Origin: an uncultured Burkholderiales bacterium
GTDB lineage: Bacteria > Pseudomonadota > Gammaproteobacteria > Burkholderiales > Burkholderiaceae_C
DNA: 56,111 bases
Direction of reading: 5' to 3'
NCBI GenBank assembly: GCA_903828695.1
Contig: CAIKNE010000099.1
Coordinates: 1-56,111, forward strand
Positions 1-56,111 of this stretch are shown here, piece after piece. The notes under the pieces were generated by a model that saw only the letters and a list, made by a program, of their open reading frames with translations, did no database searches and was not told the DNA's origin. The translations under genes were made by a program, and so were the position numbers. Every line of letters begins with the position of its first letter. Position 1 is the stretch's first letter.

Positions 1-166
1 AAAAGCCAGTAAACCATAACTCTAAACCGTTTGTGCGTCCCATAGCTCCAAAGCCAACCATTCCAGCAAATAAGACCACTGCCGGCGCTCCGATAGCCTC
101 GCGGACTCCGCCCCAAAAGGCTTCCTTTTGAGAGTTGTAGTCGTGGGGGGATGTTCGTGTATCCAA
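1..166 (-). CDS. AzlC-like permease, N-terminal fragment (cut by window edge)
   Basis: Reading the minus strand from about 166 to the left edge gives an open frame whose residues around GVREAIGAPAVVLFAGMVGF and a following GAMGRTNGLELW resemble the N-terminus of AzlC-family proteins, the large subunit of branched-chain amino acid exporters. Only about 55 residues are in the window. There is no ATG; the TTG at 166-164 gives M-D-T-R-T-S before the conserved part and is the likely start, but no clear Shine-Dalgarno precedes it and the frame stays open further upstream. It lies downstream of the Bug and GST genes on the same strand. The family call is by eye from a short stretch. Confidence 0.55.
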   Translation of the reverse strand, partial: MDTRTSPHDYNSQKEAFWGGVREAIGAPAVVLFAGMVGFGAMGRTNGLELWFTGF

Positions 167-303
167 AGTCGTGAAAACGATTAAGAAAGGGGGCGTAAAA
201 AATGGCCCACGTTCTTTATTACGAATTAAATTTATTTTGTTATTTGTAAATTTCGTGGTAAATCTTATAGGCTTACGATTTAAAAGAACAAACCATGAAA
301 TAG

Positions 304-1305
304 TTAATAAGATTTTGATGCAGATTTTTTCATTACTTTTCCAAGCGAGTAATATTCTGAATTAATAAATGCATCAAACTGACTAGGCGACAGAAGCATC
401 GACTCGGCTCCCAAAGAAATGTATTTGTCAGTAACATCCTTGGTTTGAATTATATGTTGTATTTCTAAATTTATTTTTTTTACAATTTCAATTGGAGTTT
501 TTGAAGGGGCAAGCAATCCTATCCAAAAATTAAATTCTGCGTCTGTAAATCCAAGCTCGGCGATCGTGGGAACTTGTGGTAAAGCTGTTGATCTTGCGTG
601 ACTAGACACGGCAATAGCGGATATATTCCCAGATCTTATATGAGTGAGTCCAGCTGTAATTGGGATGAACCCGAAATCGGCTCGACCAGCCATAATCTCA
701 TTCACCATATCCGGAGCACCCTTGAGGGGAATATGCACAGCTTTCAAACCAGTAGAGTTTAAAAATTTTTCAGCGTTAACATGAGAAGCGCTTCCGATTC
801 CACCAGATACATAATTTAGTTCTTCGTTTTTATTTTTCGCAAAGATTAGAAAATCTTTTAAGTTTTGAATACCTGTTTTAGGCGATATAACCAAAACGCT
901 TGGTAAATTTGCAAATGGAATAACACCAGAGAAATCTTTTAACGTATCAAATGGTAAGTTGTTAATTAAATAAGGATTTACAACGTGACCTGCAGATACA
1001 ACTAGTAAGGTATATCCGTCAGGATCAGACTTTGCAACTTGCGAGGATGCAATTACACCACCCGCACCTGGTTTATTTTCAATCAAAACGGGTTGTCCTA
1101 AATTGATCGTTATTTTCTCTCCCAAAGTTCTTGCCAGGATATCGGATGCACTACCAGGACTGAATGGAATAATAAATTTAATTGGTTTGTTGGGATAACT
1201 AACAAGCGTGGAGTTGGAAGCTCCAGTTTGAGCGAGACATAAATTTGAAATTAAAGAAAATCCTAATAAAGTTAGAAGAATTTTTGAGATCGAAAAATTT
1301 CTCAT
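304..1305 (-). CDS. Bug-family tripartite tricarboxylate transporter substrate-binding protein
   Basis: Periplasmic solute-binding protein of the TctC/Bug family, which binds small carboxylates. A Sec signal peptide covers about residues 1-26, ending in CLAQ. Then come the family landmarks: a YPNKPIKFIIPFSPGSASD motif, an ENKPGAGG segment near residue 80, a YTLLV segment, and a late EIVKKINLEI helix. Length 333 aa is normal for the family (about 320-330). The ATG overlaps the stop of the upstream GST gene (ATGA at 1302-1305), so the two are probably translationally coupled. No TctA/TctB membrane subunits are visible, as is common for orphan Bug proteins. The gene is AT-rich compared with the rest of the window. 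The ligand cannot be deduced. Confidence 0.9.
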   Translation of the reverse strand: MRNFSISKILLTLLGFSLISNLCLAQTGASNSTLVSYPNKPIKFIIPFSPGSASDILARTLGEKITINLGQPVLIENKPGAGGVIASSQVAKSDPDGYTLLVVSAGHVVNPYLINNLPFDTLKDFSGVIPFANLPSVLVISPKTGIQNLKDFLIFAKNKNEELNYVSGGIGSASHVNAEKFLNSTGLKAVHIPLKGAPDMVNEIMAGRADFGFIPITAGLTHIRSGNISAIAVSSHARSTALPQVPTIAELGFTDAEFNFWIGLLAPSKTPIEIVKKINLEIQHIIQTKDVTDKYISLGAESMLLSPSQFDAFINSEYYSLGKVMKKSASKSY

Positions 1306-2078
1306 ATTGATTTGTTATTTTTGAGAGCTGCAAGATGAGGATATTTCTCGGTTAAAAGGGAGCCTGTATAGTAGGTAATCTTAAAAGCGGGCTCTTTTTT
1401 GATGTTCTCTAGCCATAATTTAATATTAGGAAAACTTTTCCAAGCGTCATCTAGATTTATATCATCCATCCGAACAATAACAGGCATTATTGCTATATCA
1501 GCAAGCGAAATTTTGTCGCCCATTAACCAAGGACCACCACTTTCATCAATCCATTCATTCATGCGAACGACTGCACGACTTAACTTATCCATAGCTTGGT
1601 CCATATCCGCTTTAGAAAATCCTGTTCGCCCCATGGATAGTAAAAACTCCTTCCTCAGAGGTTTTGAATTTGCTAATGCAATAAACTCATCCTCCTGCAT
1701 TGATTTAAAATGAGGCAAAAAGGCTAGGTTGTAAGACGGAAATCTTATTGCTGGCGTAGGTATTTCATCTATGTATCGAATCATCCAGCGCATCTTTGCA
1801 CGCAGTACTGGGCTCTTAGGGGTGAAAAGGCTTACATCAGGAAATATATCATCCAAATATTCAATGATGACCGACGAATCGAGAATAATATTTTCATTGT
1901 GCATCAGAGCTGGAACTACACCATTCGGATTAATTTTTAAATACTCTGGTTTGAGTTGATCGCCTGAAAAAAGATCAAGTTTTTTTTCCTCAAATTTTAT
2001 TTCTTTTGAGTTCAACACAAAACGAACTCTTTGGCTGCAAGTAGATTGTGGAGCGTTGTAAAGGATAAATTGTGTCAT
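1302..2078 (-). CDS. Glutathione S-transferase family protein
   Basis: Cytosolic GST fold. The N-terminal thioredoxin-like domain (about residues 1-85) starts with FILYNAPQSTCSQRVRFVL, where the S/C cluster occupies the active-site position, followed by NPNGVVPAL with the cis-proline and DSSVIIEYLD at the glutathione-binding Ser. A helical C-terminal domain (about 100-240) contains the GDKISLADIAIMPVI motif. Length 258 aa is slightly above the usual 200-230. First gene of a minus-strand group with the Bug protein and the AzlC-like permease. Such GSTs next to carboxylate transport genes often serve in degradation pathways, but the substrate here is unknown. Confidence 0.85.
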   Translation of the reverse strand: MTQFILYNAPQSTCSQRVRFVLNSKEIKFEEKKLDLFSGDQLKPEYLKINPNGVVPALMHNENIILDSSVIIEYLDDIFPDVSLFTPKSPVLRAKMRWMIRYIDEIPTPAIRFPSYNLAFLPHFKSMQEDEFIALANSKPLRKEFLLSMGRTGFSKADMDQAMDKLSRAVVRMNEWIDESGGPWLMGDKISLADIAIMPVIVRMDDINLDDAWKSFPNIKLWLENIKKEPAFKITYYTGSLLTEKYPHLAALKNNKSI

Positions 2079-2420
2079 TTTGGTACTGTATATTTATAGG
2101 AATAAATATACAACAGCAAGCGAATGCAAAAGCATTGATATTTCAAGGGTTTACGCTAAGTCTTACAACGAAAAAATCTTGTCCATACTTGAAGTATTGC
2201 TAATAGTCGAGGATTGTCAACTTAAATAAATGAAGAATAATTGTGTAAAGTTTATAAACTAAATACCAATTGGGCGATAAAAAATTATAGTTATAGGATT
2301 CAACTTGAGTTAGACTTGTATTTGAAATATTGCCAGGTACAAAGACTTACTTGCTTCGGTTTTTGATTAGTATAAAAATTTTTTTTAAATGATGTTAATT
2401 TGAAATTTGAGGGATACATG
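2079..2420. other. AT-rich intergenic region between divergent genes
   Basis: This 342-bp gap separates the minus-strand GST gene from the plus-strand hydrolase lipoprotein. I see no ORF with a credible start. A TATAAA at 2371-2376, about 45 bp before the downstream ATG, could be a sigma-70 -10 element, but there is no convincing -35 hexamer at the right distance. A GAGG at 2409-2412 is the probable ribosome binding site of the next gene. Confidence 0.4.
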
Positions 2421-3767
2421 ATGAATAAACTTAGAAATAAACTAATTCAATTTTTTGTCACAACACTCATTCCCTTATCTTTTTTCATTTTAGCTGGCTG
2501 TGGCGGCGGTTCTGGTTCAGCTGGTCCAAGCCTAAGCCCTACTACACAAAATCAAATCGACACGCTAATTCAAGCATTCATGGCTACCAAAGGAGTTACC
2601 GCAGGTTCTATTACTGTCATGAATGGTGGCAATGTGCTTTACGATAAAAGCTATGGTTACCAAGATTCAGTCAGTAGCGTTTCAATAGTAAATGATCCAT
2701 TAATGGTTACGGCAAGTATTGTGAAACCGCTTACTGCCGCAACTGTCCAAAATTTAGCGAGTGCTGGAACCCTATCTTTGAGTGATCACGTTTTTTGTAC
2801 TGGTGCGAATGCTCATTGCTGGCTTACTGTAGTAGATCCTGCAGGCACGACTCTATCCGGTACTACAGGTCCTGGAGCGCACTTTAATGGTTCAGGGTAT
2901 TCAGATATTACGATTCAACAACTAATTGATCATGAAGGCGGCTGGGATAGAACCTTGCAAACATGTAGTAATGCCGCGCAGTATGCGACTATTGGCGGTG
3001 TTGCCAATCCCACACCTTGTGATCCCATGATTCAGGAATACCTAATTCAACAAACACTCCTTGCAGCTTTTCCTGCTAATTTCACTGCAACGCAGCTTCC
3101 TACTCAGATGAATGATATTTATTACTGGGTTACGCAAAATGCTTTAGATCATACTCCTGGTACCGTTCAATCCTATTCAAACTTCGGTTACATGCTGTTA
3201 ACTGCTATTGTTGCAAAAGCCTCCAATCTAGCTACAGATTACAACACATATATCTACAATACTATGTTGTCCCCTTTGGGCATTTCATCTTCTGACTTTG
3301 GCACCTTTACGTTTTCACCTAGCGCTGGATCTGCCCAAGCTCTCAGAACTCCATACATGAGCACCGCACAGCCATGCCCAAGCATCTACCCTGCTAATAA
3401 TGGACAGCAAGTATTAGGAACAGCACAAGGATGTTTGAATCCTGTTAATTGGGTAGGCGCTGCAACCACATTAGCAACCAGTAAAACAATGTCCAAAGTT
3501 GCTTCAATATTTAAAATCGATAACACAAATGATTTTAATTCCACAGTTAACCCAAGCCTAGATGGACCTAATAATGGGAAATTACTCAATAGTACAACTA
3601 ACTCAGGAGTTCACTACGGTGATTTACCTGGAGTTACAAATATCCTGCGGCAATTAACATCGGGAACTAGCTACACGATTATGCTGAATAAAGATAATCA
3701 AGGAGGAACTTGGCAAAGTTCTTTATATCCACAAATTGATACTATTCTATCTAATGGTGGTTATTAA
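2421..3767 (+). CDS. Serine hydrolase lipoprotein, class C beta-lactamase/penicillin-binding fold
   Basis: Predicted outer-envelope lipoprotein: a basic N-terminus and hydrophobic stretch end in the lipobox LAGC (Cys27), then a Gly/Ser linker. The enzyme part has the three motifs of the beta-lactamase/DD-peptidase superfamily: SxxK as SIVK (residues 99-102), YxN as Y-S-N (252-254, inside YSNFGYML), and a late HYG in GVHYGDLPG matching HxG/KTG. It may be an esterase, a DD-carboxypeptidase or a peptidase; resistance activity should not be assumed. Start: a TTG at 2400 is in frame, but GAGG at 2409-2412 sits 8 nt before ATG 2421 (5 nt before ATG 2418), so one of these ATGs is preferred. It stands alone. 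Several Cys residues suggest disulfides. Confidence 0.8.
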   Translation: MNKLRNKLIQFFVTTLIPLSFFILAGCGGGSGSAGPSLSPTTQNQIDTLIQAFMATKGVTAGSITVMNGGNVLYDKSYGYQDSVSSVSIVNDPLMVTASIVKPLTAATVQNLASAGTLSLSDHVFCTGANAHCWLTVVDPAGTTLSGTTGPGAHFNGSGYSDITIQQLIDHEGGWDRTLQTCSNAAQYATIGGVANPTPCDPMIQEYLIQQTLLAAFPANFTATQLPTQMNDIYYWVTQNALDHTPGTVQSYSNFGYMLLTAIVAKASNLATDYNTYIYNTMLSPLGISSSDFGTFTFSPSAGSAQALRTPYMSTAQPCPSIYPANNGQQVLGTAQGCLNPVNWVGAATTLATSKTMSKVASIFKIDNTNDFNSTVNPSLDGPNNGKLLNSTTNSGVHYGDLPGVTNILRQLTSGTSYTIMLNKDNQGGTWQSSLYPQIDTILSNGGY

Positions 3768-3862
3768 CCATTAATCTCGCCTTAACCAGTTTTCTTCTTT
3801 GATAGAACGAATATGAATTGCTTTAAAAGTATTCGTAATTTATAAATAACCCGAGAGTCATT

Positions 3863-4579
3863 ATGTCCGAGAATATTCAGATGGATTTGGATTCCAAAAT
3901 AGTTGAGGTTTTGTCTGAAGTAACGACAGCCACACTCACAACTATCCTTCTTAAAAAAGGTCTTCGTAATGTCTGGATGCGAGGAACAAAGCCCATCAAA
4001 CCAGGTCAGCCTCGATTAGTCGGACGAGCTTTTACGCTGCGCTTTGTGCCAGCGAGAGAGGACCTTGCAACGCCCGAGTCTTGGTCTTCCCCCATTTCAA
4101 CGAGGGCTGCAATCGAGGCTATGCCTGCTAACTGCATTGCAGTCGTTGACTCTATGGGTGTTCAAGATGCGGGTATTTTTGGTGATATTTTATGCGCCAG
4201 AATGCAAAAAAAAGGCGTTGCAGCATTAATCACCGACGGTGTGGTCAGGGACGTAGCGGGAGTGCTTGGGACTGGACTTCCAGTTTGGTGCAGCGGTGTT
4301 GCAGCTCCACCGTCCGTGGCCGGCCTAACTTTTGTGGATTGGCAAAGACCTATTGGTTGTGGCGGCGTCGCGGTCTTTCCGGGTGATGTGGTTGTGGTGG
4401 ATGAGGACGGTGCTGTTCTCATTCCCCAAGCACTTCTTGAGGAGGTAGTGAAGCTTGCGCCTGAACAAGAAAAATTAGAGGCGTGGATCATGACCCAGGT
4501 CAATAAGGGGGAGAGTTTGCCAGGTCTTTATCCGCCTAATGAGGCCAACAAGCAACGATACCTCAAGGACACGACTTAA
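3863..4579 (+). CDS. RraA-like / 4-hydroxy-4-methyl-2-oxoglutarate aldolase family protein
   Basis: Member of the RraA/HMG-aldolase (demethylmenaquinone methyltransferase-like) fold. The conserved core runs from FGDILCARMQKKG to ITDGVVRDVAG; the G-D and the R-D pair correspond to the substrate- and metal-binding residues known from HMG/CHA aldolases. Length 238 aa fits the longer aldolase-like branch rather than E. coli RraA (about 160 aa). Aldolases of this group cleave 4-hydroxy-4-methyl-2-oxoglutarate or oxaloacetate to pyruvate. Monocistronic by context, converging on the LVIVD gene, so there is no pathway neighbour to refine the substrate. Calling it an RNase E regulator would be unwarranted. 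Confidence 0.8.
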   Translation: MSENIQMDLDSKIVEVLSEVTTATLTTILLKKGLRNVWMRGTKPIKPGQPRLVGRAFTLRFVPAREDLATPESWSSPISTRAAIEAMPANCIAVVDSMGVQDAGIFGDILCARMQKKGVAALITDGVVRDVAGVLGTGLPVWCSGVAAPPSVAGLTFVDWQRPIGCGGVAVFPGDVVVVDEDGAVLIPQALLEEVVKLAPEQEKLEAWIMTQVNKGESLPGLYPPNEANKQRYLKDTT

Positions 4580-4736
4580 TCTTTGTTTGATGCGTTATTT
4601 CAAAACAGTGCTTGCGCTTCGCACACCCTATCAGCGCGTCTTCGTGTGAATTGATTAGTCCGAGGACGACAAGTAACTGTGGGGTTGGTTAAAAGAAGGG
4701 GAAATACAAAATAAATCCCCCTGAACTCTCAATCAT

Positions 4737-6044
4737 TTAATCCAAAGGAATTTTTCCGGTATATTTCAAAATATATAAGCCACCGGTAAACCTGTCATTC
4801 GTATATATTAATCCGTCCTTGCCAATAATCAGATCGTTGATTTGTATGGATTGACCTTTATTGTTTGCAACCTTTTGATGAAAATAGGCAATCTCTTTAG
4901 GAGTGGAGGGATCCTTGATTGAGAAAATACGCAATCCACCTGCGAATTGTGCAGTTACAACCGTATTTTGTAGAACTCGCGAAACATCAGGCATGTTATT
5001 TTGATTGATGTTATGTGCGCCGAACCGGCCTCCAATTTTGCAAAGGGATTCTTTGTTTATGGGTTGGGGTAAATATGATAGTGTGTAAGGATTTAATTCG
5101 TTGCTTACGTCCAGAATCATGATCCTCATGGGCCAATCTTCACAATTGTCTTTAGTTGATTCTTGAGAGGCAACTAACAAGCCTCTCTCTAATATGGGCA
5201 GAACGGTATGCGTAAAGCCTTGGTTAGCTGATTGCCAAGAGAGTTGAGTGACTAGCTTAGGGTGAGCTTTGTCGCTGATATCAAGCTCTACAACGCCACC
5301 ATCAATCCATCCAGCATAAACTCGGTCAGGCTTACTGGGTGGGATAAGCGCCGTATGCAGTCTAAAGCCACTGTCAAATGGTTTCACTCGTGCTGGAGAA
5401 GGTGCTGGATCCCCAATACGAGTTCCTGGATACCACCAACGTCCCGTTTCAACGGGGTTTTTGGGATCCTTTAAATCTACGATCATCAAAAATTGATCAT
5501 CTTTGGGGTTCTTAGGCTCAAAATCCTTTGATCCTGTAGAGAGGTAAGCGTATCTCCCTTCATAGAAGGTTAAGTAATGAGTGCCTCTGGAGTGTGCGCC
5601 CGTTAAATCCATGTAGTTAAGGAGTACGGGAGTGGTTGGATTAGATACATCATAAATTTTGATGCCGCCGAAGGGCTGGCCAACAAGTTCAGTCTGCCTT
5701 GCTACTATCAAAATGTTGCCATTTAACGCGAGTGAGTTACAGCGGACAAACGCAGCTTCAACAGCTTCTTGTTTTAAAACAGTTGGTTTTGATGGATTCG
5801 TCACGTCTACGATGCTGAAACACTGAGGCCCCGATTCATGAGCAAGGTACAAGTATCGTTTGCCGTCTTGCTCTTTCAGTGCGAGGCCTTCTCCACCTTT
5901 ACCCGCACCAAGGAGATCAGAATGTCCAACAATCTCTAAATTCGATCGGTCCGGTATGGATGCTTTTTGAGGGGCAGCCAAAACTATATTTGTTATAAAT
6001 AGAAGAACTAAAAACTTCATTAACCGAGCCGTAGAAATTTTCAT
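4737..6044 (-). CDS. Secreted LVIVD-repeat beta-propeller protein
   Basis: Exported protein built from LVIVD-type repeats: at least six units of the form [VI]-x-[IL]-[VY]-D-V-[ST]-N-P-x-x-P are visible (FSIVDVTNPSKP, IKIYDVSNPTTP, LMIVDLKDPKNP, VVELDISDKAHP, IMILDVSNELNP, LRIFSIKDPSTP), which fold as a beta-propeller. Signal peptide residues 1-23 (MKISTARLMKFL to VLAA). The open frame extends to 6119, but GGAG 9 nt upstream of ATG 6044 and the signal peptide starting there decide the start, giving 435 aa. Function unknown; such proteins are surface or periplasmic and are sometimes choice-of-anchor or adhesion-associated. Confidence 0.8.
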   Translation of the reverse strand: MKISTARLMKFLVLLFITNIVLAAPQKASIPDRSNLEIVGHSDLLGAGKGGEGLALKEQDGKRYLYLAHESGPQCFSIVDVTNPSKPTVLKQEAVEAAFVRCNSLALNGNILIVARQTELVGQPFGGIKIYDVSNPTTPVLLNYMDLTGAHSRGTHYLTFYEGRYAYLSTGSKDFEPKNPKDDQFLMIVDLKDPKNPVETGRWWYPGTRIGDPAPSPARVKPFDSGFRLHTALIPPSKPDRVYAGWIDGGVVELDISDKAHPKLVTQLSWQSANQGFTHTVLPILERGLLVASQESTKDNCEDWPMRIMILDVSNELNPYTLSYLPQPINKESLCKIGGRFGAHNINQNNMPDVSRVLQNTVVTAQFAGGLRIFSIKDPSTPKEIAYFHQKVANNKGQSIQINDLIIGKDGLIYTNDRFTGGLYILKYTGKIPLD

Positions 6045-6229
6045 CGCCAATGTCTCCGAAAAATTGATATGTGTGGCTGCTTGACCAGTTAGGGGAAGCA
6101 ACAACTGCGCTGGGTGCATTATGCTGCCAAGCAGTTGTGAAATTCAAATCTGATCAGTCCTCTCAGGTGTTAACCCTAATGCCATTTACAATTCATTGAC
6201 GCTGAGCGTGCGCAGGGGGTGACTCTGGG

Positions 6230-8677
6230 CTAACTCAGTGATCGGCCAAGGTCTTCAAGTGTTGGTTCCCACACCCCCATAATCGACTGCCTAAACAGTT
6301 TAATACTCGGGTACCAAGGCGTGCTAGTAGTGTTTGTCAGCCAACGCCAGTCAGGAGAGAAGGGGATTAACAAATAGGTTGCTTTGCCCATAGATCCTGA
6401 TAAGTGAGCGACACTGGAATCAATGCAGATGACTAAATCCAGGGAGCTCAAAATTGCACAAGTATCTGTGAAGTCTTCAAGCTCGGTGCTAAAGTCAATT
6501 AAGTTCAGTGATGCTCCTTTGAGTACATCTGAGTAGAAAGGGATATCTGAAGCGCGTATTTCTTTTTGCAAGCCAATATAAAAATGTTGCAGCGGTAAGT
6601 GCTTAATGAAGGACTCGAAGGGGATAGATCTGTTGTGATCGTTCCAGTGTTCAGAGCTACCACTCCAGACAAGACCAATTTTCATGGGAGCTCGGTGCGC
6701 CTTGTTCTGAGTATGGGATAGGCTATCGGTTTGCTGGTTACTTGCACGCCAAAGAATATTCACATCTCTATCTATACGTGTATTCCAATGAGTACTTAGA
6801 TCATCATTGATCTGAAATTTGAATGGGCTTGGAATGCCGCTTAACTGGGTTATGGACTCAGAAGGATTGGGTGCTCTTTGTATATGGTTTGTGGGTGTGC
6901 TGAGAGTTATTTTCGAATGTTGCTCTGAGTAATGATGGAGTGCTAGAGGCAAACTCATCAAAGGACACACAAAGTCGTGATTCTTGATGGCTTCTTCGAA
7001 TTCATCAGTGCTGGAGATGATGTTGAAGGTGAGTCCGGAGGATTTAAAAAGCTTTGCCAAAGCGGGTTGAACTTTAATAGTGACTTTCGCGCCCAACTGA
7101 CTTACCAGGGCTGCGTACCGAGAAAACTGTATGGTGTCCCCCAGTCCTTGCTCGTTGTATAAAAGGATTGATGATCCATTGATATCTTCTTGTCCAAGCC
7201 AAACGGGTTTGCCAAGACTCTGCGGATCTGGGGAAAGTCCGAGCCTGGGGTTTTTCCATCGGTACTCGAAAAGCTCAAATCCCATCCTGTATTGCCCCTG
7301 AATCAATAGTACGAGCGCTTTGTTCCACAAAGGATCGACTAAGCTTGGGTCTAGGGTATAAGCCTGATTTAGATGAGATAGTGCATTTTCAAGCTCCATT
7401 TCCTCATGTAAAAACACACCTAAGTTGTTGTGAGCGTTTGCGTAGGAGGGATCAATTTCGATGGCTCTCTCATAGTCTAACTTTCCTAGGTCTCTGCGTC
7501 CCAGTTGTAAGAATGAGTTACCCCGGTTGTTGAAAGCAGATGCATTGAGAGAATCAATGCGCAGGCATTGATCATAATCATCAACGGCAAGTTGAAATTG
7601 TTTTAGATCTTTGTATAAATTTCCTCTGTTAAAAAATGCTTCACTGAGCAGGGGATCAATGGAGATTGCCTTCTCATAATCACTCAGTGCAGATTGCAAG
7701 TGCCCCATTTCTTTTAAAACAATTCCCCGGTTTAGCCATGCAATTAAGCAACTTGGATCAACAATGAGTGCACGGGTATAAACTTCTAGGCAGGAGTCAT
7801 AGTTCTGTAGATCTTTGAAGGCATTACCCAAATTGACCAAGGCGTCTTGTAGGTAAGGCGAGTAGTAGTGTGCCTGTTTGAAACACTCAATGGACTCTTG
7901 AATGCGTCCCATGAGACGCAAAACGGTCCCTTTGTTACATAAGGCCTGCGGGTGGTCGGCCTTTAGCGTCAATGCTGTGTTTGATGCGTCCAGGCTTTCT
8001 TTGAAAAACCCCAATCGAGAGAGAATGAGCGCATAGTTGGTGTGCGCTTCAAGGTAATTGGGGTTAATAAGCAGTGCATGTTCATAGCCTGTGCGTGCTT
8101 TCTCTAAATGATTCGCCTCGTAATGTATTTGACTTAAGTTGTAATAGGCCTCAGCATTTTGAGGGGCGTAGATAATTGAGAGTTGATAACTTTTGAGGGC
8201 AGACTCAATCTTTTGAAAATCTTTGAGCGCATTACCTCTATTGTTGTAGGCCTCTGAGTAATCAGGTTTTAACTCTAAGGCTTTATTAAAACACTTGATG
8301 GCCAGATCAAATTTTCCAAGCTCTTTACTCGCATATCCCAGGTTGTTTAAAACACTAACATTTTTGGGTTGAATATTCAACGCCTGATTAAGGTACAACG
8401 CTGCCTGATCAAAGCGCCTGGTCTGTGCGTAAAGCGTCCCCAGCAATTGGAGAGCGTCAAAGTGTTGGCTACTTTGTTTCAAGATACTCAAGTAAGCAGA
8501 CTCTGCCTGTGCATACTCACCGAGTTGGTGCAGTTGTAGAGCTGCGTGTAAATTGCTTTGCAAAACTGCCTGAGCGCCAATAAGACCCGCATGGCGGGGT
8601 GGGCGAGGTACGGATGCTTTATGAGTTTTCTTAGCCACCCCTCTACTGTAATCGAAAGTTGGGGTGTAGCTACTCAA
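6230..8677 (-). CDS. TPR protein fused to a glycosyltransferase-9-like C-terminal domain
   Basis: Two-part protein of 815 aa. Residues from about 40 to 480 are roughly a dozen tandem tetratricopeptide repeats (recurrent ALxxxPxxxxAxxNxGxxxxxxG patterns such as LNNLGYASKELGKFDLAIKC). From about 500 to the end is a glycosyltransferase-9/heptosyltransferase-like region: LYNEQGLGDTIQFSRYA, KIGLVWSGSSEHWNDHNRS, and a late DLVICIDSSVAHLSGSMGK motif typical of nucleotide-sugar site loops. Such TPR-GT proteins are thought to glycosylate proteins or surface polymers; the acceptor is unknown. The frame begins at TTG 8677 without a clear ribosome site; GTG 8638 is an alternative. Convergent with nothing, divergent from the small ORF at 8758. 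Confidence 0.8.
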   Translation of the reverse strand: MSSYTPTFDYSRGVAKKTHKASVPRPPRHAGLIGAQAVLQSNLHAALQLHQLGEYAQAESAYLSILKQSSQHFDALQLLGTLYAQTRRFDQAALYLNQALNIQPKNVSVLNNLGYASKELGKFDLAIKCFNKALELKPDYSEAYNNRGNALKDFQKIESALKSYQLSIIYAPQNAEAYYNLSQIHYEANHLEKARTGYEHALLINPNYLEAHTNYALILSRLGFFKESLDASNTALTLKADHPQALCNKGTVLRLMGRIQESIECFKQAHYYSPYLQDALVNLGNAFKDLQNYDSCLEVYTRALIVDPSCLIAWLNRGIVLKEMGHLQSALSDYEKAISIDPLLSEAFFNRGNLYKDLKQFQLAVDDYDQCLRIDSLNASAFNNRGNSFLQLGRRDLGKLDYERAIEIDPSYANAHNNLGVFLHEEMELENALSHLNQAYTLDPSLVDPLWNKALVLLIQGQYRMGFELFEYRWKNPRLGLSPDPQSLGKPVWLGQEDINGSSILLYNEQGLGDTIQFSRYAALVSQLGAKVTIKVQPALAKLFKSSGLTFNIISSTDEFEEAIKNHDFVCPLMSLPLALHHYSEQHSKITLSTPTNHIQRAPNPSESITQLSGIPSPFKFQINDDLSTHWNTRIDRDVNILWRASNQQTDSLSHTQNKAHRAPMKIGLVWSGSSEHWNDHNRSIPFESFIKHLPLQHFYIGLQKEIRASDIPFYSDVLKGASLNLIDFSTELEDFTDTCAILSSLDLVICIDSSVAHLSGSMGKATYLLIPFSPDWRWLTNTTSTPWYPSIKLFRQSIMGVWEPTLEDLGRSLS

Positions 8678-8757
8678 AAATCGTTGCTAGATGGTAGGAA
8701 CAAGTACCTCGGCCTAGAACTTAGAATAGACTCTTGGCTGAATCTAAAGGAGTCAAT

Positions 8758-8967
8758 ATGCGTGTTAATAAAATTATGTCAGAAGTTTCCCTTGTGATCG
8801 CAGATCTTGCGGTATCTATCAAAGGAGAGATACAAAGTTGTCCAACCTTGTGTGCCGTCGTACCAGGTGAGGGAGCGGAGCTTGACCGGTTAATTCCCTT
8901 GAATACCCCAGACGGTAGGCCAATTCTCATGAACTTTGATAATGCTATTCGTCCCCTTAACTCATAA
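8758..8967 (+). CDS. Small hypothetical protein, 69 aa
   Basis: A short plus-strand ORF beginning at ATG 8758, preceded by AAAGGAG with 5 nt spacing, an unusually good ribosome binding site for this window. The product starts MRVNKIMSEVSLVIADLAVS and is a mixed soluble sequence with two Cys and no membrane segment. I do not recognise it. A minus-strand frame covers the same bases (8721-8972), but it is less protein-like and has no good ribosome site. The TAA stop lies in the first unit of a 7-bp tandem repeat. Real expression is plausible, not proven. Confidence 0.4.
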   Translation: MRVNKIMSEVSLVIADLAVSIKGEIQSCPTLCAVVPGEGAELDRLIPLNTPDGRPILMNFDNAIRPLNS

Positions 8968-8984
8968 CTCATAACTCATAACTC
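8961..8984. repeat. 7-bp tandem repeat, three copies of CTCATAA plus CTC
   Basis: Three perfect head-to-tail copies of CTCATAA starting at 8961, followed by a partial CTC. The first copy contains the TAA stop codon of the small ORF and the others place further TAA triplets behind it. It looks like replication slippage. Confidence 0.85.
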
Positions 8985-9028
8985 TAGAACTTGTGCTATT
9001 TGGAGCTAGCGTTTGGGGGGTTACGGAA

Positions 9029-9226
9029 TTATCTTGATTTAAAGTCCGGTGTTACAGCGTCTAGGACGGACCCCACGGCCTTGACCCCTGTTGTAACTAC
9101 GCTCACCCCCGCTGAGGCTACGTCTACTGCGCCTGAAACCAACAAATCGCCGACTTCTAAAACTGCACAACCGCTTAATGCTAGAGTCATGGTGATGGCT
9201 GATAGCCAATGGATGAATTTTTTCAT
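9029..9226 (-). CDS. Small lipoprotein, 65 aa
   Basis: Predicted lipoprotein: basic MKKF start, hydrophobic stretch, and lipobox LSGC with the lipidated Cys at residue 20. The remaining 45 residues are rich in Val, Ala, Ser and Gly (AVLEVGDLLVSGAVDVASAG) and end in a charged tail. No domain is recognised. It sits downstream of pal on the same strand, but the strong terminator at 9282-9308 lies between them, so it is probably transcribed separately. No strong Shine-Dalgarno is seen. Confidence 0.55.
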   Translation of the reverse strand: MKKFIHWLSAITMTLALSGCAVLEVGDLLVSGAVDVASAGVSVVTTGVKAVGSVLDAVTPDFKSR

Positions 9227-9277
9227 TAGGATTTAGATTTGGAAATCGATTGGATTAATGAATTAACGTTATTGTCC

Positions 9278-9308
9278 AAAAAAAAGAGGACTACAAGAGT
9301 CCTCTTTT
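9278..9308 (-). terminator. Rho-independent terminator of pal
   Basis: Perfect 11-bp inverted repeat, AAAAGAGGACT (9282-9292) and AGTCCTCTTTT (9298-9308), with the 5-nt loop ACAAG. On the minus strand the stem is followed by a run of T (complement of the A-run at 9278-9285). It lies 15 bp after the pal stop. It could also act weakly on plus-strand transcripts. Confidence 0.9.
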
Positions 9309-9323
9309 AAGTTGTTAGATTAA

Positions 9324-9833
9324 TTATCTAGTTACGTAGACAATATCAACACGGCGGTTAGCTGCCCAGGCCTCTTCGGTGTGGCCAGCGTCTTTTGGTT
9401 TTTCTTTACCAAAGCTAACTGCTTCGATGGAGTCTTTGTTAACCCCTAAGAGTTCCAATGACTTTTTAACTGCTTCAGATCTTTTTTGACCTAGGGCTAA
9501 ATTGTATTCACGTCCACCGCGTTCGTCTGCATTTCCTTCTAAGCGAACTTTAGCAGTGCTGTGAGTGGATAGGTATTTGGCGTGTGCGCCGATTAAAGCC
9601 GCATCCGAAGATTTGACTTGGAAGTTGTCAAATTCAAAATAGACGCTGCGGTTGGCTAAGGGTGACTTGGGATCATCTAAAGGAGAAACTTCAACCATTT
9701 TTACCGTTGATTGAGCCGCTGCTTCGGGGGCTACACCAGTTGCATTAATTGCGGGTGCTGGAGACTTAGTAGAGCTACAAGCGACCACTAGCAAAGATAA
9801 CACCAGTAAACTATATTTCTTGGAAAATTTCAC
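9324..9833 (-). CDS. pal: Peptidoglycan-associated lipoprotein Pal (OmpA-like)
   Basis: Outer-membrane lipoprotein that binds peptidoglycan and works with the Tol complex in envelope integrity and constriction. Lipobox VVAC gives lipidated Cys19; a Ser/Pro/Ala linker is followed by the OmpA-C domain with YFEFDNFQV, the RLEGNADERGGREYNLALGQ peptidoglycan motif (broken here into its core NADERG and LGQKR), and the terminal ANRRVDIVY. Length 169 aa is typical. The start is GTG 9833, chosen because AAGGAG lies 7 nt upstream; the frame up to 9893 is untranslated leader by this reading. Unusually, tolB and ybgF/cpoB are not adjacent. Confidence 0.92.
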   Translation of the reverse strand: MKFSKKYSLLVLSLLVVACSSTKSPAPAINATGVAPEAAAQSTVKMVEVSPLDDPKSPLANRSVYFEFDNFQVKSSDAALIGAHAKYLSTHSTAKVRLEGNADERGGREYNLALGQKRSEAVKKSLELLGVNKDSIEAVSFGKEKPKDAGHTEEAWAANRRVDIVYVTR

Positions 9834-10331
9834 GGAAAGCTCCTTTTGTACATTCAGCAAATTATACGCAATCGCAATCAACTTTTCTAGCATTGATTAG
9901 TGAATTAATCAGATTTTGATGACTTAGCCCTTAGGTTATTGCTCAAGCAACTCTAAAACCATTGCTAAAAGGGATGGCCTATTCGGTGATTAAGTCCCCT
10001 TTTAGGGTGACCGTCGACTAGGGGGGTGGGCTAACTCAGTTCCTACTCATCTGTCTTAATGAATCATCTACGCAGGCTAGCAACCATTCTGGCTAAGGTC
10101 CAACTGATGGAGCGGCTGTCAGGGGGGGCACAGGGTACTCAGGGCCGCACAGTAATCAACAGCCGTGTGGGTTGGGTGGTGCCGCAGGGGCGGTATTGCC
10201 CCCTTCTGGCTTGTTCAAGACTGACCTCAAGTAAGCCAAACGGAGGATATACGACGCTGATCCATCCAAGGGTAAGAATTGATTCGGATGAATCAAATGA
10301 ACAAGCCAAACTCTGCAAGCTTTACAAAACT
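9834..10331. other. 498-bp region without a convincing gene
   Basis: Between pal and the ABC-F gene. Frames exist on both strands (10059-10469 plus, 10156-10368 minus), but they overlap the ABC-F 3' end and their products look random. It contains a perfect 9-bp inverted repeat CTAAAAGGG (9965-9973)/CCCTTTTAG (9997-10005) with a 23-nt loop, and a GC-rich hairpin AGGGGC/GCCCC near 10186-10202. It could hold the pal promoter and leader, a decayed gene or an unrecognised small RNA. I looked for 4.5S, tmRNA and RNase P signatures and found none. Confidence 0.4.
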
Positions 10332-12377
10332 TTAAGTTTTCTCGAGGTTTTCTTGCAACTCCATCCATCTGTTTTCATAAGTTTCCAGCTGATTTTGGAT
10401 ATCTTTCAAGCGTTTTCCAATGATCGCCAGGTCTTGGGGTGTTGCGCCGGCTATCAATTGGTTTTCTAATTCTGCCTTCTCCACCCCCAGTTGGGCAAGC
10501 TTTTGATCAATGCCTTTTATCTCATTTAAGATGGGTTGGGATTGTTCTTTTTTTTGATTCCGCAGCTCAGCCTCTCGCTTACGCCTTTCTTTTGCGCTGA
10601 TGATCTCACCCTCAACAATGGGTTGTGCAGGTTTTCTGGGTTTTGAGAAAGAGTCTTGCACAGGCGAACGATCGTAAGTCGATGACAGGACTGTGTTTGA
10701 GTTCTGGGCGTCTTTAGCATTCTCTCGATGTGCGAAATTGTCTTTTGCAGCCAATTCCTCTTTCATGAGTTCTTTGATCCGTTTGGCCTCTGCTAGAAGA
10801 TATTGTTGGTAATCATCCAAATCGCCAACAAAGTCTTCGATGACACCGCGGCCCACCAACCAAAACTCATCGCATACAGCTCTTAACAGTGCGCGGTCGT
10901 GACTCACGAGTAAGACACTACCGTCAAATTGATTCAGAGCCATGCCCAGTGCCTCACGGGTGACTAAGTCAAGATGGTTGGTTGGCTCATCGAGTAATAA
11001 AAGATTGGGCTTTTGCCAGACAATCATTGCGAGAACGAGGCGCGCTTTTTCTCCTCCACTCAGAGTGCCGACGGGTTGGGAGACCATTTCATTGACAAAT
11101 CTAAACGTGCCCAAGTAGTTGCGCAGTTCTTGCTCGCGGGTTTGTGGTGCGATCTCTTTGGCGAGTCTTATAAAGTGCATCAGGGGGGAGTCTTCTGGAC
11201 TCAGCACGTCTAACTCTTGTTGGGCGAAGTAGCCGATACGCAAGCCTTTGCCCTCAACAATAGAGCCGCTCAAAAGGGGCATTGCCTTGGCTATTGTTTT
11301 GATGAATGTTGACTTCCCTTGTCCATTAGCCCCCAAAACACCGATCCTTTGTCCAGAGAGCACTGATCGGTTGATGTCTGTCAAAATGGTACGTGATGCT
11401 TCCTGCGTCGTATAACCAAACTCTCCCGATTTGAGAGAGATCATGGGATTGGGTAGCGAGGGAGAGGGTTTGAATTGGAACTCAAAGTCAGCAGTGCCTG
11501 CTACGGGGGCCACTCTAGACATGCGCTCCAAAGCTTTCACACGGCTTTGTGCTTGTTTGGCCTTGGATGCTTGCGCTTTAAAGCGATTGATAAAGGACTG
11601 TAGGTGCTCTATGCGAGCGGACTGTTTAACAAATGCTGCTTGTTGGAGAAGGAGTTGTTGTGTTTTTAGTTCTTCAAAGGTGCTGTAATTACCCCCGTAA
11701 CGCGTAAGTTTGGAGTCCTCTAAGTGGAGTGTTACTTTGGTGATTGCGTCTAAGAACTCTTTGTCATGGCTGATGACGAGCATGGTGCCCGTGTAGCGTT
11801 GTAGCCAACTCTCAAGCCAGACGAGTGCGTCTAAATCCAAGTGATTGGTAGGCTCATCAAGTAATAGGAGGTCTGATGGGCACATCAAAGCGCGTGCAAG
11901 CTGAAGTCGCATACGCCATCCACCAGAAAAACTGTTAACGCTATTGGTCAATTGATCGGGTCTAAACCCAAGTCCTAGAATAAGAGATTGAGCCCGTGAT
12001 TTAGCATCATGCGCGCCTAAATCGGAGAGGGTCAAATGAGCGTGCGCTATCTCCATCCCGTCATGTGAGGCCTCGGCACGTTTGAGGGCGTTATGGGCCT
12101 CCTCGAGTGCTGTGTCCCCACTGAGCACGAAATCTGTCGCAGATTCCTCACTCTCGGGCATCTCCTGCGCCACTTGCGCCATTCTCCAGGCACTTGGGAT
12201 TTGTACTTCGCCTTTGTCCTCACTGAGGGTTTTATTGAGCAGCGCAAAGAGACTGGACTTGCCCGCACCGTTTCTCCCTATCAAGCCTACTTTCTCACCC
12301 GGATTGATGGTCACACTTGCGCCGTCTAAAACAACTTTGGCGCCTCGTCGTAGAACGACGTCTTGAATAACTATCAT
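10332..12377 (-). CDS. yheS: ABC-F family ATPase, YheS-like
   Basis: Soluble protein with two ABC ATPase domains and no membrane segments, characteristic of ABC-F ribosome-associated factors. First domain: Walker A GRNGAGKSS (34-42), signature FSGGWRMRLQLARAL, Walker B LLLLDEPTNHLDLD. Then the interdomain linker with Arg/Lys-rich helices, and a second domain with GANGQGKST, LSGGEKARLVLAM and LLLLDEPTNHLD. A charged coiled-coil C-terminal extension (about 540-681) matches the YheS branch, as does the N-terminus MIVIQDVVLRRGAKVVLDGA. The likely role is at the ribosome E site. Last gene of the dap-prmB group, 87 bp after prmB. Confidence 0.92.
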   Translation of the reverse strand: MIVIQDVVLRRGAKVVLDGASVTINPGEKVGLIGRNGAGKSSLFALLNKTLSEDKGEVQIPSAWRMAQVAQEMPESEESATDFVLSGDTALEEAHNALKRAEASHDGMEIAHAHLTLSDLGAHDAKSRAQSLILGLGFRPDQLTNSVNSFSGGWRMRLQLARALMCPSDLLLLDEPTNHLDLDALVWLESWLQRYTGTMLVISHDKEFLDAITKVTLHLEDSKLTRYGGNYSTFEELKTQQLLLQQAAFVKQSARIEHLQSFINRFKAQASKAKQAQSRVKALERMSRVAPVAGTADFEFQFKPSPSLPNPMISLKSGEFGYTTQEASRTILTDINRSVLSGQRIGVLGANGQGKSTFIKTIAKAMPLLSGSIVEGKGLRIGYFAQQELDVLSPEDSPLMHFIRLAKEIAPQTREQELRNYLGTFRFVNEMVSQPVGTLSGGEKARLVLAMIVWQKPNLLLLDEPTNHLDLVTREALGMALNQFDGSVLLVSHDRALLRAVCDEFWLVGRGVIEDFVGDLDDYQQYLLAEAKRIKELMKEELAAKDNFAHRENAKDAQNSNTVLSSTYDRSPVQDSFSKPRKPAQPIVEGEIISAKERRKREAELRNQKKEQSQPILNEIKGIDQKLAQLGVEKAELENQLIAGATPQDLAIIGKRLKDIQNQLETYENRWMELQENLEKT

Positions 12378-12464
12378 AAATACTTAGAAAATAAAAAAAT
12401 AAAAATAAAAAAGGGGTCAGTCTTCTTAACCTAAACCGATTGAGACCTGTATAGCATTTGCCGG

Positions 12465-13349
12465 TTAATGATCTGGGTGCTGAGCGTAAGCGCTCAGCGC
12501 TGCCTTGGTGATCAATACAACCTGGTCCTCCCCTTGGCTGGTCTCTAGCCAAACGCACTCTAGGTTTGAAAATGCATTTTCAAAATGTTCTCTTTCGTGC
12601 CCAACTTCGAGCACGATGACGCCAATATCACTGAGATGGGCAGGGGCATCATTTAAAAATTTTCTAATGAAATCCATTCCATCCGACCCTCCGTCCAGTG
12701 AGATGACTGGCTCAGCCTTGTATTCGGGGGGGAGTTCCTTCATGCTTTGTGAATTGACGTAAGGTGGATTACATAAGATCAAATCATAGGGGTCGATTGC
12801 ATGCTCTAGACCATCTGAGATTTTTAAATCTATCCGGTCTGCGAGCAAGTGACGATCAACATTGATCCGAGCAACCTCAAGGGCCTCGGTGGATAGGTCT
12901 AATGCGTCGATACGAACATCTGGAAAAACCATCGCGCAAATGATCGCCAAACTGGCATTACCGGTACACAGATCGAGGACGCGTGAGGTGTGCAAACTCA
13001 GCCATGGATCGATGCTCGCATTCACCAAGCACTCTGCAATCAAGCTGCGGGGTATGATGCTTCGCTTGTCAACAAAAAATGGAATCCCTTGCAACCAGGC
13101 CTCTCCAGTTAAGTAGGCGCTTGGTATACGTTCTTGAATGCGTTGGTCCACGATTGCCAGAGCACGCTCAACTTGAGCTGCGTTTAGTTCATTGGTGTAT
13201 TGATGTGTGTCAGTGTCAAGCGCTAAACCAAGACTCCACAGCACAAGCCAAGATGCCTCATCGTGCGCGTTATCTGTCCCGTGTCCAAAGGACACGTTGG
13301 CTTGAGTTAAGCGGTTTTCAGATTCAAGAATCAGTTCTTGAAGTCTCAT
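12465..13349 (-). CDS. prmB: Ribosomal protein L3 glutamine N5-methyltransferase
   Basis: SAM-dependent methyltransferase that methylates a glutamine side chain; PrmB acts on ribosomal protein uL3, its paralogue PrmC on release factors. The SAM loop is [13 protein letters not shown] and the catalytic NPPY occurs in [10 protein letters not shown], the hallmark of N-glutamine methyltransferases. The longer N-terminal part with [18 protein letters not shown] and the length of 294 aa fit PrmB rather than PrmC. Its ATG overlaps the dapE stop by 4 nt (ATGA), indicating translational coupling. An 8-bp hairpin (12479-12498) falls within its last codons. Confidence 0.9.
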
Positions 13350-14524
13350 AAACTATTAGCCAAGGAGGACTCACTAATTGAATTAAGATATTCCAGTGTT
13401 TTTAAATAAACGTCTTTTAGACGCTCTAAATCTGTAACGCCCACACATTCATTGATTTTGTGAATGGTTGCGTTGGGTGGGCCGAGTTCGATCACCTCAG
13501 GGCATATGGTGGATATAAAGCGGCCATCACTTGTGCCCCCCGTTGTAGAGAGCTCGGGAGTGATCTTACAAACTTCATTAACAGCGCTTCGCACCGCCTC
13601 AACCAAGATTCCCTCAGGCGTTAGAAAAGGGACACCACCGAGCGTCCACTTTAAATCGTACTCAAGTGAGTGGCGGTCTAATATTGCGTGAACGCGTGAC
13701 TGAAGATCCTCGACTGTCGATTCGGTGCAGAATCTAAAATTAAAATCTACCGTGCACTCACCTGGAATCACATTACCAGCACCCGTACCTGCGTGAATAT
13801 TGCTCATCTGCCAACTGGTTGGCTGAAAGTACTCATTACCCTGGTCCCACTGGGTCTTCACCAACTCTGCCATGGCAGGGGCGAATTGATGAATTGGATT
13901 TTTCGCTAGTTGAGGATAGGCAATATGTCCTTGTACGCCTTTGATGACTAGTTTCCCACTCAGAGTTCCGCGACGTCCGTTCTTAATCATATCCCCCGTC
14001 TGATCTACTGCGGTGGGTTCGCCCACAATGCACCAATCCAACTTCTCCGCTCTGGCTTTGAGTAACTCACAAACTTTAACAGTACCACCTGTTGCAGGGC
14101 CTTCTTCGTCGCTGGTGATTAAAAACGCGACATTGACAGAGGGCGAGGGTGTTCTAGCGTAAAACTCCTGGGTCGCGACGACCATTGCAGCGAGGGAGGA
14201 CTTCATGTCACTGGCCCCTCTAGCGAATAGAAAGCCGTTTTTGTAAGTGGGTGTAAATGGATCACTGTCCCATTTGGAAACGGGTCCAGTGGGCACTACA
14301 TCGGTATGTCCAGCAAACACCAGCGTCTTCGCTCCGGGGTGGCTAGATTTCTTTGTGGCCCATAGATTCGTAACTAAATTTTCGCCCTCTCCGTCGTAAA
14401 TCCACTCTTCACTAAATCCAAGTGGCGAGAGGTTGGTCATTAATATTTTTTGGCAGTCAGAATCGTTAGGTGTAATGGATACCTGGGAGAGTAGCTGCTC
14501 GGTTAAAGCCAACAAAGAGGACAT
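13346..14524 (-). CDS. dapE: Succinyl-diaminopimelate desuccinylase
   Basis: Zn-dependent M20-type hydrolase that converts N-succinyl-LL-diaminopimelate to LL-diaminopimelate in lysine and peptidoglycan precursor synthesis. Motifs: [11 protein letters not shown] with the metal-binding His, [12 protein letters not shown] with the bridging Asp, [11 protein letters not shown] with the catalytic Glu pair, and IVGEPTA. The C-terminal GGTSDGRFI and the late [11 protein letters not shown] supply the last metal His. Length 392 aa is typical. It follows dapD after a 175-bp gap (from the dapD stop) and overlaps prmB by 4 nt. Confidence 0.96.
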
Positions 14525-14688
14525 GGATTAGGGCTGGGAGGGTTGAGGGTTTGAAGGGTTAACAAAGAAGCTTTGAAGCCTCAGCATCTTCAATAACGGT
14601 ATATCAAATATTAAGAGGTAAGCGCACCCTCAACTGTTTTGTTGTTCATAACAAAGGAGTCATCACAAAACAGAAGAGGTAATTGTTC

Positions 14689-15513
14689 TTAATCGCGAAG
14701 TAGGTCATTCAAACTCGTTTTGGCGCGTGTTTGTGCATCCACTCGTTTAACAATCACTGCGCAGTAAAGACTGTATTTGCCTGACTCGCTGGGCAAATTG
14801 CCGGACACCACAACGGAGCCAGATGGTACTCGTCCGTACATCACCTCGCCCGTTGCCCGGTCGTAAATTTTCGTGCTTTGGCCAATATAGACACCCATAG
14901 AGATAACTGAGTTTTCTTCGACAATCACTCCCTCTACGATTTCAGAACGAGCGCCGATAAAACAGTTGTCCTCAATGATGGTTGGGTTTGCTTGCAATGG
15001 CTCTAGTACTCCGCCCAGGCCAACACCCCCTGAGAGGTGAACGTTTTTGCCAACCTGCGCGCAAGAACCCACCGTAGCCCATGTGTCCACCATGGTTCCT
15101 TCATCAACGTATGCGCCGATGTTGACATAGCTGGGCATCAAAATAGCGCCCTTTGCGATATAACTGCCACGTCTAGCCACTGCTGGAGGCACCACACGTA
15201 CACCACTTTCTCGCATTTGCTCAGGGGTTAAACTTGCAAACTTGGTGGGCACTTTGTCATAAAAGCCCAGTTCACCTGCGTGTATAGGTACGTTATCGCT
15301 GAATTTAAAGCTCAGTAACACTGCCTTTTTGATCCACTGATGGGTCTCCCATTGTCCAACGGATTTACGAGTGCTGACTCTGAGCCGCCCGGCGTTTAAC
15401 TCATGAATGACGTGCTCAACCGCTTCGGTGATTTCTTTACCTGCATTGGTGATGTTGAGTTGTGCGCGGTTTTCCCAAGCTTGATCGATGATGCTTTGAA
15501 GTTGTTGTGTCAT
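14689..15513 (-). CDS. dapD: Tetrahydrodipicolinate N-succinyltransferase
   Basis: Transfers succinyl from succinyl-CoA to tetrahydrodipicolinate, the committed step of the succinylase route to diaminopimelate. The N-terminal helical domain ([16 protein letters not shown]) is followed by a left-handed beta-helix made of hexapeptide repeats ([55 protein letters not shown]). The frame could start at 15579, but ATG 15513 gives exactly the normal 274 aa and the conserved N-terminus, so it is used. It begins 19 bp after the dapC stop, in the same operon. Confidence 0.96.
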
Positions 15514-15532
15514 GATGCGTTTATAAATATAG

Positions 15533-16738
15533 TTAGAAATTTTTGTGTACGTATTCTTTGATACGTTGGGCTGCCTCAAGGCATTCCGCTGTCTCTGCTA
15601 CGAGCGCCATTCGCACTCTGCCTTTGCCGGGGTTGTTACCGTCTACTTCTCTTGCAAGGTAGCTTCCCGGTAAAACTGTGACATTGTATTGAGTCAACAA
15701 ACCTTTTGCAAAGGCCTCGTCATCCCCCCCCGGGACACCTGCCCATAGGTAGAACGCTGCGTCGGGCAGTTTCACGTCCAGGCAGGACTCTAGCACAGGG
15801 GTCACCGCAGCAAACTTTTCCCGGTACATGTTGCGGTTAAGCGTTACATGCGCCTCATCATTCCAGGCCACGATGCTGGCGGCTTGGACCATACCGCTCA
15901 TTGCACTGCCGTGATAGGTCCGGTATAAAAGGTAGGGCTTTATCAGTTTAGAGTCTCCTGCAACAAAGCCACTCCTCATGCCAGGTACATTACTGCGCTT
16001 GGATAGGGATGTGAATGCAATCAGATTCTTAAAGTCTTTGACCCTTAACTGCTGGGCCGCCTCTAGGCCCCCCAGCGGCGCTTCTTCTCTGAAATAAATT
16101 TCACTGTAGCATTCGTCCGATGCAATCACAAAGCCGTATTGTTCGCTCAGTTGAAAGAGCTTGCGCCACTCATCCAATCCCATCACTGCGCCCGTAGGAT
16201 TGCCAGGAGAGCAAACTATCACCAGTTGAGTATTCCTCCAAACATCTTCAGAAACAAGGTCCCAGTTCAGTCCAAAATTTCTAGCCGGATCACTCGGGAC
16301 GTAGTAGGGCTGTGCGCCAGCCAGAAGGGCTGCGCCTTCGTATATTTGGTAAAAAGGGTTGGGGCAGATCACCCGCGCATTCGGTCCCCTTGATTGGGTA
16401 TTTGGATTAATGACCGCCTGAGTAAAGGAGAATAGCGCTTCTCTAGATCCATTGGTTGGTAAGATTTGTGTACCGGGATCAAGCTTAACGCCGTAGCGGC
16501 GATCTAACCAATTGGCACAGGCTTGTCTAAGCGCGGGCTCACCGATGGTAGGGGGGTAGCCGCTCAGGGCCTTAAAATTTTGAGACAGTGCGTCGAGTAT
16601 AAAACCAGGCGTTGCGTGCTTGGGCTCGCCGATGCCAAGACTGATGGGCTTGTAGTGGGTGTTTGTTGGTACATCGGCAAATAACTGCTTCAAGCGCTCA
16701 AAGGGGTATGGCTGAAGTTTTTCTAATAATGGATTCAT
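15533..16738 (-). CDS. dapC: Succinyldiaminopimelate transaminase
   Basis: Fold-type I PLP aminotransferase converting N-succinyl-2-amino-6-ketopimelate to succinyl-LL-diaminopimelate. Seen: [15 protein letters not shown] near residue 32, the NGSREALFS cofactor loop, [10 protein letters not shown], the [10 protein letters not shown] Asp/Tyr pair, and the PLP lysine in [17 protein letters not shown]. At 401 aa it has the usual length. First gene of the minus-strand dapC-dapD-dapE-prmB-ABC-F series; the 63-bp gap to the divergent ORF at 16802 must hold its promoter. Confidence 0.94.
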
Positions 16739-16801
16739 GCCCTTATTATCTTGTAAATCTCAGCTACCCTATAACCAAGTGCACACAAAGGACAAGTTTT
16801 A

Positions 16802-17206
16802 ATGCGTGTTTTTTTAGACATCACAAGGGCAAATCAATACGCCTCTACTAAAACTGATTTGATCGCCTTGGTCGATACGTTTGAGCTCTCTCTTGAGGGA
16901 GAAATAGAATTTTTCAAGCATGCATTCACAACAATAGATGGTTCTGAGCCCGTTCAGCCCCATTTCAGGTCCCTAAGCACTGAGTCTCAACAGATGTTGG
17001 ACCAGCACTGTCATCAATTGATTGGCTTTTTACCCATTTTTACGAACCTAACCAGCTTAGATGAGCTCAAAAGGCTGATTAAAGTAGTAATAAATGACTC
17101 ATCTGGCGATTTTGGCCCTGCGTACACCCGATTACAGGAGATACTAGAGGGTTTGCAGTGCGAGTTAAGGGACTGGAGAAAGGGTTATCATTTTTCCAGT
17201 TCATGA
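16802..17206 (+). CDS. Hypothetical protein, 134 aa
   Basis: Soluble protein that I do not recognise. It begins MRVFLDITRANQYASTK and is mostly predicted helical, with acidic and hydrophobic residues alternating (LEGEIEFFKHAF, SLDELKRLIKVVI, LQEILEGLQCEL) and no signal peptide or membrane segment. The start is supported by AAAGGA about 9 nt upstream. It lies between the divergent dapC and smc. The open frame, ribosome site and lack of an antisense competitor make it a credible gene; the function is unknown. Confidence 0.65.
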   Translation: MRVFLDITRANQYASTKTDLIALVDTFELSLEGEIEFFKHAFTTIDGSEPVQPHFRSLSTESQQMLDQHCHQLIGFLPIFTNLTSLDELKRLIKVVINDSSGDFGPAYTRLQEILEGLQCELRDWRKGYHFSSS

Positions 17207-17288
17207 TTTAAGGCCTTTAACAATGGGCTTTATTTAAGTAGTCTCAATTACTGTTTTTTCATTTCTATAGTTTCAAGGGTGTGCGGCG

Positions 17289-20200
17289 GTGCGTTTAACT
17301 TCCATCAAAATTTCAGGTTTCAAGTCATTTGCTGAGCCAACCACTTTTATGCTGCCCGGGCAGTTAGTGGGTGTGGTGGGTCCCAACGGCTGCGGTAAGT
17401 CCAACATCATTGACGCTGTGCGTTGGGTGCTTGGTGAGAGCAGGGCCAGTGAGCTCCGCGGTGAGTCAATGCAAGACGTTATTTTCAACGGCACCACAAC
17501 ACGCAAAGCCTCAAGTCGCTCCAGTGTTGAGTTGATCTTTGACAACGCAGATCACCGAGCAGGCGGGCAATGGGCTCAGTATACGGAGATCGCTGTTAAA
17601 CGCGTCTTAACCAGGGATGGGACCAGCAGTTACTATTTGAACAATCAGCCTGTTCGTCGCCGAGATATTCAAGATGTTTTCTTAGGCACGGGTCTTGGGC
17701 CACGCGCCTATGCCATTATTGGGCAGGGCACGATTAGTCGAATCATTGAATCAAAGCCAGAGGAATTGCGTCTGTTTTTGGAGGAGGCAGCTGGTGTATC
17801 TAAATACAAAGAGCGTCGCCGTGAGACAGAAAACCGGCTCGCAGATACCCGTGAGAATCTAGTCCGCGTGGAAGATATTCTGCGTGAGTTGAATGCGAAT
17901 TTGGAAAAGCTTGAAAAACAAGCTGAGGTAGCAAATCACTACAACGCATTGAACGCCGAGGGAACCCTCAAGTTGCATCAACTTTGGTACCTACGCCGCG
18001 CTGAGTCTGATAAGGATCAGGTACAAATCAAGACACAGCATGAGCGTGCCAGCACAGATTTAGAAGCCAAAATCGCAGACCTAAGAAAAATCGAATCTGA
18101 ATTAGAAACGATTCGTCAATCCCACTACTTATCTGGAGATCAACTCAACCAGGCGCAAGGGCTTCTCTACGAGTCTACGGCAGAGGTGGGTCGATTGGAG
18201 GGGGAGATCCGTTTTGTGGTTAGCTCCAAAGAGCGAACACAAGAGCGCATCAAACAACTCAACGAACAACGCGAGCAATGGTCTGAGCAAAAAACGCAGG
18301 CCGAGCAAGAGCTTCAGCAACTCATAGAGTCCGAGTCCACGCAGGTCGAGCAACTCAGTATTTTGGAAGCCCGCTTAGAGGAGGAGCGCGATCACCTGCC
18401 AAGCATAGAGTCAAAGTGGCGCGCTGCGCAAAACGCAGCAGAAGCCCAGAAAACCAAAGTAACTGAAATTCAGCAACATATTCAGGTCCTCGCCGCTGAT
18501 CAGAGAAACCTTGAAGAGCAAGACCGCCAATTCGAGACCCGTGCAGAGCGACTTCAGGGGGAGCTTTCTAATTTGGAGGCTCCTGACCGTGAGCACTTGG
18601 GTAAGCTGGAGTCGGATTTGGCTATAGCAAAAGGAAATTTCGAACAATCCGAGGCTCAAATGCACGAGCTACAAGAGCGCGTGCCTGAGTTGGATCGCTC
18701 TAGAAGCCAAGCGCAGGCTACGAGCAACCAAGAATCAGCAAAGTTGTCCGATCTCAGCGCAAAATTAGATGCGCTCGTATCCTTACAGGCAAAGGTTAAA
18801 ACCGACTCTCGCCTAAAACCCTGGTTGTCCAAACATGGACTAGAGGGTCTAGAGGCACTTTGGGGTCGTGTTCATATTCAAAAGGGTTGGGAGAACGCCC
18901 TTGAGGCCGCGCTTCGGGAGCGCCTGGCCTCGCTGGAGGTCTCTAAGCTGGAGATGGTTGCGTCTTTTGCTAAAGACGCCCCACCGGCAAAGCTATCCTT
19001 TTACGCAAACAGCAAAGCATCCACTGGTCAAGGCGCACAAAAGCGCGATCAACTCATACCGTTGATTGAACTGGTGCAGACACGCGACGCAGACCAGCGA
19101 GCGCTTTTTAGCGAATGGTTACAGGGCGCTTTTACTTGCGACTCACTGGATGAAGCGTTAAAGTTAAGAGTCAGTTTAAACCCCGGTGAAGCAATCTACG
19201 TTGCTGCAGGGCATGCGATAACGGCCAATAGTGTGAGTTTTTATGCGCCTGATAACGAACAAGCCGGGTTGCTCGCGCGTGCACAGGAAATCGAGAACTT
19301 AGAGAAAGAGCTCAAAGCTCAAAAACTAATCAGTGAAGAATCTAAAAATAATTTAGTTCGTCTCGAGATTGATTATAAAAACGCATCTCAACAACTGACT
19401 GAAATTCGCCTACAAGTTACCCAGCTCCAGCAAAAGCTTCATGATATTCAGGTACAAACTCTGAAACTCTCCCAGCAAGCAGAGCAAACACAGCAACGCA
19501 GTGATCAATTGCAAGCGGAGTTATCCGAGATCGCGGGTGCTAGAGAAGCGCTGGGTGAGCGGCGCATCTCTGCTGAGGCACGGTTTGAAGCTTTGGATAT
19601 GGAGTTGTCCGATAACCAAGAACGGTTTGCCAATCTTGAGCAATCGGTCTTGGACGCTGAGAGACAGTTGGAGCAAGCCCGTGAGGCGCTGCGCCAGTCC
19701 GAGAGAATGCACCAAGAGGCCGAGTTTGCGTCAAGGACTTTGATCTCGCGCAAGGCTGAGCTGGAGAGAGTTGGCAAATCGGCTGAAAACCAGCTAGGTA
19801 GTATCCAAGAGGAGCAAGTCCGCTTAAGCCAAGAGCTCGCTCAACTCTCGGATGAGAGTGCTCGTGCTGGACTGCAACAGGCGCTTGAGTTAAAGTTAGA
19901 GCGTGAGCAAGACCTTGCCAATAAGCGCAGTGAATATGACGGTTTAACTTCAAGCCTAAGAACGACAGATGAGAGCCGCTTACAACGCGAAAGAGAGCTT
20001 GAGCCTTTAAGACAAAAAATCACTGATCTTCAGCTGAAGGAGCAAGCAGCGCGCATCGGGTTCGAGCAGTTCGATGAACAACTTAAACAGGCACAAGTGA
20101 ACCTTGAGCAAATTAGTGCATCCATTGATGAGGGAAATGTGCAGTTAACGGGATTGCAATCGTCTATTGATAAGATTCAACGCGAGATCACAGCTCTTGG

Positions 20201-20813
20201 CGCGGTCAATTTGGCGGCCCTTGAAGAACTGAGTACCTCCAAAGAACGCAAAATGTTCTTGGACTCCCAGTCTGCTGATTTGAACGAGGCGATGAACACT
20301 CTGGAGATGGCGATTAAGAAAATTGACGGCGAGACCAGGGAGTTATTGGGTGGAACCTTTAAAACGGTCAATGAGCACTTTGGACGCATGTTCCCCGAGC
20401 TCTTCGGTGGGGGGAACGCCAAGTTGGTGATGACGGGTGAGGAGATACTGGACTCTGGGGTCCAGGTGATGGCGCAGCCACCGGGTAAGAAAAACCAGAC
20501 TATTCATCTCTTATCGGGTGGTGAGAAGGCGTTGACTGCCATTGCACTGGTTTTTGCGATCTTCCAGTTAAACCCCGCACCCTTTTGTTTACTCGATGAG
20601 GTGGACGCGCCCCTGGACGATGCAAACACTGAGCGTTACGCCAAACTCGTTAGATCAATGTCCAAAGAAACTCAGTTTCTATTCATCTCACACAACAAAA
20701 TTGCGATGGAGATGGCAGAGCAACTCATCGGAGTCACAATGCAGGAGCAAGGTGTCTCAAGGATCGTTGCTGTGGACATGGAGGCTGCGGTCTCCCTGGC
20801 TGAGACGGTATGA
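17289..20813 (+). CDS. smc: Chromosome segregation protein SMC
   Basis: Structural maintenance of chromosomes ATPase that, with ScpA/ScpB, compacts and segregates DNA. N-terminal head with Walker A GPNGCGKSN (31-39) and the R-loop/Q-loop region (RWVLGESRASELRGESMQD). Then long coiled coils (about 170-500 and 650-990), the hinge around 510-640 (LEALWGRVHIQKGWENALEA), and the C-terminal head with LSGGEKALTAIALVF and Walker B FCLLDEVDAPLDDAN. The 1174-aa length is standard. It starts at GTG 17289, giving MRLTSIKISGFKSFAEP, the conserved SMC N-terminus. First gene of smc-zipA-ligA-def. Confidence 0.97.
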   Translation: MRLTSIKISGFKSFAEPTTFMLPGQLVGVVGPNGCGKSNIIDAVRWVLGESRASELRGESMQDVIFNGTTTRKASSRSSVELIFDNADHRAGGQWAQYTEIAVKRVLTRDGTSSYYLNNQPVRRRDIQDVFLGTGLGPRAYAIIGQGTISRIIESKPEELRLFLEEAAGVSKYKERRRETENRLADTRENLVRVEDILRELNANLEKLEKQAEVANHYNALNAEGTLKLHQLWYLRRAESDKDQVQIKTQHERASTDLEAKIADLRKIESELETIRQSHYLSGDQLNQAQGLLYESTAEVGRLEGEIRFVVSSKERTQERIKQLNEQREQWSEQKTQAEQELQQLIESESTQVEQLSILEARLEEERDHLPSIESKWRAAQNAAEAQKTKVTEIQQHIQVLAADQRNLEEQDRQFETRAERLQGELSNLEAPDREHLGKLESDLAIAKGNFEQSEAQMHELQERVPELDRSRSQAQATSNQESAKLSDLSAKLDALVSLQAKVKTDSRLKPWLSKHGLEGLEALWGRVHIQKGWENALEAALRERLASLEVSKLEMVASFAKDAPPAKLSFYANSKASTGQGAQKRDQLIPLIELVQTRDADQRALFSEWLQGAFTCDSLDEALKLRVSLNPGEAIYVAAGHAITANSVSFYAPDNEQAGLLARAQEIENLEKELKAQKLISEESKNNLVRLEIDYKNASQQLTEIRLQVTQLQQKLHDIQVQTLKLSQQAEQTQQRSDQLQAELSEIAGAREALGERRISAEARFEALDMELSDNQERFANLEQSVLDAERQLEQAREALRQSERMHQEAEFASRTLISRKAELERVGKSAENQLGSIQEEQVRLSQELAQLSDESARAGLQQALELKLEREQDLANKRSEYDGLTSSLRTTDESRLQRERELEPLRQKITDLQLKEQAARIGFEQFDEQLKQAQVNLEQISASIDEGNVQLTGLQSSIDKIQREITALGAVNLAALEELSTSKERKMFLDSQSADLNEAMNTLEMAIKKIDGETRELLGGTFKTVNEHFGRMFPELFGGGNAKLVMTGEEILDSGVQVMAQPPGKKNQTIHLLSGGEKALTAIALVFAIFQLNPAPFCLLDEVDAPLDDANTERYAKLVRSMSKETQFLFISHNKIAMEMAEQLIGVTMQEQGVSRIVAVDMEAAVSLAETV

Positions 20814-20852
20814 CAATCAATCACATTTTGACACCAGGGGTGCATTGAAAAA

Positions 20853-24135
<3,283 letters not shown>

Positions 24136-24157
24136 ATTTTTATAACCAAGTTTATAT

Positions 24158-24697
24158 ATGACAGCCAAAGAAATCTTAAAAATGGGAGATCCAAGACTCT
24201 TGAGGGTCGCCCAAATGGTTGAGGAATTTGACACGCCTGAGCTGCATAATTTATTGAAAGATATGCAAGCCACGATGAAGCACGCCCAAGGTGTTGGACT
24301 AGCAGCCCCACAAATCGGCGTTAACTTACAGGTGGTCATGTTTGGCACGGGTGAGCACAATCCCAGATATCCCGACGAGGCCCCAGTTGCTAAAACTGTT
24401 CTCATCAACCCGGTCATAACCCCTTTGTCAGAAGACACCGAGGAGGGGTGGGAGGGGTGCTTGTCTGTCCCGGGGCTAAGAGGGAAGGTTCCACGCTGGA
24501 AGTCCATTCATTACAAGGGCTATGATGAACGGGGAGTCTTAATTGAGTGCGAGGCCAAGGGTTTTCACGCTCGGATGGTGCAACATGAGTGTGATCATTT
24601 GTGGGGTATTTTGTATCCCATGCGCATCAAGGACTTTACGCAGTTTGGGTACACGCAGGTTCTATTCCCTGACCTGAGTGATACCTCTGAAGATTAA
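24158..24697 (+). CDS. def: Peptide deformylase
   Basis: Fe2+/metal hydrolase that removes formyl from nascent N-formyl-Met proteins. All three motifs are intact: [10 protein letters not shown] (45-54), EGCLSVPG with metal ligand Cys101, and QHECDHLWG with His143, Glu144 and His147. The N-terminus [15 protein letters not shown] and length of 179 aa are standard for the type I/II enzyme of this order. It lies 22 bp after ligA and is probably co-transcribed. def is usually paired with fmt, which is absent here, so this may be one of two copies in the genome. Confidence 0.94.
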
Positions 24698-24795
24698 GGC
24701 GTGAGAGGGATTGATTGGGTTAAAAGAAACCTAATTTGTGATGGTGAGATCGAGCAATTTTTTGCCCGTGACTGCAAGGCAATCCATTGGCCTCA

Positions 24796-25827
24796 TCAAT
24801 CCGCTTTGATATCAAGGGACTTCAAGAGTTTTTGGTATTTGTTGATCTCAGCGCCTAAAAATAATTTGAATTCAGCAGGCGTGTTGGGTCCCTCGGTTTG
24901 AAGGCCCTTAGCTTCTAAGGTCTTTTTAACGCTTGGGTCTGCCATCGCTTGTTTAATCGCCTTGTCAATTTGTGAAACCAAAGTTGGACTCATATCCTTT
25001 GGACCCATTACAGAATACCAATTTGCAACATCAATGTTATTCAAACCGACTTCGTTAAAGGTTGGCGTGTTGGGTAATAAAGCTAAACGTTTGGGCGTGG
25101 AAATGGCTAGCGCTTTGAGGTTGCCCTTTCTAACTTGCTCGATGACGGGTGGGAGCGTATCAAAATTCATCGTAATTTGATTGGCTAACAAATCTATGAT
25201 GGCCTGACCACTACCTTTATAGGGGACGTGATTTAAACTAACTCCAGTCATTTGTGCGAAAAATGCACCAGTTATATGCTGAGTACTGCCAATCCCAGAT
25301 GAACCGTAGGAGAGTGCACCGGGTTGCGATTTAGCCATAGCAATCAAATCCGCAACGGAGTTCACGGGCAGGGCGGAGTTAACTACTAATACGTTAGGAA
25401 CATACCCCAAATAAGTTATCGGTGAAAAATCAGTTGCTGGGTTGTACGGGACTTTTGAAAATACAAAGGGTGCGATTGCGTTCGAGTTCACATGTCCCAT
25501 TAGGAGCGTATAACCGTCAGCAGCAGATTTGGAGACGTAATCTGCAGCAATCGTGCCAGACGCACCGGTCTTATTTTCAACAATGATGGTTTGCCCCAAA
25601 ATCTCACTCATTTTTGGAGAGAGCGCCCTGGCGACTATATCAGTTCCCCCGCCTGGCGCAAGACCCACGATGAGCCTAATGGGTTTGTTGGGCCAGTTGG
25701 TAGATGCACCAGTGGGTGCGTTTGCAGGGGTTGTAGGGGGGGCGTTTTGCGCAAATGAGGGCGCAGTAAGAACACAAATACTCGCCAAGAATGTAGCCGC
25801 AATAGCTCTTAAATGAAGTCCAATCAT
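24796..25827 (-). CDS. Bug-family tripartite tricarboxylate transporter substrate-binding protein
   Basis: Second periplasmic TctC/Bug binding protein of the window, 343 aa. Signal peptide residues 1-27 (to PSFAQ), then an Ala/Pro/Thr linker and the family start WPNKPIRLIVGLAPGGGTD, VENKTGASGTIA, YTLLMGH, and LSYGSSGIGSTQHITG, close in layout to the protein at 304 but clearly a different paralogue. GGGGAG 7-8 nt upstream of ATG 25827 supports the start. No transporter subunits are adjacent. The ligand is unknown. Convergent with def. Confidence 0.93.
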   Translation of the reverse strand: MIGLHLRAIAATFLASICVLTAPSFAQNAPPTTPANAPTGASTNWPNKPIRLIVGLAPGGGTDIVARALSPKMSEILGQTIIVENKTGASGTIAADYVSKSAADGYTLLMGHVNSNAIAPFVFSKVPYNPATDFSPITYLGYVPNVLVVNSALPVNSVADLIAMAKSQPGALSYGSSGIGSTQHITGAFFAQMTGVSLNHVPYKGSGQAIIDLLANQITMNFDTLPPVIEQVRKGNLKALAISTPKRLALLPNTPTFNEVGLNNIDVANWYSVMGPKDMSPTLVSQIDKAIKQAMADPSVKKTLEAKGLQTEGPNTPAEFKLFLGAEINKYQKLLKSLDIKAD

Positions 25828-25950
25828 GAGTTCACTCCCCTCTTAGTTTTGCTAGGCGTTAGCAAGTGTGTTTACAGAACTGAATCTTAAGGGCTTAAGT
25901 GCCCAGGGCGACTTGAGCGCGGTGAATGAAGTTCAAAAGTCGTTATTGAA

Positions 25951-26268
25951 CTAGCGAACCCGTCCGTAGCATTCGGCAACTCTTTGGCTGTTTAACCAAG
26001 AACTCGTTGATGCTTTTGGGCCGTGATCTAGAGGTGGGTGCAACGCTTTAGCAGAACAGTTATCTGCGTTTGCTACATAGGTCCTCTCATTCACGTCAGA
26101 CTTGGTGGTATTAAAGGACTTGACCTCAGTGGATCGGCCTTCATTATTCGAGTTGATTTTAGAGGACTGAGCAAGCGCTGGAGTGGACAAACCAATCGCT
26201 GATAAAAGTACCGCATAAAGACAAACTTGTGTCTTGAATTTCATAAGTGCGAAGGTTTGTAGTCTCAT
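25951..26268 (-). CDS. Small secreted protein, hypothetical
   Basis: 105-aa protein with a clear Sec signal peptide (MKFKTQVCLYAVLLSAIGL and a TPALAQ cleavage region) and a polar mature part with two Cys (NCSAKAL and VAECYGRV) that could form a disulfide. Two starts are possible: ATG 26268, or ATG 26244, which gives a more usual signal peptide of about 26 residues; neither has a strong ribosome site. No known family recognised. It lies between the Bug gene and glnD on the same strand. Confidence 0.6.
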   Translation of the reverse strand: MRLQTFALMKFKTQVCLYAVLLSAIGLSTPALAQSSKINSNNEGRSTEVKSFNTTKSDVNERTYVANADNCSAKALHPPLDHGPKASTSSWLNSQRVAECYGRVR

Positions 26269-26372
26269 ATTTTAGTTACTTCCAAGCGTTAATCGTTAAG
26301 TCATCCATGCGGTCTTGTTGACTCGTCAAGTTCAAGCTTAAACTCAATTGTAATGGCATCGGGTTCAGGGCG

Positions 26373-29006
26373 TTAAGTAGAGGCCGCCTCTAAAAGCTCT
26401 GTTTCCATATCTAATTGTGATTTATTTTGTTGCAGTGCAGAGCCCTCAATCAAGAAAATATCTTCCACTCTTTCACCGAGAGTGGTAATTTTTGCAAGTT
26501 TTAAATTTATTTGGTGTTTTGCCAATATCCTGGCAATGGTGAAAAGTAAACCCGCTTTATCGCTTGCGGATACGCTTAAAACCCAGTGCTGAGCGCGCTC
26601 ATCAGGCAGGAGAGTTACCCTAGGCGTGACTGGGAAATGCTTAACGCGCCTTGATAAGCGCCCCTTGCTTGGAGACGGGAGCGGCGCCTCAAGTTCAATC
26701 GTTTTGGTTAAACCTTGCTCAACCGTGGACACCAGTTCCCTGTAATGGGTGACAGAGTCAGATGTGACCACTTGGAATGTATCTAAAGCATAACCGTTCT
26801 TGGCTGTGTGAATCTTTGCATCCAAGATGCTGAACTGGGCTTGGTCAAAGAAGCCGCAAATCCTGGCAAATAAATCGGGCTGATCAGGCGTGTAGACCAT
26901 CACCTGCAAACCCTCCCCTAAAGGGGAGAGTCTGGCACGAACCGTCACACCCACCGTTGTGTTTTTGAGCTTCGCACCCATTAAGCCGCGCATAATTTGA
27001 CGGGTGTGCCAAGCAATCTCGGCTGCCTCGTGACGCATGAAATAGCTGACATCCAGGGTCTCCCAAAGATCCTTGTGAGCCTCAGGTGGAAGGGCGTATA
27101 GCGACAGCATGTGAAGTGCCTCTCGCTTTGAGGCCTCAACAACGGCGTCAGGGTCGGGTGCACTCCCGCCTAGCGCCTTCACTGTGATTTTGTAAAGGTC
27201 CTCCAGCAGTTTGCCTTTCCATGCATTCCAGACTTTAGGACTTGTACCTCGAATATCGGCAACCGTTAACAAATAAAGAGCCGTTAAGTTTCGCTCTTTA
27301 CCCACGCGTTTGGCAAAATCTTGTATTACTTGGGGGTCACTTAAATCGGATTTCTGAGCAATTCGGCTCATGGTCAAGTGCTCATTGACCAAAAATACAA
27401 TTAAATCTGTATCGTCTTTATCGATGCTGTGTGCTTTGCAAAAACTTCTGGCCTCCACTGCCCCTAACTCAGAGTGGTCACCACCGCGACCTTTGGCTAT
27501 GTCGTGATAAAGAGCTGCTGCGTAGAGAATCCAAGGCTTGTCCCAGCCCGCCGCCAATTGAGAGCAGGTTGGGTATTCGTGGGCATGCTCAGGGATAAAG
27601 AAACGACGCACGTTCCTGAGTACCATCAGTATATGCTGGTCTACTGTGTAGACATGAAACAAGTCATGCTGCATCTGACCCACAATGCGCCTAAAGGACC
27701 AAATGTAGCGTCCCAAAACTGAGGTTTGGTTCATCAACCGGATCGCGTGCGTAATGCCCTCTGGTTGCGTTAATATCTTCATGAACGTGTCGCGATTAAC
27801 GGGGTCGTGTCTGAATTTGGCATTCATCAAACTACGGGCTTTAAAGAGCGCGCGAAGAGTCTTTGCAGATAAACCTCGAATGCCAGGTTCCGTTTCGTAG
27901 ATCAAAAATGTTCTCAAAATTTGATGAGGATCGTTGCTGTAAACATCATCGTCAAGGATTTCCAACATCCCCGCTTTGTCCGCAAAATAGGCGTCAATGG
28001 GCTTGGGGACGAAGGAGCTGTCTTCACTCAGAAGTCGCTCCTCAATGTTGAGCAGTAAGATTTGGTTGAGCTGAGTGACTGCTTTTGCCGCCCAGTAGTA
28101 GCGTTTCATCAGGTCCTCACTCGCAGAGCGGGCGTGAGCGGGAATATCCTCTTCTTTGGGGTGGCCCAGGTGAAGGTTTTCAGCTACTTTGCTTTGAAGG
28201 TCAAACACCAACCGGTCCTCACGCCTGCGAGCAGCAAGGTGGAGTCTAAAGCGAATCAAAAACAGTAAAGACTCATTGCGTTTAATTTGTCTGGATTCAA
28301 GCGATGTTGCGATACCGGCTGTTGCAATTTCGTCCCAATTAACCCCAAATCCACTTGCATTAGACAGCCACAAGATGAGCTGCAAATCCCTCAACCCCCC
28401 GGGAGACTCTTTGCAATTGGGCTCAAGGGAGTAGGGAGTGTTTTCAAACTTGTTATGCCGTTGGCGCATCTCGAACAATTTGTTCTTGTAAAAAGCTTTG
28501 GCATCCAGGTTTGATCTGAATTCAGTGTAAAACTCTTGATAGAGATTTTTGTCCCCCGTCAAAAACCTGCACTCAAGGAGAGCCGTTTGTATTGTTACGT
28601 CCTTTAAAGACTCATCGATACATTCGTTTAAATTTCTGACACTAGAGCCTATCTCTAAGCCAGTGTCCCAACATGCACCAATAAAGTGTTCTAACTTGCG
28701 CTTTAGTTCAGGATTTAATTCAAGATCGAAGTTGCGGGGCAAAAGCAGTAAAACGTCAACGTCCGAGAACGGGAAAAGCTCCGCCCGTCCAAACCCTCCA
28801 ACTGCAACGAGTGCAAAAGGTAGCGCACCGGACAATCCAAATTGAGTGTTCCACAATTCAACCAGAGTCTGATCGGTTAAATCACTGAGTTGTTTGAGAT
28901 ACCGCGGTATCTTGCGGGCAGATTGAATATGAAGTGGTGCATCCCATTCATTCAAAAGGTCCGCTTTTTTTTGTTTAAAGGTGAGGTTTTTGAGCGAATT
29001 AGGCAT
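26373..29006 (-). CDS. glnD: Bifunctional PII uridylyltransferase/uridylyl-removing enzyme
   Basis: Glutamine sensor that uridylylates and deuridylylates PII proteins. Nucleotidyltransferase domain at about residues 60-200 with GGFGRAELFPFSDVDVLLL (G-G...D-x-D), a central helical region, an HD hydrolase domain with YHDIAKGRGGDHSELG, and two C-terminal ACT domains (VRARLSPLGEGLQVMVYTP; LSVSASDKAGLLFTIARIL) that bind glutamine. 877 aa is typical. It starts 29 bp after the map stop, so map-glnD are probably co-transcribed. Confidence 0.96.
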   Translation of the reverse strand: MPNSLKNLTFKQKKADLLNEWDAPLHIQSARKIPRYLKQLSDLTDQTLVELWNTQFGLSGALPFALVAVGGFGRAELFPFSDVDVLLLLPRNFDLELNPELKRKLEHFIGACWDTGLEIGSSVRNLNECIDESLKDVTIQTALLECRFLTGDKNLYQEFYTEFRSNLDAKAFYKNKLFEMRQRHNKFENTPYSLEPNCKESPGGLRDLQLILWLSNASGFGVNWDEIATAGIATSLESRQIKRNESLLFLIRFRLHLAARRREDRLVFDLQSKVAENLHLGHPKEEDIPAHARSASEDLMKRYYWAAKAVTQLNQILLLNIEERLLSEDSSFVPKPIDAYFADKAGMLEILDDDVYSNDPHQILRTFLIYETEPGIRGLSAKTLRALFKARSLMNAKFRHDPVNRDTFMKILTQPEGITHAIRLMNQTSVLGRYIWSFRRIVGQMQHDLFHVYTVDQHILMVLRNVRRFFIPEHAHEYPTCSQLAAGWDKPWILYAAALYHDIAKGRGGDHSELGAVEARSFCKAHSIDKDDTDLIVFLVNEHLTMSRIAQKSDLSDPQVIQDFAKRVGKERNLTALYLLTVADIRGTSPKVWNAWKGKLLEDLYKITVKALGGSAPDPDAVVEASKREALHMLSLYALPPEAHKDLWETLDVSYFMRHEAAEIAWHTRQIMRGLMGAKLKNTTVGVTVRARLSPLGEGLQVMVYTPDQPDLFARICGFFDQAQFSILDAKIHTAKNGYALDTFQVVTSDSVTHYRELVSTVEQGLTKTIELEAPLPSPSKGRLSRRVKHFPVTPRVTLLPDERAQHWVLSVSASDKAGLLFTIARILAKHQINLKLAKITTLGERVEDIFLIEGSALQQNKSQLDMETELLEAAST

Positions 29007-29035
29007 CGAATGGATTACCGAGTTAGGGAGTCATT

Positions 29036-29848
29036 TCAGCAAACGGAGGTTGACACAAAGTCGGGTAAGGGGGGGCTGCCCGCAGAGAGTGTTAAAACCT
29101 CATAGCCAGTTTGTGTCACCAAAACCGTATGTTCCCACTGAGCAGATAGGGAGTGGTCGCGCGTCACGATAGTCCAGCCGTCTCCAAGCTCTTTGATGTC
29201 ACGTTTACCCGCGTTGATCATAGGCTCAATGGTGAAGGTCATGCCCGGCTTTAACTCCTCCATAGTGCCGGGCTTGCCGTAATGCAGGACCTGTGGCTCT
29301 TCGTGGAAGACTTTGCCAATCCCGTGTCCGCAAAATTCACGAACAATGGAGCAACCCAAGCCTTCAGCAAATTTTTGAATCGAATACCCGATGTCCCCAA
29401 GCCTCGCGCCTGGCTTGACTTGAACAATGCCGTGCCACATCGCATCGTAGGTAATTTGACACAGTCGCTTGGCAGCAATGGAGGACTCACCAACCAGAAA
29501 CATTCTGCTGGTGTCACCGTGCCAACCGTTTTTAATCACGGTGATATCGATATTCACAATGTCGCCCTTCTTTAGCGCTTTATCATTGGGTATACCGTGA
29601 CAAACTTGATGATTGATTGAGGTGCAAATTGATTTTGGATAGGGCTTGTAGCCCGCAGGGGTGTAGTTCAAAGGCGCTGGTATGGCCTGTTGAACACCGG
29701 TGATGTAATCGTGGGCGAGTTGATCGAGTTGGTTGGTCGTAACTCCCGAGGTGACGTGTGGTGCCAAGTAATCAAGCACCTCAGAGGCGAGTCTCCCTGC
29801 CAGGCGCATTCCTTCAATATCGTCTTTGTTTTTAATGGAAATAGTCAT
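29036..29848 (-). CDS. map: Methionine aminopeptidase, type I
   Basis: Removes initiator Met from nascent proteins. The pita-bread fold is evident: HHQVCHGIP-like substrate His (NHQVCHGIPND), metal ligands Asp in VNIDITV and GDTSRMF, His in CGHGIGKVFHEEP, Glu in TIEPMIN and the last Glu in QWEHTVLVT. Length 270 aa is normal. It is upstream of glnD on the same strand. In many Burkholderiales map is divergent from rpsB; here the divergent neighbour is purL. Confidence 0.96.
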   Translation of the reverse strand: MTISIKNKDDIEGMRLAGRLASEVLDYLAPHVTSGVTTNQLDQLAHDYITGVQQAIPAPLNYTPAGYKPYPKSICTSINHQVCHGIPNDKALKKGDIVNIDITVIKNGWHGDTSRMFLVGESSIAAKRLCQITYDAMWHGIVQVKPGARLGDIGYSIQKFAEGLGCSIVREFCGHGIGKVFHEEPQVLHYGKPGTMEELKPGMTFTIEPMINAGKRDIKELGDGWTIVTRDHSLSAQWEHTVLVTQTGYEVLTLSAGSPPLPDFVSTSVC

Positions 29849-30105
29849 TTGTGTATTATCTCAGGAAACATGGTCTTCCCCTCCGCTAAAATGGTCATTT
29901 TTGGATGACCCTTGTGTGCTGAAAATATCCACTTAATCCTATTTTTGAAAGGCGTTTTGTCCTGACAGAAATGGTTTAAATGCAAATATTTTCAAAAACA
30001 CTATTCTGCGTTGTCTCTCCTGCGGAATAGCCGATTTAAGTCACCCAACTTGTTCTTAGCTGTTCTTTCGCACTCATTTTTTCCACTAGCTTAAAAAGAT
30101 CCCCA
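29849..30105. other. Divergent intergenic region between map and purL
   Basis: 257 bp with both sets of promoter and leader sequences expected. I see no ORF. I could not identify a PurR-type operator (paired A-G-C-A-A half sites) or a purine riboswitch core by eye. Confidence 0.4.
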
Positions 30106-33100
30106 GTGAGCCTCATTTTTAATCAATTCATGGGTGGTGTCGCACTCAGCTCCTTTAAGTCTGCCCAATTGCTGAGCAAACTTCAAACCATTTGTCCTGA
30201 ACTCTCAAACATTCAAGCTCACTTTGTTTACTGGGTTGCTACATCTGAGCCTTTAGATCAAGCGCGTCTTGATCAAATACAGCAACTACTCGCCCCTGCA
30301 GGTGCGAAGGGTAGCGAGTCCACTCAAGAGCGTTCCAGTTTAGAGAATCCGCTGTGGGTCAGTCCTAGACTTGGAACCTTGTCTCCGTGGTCCTCTAAAG
30401 CAACCGATATCGCACACAACTGCGGCTTTGAGGTCAAGCGTATTGAGCGGATCGTGCAGTATGAGTTCGGCTGCAAAGGCCGTAAAAAGCTGGATACAAA
30501 GGCGTTAGAGGCTCTTGCAGTCTTGGTTCACGACCGTATGACGGAGTCAGTTCATTTCGCCGTGAACACGGTAGGGCGTCTTTTTGACGTGATCACAGCC
30601 CCCGCCATGCAAACGGTTGATGTTTTGTTACACGGCCGGTCTGCCTTAGTCACCGCCAATTCTGAGCAAGGCCTTGCCCTCGCGGACGATGAAATCGATT
30701 ATTTGGTTGATGCTTTTACAGCCCTTAAAAGAAATCCAACAGATGTTGAGCTTTTGATGTTTGCACAGGCCAATAGTGAGCACTGTAGGCACAAAATATT
30801 CAATGCCACTTTCACCATCGACGGCGTCCCTCAGGCGCAATCTATGTTTGGAATGATTCGTAATACTCATCAAAAGAATCCGGAATTCACCGTGATTGCG
30901 TACGCTGATAATGCAGCTGTCATGCAAGGTCAAATGATTGAAAGGTTTGAGGCCAAATCTAGCCCCAACCCCAGCCCCAGCTCGAACGACCCCCAGCACC
31001 GCTCATATGCTGCCTTTAATGCGGTCAATCACATTTTGATGAAAGTTGAAACCCACAACCATCCCACCGCAATCGCGCCTTATGCTGGCGCTTCAACGGG
31101 CTCTGGGGGCGAGATAAGGGATGAGGGAGCAACCGGGCGAGGCGCTAAGCCTAAGGCGGGCTTGTGCGGCTTTACGGTATCCAGTCTTTGGGAGCAAGAG
31201 GGTCTCAAAACAAATAAGGCTTTGGCAGTGGATAAGCTCGATCACATCAAGCCCTCCCACATGGCTAGTTCCCTACAAATCATGACAGAGGGTCCTTTGG
31301 GGGCTGCTGCGTTTAACAACGAATTTGGGCGTCCTAATTTAGGGGGCTATTTTCGTGAGTTTGAGATTACACACAACCAGCGTCGATGGGGCTACCTCAA
31401 ACCCATCATGATTGCGGGTGGGTTGGGACAAATTGATGCACGATTGACCGAGAAAATTAAATTCCAACCTGGCGCACTGCTCATCCAACTCGGCGGTGGG
31501 GGCATGCGAATTGGGATTGGCGGTGGAGCAGCTAGCTCCATGGCCAGCGGCGCAAACGCCGTTGAACTGGACTTTAATTCTGTGCAGCGAGACAACCCTG
31601 AGATTGAGCGTAGGGCTCAAGAGGTGATCAACCAGTGTGTGGCGCTGGGTACCGCCAACCCCATTTTGGCGATTCATGATGTAGGCGCAGGAGGTCTCTC
31701 CAACGCCTTTCCAGAATTGGTGAACGATGCAGGCCAAGGCGCGCGTTTTTATCTGAAAGAGGTGCCAGTTGAAGAGTCGGGGATGGCGCCACGCGAGATT
31801 TGGTGTAATGAGTCACAGGAGCGTTATGTTTTGGCAATTGTCCCTCAGTCGAAGGCTCTTTTTGAGTCCTTTTGCAAACTCGAGCGCTGTCCTTTTGCTG
31901 TTGTCGGGGTTGCCACTGAAGAAACTGAGCTCGTCGTTGAGGACGCAAATGCGCCGCAGTTGCAAGCCCACGCCCACGCTCACGCTCACGCTCACGCTCA
32001 CTTGCAGACCGCGGCGACGAGTAAAGCCCCACTTACTCCTGAGCATCCTGTCGATATGCCCATGAGTGTCTTGCTTGGTAAAACCCCAAAAATACACAAA
32101 GATGTTGTGCGTGTCCAGCGTGAAGCGAAAGCACTGGACTTATCCCTTAGCTTGTCAGACTCTGTTATCAAAGTACTCAGTCATCCAACAGTTGCGTCAA
32201 AGAGGTTTTTGATTAACATTGGGGACCGAACAGTAGGAGGCTTATCACACCGCGATCAGATGGTGGGACCTTGGCAGGTGCCAGTTGCTGATTGCGCTGT
32301 GACTTTGAGTGACTTTAAGGGACTCTCGGGGGAGGCGATGAGCATGGGGGAGAGGTCTCCCCTCGCTGTGCTGAATCCGCCCGCCTCCGGGCGGATGGCG
32401 GTTGCTGAGGCCATCACCAATTTACTGAGCGCGCCTATTCAATTAGAGCGCGTTAAGCTATCCGCCAATTGGATGGCCGCGTGCGGAGAAGTGGGCGAGG
32501 ACGCTGCGCTATACGACACTGTCAAAGCCGTAGGTATGGAGCTTTGTCCAGAACTGGGAGTATCTATACCCGTTGGGAAAGACAGTTTGTCCATGCGCAC
32601 TCAGTGGGTCAGCAGTGACGGAGAAAATCACAAGGTAGTCTCCCCCGTGAGTCTGGTGATCAGCGCCTTTGCAACCCTTCCCTCTATCGAGGGGACTCTC
32701 ACACCGCAACTCAACCGTGAAGCACTGGACACTACTCTTATTCTGATTGATTTGGGTAATGGCCAAAACCGCCTCGGTGCGAGTGTTTTGGCGCTTGTTC
32801 AAAATCAAATGGGCGACAGCGCTCCTGATCTGGACAACCCTCAGCAACTCAAGGCACTGGTGGAGGCGGTGAATGTGCTTAGGGCGCAGCAAAAGATTCT
32901 GGCTTACCACGACCGAAGCGACGGTGGCTTGCTGGCCTGTGTTTGTGAGATGGCTTTTGCGGGGCAGGTGGGGGTGGCCTTGAACGTGGACATGTTGATC
33001 ACAGAGGGTGACGGTATTCAAGACTCCAAGGCAGAGTACGGAGACTCCAAAAACTGGGCATCCCAGGTCAGCGCTAGACGTGATGAGCTAACGCTTAAAG

Positions 33101-34326
33101 CACTCTTTAACGAAGAGATAGGTGTAGTTATTCAAGTGCTTACCAAAGACCGAGACTCGGTTTTGCAGGAACTTCGCAATCACGGACTGTCCGCTGTCAG
33201 TCATTGCATCGGTAAAACTCGGCCCCTTAACCCCTCTCACCCAGAGTTGCTAAGCGGGGTTGGGCAACTGAGTATTTGGCGCGATGCTAGGGAAGTCTTT
33301 AGCGCTCAACTTGATGATCTTCACCAAGTGTGGGATAGCGTCAGTTGGAAGATCTGTCGCGCAAGAGACAACCCCGAATGTGCGGACCAAGAGCACGCGC
33401 AAAAGATGGACACCAAACGCGGTGGACTCAGCGTGCAACTTACGCCCGCTTTTGAACAGGTGTTTGAAGGCGCAGCAACGGGTATTGCAACCACGGCTCA
33501 TAACGCCATCGACCCAACCCAAGCAGCCTACCCCATCCACTCCCTTAGCGCACGACCTAAAGTAGCCATCCTAAGAGAGCAAGGTGTTAATTCACATGTC
33601 GAGATGGCCTACGCCTTTGCCAGCGCTGGCTTTGAGAGTGTTGATGTGCACATGACTGAGCTTCAGTCGGGGCGGGTAAGGCTTAAAGACTTTCAAGGCC
33701 TAGTGGCTTGCGGAGGCTTTAGTTACGGCGATACCCTGGGTGCTGGGGTCGGTTGGGCGAGAAGCATACTCTTTAACTCGCAACTCAGGGATGAGTTTGT
33801 GGGATTCTTTAACAGAGCAGATACATTTGGTCTGGGTGTTTGTAACGGATGTCAAATGTTTGCTGAACTCTCGCAAATCATTCCTGGCGCACAGAATTGG
33901 CCTAGGTTTACAACCAATCAAAGCGAGCGATTTGAGGCTCGTTTGAGTATGGTTGAAGTACAAGCCAGCCCGAGTCTGTTTTTGACAGACATGCAAGGAC
34001 TGAGACTCCCCATTGTTGTGTCTCACGGCGAGGGGTACGCCAACTTTGCACTTCAGGGCAATGAGAGTCTTGTGAGTGCAACACTTCGATACATCGACGC
34101 AGATGGATTACCCACGCAGATCTACCCTTCTAACCCCAATGGGAGTTCAAATGGATTGACTGGGGTTACAACTCCCGATGGTCGATTTACGGCACTGATG
34201 CCTCACCCAGAGCGTGTGTTTAGGAATGCTCAAATGAGTTGGACTGATCTTGGTAAGACTGGGGGATTGGGGTCGCTGAGTCCGTGGTTTCAGATTTGGA
34301 GAAATGCCCGAAAATGGGTCGGATAG
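30106..34326 (+). CDS. purL: Phosphoribosylformylglycinamidine synthase (large, single-chain)
   Basis: Fourth step of purine synthesis: FGAR + glutamine + ATP to FGAM. The 1406-aa single-chain form is usual in beta/gammaproteobacteria. The synthetase region carries [47 protein letters not shown] and [11 protein letters not shown]; the C-terminal glutamine amidotransferase has the catalytic Cys1246 in GVCNGCQMF and the MPHPERVFR His/Glu. The start GTG 30106 gives residues ahead of [12 protein letters not shown] that match the family's short N-terminus. Two linker oddities: a Pro/Ser/Asn-rich patch ([11 protein letters not shown], about 285-295) and six Ala-His pairs at residues 621-632. Confidence 0.97.
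31966..32001 (+). repeat. Six tandem Ala-His codon pairs within purL
   Basis: The hexanucleotide GCN-CAC occurs six times in a row, the last four as exact GCTCAC units, encoding (Ala-His)6 in an interdomain linker shortly before the [12 protein letters not shown] segment. Unit length is a multiple of three, so copy-number change would keep the frame. Confidence 0.95.
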
Positions 34327-34467
34327 TCCTGTTACGGGCATATATGGACGCGGGCAGGATGAGGCCCCTTGGTGAGCTCTTTGGCCAGTGAGCACTTTGC
34401 ATAGCTCATTGCTGCTCGCCAATTAACATTATTAGGGGCGGGCATCCTCTTATGTACAGCGGTGCAA

Positions 34468-34503
34468 TAAAAAATGTCCGTTACCTTTTTTAGTAACGGA
34501 CAT
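34468..34503 (-). terminator. Rho-independent terminator of the parvulin gene
   Basis: Perfect 11-bp inverted repeat ATGTCCGTTAC (34474-34484)/GTAACGGACAT (34493-34503) with an 8-nt loop; on the minus strand it is followed by a T-run (complement of A-run 34469-34474). It is 24 bp after the parvulin stop. The loop is T-rich on the plus strand, so purL transcripts may also stop here. Confidence 0.9.
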
Positions 34504-34527
34504 TGAGGATGAGATGCAGGTGTTAAA

Positions 34528-35322
34528 TTATTCGACTTTTGCTTTTGTGCGAAGGTCTTGTTGGTAATTATTCATCTTTAACTGCTGGAGTTGTTGAGCG
34601 ATTTGGGGCTTAACTTCTTCAAACTTGGGGATCTGAGCTTCACGAACATCGTCTAATCGAATGATGTGGTACCCGAATTGAGTTTTAACGGGTTGATCTG
34701 TAAATTGCCCCTTTTTCAAAGCAACCATTGCATCAGAGAACTCTTTAACAAAGTTGCTCGGAGCGGCCCAGTCCAAGTCGCCACCCTTGGAGCCTGATCC
34801 AGGGTCTTTTGATTGTTTTTTAGCAATGTCTTCGAATTTAGCTCCCTTTTTAAGGGACGCAATAACGGCTTTGGCTTGGTCTTCTTTTTCAACAAGAATG
34901 TGCCTAGCGTGGTACTCTTTGCCGGCGTTGGCAGCTACGAACTTGTCGTATTCAGCCTTGATTTCATCATCCGTGACTGGGTTTTTCTTTTGGAATTGCA
35001 TGAAGAGTTCACGAATCATGATGGTTTGGCGAGCCAATTCCATCTGATCTTTAAAGTCACTAGATCCATCTAGGCCAACTTTTTGAGCCTCTTGCATGAA
35101 AATCTCTCTTGCAATGACTTCTTCCTTGATTTGATCCTCTACTTCGGGTGTCACTGGACGCCCAGAACGGATGAGCTGCTGAGTCAGGGCTTCTGCGCGA
35201 CTCTTGGGGACAGCTTTGCCATTCACGATGGCGATGTTTTGAGCAAATGCGCCCAGACTAAAAGATACCGCAGTCAATACGATTGCAGATCGAAGTGTTT
35301 TTTGGAGTGGATTGAGTTTCAT
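34528..35322 (-). CDS. Periplasmic parvulin-type peptidyl-prolyl isomerase
   Basis: PpiC/SurA-like chaperone-isomerase. Signal peptide about 1-24 (SLGAFAQ), an N-terminal SurA-like helical region (RPVTPEVEDQIKEEVIAREI), then a rotamase domain (about 133-240) with YHARHILVEKEDQAKAVIA, SKDPGSGSKGGDLDWAAP and TQFGYHIIRLDD, the characteristic parvulin motifs. A charged, Gln-rich tail follows. ATG 35322 is chosen over the in-frame TTG 35334. Downstream of bolA on the same strand after about 250 bp, with its own terminator at 34468-34503. Likely role: folding of outer-membrane or secreted proteins. Confidence 0.93.
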   Translation of the reverse strand: MKLNPLQKTLRSAIVLTAVSFSLGAFAQNIAIVNGKAVPKSRAEALTQQLIRSGRPVTPEVEDQIKEEVIAREIFMQEAQKVGLDGSSDFKDQMELARQTIMIRELFMQFQKKNPVTDDEIKAEYDKFVAANAGKEYHARHILVEKEDQAKAVIASLKKGAKFEDIAKKQSKDPGSGSKGGDLDWAAPSNFVKEFSDAMVALKKGQFTDQPVKTQFGYHIIRLDDVREAQIPKFEEVKPQIAQQLQQLKMNNYQQDLRTKAKVE

Positions 35323-35496
35323 GGATAGATTCAAGAAATAACAAAAAATAAAAATTCGAAACTGTTTAGAAATAAGGAATTTAATTCAAAAACCTCTAAT
35401 AAGGGGCACCAAACTTAGATTCTCATCCTCTAAGCCAAACATTATAAGCATAGAAGATGACTCTTGGCTGTACGGTGGTGGTTTTGCGGCAAGAAG

Positions 35497-35522
35497 GATG
35501 CAAAGCTGTTATTTTTTGCATC
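35497..35522. other. 8-bp inverted repeat between bolA and the parvulin gene
   Basis: GATGCAAA (35497-35504) and TTTGCATC (35515-35522) separated by 10 nt. No T-run follows on the minus strand, so it is not a convincing terminator; it could be a protein-binding dyad upstream of the parvulin gene. The remaining 230 bp of this gap show nothing else. Confidence 0.35.
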
Positions 35523-35572
35523 GAACTGCAAAAAACGCCTTACAAAAGAAGTTTACCCAAATGTGAGGATCT

Positions 35573-35857
35573 TTAGACTAACTCAATGGCTATAGCGTGT
35601 ACGCCCGCATCTATATAACTTTGCACAGCTTTGTAGATCAACCGGTGTTTAGCGACACGGCTAAGTCCTTCAAATTTAGCGCTAGCGATTTTGATTCTAA
35701 AGTGCGTGCCCCCAGAGCCTGTAGCTGTGCCGTCTTTGTGCATCTCAGTGACGCCTGCGTGCCCTGCATGGTGATGACTTTCATCAATGACCTCTAAGAA
35801 ATGGGGGGTTAAATCTTCCTTTAAACACCGTTCTAGGTCGAAAGAGGTTGCGGTCAT
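35573..35857 (-). CDS. bolA: BolA family protein
   Basis: Small (94 aa) BolA/IbaG-type protein of the KH-like fold, usually partnered with monothiol glutaredoxins in Fe-S trafficking or acting on morphology genes. The conserved core is DESHHHAGHAG, FRIKIASAKFEGLSRVAKHR and the terminal helix-strand GVHAIAIELV; the His-rich loop and the conserved C-terminal His are the Fe-S ligand candidates. Its ATG overlaps the yciB stop by 4 nt, so the two are translationally coupled. Confidence 0.94.
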   Translation of the reverse strand: MTATSFDLERCLKEDLTPHFLEVIDESHHHAGHAGVTEMHKDGTATGSGGTHFRIKIASAKFEGLSRVAKHRLIYKAVQSYIDAGVHAIAIELV

Positions 35858-36456
35858 TTTCTCTCTACCTTGGGTAAATCAGAGTGGGGTGTTTCAGCAT
35901 CTTTGGCTGCTCCGTCGCCCAGAAGTACTTCTTCACTCACGAACCGACTTAAATACATGCCTTGTATTACGGCAAATACGATCATGAGGCCAATGCTTCC
36001 GAATAGCTTGAAATTAACCCAAGTATTTAAATCAAAATTAAAGGCCACATACAAATTGAGAGAGCCCATGAAGGTCAGAAAACCAACCCAACTCCACAGC
36101 AAAACAACCCAGGCGTGATCTGGCAGTACCAGTTGCTCGCCCATAAAGACTTTCATTAGGTTGCGCTTGAAGACAAAGTTACTGATCAAAAGCGAGGATG
36201 CCATTAACCAGTAAAGTACCGTGGGCTTCCACTGAATAAAGGTGTTGTCATGAAAGATTAAGGTTGCGCCACCAAATACAACAATAACCCCCAAGCTAAC
36301 CCACTGCATGATCTCAACTTTGCCGTGTACCTTCTTTAAATACGCGATTTGGAGCAAGGTGGCTCCGATTGCAACGGCTGTGGCCACATAGATATCAAAA
36401 ATCTTAAAGGCCACAAAGAAGATGGCGATAGGAAAAAAATCAACAAGCAGTTTCAT
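35854..36456 (-). CDS. yciB: Inner-membrane septation protein A / YciB
   Basis: Polytopic inner-membrane protein (200 aa) of the IspZ/YciB family, implicated in envelope and septum synthesis. Start MKLLVDFFPIAIFFVAFK is the family signature; five or so hydrophobic spans follow (for example VATAVAIGATLLQIAYL and WVSLGVIVVFGGATLIF). The motif FHDNTFIQWKPTVLYWL and ERN/KRNLMKVFMGEQL region are also typical. Located 79 bp after msrB and overlapping bolA by 4 nt. Confidence 0.95.
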   Translation of the reverse strand: MKLLVDFFPIAIFFVAFKIFDIYVATAVAIGATLLQIAYLKKVHGKVEIMQWVSLGVIVVFGGATLIFHDNTFIQWKPTVLYWLMASSLLISNFVFKRNLMKVFMGEQLVLPDHAWVVLLWSWVGFLTFMGSLNLYVAFNFDLNTWVNFKLFGSIGLMIVFAVIQGMYLSRFVSEEVLLGDGAAKDAETPHSDLPKVERK

Positions 36457-36535
36457 GGCAAATAGTGATGGGGTAATTTAAAAGGAGGAGTACGCAATGC
36501 AGCGGTGACCTAAGTTGGATTTTGATGCGGCGGGT

Positions 36536-36943
36536 TTACTTCTTAGGCTCAAACTCAAGGGACGCCGAATTCATGCAATACCTTTGTCCGGTGGGCTGTG
36601 GACCGTCGTTAAATAGATGCCCCAGATGCGCTCCGCAGTTTGCGCATAAGGACTCGGTGCGCGTCATGCCGTGGCTTTTGTCGACGCGCTCGGTAATGGG
36701 GGAGTCCTCAGCCGCTTGATAAAAGCTTGGCCACCCACAACCTGCATCAAATTTAGTATCGCTTTCGAACAGTTTAGCCCCGCAGCAAACACATTTGTAG
36801 GCTCCCTTTTCCCAGAAGTCTGCATATTTTCCTGAGAACGCACGCTCAGTTGCAGCCTTACGAGTGACCTCAAAGGCTAGAGGCTCTGCATTTTTTTCTT
36901 TTAGGAGCGCTTGCCACTGCGCGTCGGTGAGTTGTTTATTCAT
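36536..36943 (-). CDS. msrB: Peptide-methionine (R)-S-oxide reductase
   Basis: Reduces methionine-R-sulfoxide in proteins. Zn-binding pairs Cys51/Cys54 (CVCCG) and Cys100/Cys103 (CANCG), the GCGWPSF strand, [10 protein letters not shown], and the catalytic Cys123 in [11 protein letters not shown] are all present. 135 aa is standard and there is no signal peptide, so it is cytosolic. Its start overlaps the selO stop by 4 nt (ATGA), a link between two oxidative-stress enzymes. Confidence 0.97.
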
Positions 36944-38541
36944 GATGAACAGCTAATGGTGATGGAGGAAGCCCAGTCTGGGGGGGTGTCAGCGTAAGAT
37001 TGAAACTCAGGGTGCTCGTCAAATGGGGTGCTGAGTATTTTAAGGAGTATTTGAACTTCCGAAAAATCGCCCCTCTGTGCACTTTTGATTGCAGCTTCGC
37101 CTAAATGGTTGCGAAGTACAAATTTTGGATTTGCATCAAGCATCATGCCTGAGATTTCAGCTAAATCCTCACTACCCGACGAAATAAGCTTCAAGTACTC
37201 AGCGAACCATTCGTGCCAAGCACTCTGAGCTCGTGTATTTGAGAAAAGTGCATTGATCTCCTTGAATTCTGCACTATGAGTCGTCAAAGTATTCGTGCCC
37301 GGGTTCTTTTCGCTGAAATGGCTTAATGCAGTGCTCAGTGTTCGCCAGAAAATAGTGAAGTCCACCTCTTGCAACGACATCACTTTTTCAAGCTTACCTA
37401 TCAACTCTTGGGCTACATCAGTGGGTATGGAGTGCAGCTTGGAGAGTCCCAGTTTCCTCAAGACGATTTCTTGCTTAAAACTGGGGTAAAGGACTTTATA
37501 AATGTCCAAACATTCAACGCTCAGATCTTTATCCCCAATCAGTGGCAGTAGCGCTTGGCCCAAACAGTATAGGTTCCAGTAAGCCACATTGGGTTGTTGG
37601 TCGTAGGCGTAACGCCCCCCCTGATCGGTATGGTTGCAGATGTGATCTGGAACAAAAGCATCCATGAACTGAAACGGCCCGTAGTCCAGCGTCAGTCCTA
37701 ATATGCTCATGTTGTCCGTATTCATCACGCCGTGACAAAAGCCAACGCATTGCCAAAGTGCCATGAGCTTGGCCGTCTTTCGGGTGACTCTGTATAGCAT
37801 TAGTGCATAAGGGTTTTGAGTGATCTGGGTTCTCAACGCTTCATTCTCGAAAGCCTCTAGTTCTTCGCTCTCTTCTAGTAAATGGGTGTAGTGAGTAATC
37901 ACAAAGTCGGCTAAGGTTCGAAGACTCGCTGTATCGCCTTTGGCTGCGAAATGCTCAAAATGACCGAACCGAATGAAACTAGGGGACACACGAGTCACCA
38001 CTGCTGCGCGCTCGACCTCCTCGCGGTAGACGATGCCCCTGGAGCCTGTCAGGCAAAGCGCCCTAGTTGTGGGTATACCGAGGGCGTGCATGGCCTCCGA
38101 GCAAAGATACTCCCTGATACTGGACCTCAACACAGCGCGACCATCCCCGGACCTTGAATAAGGGGTTAAACCCGCGCCTTTCAGTTGGATCTCCAAGTTG
38201 CCCAGATCTGTTTGAGCCTCGCCCAGGTAGATGGCACGACCGTCTCCTAATTGCCCGGCCCAGTGGCCAAACTGGTGTCCACTGTAAACACTGGCCAAGG
38301 TGTCTGAGCCTGCGATCTGAGCGCAGCCACTCAAACCCTCCAAAACCCCGGGTCGATTGATCCAATCTGGGGGGAGGCCCATTTCCAAGGCTAAGCCATG
38401 GTTGCAGCTGACCCAGCGCACATCCGGCAAGGGGGTGGGTCGCAGGCGAGTAAAAAAATTCTCTCCCAACTGTGCAAAACGGTTGATCCAGTTCAGGCCC
38501 AGTGAAGCTTTGGCTTGTGTATGCATAGCGTGTATTGTCAC
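36940..38541 (-). CDS. selO: Protein adenylyltransferase SelO (YdiU)
   Basis: Pseudokinase-fold enzyme that transfers AMP to Ser/Thr/Tyr of target proteins, shown in the family to respond to oxidative stress. Signature segments: [38 protein letters not shown] (ATP lysine region), [20 protein letters not shown], and [20 protein letters not shown] with the catalytic Asp/Asn pair. 533 aa is slightly longer than E. coli YdiU (478) with a divergent C-terminus (about 390-533). The C-terminal Cys expected in some SelO proteins appears in ITISCSS at the very end. First gene of the selO-msrB-yciB-bolA series. Confidence 0.95.
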
Positions 38542-38758
38542 CCTTAGCAGAAGAACTTAGAAAAATAATGGGTTTAAACAATTTTGCCCTGCCAGAAAGC
38601 AGAAAAACAGCACCAATTTCGCCCTCCAAATAGGGGAATACAGGTGGTCAAGGGGCTGCATTTGTTGGGCACAATCCAGAGTTGTTTGATGGGCTTGAGT
38701 GAAAACCCAAGTCCGTATCCCCCCCCTTTACAACCAAATTTTGAGCGGAGACCCAAAT

Positions 38759-40390
38759 ATGCGTGGATTAATGCAGGGCGATCATTTACTTATTTCCTCA
38801 TTAATTGAATTTGCCAATAAAAATCACGGCGACTCTGAAATTATTTCTCGACGCGTTGAGGGCGATATTCACCGTAGCAACTGGGCCTCGGTTTACGCCC
38901 GCTCCAAACAAGTCGCCCAAGCCCTTGATGCTTGGAAAATCGGGGCTGGGACGCGTATTGCAACCCTTGCCTGGAATGGCTACAGACATTTGGAGCTTTA
39001 CTACGGCGTAAGTGGTTCGGAACGCGTTTTGCACACTTTAAACCCGCGCTTATTACCCGATCAAATCGCCTGGATCGTGGGTCACGCTCACGATGAAGTG
39101 GTTTGCTTTGAACTCACGTTCCTGCCTATTGTTAAAGCAATCCACGCGCATTGTCCAAGTGTCAAACACTGGGTGGTTTTGTGTGATGAGAGCGCTTTAC
39201 CTAAAGAGACAGGTCTTCCCCCGCTTCTAAGCTATGAGGCGTGGATCAAGCCTTTTGAAGGTCAGCACTATACGTGGCCACTTTTTGATGAAAACACAGC
39301 TTCGAGTATGTGTTACACGAGCGGTACGACGGGCCACCCCAAGGCCGCGCTTTACAGCCACCGCTCGACGGTCTTGCACGCCTTTGCGACCTGTCAAGTT
39401 GATGTTTTTGGTATCTCAGCGCGCGACTCCATATTGCCCGTTGTGCCCATGTTCCACGTCAACGCATGGGGGCTTCCCTATGCATCTGCCATGGCTGGCG
39501 CAAAGCTCGTGTTTCCAGGCCCGGGACTGGACGGTAAGTCGGTCTATGAACTCATGGAGCATGAGGGGGTTACCTTTGCTGCGGGAGTGCCTACAGTTTG
39601 GCAAATGCTTTTGAATTACATGGCTCCACTGGGGGTTAAATTCTCAAGCTTACAACGCACAATTATTGGAGGCTCTGCCTGCCCACCAGCCATGATTCAT
39701 GCTTTCCAAGAGGATTACGGTGTTGAAGTCCTGCATGCGTGGGGTATGACAGAGATGAGTCCATTGGGGACGGTTTGTACGCTCAAAAATAAACACCTTA
39801 AACTCTCCAAAGACGAGCAAATGAAGATTCGCCTCAAACAGGGTCGGGCTTTGTACGGGGTTGACTTGAAAATCGTGGGGGATTCGGGCGATCCCTTGCC
39901 GCATGACGGCGCTGCCTTTGGAGATCTCTATGTCAAGGGGCCTTGGGTGATTGAGAATTATTACAAAAACGAGCAAGGCTCTCCCTTGGTCGATGGCTGG
40001 TTTCCAACTGGGGACGTGGCAACCATTGATCCCGACGGATTTATCCAGATCACGGATCGCTCTAAAGACGTTATCAAATCAGGCGGGGAATGGATCAGCT
40101 CTATTGAGATTGAGAATATTGCCATGGCTCACCCCAGCGTCATGATGGCAGCTTGTATAGGCATGGCTCACCCCAAATGGGATGAGCGCCCGGTCGTTGT
40201 TGTGGTTTTGCGCCCCGAGAAAACGCTGACCAAGGATGAGCTCATAGCGTTTTATGAAGGCAAAATCGCCAAATGGCAAACCCCTGACGATGTTGTATTT
40301 GTTGACGCAATTCCCCTGGGTGCTACAGGTAAGATGCTCAAGACTAGACTGCGCGAGCAACTCAAAGGATATAGTCTGCCTAAGAGCTAA
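38759..40390 (+). CDS. Long-chain acyl-CoA synthetase (AMP-binding family)
   Basis: ANL-superfamily ligase activating a carboxylic acid to acyl-AMP then acyl-CoA. Motifs: P-loop [36 protein letters not shown], the hinge [17 protein letters not shown] with [13 protein letters not shown], and the C-terminal catalytic Lys in [11 protein letters not shown]. The open frame starts at GTG 38699, but GGAG 9 nt before ATG 38759 and the conserved start [19 protein letters not shown] fix the start here (543 aa). First gene of the plus-strand acyl-CoA cluster. Chain-length preference cannot be read from sequence. Confidence 0.92.
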
Positions 40391-40446
40391 TTCCAGACGA
40401 GAATTACTTTAATATTATTCTGTAACATATTGATTTATATAAAATT

Positions 40447-42564
40447 ATGACTGCATCATATGAGGCCCGAGGAAGCGTTGGTCTAATTTCCCTTAACAAC
40501 CCCCCAGTCAATGGTCTTGGACTTGCGACAAGGGAGGATATTTGTTTGCATCTAGATACCGCGCTCAATGATGCGAGCATTAAAGTGGTTGTTTTGGTTG
40601 GGGCTGGCAAGTCATTTTCGGGGGGGGCAGATATCAAGGAGTTTGGCACTCCCAAGGCCCTTCAGCAGCCTAATTTACTGGGTGTGATTGAGACAATTGA
40701 GCGCTTTGCAAAGCCCGTGGTTGCTGCAATCCACGGCTTGGCAATGGGGGGCGGACTTGAGTTGGCCCTAGGCTGTCACTACAGAGTAGCTCTTAGCGGC
40801 ACCAACATCGCAATGCCTGAAGTTAAATTGGGTCTAATTCCCGGAGCAGGCGGTACACAGCGTCTTCCCCGGGCCATTGGGGTTCAATATGCCCTTGAGA
40901 TGATTGTGAGCGGGGCGAGCGAAAAAAGTGACTCTCTTGTACAAATTGAGGGGCAAAAACTATTTGACCAATTGTTCAAATCTAAAAGCGTTGAAGACTT
41001 TGTCCAGGACGCTTGCACCTATGCGAACTCCGTAAGCCTTGCAAGGCCCTTACCCAAGCTCAGAGATAACGCATCACGGGGTGGGCAAGACGAGGCTCAA
41101 TTGACTGGCTTATTTCAGGGTGTTCGAGACAAGTTAGCGCAATCGGCGCGACATTTCCCTGCCCCACTCAAATGCGTTGACGCAGTGGAGAAAACACTGA
41201 ATGCCACTTTCGAGCAGGGCATGCTCTATGAGCGAGAGGTGTTCTTGTCTTTAATGCAGACCCCTGAGTGCAAGGCGTTGCGGCATCTCTTTAGTGCCCA
41301 GCGTAACTGCTCAAAGATTGATGATGTACCCGCCGTCACGCCGCTGCGTTTGGTCAAAACAGTAGCCATCATTGGCGCCGGTACCATGGGTTCAGGTATC
41401 AGTATGAATTTCTTGAATGCACTCCTACCCACCACGATTATTGATACCAATAGTCAGGCCTTGGACCGTGCAAGGTCCTTGATCATCAAGAACTATGAGT
41501 CACAAATTGCAAAGGGAAAACTCAGTGAGGCTGATTTTAAAAAGCGTATTGCTTGCCTTCGCACCTCGATTGATTTTGGGGACATACAAACTGCAGATCT
41601 TGTGTTGGAGGCTGTGTTTGAGCAGATGAGTGTGAAAGAGGAGGTGTTCAAGAAAATCGATGCCCTCGCAAAACCTGGAGCCATTTTGGCAACCAATACG
41701 TCAACCTTGGATATCAACACGATTGCATCCTTTACGAGTCGGCCGCAAGATGTAGTAGGCTTACATTTCTTTAGTCCCGCAAATATCATGAAACTACTAG
41801 AGGTGGTGCGGGCTGAAAAAACGGCATTGGACGTACTGGCAACGGTCATGGATTTATCCAAAAGCATTCAAAAAACGGCTGTTGTTGCCGGAGTTTGTGA
41901 CGGCTTCATTGGTAACCGCATGCTTGAGCAGTATGTGAGACAAGCTTTTTTCTTGGTGGAGGAGGGCTGCTCGCCCCACCAAGTCGATCAAGCAATTGAG
42001 CGCTTTGGCTTTGCCATGGGCCCCTTCAGAATGTATGACTTGGCGGGTAACGATATAGGCTGGGCCATAAGGAAGCGGCGCTACCTAGAAAAGCCGGAAA
42101 TCAAATACAGCAAAATTGCTGATCTTATTTGTGAGCATGGGCGGATGGGTCAAAAAACCAATGCTGGGTGGTATGACTATTTGCCTGGACAGCGCAAGGC
42201 CATCGTCAGCCCCTTGGTGGAGACTTTGATTGACACCTTCAGGAAAGAAAAGGGCGTAGTGCCCAGATCCATCTCAGACCAAGAGATTTGCGATCGTCTA
42301 CTCTTCGCGCTGATCAATGAAGGAGCTTATATTTTAGAGGAGGGTATCGCTGCTAGAGCGGGGGACATCGATGTGATCTATACAACCGGTTACGGATTCC
42401 CAACCCACACGGGTGGGCCCATGCATTATGCAAATCATTTGGGGCTGCAAGCGGTTGTAAAGAGGATGCAAGAGTTTGCTAAAAACCCGGTTGATGGTGA
42501 AGCGTTTTGGCGTCCTGCCCCTCTTATCCAACGACTCTGCGCAAGTGGAGAAAATTTTCAATGA
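40447..42564 (+). CDS. Bifunctional enoyl-CoA hydratase / 3-hydroxyacyl-CoA dehydrogenase
   Basis: FadJ/FadB-like fatty-acid oxidation enzyme, 705 aa. The hydratase domain (1-180) has both catalytic Glu: Glu105 in [11 protein letters not shown] and Glu125 in [19 protein letters not shown]. The dehydrogenase part has the NAD site [26 protein letters not shown], and the catalytic His in [15 protein letters not shown], plus two C-terminal HAD helical domains ([28 protein letters not shown]). It follows the acyl-CoA synthetase by 56 bp. The expected thiolase (fadA/fadI) is not in the window. Confidence 0.94.
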
Positions 42565-43049
42565 CTGACTCCATCCATATAAGCGATGACTTTAACGGTT
42601 TTGGCATCCTGATTCCATTCGTCAAAGAGCTTGGTTTTGTGCTCAACTCATACGAGGGCGGACACTCCGAAATCGTTTACGCACCTAGCGCTGAGCACAT
42701 GAATTCGTTTGAAGTCGCTCACGGCGGAGCTTTAATGACGCTACTGGATGTCAGTATGGCAACAGCCGCCAGGAGCGTAGACAAGTCCTACGGCGTGTTA
42801 ACGATTGAGATGAAGACTAGTTTTCTCAGGCCCGCCACAGGAGCCTTGAAGGCTCTGGGGGAGCTCATGCACCGCACTCGCTCAACGGCGTTTGTTCAGT
42901 CTGGCGTTTACAACGAACAAGGCGAGTTGTGTGCTCACGCAACAGGCACTTTTCGCTATGTACAGCGCAGGCCTGCCGCTTTGACGCAGTCTCTTGATGA
43001 AGGCGCGAGTGCTCCCAAGCAAACCACCAACGCCATATCAACAGACTGA
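42561..43049 (+). CDS. PaaI-like hotdog thioesterase
   Basis: Acyl-CoA thioesterase of the PaaI/YbgC hotdog superfamily, 162 aa. The core EVAHGGALMTLLDVSMATAA matches the H-G-G-x(3,5)-L-x-D motif of the PaaI branch, followed by TIEMKTSFLRPATG and ATGTFRYV. The ATG 42561 overlaps the FadJ-like stop by 4 nt (ATGA) with GGAG upstream, so an in-frame ATG at 42507 inside the previous gene is ignored. It likely hydrolyses acyl-CoA intermediates of the same pathway. Confidence 0.87.
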   Translation: MTDSIHISDDFNGFGILIPFVKELGFVLNSYEGGHSEIVYAPSAEHMNSFEVAHGGALMTLLDVSMATAARSVDKSYGVLTIEMKTSFLRPATGALKALGELMHRTRSTAFVQSGVYNEQGELCAHATGTFRYVQRRPAALTQSLDEGASAPKQTTNAISTD

Positions 43050-43107
43050 TGATCTTTAGTTTCGTTTTTCCAAAGTAAAACCCATTCTTAAACCTTTCAG
43101 TTGAAGT

Positions 43108-44049
43108 ATGAATATGAAACACACCCCATTACTGCATCACTATCCCGTCTCCCCTTTTGCTGAGAAAGTCAGGCGAATACTTGGGTTTAAAGCCATTGAG
43201 TGGGGGAGTGTCATGATCCCCATGATCATGCCCAAGCCCGATGTGGTTGCGCTGACCGGGGGACACAGACGTACGCCGGTTCTTCAAATTGGGGCAGACA
43301 TATACTGTGATACAGCACTCATCTCAGATGTCCTTGAGCATCTTGAGCCAAGTCCCACCCTTTACCCTGATCATGTGAAGGGTCAGACCCGTGTACTTGC
43401 TCAGTGGGCGGATACTTTGCTCTTTCCCGTGGCCATGGCTTATAACTTTCAACCCAAGGGGGCCGAGCATGTGTTTGCACAAATGGGAGCGCAGGCTGCT
43501 AAAGCGTTTGGAGCAGACCGGGCTGCAATGAGGGGTGGACAGCCCCGGATGTCCCCCCCAGAGGCGACAATCACCTACCAAAGTTACCTGCGCAGATTGG
43601 CAAGTATGCTTGAGCACTCACCCTACTTATGCGGTGAAACACCCAGCCTTGCTGATTTCTCGGTCTACCATCCTCTATGGTTTACGTTTAACAATGTGCC
43701 CCATTTGAGTGACATTTTTGATGCAACCCCGCAGATCAAGGGCTGGTACGAACGCATGAGTCAGTGGGGATGCGGTAAATCGACCGATGTGTCTTCGACA
43801 AAGGCGCTTGAGATCTCTAAAAATGCCACACCTGCCCCCCTGAAGTCAGAGATCTTTGAGGATGTTCACGGTATACCCCTTGGAGAGCGTGTGGTGTTGC
43901 AAGCAGAGAGTTTTGGCATAGAGCCCACTGAGGGTGTGCTCATGGCGGCTACCAAAACCAGGTTCACTTTGCAGCGTACTGATCCTCGTGCAGGCACTGT
44001 GCATGTGCATTTTCCAAGGGTTGGATTTGTGCTGAAAGCAGCTGCGTAA
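43108..44049 (+). CDS. Glutathione S-transferase-like protein with extra C-terminal segment
   Basis: The first about 215 residues are GST-like: LLHHYPVSPFAEKVRRILG (active-site region), GHRRTPVLQIG with the cis-Pro, CDTALISDVLEHLEP, and SLADFSVYHPLWF in the helical domain. The last about 90 residues (from EIFEDVHGIPLGE to HFPRVGFVLKA) are beta-rich and not part of a normal GST; 313 aa compares with the usual 200-230. Placed inside the acyl-CoA cluster, 58 bp after the thioesterase. Substrate and role of the added segment are unknown. Confidence 0.82.
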   Translation: MNMKHTPLLHHYPVSPFAEKVRRILGFKAIEWGSVMIPMIMPKPDVVALTGGHRRTPVLQIGADIYCDTALISDVLEHLEPSPTLYPDHVKGQTRVLAQWADTLLFPVAMAYNFQPKGAEHVFAQMGAQAAKAFGADRAAMRGGQPRMSPPEATITYQSYLRRLASMLEHSPYLCGETPSLADFSVYHPLWFTFNNVPHLSDIFDATPQIKGWYERMSQWGCGKSTDVSSTKALEISKNATPAPLKSEIFEDVHGIPLGERVVLQAESFGIEPTEGVLMAATKTRFTLQRTDPRAGTVHVHFPRVGFVLKAAA

Positions 44050-44115
44050 GACTCAGACCGCTTGCTCCTGTTCACGGCGGGCGCAACGACAACTGAGCTT
44101 ATCTGCCCAAACATT

Positions 44116-45027
44116 GTGATTAAAGACTTTACCCATCAAACGGCCCTCATCACTGGGGCTGCCTCAGGCTTGGGGTTGGAGTGTGCCAAGCGCGCTGCTG
44201 AGCTCGGTATGCACCTCTTGCTCGTAGATGTAAATGCAAAGGCGCTTGAAGCGGCTTGCCAAGAAATCATACCCCTTACCAAGGCATTGGGCAGCAGTTG
44301 CCACTTCTTTGTCTGCGATGTCTCTGACCCTAGTGCGATGAGGTCCTTGGGCGAGCAGGTGGTCAAGGAGCACACAGTGCCTCACTTGGTGATGAACAAT
44401 GCAGGCATTGCCAGTGGGGGGTTAATATGGGAGCACACCGCCCAGGAGTGGGACAGAGTGCTCAGGGTCAATGTGTGGGGCGTTATAAACGGCGTAACCG
44501 TATTTACACCTTTGATGCTCGCTGCGGCGCAAAAAGATCCCCATTGGCGGGGTCACATCATCAACACGGCCAGTATGGCTGGTTTGTTGACGCCCCCCAA
44601 TATGGGTATTTATAACGTGAGTAAACACGCAGTGGTCGCTTTAACGGAGACCTTGTACCAGGATTTACGCTTGGTCAGTAGCCAGTTGAGTGCAAGTGTG
44701 CTGTGTCCCTACTTTGTCCCAACAGCCATTAACCAAAGTTTTGACGACGCCCTTGGTAGTGCTACTCAAAGTCAAATCATCAGCAAACAAATGCTGGATA
44801 AAGCAGTCGTGTCAGGCAAGGTGAGTGCAAGAGATGTTGCACTCAAGGTGTTTGACGCGCTTGAGCTCGATCAGTTCTATATTTTTAGCCATCCCCAGGC
44901 CTTAGGTAATGTTCAAAAGAGGATGCAAGCAATATTGGATAATACACAACCTCCCGATCCTTTTGCGCTTAGGCCAGAGATTGGTTGGGAGCTCAGAGAG
45001 GCTTTAAAAGCAAATCCCAATAGCTAA
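44116..45027 (+). CDS. Short-chain dehydrogenase/reductase (SDR)
   Basis: NAD(P)-dependent oxidoreductase, classical SDR. Cofactor loop ITGAASGLGLE, the NNAGIASGG motif, catalytic Ser in INTASMAGLL, and Tyr/Lys in YNVSKHAVVAL. The Asp in LLVDVNAKAL after beta-2 favours NAD. The frame can be extended to TTG 44062, but GTG 44116 puts the start just before KDFTHQTALITG, as in relatives, giving 303 aa; the start is moderately certain. Last gene of the acyl-CoA cluster; it could reduce or oxidise a ketone/alcohol intermediate. Confidence 0.88.
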   Translation: MIKDFTHQTALITGAASGLGLECAKRAAELGMHLLLVDVNAKALEAACQEIIPLTKALGSSCHFFVCDVSDPSAMRSLGEQVVKEHTVPHLVMNNAGIASGGLIWEHTAQEWDRVLRVNVWGVINGVTVFTPLMLAAAQKDPHWRGHIINTASMAGLLTPPNMGIYNVSKHAVVALTETLYQDLRLVSSQLSASVLCPYFVPTAINQSFDDALGSATQSQIISKQMLDKAVVSGKVSARDVALKVFDALELDQFYIFSHPQALGNVQKRMQAILDNTQPPDPFALRPEIGWELREALKANPNS

Positions 45028-45047
45028 AACAAAGCCAAAACAAAGCC
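45026..45047. repeat. Two perfect 11-bp direct repeats after the SDR stop
   Basis: AAAACAAAGCC occurs twice head-to-tail at 45026-45047, starting within the stop codon of the SDR gene, with a degenerate third copy (AAACTAAAG) after it. The rest of the gap to tex (to 45201) is a T-rich leader without an ORF. Confidence 0.85.
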
Positions 45048-45201
45048 AAACTAAAGTTAGCCCATTTTTCATGGACCGATCAGTATGAACTGAGTGCTTG
45101 AGCTCAGTGGTTGTGAGTGGTGTGGACTTTATTGGGGTATGGGGTGCGTTAATTTTTTGTCCTATTTTTTCTTTTTTTCTTTTTCGGTTTAGCAACTCTC
45201 A

Positions 45202-47634
45202 ATGACTTCAAAAATAATAAAACAAATTGTACAAGAATTATCCGTAAAACCCGAACAAGTTGATGCAGCCGTATCCCTTCTTGATCAAGGCTCCACAGTC
45301 CCCTTCATCGCACGCTACAGGAAAGAGGCCACAGGGGGCTTAGACGATGTACAACTGCGAGACTTGGAGACTAGGCTCGGTTATCTGCGTGAGCTGAGTG
45401 ACAGAAAGGATGCTGTTTTAAAAAGTATTGAATCTCAGGGGAAATTAACCCCCGAGTTACAAGCGCTCATTGAGCAAGCCAGTACGAAGGTCATTTTGGA
45501 GGATCTGTACCTACCCTTTAAGCCCAAGAGGCGCACAAAAGGTCAGATTGCAAAAGAAGCCGGCTTAGAGCCGCTGGCTGATTTGCTTTTTCAAGACCCC
45601 GCGCTGGACCCACTTGCCAGCGCAAAGGACTACATTCGCGCAGTTGGCGATCCACTTGCAGTAGAGGGCGCTGACTTTACGACGGCCCAAAAGGTGCTGG
45701 ACGGGGTTCGAGATATTTTGTCTGAACGCTTTGCCGAGGATCCGGCGTTGGTACAAACACTGCGGGAATGGTTGTGGGAGAACGCAGTCCTCAAGAGCGC
45801 TGAGGTCAAGAGCACCGCAGCCGCCTCTAAGGAAGCGGTAGCTGATGCGCAAAAATTTAGTGATTACTTTGATTACTCAGAACCCCTTGTTCGCATCCCC
45901 TCCCACCGCATCTTAGCCGCGCTTAGGGGGCGGACATTAGGTGTTCTGTCTTTGCAAATTGAGTTGCCCGCTCCAGCCTCCAGTGATCCCGCGCCCCCTA
46001 GTGCTGCGATGACACCCACGGAGATGCTTGCTGAGGGACGCATTGCTCAACACCTGGGTTGGTCGCATAAAAACAGGGCTGGGGATGACTTTCTCAGAAA
46101 GTGTGTGAGCTGGACTTGGCGAGTCAAGCTGAGTCTATCCATAGAGAGAGATTTGTTGACCCGCATACGCGAACAAGCCGAGGAAGTAGCGATCAAGGTG
46201 TTCGCTGATAATTTAAGAGATCTATTGCTCGCTGCACCCGCAGGCAAGCGAGTTGTGATGGGGCTTGATCCTGGTATCAGAACGGGCGTGAAAGTCGCGG
46301 TTGTTGATGAGACGGGTAAACTTGTCGAGACGGCTACTGTTTATCCCCATGAGCCTAGGCGAGACTGGAGAGGATCACTGGAGACTTTGTATAAACTTTG
46401 TACACGCCACCACGTTAATTTAATTGCAATCGGTAACGGCACGGCTAGTCGAGAGACCGATCAACTTGCTGCTGAGTTGATGGAGCTCTTGGCCAGTGAT
46501 CTTAACTCTTCCCAAATCAATCCTGCTGCAAGTCCACTTCAAAAGGTTGTGGTGAGTGAGGCTGGTGCATCGGTTTACAGTGCGAGTGAATATGCCTCCA
46601 AAGAAATGCCCGATGTTGATGTATCGCTCAGGGGCGCGGCCAGTATCGCGAGGCGACTTCAGGATCCACTTGCAGAGCTTGTAAAAATTACGCCCAAATC
46701 AATTGGCGTGGGGCAGTACCAACACGATGTCAACCCCAGCCAACTCGATAAAGCCCTTGACGCAGTGGTTGAGGACTGCGTGAACGCCGTAGGTGTTGAT
46801 CTAAACACGGCAAGCACACCGCTACTTGCCCGAGTCTCTGGTCTGTCCAACACCACGGCTCAGTCTATTGTTCGTTGGCGTGAGAAAAACGGGGCCTTCA
46901 AGAACCGCAAACAACTCTTGGACGTAACGGGTCTGGGTGCTAAAACTTTTGAGCAAAGTGCAGGATTTTTAAGAATCCGCGACGGTGACAATCCACTGGA
47001 TATGACAGGCGTACACCCCGAGAGCTACCCTTTGGTTGAGCAAATCATTTTAAAAGCTGCCTGTCCCGTTGGAGAACTGATGGGTCAACCTGAGAAGATT
47101 CGAGCTTTAAAACCCGATCTCTTTGTGAAGGACGGAGTCGGGATCGTGACGGTTAAAGATATTTTCCAAGAACTTGAGAAAAAAGGTCGCGATCCCAGGC
47201 CCTCCTTTAAGGTGGCAAAACTCAACGCTGAAGTCAAAGATATTAAAGATCTGAAAGAAGGGATGTTGCTTCAAGGGACTGTCAGCAATGTTGCCGCCTT
47301 TGGTGCCTTTGTAGATCTAGGGGTTCACCAAGACGGGTTGATTCACGTAAGCCAACTCAGCCATAAATTCATCTCAGACGCGCGAGAGGTCGTTAAAACG
47401 GGTGACATTGTCGATGTTCGTGTTGTCTCGATCGATATTCCCCGCTCTCGTATCGCACTCACCATGAAGTTGGACGCGGGCCCCTCGATGAATCCATCGG
47501 CAAGTGCGGGCAATCATTTCCAGAAGTCTCCCAGAGGGCATTCTTCCCAAATTCATGCAAATGCAAAAGGTGTCGATACGACAAACACGGCGATGTCCGC
47601 TGCGTTTGCAAAGCTACAGGCTTTAAAGAAGTAA
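45202..47634 (+). CDS. tex: RNA-binding transcriptional accessory protein Tex
   Basis: Cytosolic nucleic-acid-binding protein (810 aa), involved in transcription and tolerance of toxic expression. N-terminal helical region (QELSVKPEQVDAAVSLLDQG, PFIARYRKEATGGLDD), a YqgF/RNase H-like domain with GLDPGIRTGVKVAVVD, helix-hairpin-helix motifs (VDLNTASTPLLARVSGLS; QLLDVTGLGAKTFEQSAGF), and a C-terminal S1 domain (GMLLQGTVSNVAAFGAFVDL). A short Ser/Gly/His-rich tail ends it. Monocistronic by spacing. Confidence 0.96.
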   Translation: MTSKIIKQIVQELSVKPEQVDAAVSLLDQGSTVPFIARYRKEATGGLDDVQLRDLETRLGYLRELSDRKDAVLKSIESQGKLTPELQALIEQASTKVILEDLYLPFKPKRRTKGQIAKEAGLEPLADLLFQDPALDPLASAKDYIRAVGDPLAVEGADFTTAQKVLDGVRDILSERFAEDPALVQTLREWLWENAVLKSAEVKSTAAASKEAVADAQKFSDYFDYSEPLVRIPSHRILAALRGRTLGVLSLQIELPAPASSDPAPPSAAMTPTEMLAEGRIAQHLGWSHKNRAGDDFLRKCVSWTWRVKLSLSIERDLLTRIREQAEEVAIKVFADNLRDLLLAAPAGKRVVMGLDPGIRTGVKVAVVDETGKLVETATVYPHEPRRDWRGSLETLYKLCTRHHVNLIAIGNGTASRETDQLAAELMELLASDLNSSQINPAASPLQKVVVSEAGASVYSASEYASKEMPDVDVSLRGAASIARRLQDPLAELVKITPKSIGVGQYQHDVNPSQLDKALDAVVEDCVNAVGVDLNTASTPLLARVSGLSNTTAQSIVRWREKNGAFKNRKQLLDVTGLGAKTFEQSAGFLRIRDGDNPLDMTGVHPESYPLVEQIILKAACPVGELMGQPEKIRALKPDLFVKDGVGIVTVKDIFQELEKKGRDPRPSFKVAKLNAEVKDIKDLKEGMLLQGTVSNVAAFGAFVDLGVHQDGLIHVSQLSHKFISDAREVVKTGDIVDVRVVSIDIPRSRIALTMKLDAGPSMNPSASAGNHFQKSPRGHSSQIHANAKGVDTTNTAMSAAFAKLQALKK

Positions 47635-47700
47635 ACGCATTCATCTGGCAATCAGCAAACGTTTGGAATGGGTTCAGATTGGATATGAGCTCTCTATATG

Positions 47701-47722
47701 AATACTTTTTAAATACTTTTTA
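47701..47722. repeat. Two perfect 11-bp direct repeats upstream of the lipoprotein
   Basis: AATACTTTTTA occurs twice head-to-tail in the 145-bp gap between tex and the next lipoprotein gene. Confidence 0.85.
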
Positions 47723-47779
47723 GCATTAAATATTCACTTTTCTGGCTCAAGAAAGTTGAGTATCTACCGAATCAGGTAG

Positions 47780-49645
47780 ATGCTAGAAAATTACATTTCA
47801 AAAATATTTTGTGCTCGCCGCTTCCTCATTGGACTGGCAAGTACGGCTTTTTGTTGCCTCATTTTGTCTGGGTGCGGAGGGGGAGGAGCGGGCGCGGCGT
47901 GTGTCGCTGCGGTCGGTGCTTTGGGGGGGAATGCTTGTGCAAACGCTGCTAACAAAAACAACAACACGCCGGCGCCGCCGCCACTAACGGCTGGAAACTT
48001 GCAGTACACCGTTAATGAGAACCAAACTTTAAATAATTACTTAACGGTCAACAATCCAAACAATATTGCGCTGACCTACACCATCTTAAATCAGCCCAGT
48101 AACGGAATGGTCACACCTGCGACTTCCACGACGGGTGCCTTTACTTACACACCCATTGGCAACTTTCATGGGCTGGATCAATTTACGTACAACATCAGTG
48201 GTGGTGGACAGATTTCAAACCCGGGTATTGTCAACGTAAGCGTTGTACCGCAGTTCATCGCTCCGGTTGCAAACGGCGCTACTTTCAACTTGCCGTCCTC
48301 TAATCCTTACACTGACCTTGTATCGGGCTACGATTTCCAAGGTTATCCTCTCACATTTAGTGTGGTCAATACCACTTCCTACGGCAGTTTGAACTTAAAT
48401 ACCAATACCGGCGTATTCACCTACACACCTAATCCCGGGACCACCTCTGACAGTTTTAAGTTTTTGGTCAATGACGGCACTGCGGACTCGAGAATTGCTA
48501 CAGTTAATTTAATTGTCCATGCAACAGCTAGCCCGACCATCACTTGGGGCTCTCAAGGTATCCTAGGTATTTATAACGACTTCACCCCGCCCAACATCAA
48601 CAATGTCAATATTCAACTGAATGCGACTTGTAGCAACGGTGGGCCCGTCACATACCAAGTCGGCGATCTCCCTTTGCCCCCTGGACTCACCATGACGAGC
48701 TCGGGACAAATTGCAGGGGCTACCACTCCGATTGCCGCAGGCTCATTGACTCCCATGAGTTATGAGATCAGTGCGATCGCATCTTGCCCCGGATCGAACC
48801 CAACTTTTAATACCAATCCAATGCAGATCTTGGTGTTGCCCCCTAACATCATTCAAATTAGTTCAGCGGGTGCAGTGATTTCCGGATTAGGTGTATGTCC
48901 AGTAGGAGCTACAGTTTCACCCATTTCAATTGGCACAACTTGTAGCGGCCCTGCGGTTGCCACCGCTGGCCAAATTACTGCGGCTCCCGCTGCTTACACT
49001 ATAACCACCCCTGCATGGTTGTCCAATTTCTCAGCTATGGTGATTGGCGGGGGCGGGGGCGGCGCTGCGGGGGGGCAGGTGTACCTCGGATCTGGCGGGG
49101 GTGCTGGCGGATACCTTTACTACAGTAATATTCCATTAACGCCTGGAAACAGTATTGCTGCGTTAGCCGGTGCTGGTGGAGTGGGCGGGGCGGTCGCAAC
49201 CCTCACCACCACTGATGCGGGGGGGGCGGGTTTAGCATCGTGGGTTGCGCAACTTGCCAACCAAGGCACGACCTTACTCAGTCAAATCACAGCTCAAGGC
49301 GGCAAAGGTGGAACTGGGTCTGGTGCAAGCGGCGGGGCAGAGCCTGGCTCGAATGCACTGCCTCCCTACACATCCATCGTCTCTTATGCGGGCGGCACTG
49401 TTGTGCTTGGACAAAGTGTGGGGGGTGGGGGCGGCGCTGCAGGTGCGGGCCAAACTCCGGCGGGTGGCCCAGGTGCTGCAAACAATATCACCGGAACTTT
49501 CATAACTTATGCAACCGGCGGCTCTGGTGGATCAGCAGGGATACCCGTACCCGTGTCTAAAGCAGATGGTAACGGCGGTAACGGTGGAACGATCAGTGGC
49601 GCCGGTGTAGCCGGAGACCCCGGTGTGGTCATCATTCGCTTTTAA
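47780..49645 (+). CDS. Large lipoprotein with Ig-like domains and a glycine-rich C-terminus
   Basis: Surface or periplasmic lipoprotein, 621 aa. Signal peptide and lipobox LSGC at about residues 14-33, then a Gly/Ala/Cys patch. About 70-160 and 165-255 look like cadherin/Ig-like modules (LTYTILNQPSNGMV with FTYTPIGNFHGLDQFTY; LTFSVVNTTSYGSLNL with FTYTPNPGTTSDSFKF). A third at about 260-360 carries LPLPPGLTMTSSGQIAG, as in putative-Ig (He_PIG) domains. From about 400 a glycine-rich segment (MVIGGGGGGAAGG, GSGGGAGGYLYY, GGVGGAV) resembles the glycine-rich domains of phage tail fibres and some adhesins. Likely adhesion or envelope display, function unknown. Start ATG 47780 follows a weak AGGTAG. 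Confidence 0.7.
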   Translation: MLENYISKIFCARRFLIGLASTAFCCLILSGCGGGGAGAACVAAVGALGGNACANAANKNNNTPAPPPLTAGNLQYTVNENQTLNNYLTVNNPNNIALTYTILNQPSNGMVTPATSTTGAFTYTPIGNFHGLDQFTYNISGGGQISNPGIVNVSVVPQFIAPVANGATFNLPSSNPYTDLVSGYDFQGYPLTFSVVNTTSYGSLNLNTNTGVFTYTPNPGTTSDSFKFLVNDGTADSRIATVNLIVHATASPTITWGSQGILGIYNDFTPPNINNVNIQLNATCSNGGPVTYQVGDLPLPPGLTMTSSGQIAGATTPIAAGSLTPMSYEISAIASCPGSNPTFNTNPMQILVLPPNIIQISSAGAVISGLGVCPVGATVSPISIGTTCSGPAVATAGQITAAPAAYTITTPAWLSNFSAMVIGGGGGGAAGGQVYLGSGGGAGGYLYYSNIPLTPGNSIAALAGAGGVGGAVATLTTTDAGGAGLASWVAQLANQGTTLLSQITAQGGKGGTGSGASGGAEPGSNALPPYTSIVSYAGGTVVLGQSVGGGGGAAGAGQTPAGGPGAANNITGTFITYATGGSGGSAGIPVPVSKADGNGGNGGTISGAGVAGDPGVVIIRF

Positions 49646-49659
49646 ACAAGGCTCATTCA

Positions 49660-50097
49660 ATGTTTCAGTCATTCAACAAATCCTTTGCTCTCAAACCCAT
49701 TCTCGCGCTCGTCACCTTGGTCGTTTCAGGCTGTGCGACCGTTGTGAGCGGGCGTTTCGAAGAGATTCATGTGACAACCTACTGCGGCACACAACGTGTA
49801 GAGGCCTCTTGTCAGGTGAGTAATGAGAATGGTGAATGGAACCTGCGCACACCCGGGAAAGTAACCGTGCAAAAGGGCTTTGGGGATTTGGTGCTTTTTT
49901 GTAGGGGCGATTCATTTGAACCCCATTTGATGCGACTACAGTCCACAACGACCGCAACTAACTTTGGCAACTTGCTCTTAGGCGCAGGTGCTGGTGCATT
50001 GGTTGATGTGAACAACGGTGCAGGCTACTCCTACCCAGAGGAGGTGAGCTTTGTGGTTAAGTCCTGCAATGCACCGCGCAATTCTTACTTGGATTGA
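49660..50097 (+). CDS. Small lipoprotein, hypothetical
   Basis: 145-aa lipoprotein with lipobox VSGC (signal LALVTLVVSGC). The mature part has an EIHVTTYCGTQRVEASCQV segment, a VQKGFGDLVLFC segment and a Gly-rich hydrophobic stretch (NLLLGAGAGALVDVNNG), similar in layout to conserved small envelope lipoproteins. Five Cys beyond the lipidated one may form disulfides. It follows the glycine-rich lipoprotein by 14 bp and is likely co-transcribed. No function assigned. Confidence 0.7.
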   Translation: MFQSFNKSFALKPILALVTLVVSGCATVVSGRFEEIHVTTYCGTQRVEASCQVSNENGEWNLRTPGKVTVQKGFGDLVLFCRGDSFEPHLMRLQSTTTATNFGNLLLGAGAGALVDVNNGAGYSYPEEVSFVVKSCNAPRNSYLD

Positions 50098-50131
50098 ATG
50101 GGGGGGGCGGCTGGTAAACGTCTAGCTCAGT

Positions 50132-51031
50132 TCACAAAACTTTTTGCATCTCAATATGAACAATGCCAGCCTCCTCAAAGGGCTCACCAAGAGTTACGTA
50201 GTGGTGTTTGGCGTAAAACCCCTGTGCTTGCATTTGGGCATGTAGCGATAAATTTTTAACATGCCTTTCCCGTGCAACACGCTCTAAAGCAGTTAACACT
50301 TTAGAACCCCAGTGTGTGCCCCTTAGGTCGCGTCTTACGGCCATTCGACCGATTTTGCAAGTTGGGCTGCTAACACCTGGTGAAGGCGCTATCAACCGAG
50401 CAGTTGCAATGGGTAAGTTCAGCGCGTTGTATAAAACCACATGGTCACTGCTCTCATCTAATTCGTCCTCCTCCATATGGTTGGGGACACCTTGTTCGCG
50501 GACAAATACGTCCTGCCTAACACCTAAAGCGTCTGCTCTAAGTTCCTTCCAAGAGCCTAGGCGTAAACGGGTTATTTCCTCGCCGGCTTCGTAGTGAGTG
50601 AGTAAGGATTTCAACTCTGCGGGGATGGGTTTAGGCACCTTTTGGACGGCATGCACAAATACGTAAACAATCTCAGCCAGTATGAGCGCTTTAGAGTCTC
50701 GAAATATAGCGCCTTTGAAACTCATGGATGAGTTACCGACTCGTTCGCAGCGAAGGCAAACCGTTAGGGTCTCATCAAAGTGTGCAGAGCCGTTGTACTC
50801 AAGGCTCGCTTTTTTGACAAATAAATCCCCCTCCAACTCCTGGAGCGTGAGCTCGTAGGGCAGCGCTAATTCACGCCAGTACTGCGTCACAGCAATATCA
50901 AAGTAGGTCAGGTAATGGGGATTGAAGACAACCTTTTGCAGATCGACCTCCGCCCACCTGACCCTTAAACGGTGTTGGAGTCTAAAGTCCGAGAGCTTTA
51001 CTGTGCTGGGTGTGGCGGTTGATTGGGACAT
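50132..51031 (-). CDS. Fusion of YbgC/FadM-like thioesterase and GNAT acetyltransferase
   Basis: N-terminal half (about 12-145) is a hotdog thioesterase of the YbgC type: RVRWAEVDLQKVVFNPHYLTYFD contains the E-V-D catalytic region and the NPHYL helix. C-terminal half (about 150-299) is a GNAT fold: VFVREQGVPNHMEEDELDESS, CKIGRMAVRRDLRGTHWGSK and LHAQMQAQGFYAKHHYV, resembling the ElaA branch. In the acetyl-CoA loop, R-G-T-H-W-G replaces the usual R-G-x-G-I-G, which could weaken CoA binding. It is 7 bp downstream of the hydrolase gene on the same strand. Reaction unknown; joining both activities suggests handling of acyl-CoA. Confidence 0.78.
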   Translation of the reverse strand: MSQSTATPSTVKLSDFRLQHRLRVRWAEVDLQKVVFNPHYLTYFDIAVTQYWRELALPYELTLQELEGDLFVKKASLEYNGSAHFDETLTVCLRCERVGNSSMSFKGAIFRDSKALILAEIVYVFVHAVQKVPKPIPAELKSLLTHYEAGEEITRLRLGSWKELRADALGVRQDVFVREQGVPNHMEEDELDESSDHVVLYNALNLPIATARLIAPSPGVSSPTCKIGRMAVRRDLRGTHWGSKVLTALERVARERHVKNLSLHAQMQAQGFYAKHHYVTLGEPFEEAGIVHIEMQKVL

Positions 51032-51038
51032 GAATGGT

Positions 51039-52046
51039 TCAAACTAAATCGATTAAGAAATTGCAGGCATCAACGTGTGACTCTTGCGCCTCTTGTATGA
51101 AGCGCCCCATTTTGATGAATCCGTGGACCACGCCTCTGAAAATCTTGCAAGTCACGCGCAGTCCCTGCGCCTGCACCATATTCGCAAGGGCAAGACCTTC
51201 GTCTCTTAGCGGGTCACACTCAGCAAGTCCAATCCAAGTGGGGGGGAGTAAGTTTAAGTGTGGAGAATTCAAGGCACTAAAACGCCAGTCAGCAGTGGTT
51301 TTCAATTTATCGGGCCCTGCGTGGTACAAATCGTAGAAGTACTGGATGGTTTGTTGCTCTAATAAGTAGCCCCTTTCGTACGCACGGTGGGAGGGCATGT
51401 TTTGCGTTGCTGAACAACCTGGGTAGAAAAGTATTTGCCCTTTGAAACGATGCCCCTCAAGCACTGCGTTTTGTGCACAGTAAAGACTGAGTGTCCCACC
51501 CGCACTGTCCCCCCCAACAAATAGGTGCCTAGGACTGATTTTTAAATCTAGCGCATTTTTAAAAACCCAATCACAAGCGCTCCAACAGTCTGTGTGAGCT
51601 GTGGGGAAAGTAAACTCAGGTGCTAACCTGTACTCTACACTGATCACTATCATTTTGGAGAGTCTTGCAATTTCTTTGCAAAGGGCAGCGTGCGTTTGGA
51701 CGCTACCAATCGTAAACCCTCCTCCGTGCAAATAAATCAGTGCGGGGGAGACCTGCGCGCCACTTTGTTTGCCAACTGTTTGCAAGCTGAGGGGCCGCCA
51801 AAGTTTGATCAAAATGCGGTGCCCATCCAGTGCACTGACCTGATAAGTCTCCTCAGAAAAGACTGGGAAACTCGGGGGCTCTAAGATATCGGCCGCCCCA
51901 GCGTACTGCGCTTTTGCTGCATCGGGGGGGAGGGTATGTAACAAAGGCCTTTTGGCCTTTACTATATTGTTCAACACCGTTTGCATGGCAAACGTTAGGG
52001 GAGCTGGATCACGAGGGCTAGAGGGGGGCGAGTGGGGTGCGAACAT
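51039..52046 (-). CDS. Alpha/beta hydrolase, hormone-sensitive-lipase type
   Basis: Esterase/lipase of the HSL-like family, 335 aa. The oxyanion motif HGGGF (in IYLHGGGFTIGS), nucleophile elbow GDSAGG, the acid Asp in AECDPLRDEG and the His in GVVHGFIKMGRF make a complete catalytic triad. No signal peptide, so cytosolic. It is transcribed toward the thioesterase-GNAT gene and diverges from the iron-containing alcohol dehydrogenase. Substrate probably a small ester; not predictable. Confidence 0.9.
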   Translation of the reverse strand: MFAPHSPPSSPRDPAPLTFAMQTVLNNIVKAKRPLLHTLPPDAAKAQYAGAADILEPPSFPVFSEETYQVSALDGHRILIKLWRPLSLQTVGKQSGAQVSPALIYLHGGGFTIGSVQTHAALCKEIARLSKMIVISVEYRLAPEFTFPTAHTDCWSACDWVFKNALDLKISPRHLFVGGDSAGGTLSLYCAQNAVLEGHRFKGQILFYPGCSATQNMPSHRAYERGYLLEQQTIQYFYDLYHAGPDKLKTTADWRFSALNSPHLNLLPPTWIGLAECDPLRDEGLALANMVQAQGLRVTCKIFRGVVHGFIKMGRFIQEAQESHVDACNFLIDLV

Positions 52047-52223
52047 ATTGCTATTTTCCCTTATTTTTTTGACCGCCTTCAGGCCCCCAAGGATCGTTAT
52101 ACTGGACTTTAGAAATTTCGTAGCAAAACACTTGCCTTTTTCGCAGTCTCCTAGGACTTAGCCCTAACGATTTGAGGTGCTCAAGAGTCGTGGACTTTTA
52201 ATTCCTATTTTTTGAACTCTCAC

Positions 52224-53378
52224 ATGTCAAATATTTTCTACATCACTCAAATTAACATCGACTTTGGTGTTCTCTCGACTCTAAAGCAGGAGTGCGATAA
52301 GTACGGCATCACCAAGCCTCTCATCATTACGGATCAAGGTATCAAGGCTGCGGGCATACTGGATAAAGCGCTATCTCAAATCAGCGCTCTGAAGGTCTGT
52401 GTTTTCGATCAAACGCCCTCCAACCCAACAGAGCAAGCTGTTAGGGCTGGTGTCAAAATTTGTTTAGACAATGGTTGTGATGGGTTGATCGCTTTGGGAG
52501 GGGGATCCTCTATTGATTGTGCAAAGGGCGTTGCCATTGCCGCAACCCATCCTGGCCCCCTTAAAACATACGCAACCATTGAGGGTGGCTCACCCAAAAT
52601 CACCGATCAGGTGCTACCTCTGATTGCTATTCCAACGACCGCAGGCACAGGGAGCGAGGTAGCTAGGGGTGCGATTGTGATTGTGGACGACGGGCGCAAA
52701 CTGGGTTTTCATTCATGGTTTTTGGTCCCCAAAGTTGCCTTACTTGATCCCGAACTCACGCTGGGACTGCCCCCACTGCTCACCGCAGCAACGGGTATGG
52801 ACGCTATTGCACATTGTATGGAGACATTTATGGCTCCTAGCTTTAACCCTCCCGCAGACGGTATTGCATTAGAGGGTCTATTCAGGGGGTGGAATCACAT
52901 CCTAAAGGCTACGCAAAATGGTCAAGATAAAGAGGCAAGGATGAACATGATGTGCGCCTCTATGCAAGGCGCTATGGCATTTCAAAAGGGCCTGGGCTGC
53001 GTGCACTCGCTAAGTCATAGTTTGGGGGGCGTGAATCCAGGGCTACACCACGGCACTTTGAACGCAGTCTTTTTGCCCGCTGTTGTGAAGTTCAATAGCG
53101 CTGCTCCATCGCTTTCAAAAGATAACCGTTTAATGCGTATGGCAAACGCCATGGGACTTCAAGCATCCTCGCACGAGCAAGCAAGTCGAGCGATTGCTCA
53201 GGCCATTAAAGATATGAACGCCCACCTTGGGTTGCCCCAGGGACTGGCAGAGATGGGTGTGAAAGAGGAGTGGTTTGAAAAAATAATTGTAGGCGCAACC
53301 GCTGATCACTGCCATAAAACCAATCCAAGAATTGCTACCCATGCAGACTACACACAGATGTTGCAAGAGTCTATGTAG
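52224..53378 (+). CDS. Iron-containing alcohol dehydrogenase
   Basis: Group III metal-dependent alcohol dehydrogenase, 384 aa. NAD-binding region ALGGGSSIDCAKG, then PTTAGTGSEV, and metal ligands in GMDAIAHCMETF, CVHSLSHSLGG and LHHGTLNAVFLP (Asp/His cluster). The frame could start at TTG 52212, but ATG 52224 gives MSNIFYITQINIDFG, as in relatives. It is divergent from the hydrolase. It may oxidise an alcohol to an aldehyde or act as a maleylacetate-reductase-like enzyme; context does not decide. Confidence 0.92.
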   Translation: MSNIFYITQINIDFGVLSTLKQECDKYGITKPLIITDQGIKAAGILDKALSQISALKVCVFDQTPSNPTEQAVRAGVKICLDNGCDGLIALGGGSSIDCAKGVAIAATHPGPLKTYATIEGGSPKITDQVLPLIAIPTTAGTGSEVARGAIVIVDDGRKLGFHSWFLVPKVALLDPELTLGLPPLLTAATGMDAIAHCMETFMAPSFNPPADGIALEGLFRGWNHILKATQNGQDKEARMNMMCASMQGAMAFQKGLGCVHSLSHSLGGVNPGLHHGTLNAVFLPAVVKFNSAAPSLSKDNRLMRMANAMGLQASSHEQASRAIAQAIKDMNAHLGLPQGLAEMGVKEEWFEKIIVGATADHCHKTNPRIATHADYTQMLQESM

Positions 53379-53415
53379 CCATTGATTGGCGTGACTTTGT
53401 TAAAGTAGATTAGCC

Positions 53416-53445
53416 CAAACCAAACCAAACCAAGCCAAACCAACC
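53416..53445. repeat. Imperfect 5-bp tandem repeat, six units of CAAAC type
   Basis: Six consecutive units of CAAAC (fourth unit CAAGC, sixth CAACC) between the alcohol dehydrogenase and the repetitive protein gene. The rest of this convergent gap has no terminator I can see. Confidence 0.75.
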
Positions 53446-53467
53446 AGGTAAGGCAAGGCCTAGCGTT

Positions 53468-56111
53468 CTAGATTGTCGGTTTGTCCTTATTCGGCCCCAC
53501 TTGGGTGAGCGTTTGAGCGTTAGTCGGGTTCGCTAAGTTGTTGACAATCACAGGTGTGGCTGCAACCACCACAGATGTAATGATAGGGTTGTACTGTGTG
53601 AGCGACTGTGTCAATGATTGCGCAAGTGCGCTGCTTAGCGCTTGCGATGAATCACCATCAATGCTTACGTTTGAAACAATACCCTGAGAGCTACTAGGGG
53701 CTGCTACCCCAGAGCCTGATACCCCAGGCCCTGAGAAGACAGCAGATGCAGCCCCCATTGGAGATGAGGTATAGGCATTGAGGGCCGCTGTGAGTTGGGA
53801 GGTCGAGCTCAGTGTGCCACTTGTGGAGGCCAACCAAACATCCGCCATCTCATGGGTGCTGCCGTCAGTGGTCGTGTAGGAGGAGATCATTCCTACCGTG
53901 TTTCCATTGCTATTTGTATTGACAACCGATGCGCTGAGATTCAAAGACTTGATGTTTAGTTCCGAGAGGGTGAACAAACTACCTATTGGCGTAGAGCCAT
54001 CGATACCCGTGTCTACCCAGACCTGCAGGTGATTGAAAATAGGGTCACTTGCACTGATCTCTGTTGCGCCAGGCGTGGTGAACGCCGCAAGCGCAGCGAA
54101 CCCATTCGCTGCGGTCTGTCCGTTGGGCAAAATGGTTGCAGATCCAAAGAGCTCAGAACCATTTGTAATAGAAGTTGCCCCTGTGGGTAAATCAACCAAG
54201 AAACCTTCTCCAGGTGTGATCCAACCCACATAGGAAGCTTGACCCGTATTGCCAAGATCAAAGGCGACCCCGGATTTGCCGATTTGCTGGGTCTGTATAC
54301 CAGGATCACGGCCCTTTGAGGTCAATACATTGAACGCTTGCGAGCTCAAGCCCGCAACGTTTGCGGTGCTGAGTGCCTCTATTCCACTGAGGTCCAGGAC
54401 CAGTGGTGTGAGCGTCTTGAGTACGGAGGCCTGTGTGGTGGTGAACGCTGAAAGCTGAGCTGAGCTGAGCGCACCTAGTTGATGGTCGCTAAAGCCCATC
54501 ATGGCACTGGTTGTGAGTAATGCTACGTCAGCCGTGCTGATCTGCGCCAACTGATTGGTGCTCAACACTGAGATTTGCGTTGAAGTTAAACCGCTGACCT
54601 GTGTGGTCGTAAGGGCTGCAATCTGAGGCCCTTTGAGGCTGACAATTTGACTAGAAGTGAACTGTCCTAATTGCTGTGAGGTGAGCACAGAAAATGTAGA
54701 TGTGAGGAGTCCTGCAATTTGCAAGGTGCTAAGAGCAGCGATGCCAACACTTGATATTGCATCTAATTGTGCAGAGCCGAGGCTGTTTAACTGTTGGAGA
54801 GATAAAGCCACTAAGTCCTGGGTTGCCAAAACGCCTACTTGCTGTGTGCTCAGTCCGGGTAAGTTCGCTGTTGTTAACCCTTTCATCTGTGCAGTGCTTA
54901 GGTAGGGCAAACTCAGGGGCGAGATGGCGCCAACTTGGGCGGAACTGAGGACCGTCAATTGTGAGACGCTAAGTCCCAGTATTTGAGTTGAATTCAACAG
55001 ACCAACTGTGGTTGTGCTCAAGGACTGAAGTTGCCCTGCGCTCAGGCCCACGAGTTGTTGGGAGGTTAGAGCAGTAAACTGCGAGCTAGATAGTGCCCCA
55101 AGCTCTGTGGTGGTGAGACTGGCGAGTTGTGCAGAACTAAGCTGTGTAATTCCCGTGCTCGTGATCTCCTGCAAAACCGTACTGCTCAGTGCATTGAGTT
55201 GAGAGCCCGATAGGCCCCTGATCTGCGTGCTGGTCAGGTTTTGAATATCTAGTAGTGGGATCTGATTAAGGGTGCTTGGGGTTAGTGCATTTAACGCTGA
55301 TGACGTTAAATAACCAATCTGCGTTGACATGATCGATTGAACCCCAGAGCTGGTGAGGCCAACAATACCTGCAGGCGAGAGCGCAGCAATCTGACTCGGT
55401 GTCAACAACGGAATCTCTGAGGTGGTTAAGGCGCCAATAAAGTCAGAGCCAAGGCCACTGATTTGCTTGGTGCTCAGTTGTACCAAATCAGCTGTTGGGA
55501 TGATCGCAACATTGGAGGAGCTCAGTGCAGCAAACTGATCAGTCGTTATGCCCTGTATTTGATTCGTAGTGATTTGGGTGACCAAAGCACTGGATAAGGA
55601 GGATATTGCTGCACTATTGAAGGCTGCAATTTGTTTGGACGTGAGTGCTTGGAACTGCGTGCTGGATAACTGATTAACAGTAGTGGTGCTTAGATTTCCG
55701 ATTTGAACCGTTTGAAGCGATGCCATTGCATTTGTTGTGATCAAAGCCCAATTGGTCGTACTTAAGCTGCTGAGCTGAGACCCCGAGAGTCCTTGTAATT
55801 GCTTAGTGCTTAGAACATTAAACTGCGTCGTACTTAGTAACTGAACCTGTACGGGGGTGAGTCCCGCTAACTGAGATGAGCCCAAACCACTGAACGCGGA
55901 GGCTGAAATGGCGGCCATAGAGTCGGTGCCCAAGGAGGCCAAAGTCGCAGTCGTCAGGCCCGGTATTTGGTTGGAGGTCAGGCTTGCGAAGTCAGCCGTA
56001 CTGAGCTGCAAGCCATACGAGCTCAGGGCGACTTCGAGCGCGGTAATTTGATTTGAGCTCAAGGAGGCAAATTGACTTGGGGTGAGTGCGCTCACATTAC
56101 TCGAGCTCAAA
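53468..56111 (-). CDS. Octapeptide-repeat protein with ELFG-type calcium-binding-like C-terminus (5' end outside window)
   Basis: Carboxy-terminal 880 residues of a larger protein; the frame runs off the right edge and no true start is visible (the first in-frame TTG at 56110 is only a Leu of a repeat). Residues 1-595 of the visible part are about 74 eight-residue repeats, consensus L-[ST]-[ST]-x-Q-[ILVF]-x-x, with one 11-residue exception. Then comes a region with LVLDLSGIEAL, GVAFDLGNTGQASYVGW, NGSELFGSATILPNG, FAALAAF, FNHLQVWVDTGIDG and LNIKSLNLSASVV, the layout of the ELFG/EF-hand-like module of big secreted adhesins. A Ser/Gly-rich tail ends in NKDKPTI. No Cys. Likely secreted, perhaps by a type I system; no transporter is adjacent. 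Confidence 0.75.
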   Translation of the reverse strand, partial: LSSSNVSALTPSQFASLSSNQITALEVALSSYGLQLSTADFASLTSNQIPGLTTATLASLGTDSMAAISASAFSGLGSSQLAGLTPVQVQLLSTTQFNVLSTKQLQGLSGSQLSSLSTTNWALITTNAMASLQTVQIGNLSTTTVNQLSSTQFQALTSKQIAAFNSAAISSLSSALVTQITTNQIQGITTDQFAALSSSNVAIIPTADLVQLSTKQISGLGSDFIGALTTSEIPLLTPSQIAALSPAGIVGLTSSGVQSIMSTQIGYLTSSALNALTPSTLNQIPLLDIQNLTSTQIRGLSGSQLNALSSTVLQEITSTGITQLSSAQLASLTTTELGALSSSQFTALTSQQLVGLSAGQLQSLSTTTVGLLNSTQILGLSVSQLTVLSSAQVGAISPLSLPYLSTAQMKGLTTANLPGLSTQQVGVLATQDLVALSLQQLNSLGSAQLDAISSVGIAALSTLQIAGLLTSTFSVLTSQQLGQFTSSQIVSLKGPQIAALTTTQVSGLTSTQISVLSTNQLAQISTADVALLTTSAMMGFSDHQLGALSSAQLSAFTTTQASVLKTLTPLVLDLSGIEALSTANVAGLSSQAFNVLTSKGRDPGIQTQQIGKSGVAFDLGNTGQASYVGWITPGEGFLVDLPTGATSITNGSELFGSATILPNGQTAANGFAALAAFTTPGATEISASDPIFNHLQVWVDTGIDGSTPIGSLFTLSELNIKSLNLSASVVNTNSNGNTVGMISSYTTTDGSTHEMADVWLASTSGTLSSTSQLTAALNAYTSSPMGAASAVFSGPGVSGSGVAAPSSSQGIVSNVSIDGDSSQALSSALAQSLTQSLTQYNPIITSVVVAATPVIVNNLANPTNAQTLTQVGPNKDKPTI
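54326..56110 (-). repeat. About 74 tandem 24-bp units encoding octapeptide repeats
   Basis: Every eight residues begins with Leu (sometimes Ile or Phe), followed by Ser/Thr-Ser/Thr, a variable residue, usually Gln, an aliphatic or Phe, and two small residues: for example LSTKQISG, LTSTQIRG, LSSAQLAS. Phase holds from the right edge to LSSQAFNV with a single 3-residue insertion (LEVALSSYGLQ). DNA copies are diverged rather than identical, so the array is old and held by selection on protein. Confidence 0.92.

What the first reader, a model, noticed from the sequence alone, without database searches (positions are those of the whole stretch)
54326..56110. Very long, strictly phased octapeptide-repeat array with an N-cap-like motif
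About 74 consecutive units of exactly 8 residues, L-[ST]-[ST]-x-Q-[ILVF]-x-x, run to the window edge, so the full array is longer. An S/T-x-x-Q pattern is a classic helix N-capping box, so each unit may be a short helix in a solenoid; a beta-roll with one turn per one or two units is the competing model. DNA units have diverged while Leu, Ser/Thr and Gln persist, which suggests selection on structure. I do not recognise a named fold for this period, and this is my best candidate for something undescribed.
Basis: partly seen in the sequence, partly recalled or inferred. Interest (0 to 1): 0.75.

Follow-up and report, generated by a model that had tools for sequence, protein, structure and literature searches.

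The report
Secreted helical solenoid of octapeptide repeats
A freshwater bacterium carries a very long protein made of some 180 tiny eight-residue helices, a repeat type that already has a name, which is probably exported from the cell; its relatives often sit beside a sugar-attaching enzyme, and its repeat number hardly changes between species.

Summary
The array is real: 74 octapeptide units in one minus-strand ORF that is cut by the window edge. The repeat is not undescribed: it is Pfam PF20080 (ALTTAQ repeat, E=2e-69), and a solved chain named HeliScrew4 matches it. AlphaFold2 predicts one short helix per unit (mean pLDDT 90, no strands), so the helix N-cap guess holds and the beta-roll does not. 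The array is followed by a domain homologous to the FrpC self-processing module, with Thr/Ser-Pro where FrpC has its cleaved Asp-Pro (22 of 22 copies scored, window included) and several Ca ligands lost, then a tail shared with paralogues. Intact orthologues are about 1,715 aa. Their arrays show no whole-unit indel at 42-59% identity. Paralogues sit beside a type I secretion operon. Arrays lie within 10 kb of GT41 (O-GlcNAc-transferase-type) genes in 11 of 22 genomes, against 0.9 expected. Most likely: a T1SS-exported, length-conserved helical surface or extracellular solenoid, possibly O-glycosylated. Export, glycosylation and function are inferred.

The parts
54407..56110 (-). ALTTAQ octapeptide array, residues 1-568 of the part in the window (N-terminal half lies on another contig)
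   Evidence: PF20080 E=2.3e-69; unit segmentation; AF2 model of residues 5-570
56039..56047 (-). the only register slip in the array (3 residues); aligned without a gap in L025, L026, L028 and L029
54383..54406 (-). residues 569-576, start of the SPM-like domain by comparison with FrpC; preceded by Thr (T-P) where FrpC has Asp-Pro
   Evidence: FrpC cleavage site from PMC7078468
54302..54382 (-). residues 577-603, three further octapeptide units and a short linker inserted in the SPM-like domain; absent in C143, L036, L038, L039
53834..54301 (-). SPM-like domain (homologue of the FrpC self-processing module), residues 604-759
   Evidence: phmmer 6sjw 1.4e-26 over residues 604-762; profile A4 6.4e-31
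53471..53833 (-). C-terminal tail (121 aa), Ser/Thr/Asn/Ala-rich, with two motifs seen by eye in the 23 tails printed; candidate T1SS signal

Best explanation
This is the C-terminal half of a ~1,715-residue extracellular solenoid. About 180 octapeptides each form a ~1.5-turn alpha-helix: S/T N-cap, Q at N3, Leu and Ile as a hydrophobic staple. They stack into one continuous rod-like superhelix. A C-terminal domain homologous to the FrpC self-processing module, but without its Asp-Pro cleavage site and with several Ca ligands missing, plus a shared tail, act as the folding and export end. The protein leaves the cell by the type I secretion system encoded beside its paralogues. It stays uncleaved and serves as a length-defined surface or secreted fibre or adhesin. 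In many lineages, probably here too, Ser/Thr of the array are O-glycosylated by a GT41 enzyme before export. Shown: repeat family, homology of the C-terminal domain, missing cleavage Asp, constancy of unit number among the orthologues compared, purifying selection, gene linkage of paralogues. Predicted: helical fold. Inferred: export route of this copy, glycosylation, biological role.
For: PF20080. AF2 all-helical with mean pLDDT 90.3. SPM homology 6.4e-31. T/S-P in place of D-P in 22 of 22 copies (5 own; 17 others). In 61 genomes of the genus (own included), C39-domain ORFs of 461-738 aa occur in 5, each within 0.6 kb of an SPM-like domain on the same contig; these are 5 of the 6 genomes with SPM-like hits at E<=1e-50 and 0 of the other 55 (Fisher 1e-6; the cut was set after seeing the list). 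ABC domains were confirmed by Pfam in own C113 and L035. Gene order array-ABC-HlyD-GT41 in L035. Window tail motifs shared with the T1SS-adjacent proteins (by eye). GT41 within 10 kb of an array in 11 of 22 genomes against 0.9 expected, and within 1 kb of the array in 8 of 19 annotated plasmid loci. No whole-unit indel among four orthologues at 42-59% identity. Array without Cys and with few charges.
Against: The window gene itself is not beside a T1SS or GT41 gene; it lies between YgfZ-like and Fe-ADH genes. In 11 of the 22 genomes no GT41 was found within 10 kb of a listed array. G033, G006, G015 and G023 have arrays, but no SPM-like hit and no C39 hit, so T1SS of this type is not the only context. 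GT41 near flagellin may serve flagellin. Three C39 hits in ORFs of 321-327 aa (G030, G365, G375) have no SPM-like domain beside them in the lists. Six Shinella-type loci, Thioclava, Polaromonas and Rhizobium SL42 have no recognised GT41 nearby (SL42: only one flank fetched). One flagellin-linked relative (L049) differs in unit number. No signal-peptide or T1SS-signal predictor was run.
Confidence: 0.6

Rival explanations
1. Flagellar-system cargo: ALTTAQ solenoids are exported by the flagellar type III apparatus and decorate or cap the filament; the SPM/T1SS copies are a derived branch.
For: Arrays lie within about 7 kb of flagellin in at least 6 of the 18 genomes searched (G000:C52, G006, G015 twice, G023, G027:C55, G033 twice) and beside flagellar genes in Rhodovastum and Pseudorhizobium. 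G006, G015, G023 and G033 have no SPM-like hit and no C39 hit. The complete flagellin-linked proteins (L046, L047, L049, L050) have, by eye, a short N-terminal leader before the repeats.
Against: The window copy starts directly with repeats (on C101), carries the SPM-like domain and tail, and is not flagellin-linked. T1SS adjacency is clear for its SPM paralogues. Linkage among congeners is partly shared synteny, so not independent, and no null was run. Whether the arrays of G000:C52 and G027:C55 end in an SPM-like domain is unknown (contig edges).
Confidence: 0.15
2. Active clip-and-link protein: the SPM-like domain cleaves on Ca binding and couples the array to a lysine of another protein, as in FrpC.
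For: Clear homology. W451, W519 and D579 equivalents are kept in 14 of 14 rows, D521 in 13, E474 in 13, D510 in 12. A conserved Asp, as Asp-Pro in the window, L025, L026 and L027, lies 27 residues before the GW motif.
Against: The residue before the homologous Pro is T/S in 22 of 22. Of the same 14 rows, D456, D462, N466, D478 and N523 equivalents are kept in 0, N464 in 1, D525 and E532 in 2, D503 in 3, D499 and N501 in 6. The other Asp is D-T in L028, D-A in L029, and not seen outside this orthologue group.
Confidence: 0.05
3. Beta-roll or beta-solenoid of one or two units per turn (ice-nucleation-like or RTX-like).
For: Period 8 equals one InaZ-type unit (recalled); some relatives are annotated 'ICE nucleation protein'.
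Against: AF2: helices throughout, no strands. Unit composition is unlike the recalled InaZ motif. No GGxGxD.
Confidence: 0.03
4. Neutral low-complexity or disordered repeat without structural role.
For: Low sequence complexity; Ser+Thr 31%.
Against: dN/dS 0.08. Unit-by-unit orthology: 42-58% identity at offset 0 against 22-30% at other unit offsets for L026, L028, L029. Few indels for its divergence. pLDDT 90.
Confidence: 0.03

Closest known systems
Pfam PF20080 ALTTAQ_rpt
   Same: The array scores 229 bits against a cut-off of 26.4, with 22 matched stretches; consensus [ST][ST]xQ[ILV]AAL in 20 of 21 arrays segmented with a window-derived matrix, the other with Ala second
   Different: The Pfam model covers 38 residues of repeat only; the architecture with an SPM-like domain, T1SS and GT41 linkage and constant unit number are not part of it
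HeliScrew4 (PDB 9zem, solved chain)
   Same: Octapeptide repeat, alignable over 108-110 residues, E=1.5e-18 (profile) and 9.8e-12 (single sequence)
   Different: 120 residues only; often Pro after the N-cap where the window has Ser/Thr. Its coordinates and origin were not seen; it did not appear in the fold list
FrpC self-processing module (6sjw/6sjx)
   Same: Homologous domain, 152 aligned positions, E=6.4e-31; both Trp and D579 kept
   Different: Cleavage Asp replaced by T/S, most Ca ligands of sites 1, 3 and 4 lost, site 2 kept in under half of the rows; no RTX repeats; in the window three repeat units are inserted near its start
ARM/HEAT and mesothelin-type helical solenoids

Membership tests
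PF20080 ALTTAQ repeat | score above Pfam gathering cut-off | tested here: met
   229.2 bits against 26.4
FrpC-type self-processing module | sequence homology over the domain | tested here: met
   E=6.4e-31 with profile A4
[quoted passage not shown]
   T/S-P in 22 of 22; site from PMC7078468
FrpC-type self-processing module | four EF-hand-like Ca sites | tested here: not met
   of 14 rows: D462 0, N464 1, N466 0, E474 13; D499 6, N501 6, D503 3, D510 12; D521 13, N523 0, D525 2, E532 2; D456 0 (Glu in 14). D421 equivalent S/T in 5 of 5 own copies
FrpC-type self-processing module | Ca-dependent cleavage | not testable with these tools
   needs protein
RTX proteins | GGxGxD nonapeptides | tested here: not met
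   0 in the window protein and in the 18 locus ORFs examined
Type I secretion substrate | T1SS genes adjacent | tested here: inconclusive
   beside SPM paralogues in 5 of 61 genomes of the genus, own included, not beside the window gene
Type I secretion substrate | secretion by T1SS | not testable with these tools
   needs a knockout
ARM/HEAT solenoid | fold match clearly above unrelated helical repeats | tested here: inconclusive
Leucine-rich repeat | LRR fold and motif | tested here: inconclusive
   weak LRR sequence hits; AF2 model has no strands
Ice-nucleation octapeptide repeat | AGYGSTxT-type unit (recalled) | tested here: not met
   unit-position counts are dominated by L/I/V, A, A/G, L, S/T, S/T, S/A/T, Q

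The most novel reading that the evidence does not exclude
ALTTAQ arrays are a class of O-glycosylated, single-helix-per-octapeptide 'rulers': very long (up to about 800 units) rigid solenoids whose unit number is under selection, exported by T1SS or the flagellar apparatus after modification by a dedicated GT41 glycosyltransferase, with a non-cleaving descendant of the FrpC module as C-terminal folding cap in one branch.
Probability: 0.3. Interest if true: 0.75.

Novelty: new variant of a known kind. Interest (0 to 1): 0.5.

Why it matters
ALTTAQ proteins reach 6,361 aa in this genus, yet searches of the held library for ALTTAQ, HeliScrew, PF20080 and GT41 with type I secretion gave no paper evidently about them (the seven text hits have unrelated titles and were not opened). 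Their link to T1SS and to GT41 genes gives a directly testable route for export and O-glycosylation in a culturable species, Cereibacter sphaeroides 2.4.1. The near-absence of unit gain or loss at 41-64% identity in the groups compared is unexpected for a tandem-repeat protein and suggests selection on length, though diverged DNA units would also slip less. The degenerate module suggests that the FrpC fold is used without clip-and-link.

Tried and rejected
Pfam hits other than PF20080 (CAAP1, Phage_TAC_7, LRR_EndoS) were judged composition artefacts of the repeat: CAAP1 passes its cut-off in 3 and Phage_TAC_7 in 1 of the arrays scanned, over short stretches, and LRR_EndoS in none. LRR hits in the PDB were judged harmonics of period 8 (24 = 3 x 8); this was not tested further. 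Asp-Pro at residues 602-603 as an alternative cleavage site: Asp is kept in 6 of 6 of this orthologue group but Pro in 4 of 6 (window, L025, L026, L027), so it was set aside. Ser/Thr at unit position 6 as a marker of glycosylation: median 0.80 in 24 arrays with GT41 within 10 kb in the fetched stretch against 0.67 in 44 others, p=0.016, but with counterexamples both ways (linked L083 0.36, second array of L050 0.26; unlinked L104 0.91, L097 0.84-0.90) and uncorrected relatedness. It is not used as evidence. Two antisense rows (L087 minus, L088 plus) were dropped before that count, and 'unlinked' includes short contigs where a GT41 gene would not be seen; L070, with an annotated O-GlcNAc transferase cut by the edge, counted as unlinked.

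VIA-align gave only middling Z; 9zem is not in its list. Foldseek 'pdb' never started. Literature: searches were search listings. PMC7078468 was seen as outline and passages, PMC12538545, PMC2628672 and PMC10035497 as passages; no paper was read whole.

Full report
Observation. The minus-strand ORF 53468-56110 is open at the window edge and holds 74 octapeptide units with one 3-residue slip. The strict pattern is found 19 times against 0.31 expected (maximum 3 in 2000 shuffles). Identity at lags 8, 16, 24, 32 and 40 is 0.24-0.30 against 0.04-0.13 at the other lags from 4 to 39.

Completeness. The window is C99:1-56111 of a 3.02 Mb genome in 161 contigs. Its end shares exactly 141 nt with the end of contig C101; among the ends of the array-bearing contigs compared, no other pair overlapped. 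The orthologue L025, on one contig with the same neighbours (YgfZ-like and Fe-ADH), has an ORF of 1717 aa. L026, L028 and L029 have 1715, 1711 and 1729 aa. So about half of the protein lies outside the window.

Family. Pfam names the repeat: PF20080, E=2.3e-69. By sequence the closest solved chain is 9zem HeliScrew4. PF20080 is found in 23 of 61 genomes of a kinship sample (own included), all 23 among the 37 of the same genus and none of the 24 from other families of the order; in 14 of 299 sampled Pseudomonadota genomes, 5 of 181 genera; and 57 plasmid records match the array at E<=1e-10.

Selection. Window against L025: dS 0.356, dN 0.028, ratio 0.08 over 565 codons; the other nine pairs have saturated dS. 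Mean conservation by unit position is Leu 0.74, Gln 0.68, hydrophobic 0.57, least at position 7, 0.22. In the array, five of the six pairs of the four full orthologues were scored: 0.7-2.1 gap events per 1000 residues at 42-59% identity, none of 8 residues. YgfZ-like, esterase and thioesterase neighbours at 54-70% identity show 0-14.5 per 1000; HolB, Tmk, MltG and Fe-ADH at 67-88% show none. The control is thus only partly matched, as no neighbour is as diverged as the array. Unit number is also constant in the array part of a T1SS-adjacent group (64-70%), in six Shinella-type proteins (60-64% identity, one 8-residue gap in L101), in one pair at 83% and one at 97%, and in the flagellin-linked pair L046/L050 at 41%. 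L049 against L046, at 34%, differs by many whole units.

C-terminal domain. Residues 604-759 are homologous to the FrpC self-processing module. In FrpC this module cleaves Asp414-Pro415 in Ca and links the Asp to a lysine (PMC7078468, outline and passages). Here the residue before that Pro is T or S in 22 of 22 copies: 5 in this genome and 17 in related loci; L041 is cut and was not scored. Many Ca ligands are lost while E474, D510, D521, D579 and both Trp are kept in 12-14 of 14 rows. The domain is therefore predicted not to clip. It is followed by a 95-137 aa tail in which, by eye, two motifs recur in all 23 tails printed.

Secretion. In own C113, L030, L031 and L035 the order is array-SPM gene(s) then a C39-ABC ORF; in L030, L031 and L035 an HlyD-like ORF and a TPR protein follow. 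In L035 Pfam confirms ABC, HlyD and GT41, and a GT9-type gene lies next on the other strand. Of 61 genomes of the genus, drawn from a larger group, 15 have an SPM-like hit at E<=1e-5 and 6 at E<=1e-50; 5 have a C39 ORF of 461-738 aa, all among these 6 and all within 0.6 kb of an SPM-like domain. Three further C39 hits are ORFs of 321-327 aa (one in a genome with weaker SPM-like hits) and were not counted. Fisher p=1e-6 with the post-hoc cut. These genomes are related, and several are the source of the L loci, so p is a guide only.

Glycosylation link. GT41 lies within 10 kb of an array on the same contig in 11 of 22 genomes, against 0.90 expected by random placement (maximum 6 in 20,000 trials). 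Positions were typed; the hit lists were truncated, the genomes were chosen for having arrays, and they come from five genera. Of 19 annotated plasmid loci looked at, chosen for rank, annotation and diversity and not at random, 8 have a GT41 within 1 kb of the array (Pfam; distances) and one more an annotated O-GlcNAc transferase (L070). A TPR protein in L105 was not scanned with Pfam. Four have T1SS genes (L068, L069, L070, L076), two flagellar genes (L072, L073). Six Shinella-type loci (including L078), Thioclava, Polaromonas and Rhizobium SL42 have no GT41 recognised by annotation or, for those whose array was printed, by the profile; of SL42 only one flank was fetched. GT41 also glycosylates flagellins in some bacteria (recalled), so GT41 beside flagellin-linked arrays is ambiguous; T1SS-GT41-array loci without flagellin are less so.

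Verdict. What is new here, to my knowledge and the searches named, is the context: a non-cleaving FrpC-type cap, T1SS and GT41 linkage, and constant unit number. Function is inferred.

Noticed in passing
G023:C29 (L052, L053): An ORF of 6361 aa built of ALTTAQ units (567 segmented in its first 4679 aa), beside a GT41 gene and a flagellin fragment.
   Followed up: partly
G011:C3:69503-69976: An SPM-like domain hit (E=6e-8) inside a 13,784-aa open frame.
   Followed up: no
L046, L047, L049, L050, L051, L052; own C52: ALTTAQ arrays lie beside flagellin genes, some of them very large (ORFs up to 1419 aa); G006, G015, G023 and G033 have no SPM-like hit at all.
   Followed up: partly
L068 (C. sphaeroides 2.4.1 pA) and others: ALTTAQ arrays are annotated in public records as 'ICE nucleation protein' or 'heme utilization protein', probably wrongly.
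   Followed up: no
window 53468-56110 and own paralogues: Pfam CAAP1 and Phage_TAC_7 pass their cut-offs on some ALTTAQ arrays, a likely source of false annotation.
   Followed up: no
L078 (Roseateles sp. XES5 plasmid): Array 62% identical to, and as long as, a Shinella one, with some Shinella-like neighbours; the record may be mislabelled.
   Followed up: no
CP117533.1 (Spiroplasma plasmid): Weak array-like tblastn match (22.5% identity, E=2e-17), possibly composition only.
   Followed up: no
window 53415-53443: Short tandem repeat, unit CCAAA, 5.8 copies, just downstream of the array gene.
   Followed up: no
window 47780-49645: Protein with bacterial Ig and glycine-rich domains; similar-sized ORFs lie in the same place in L026-L029.
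   Followed up: no
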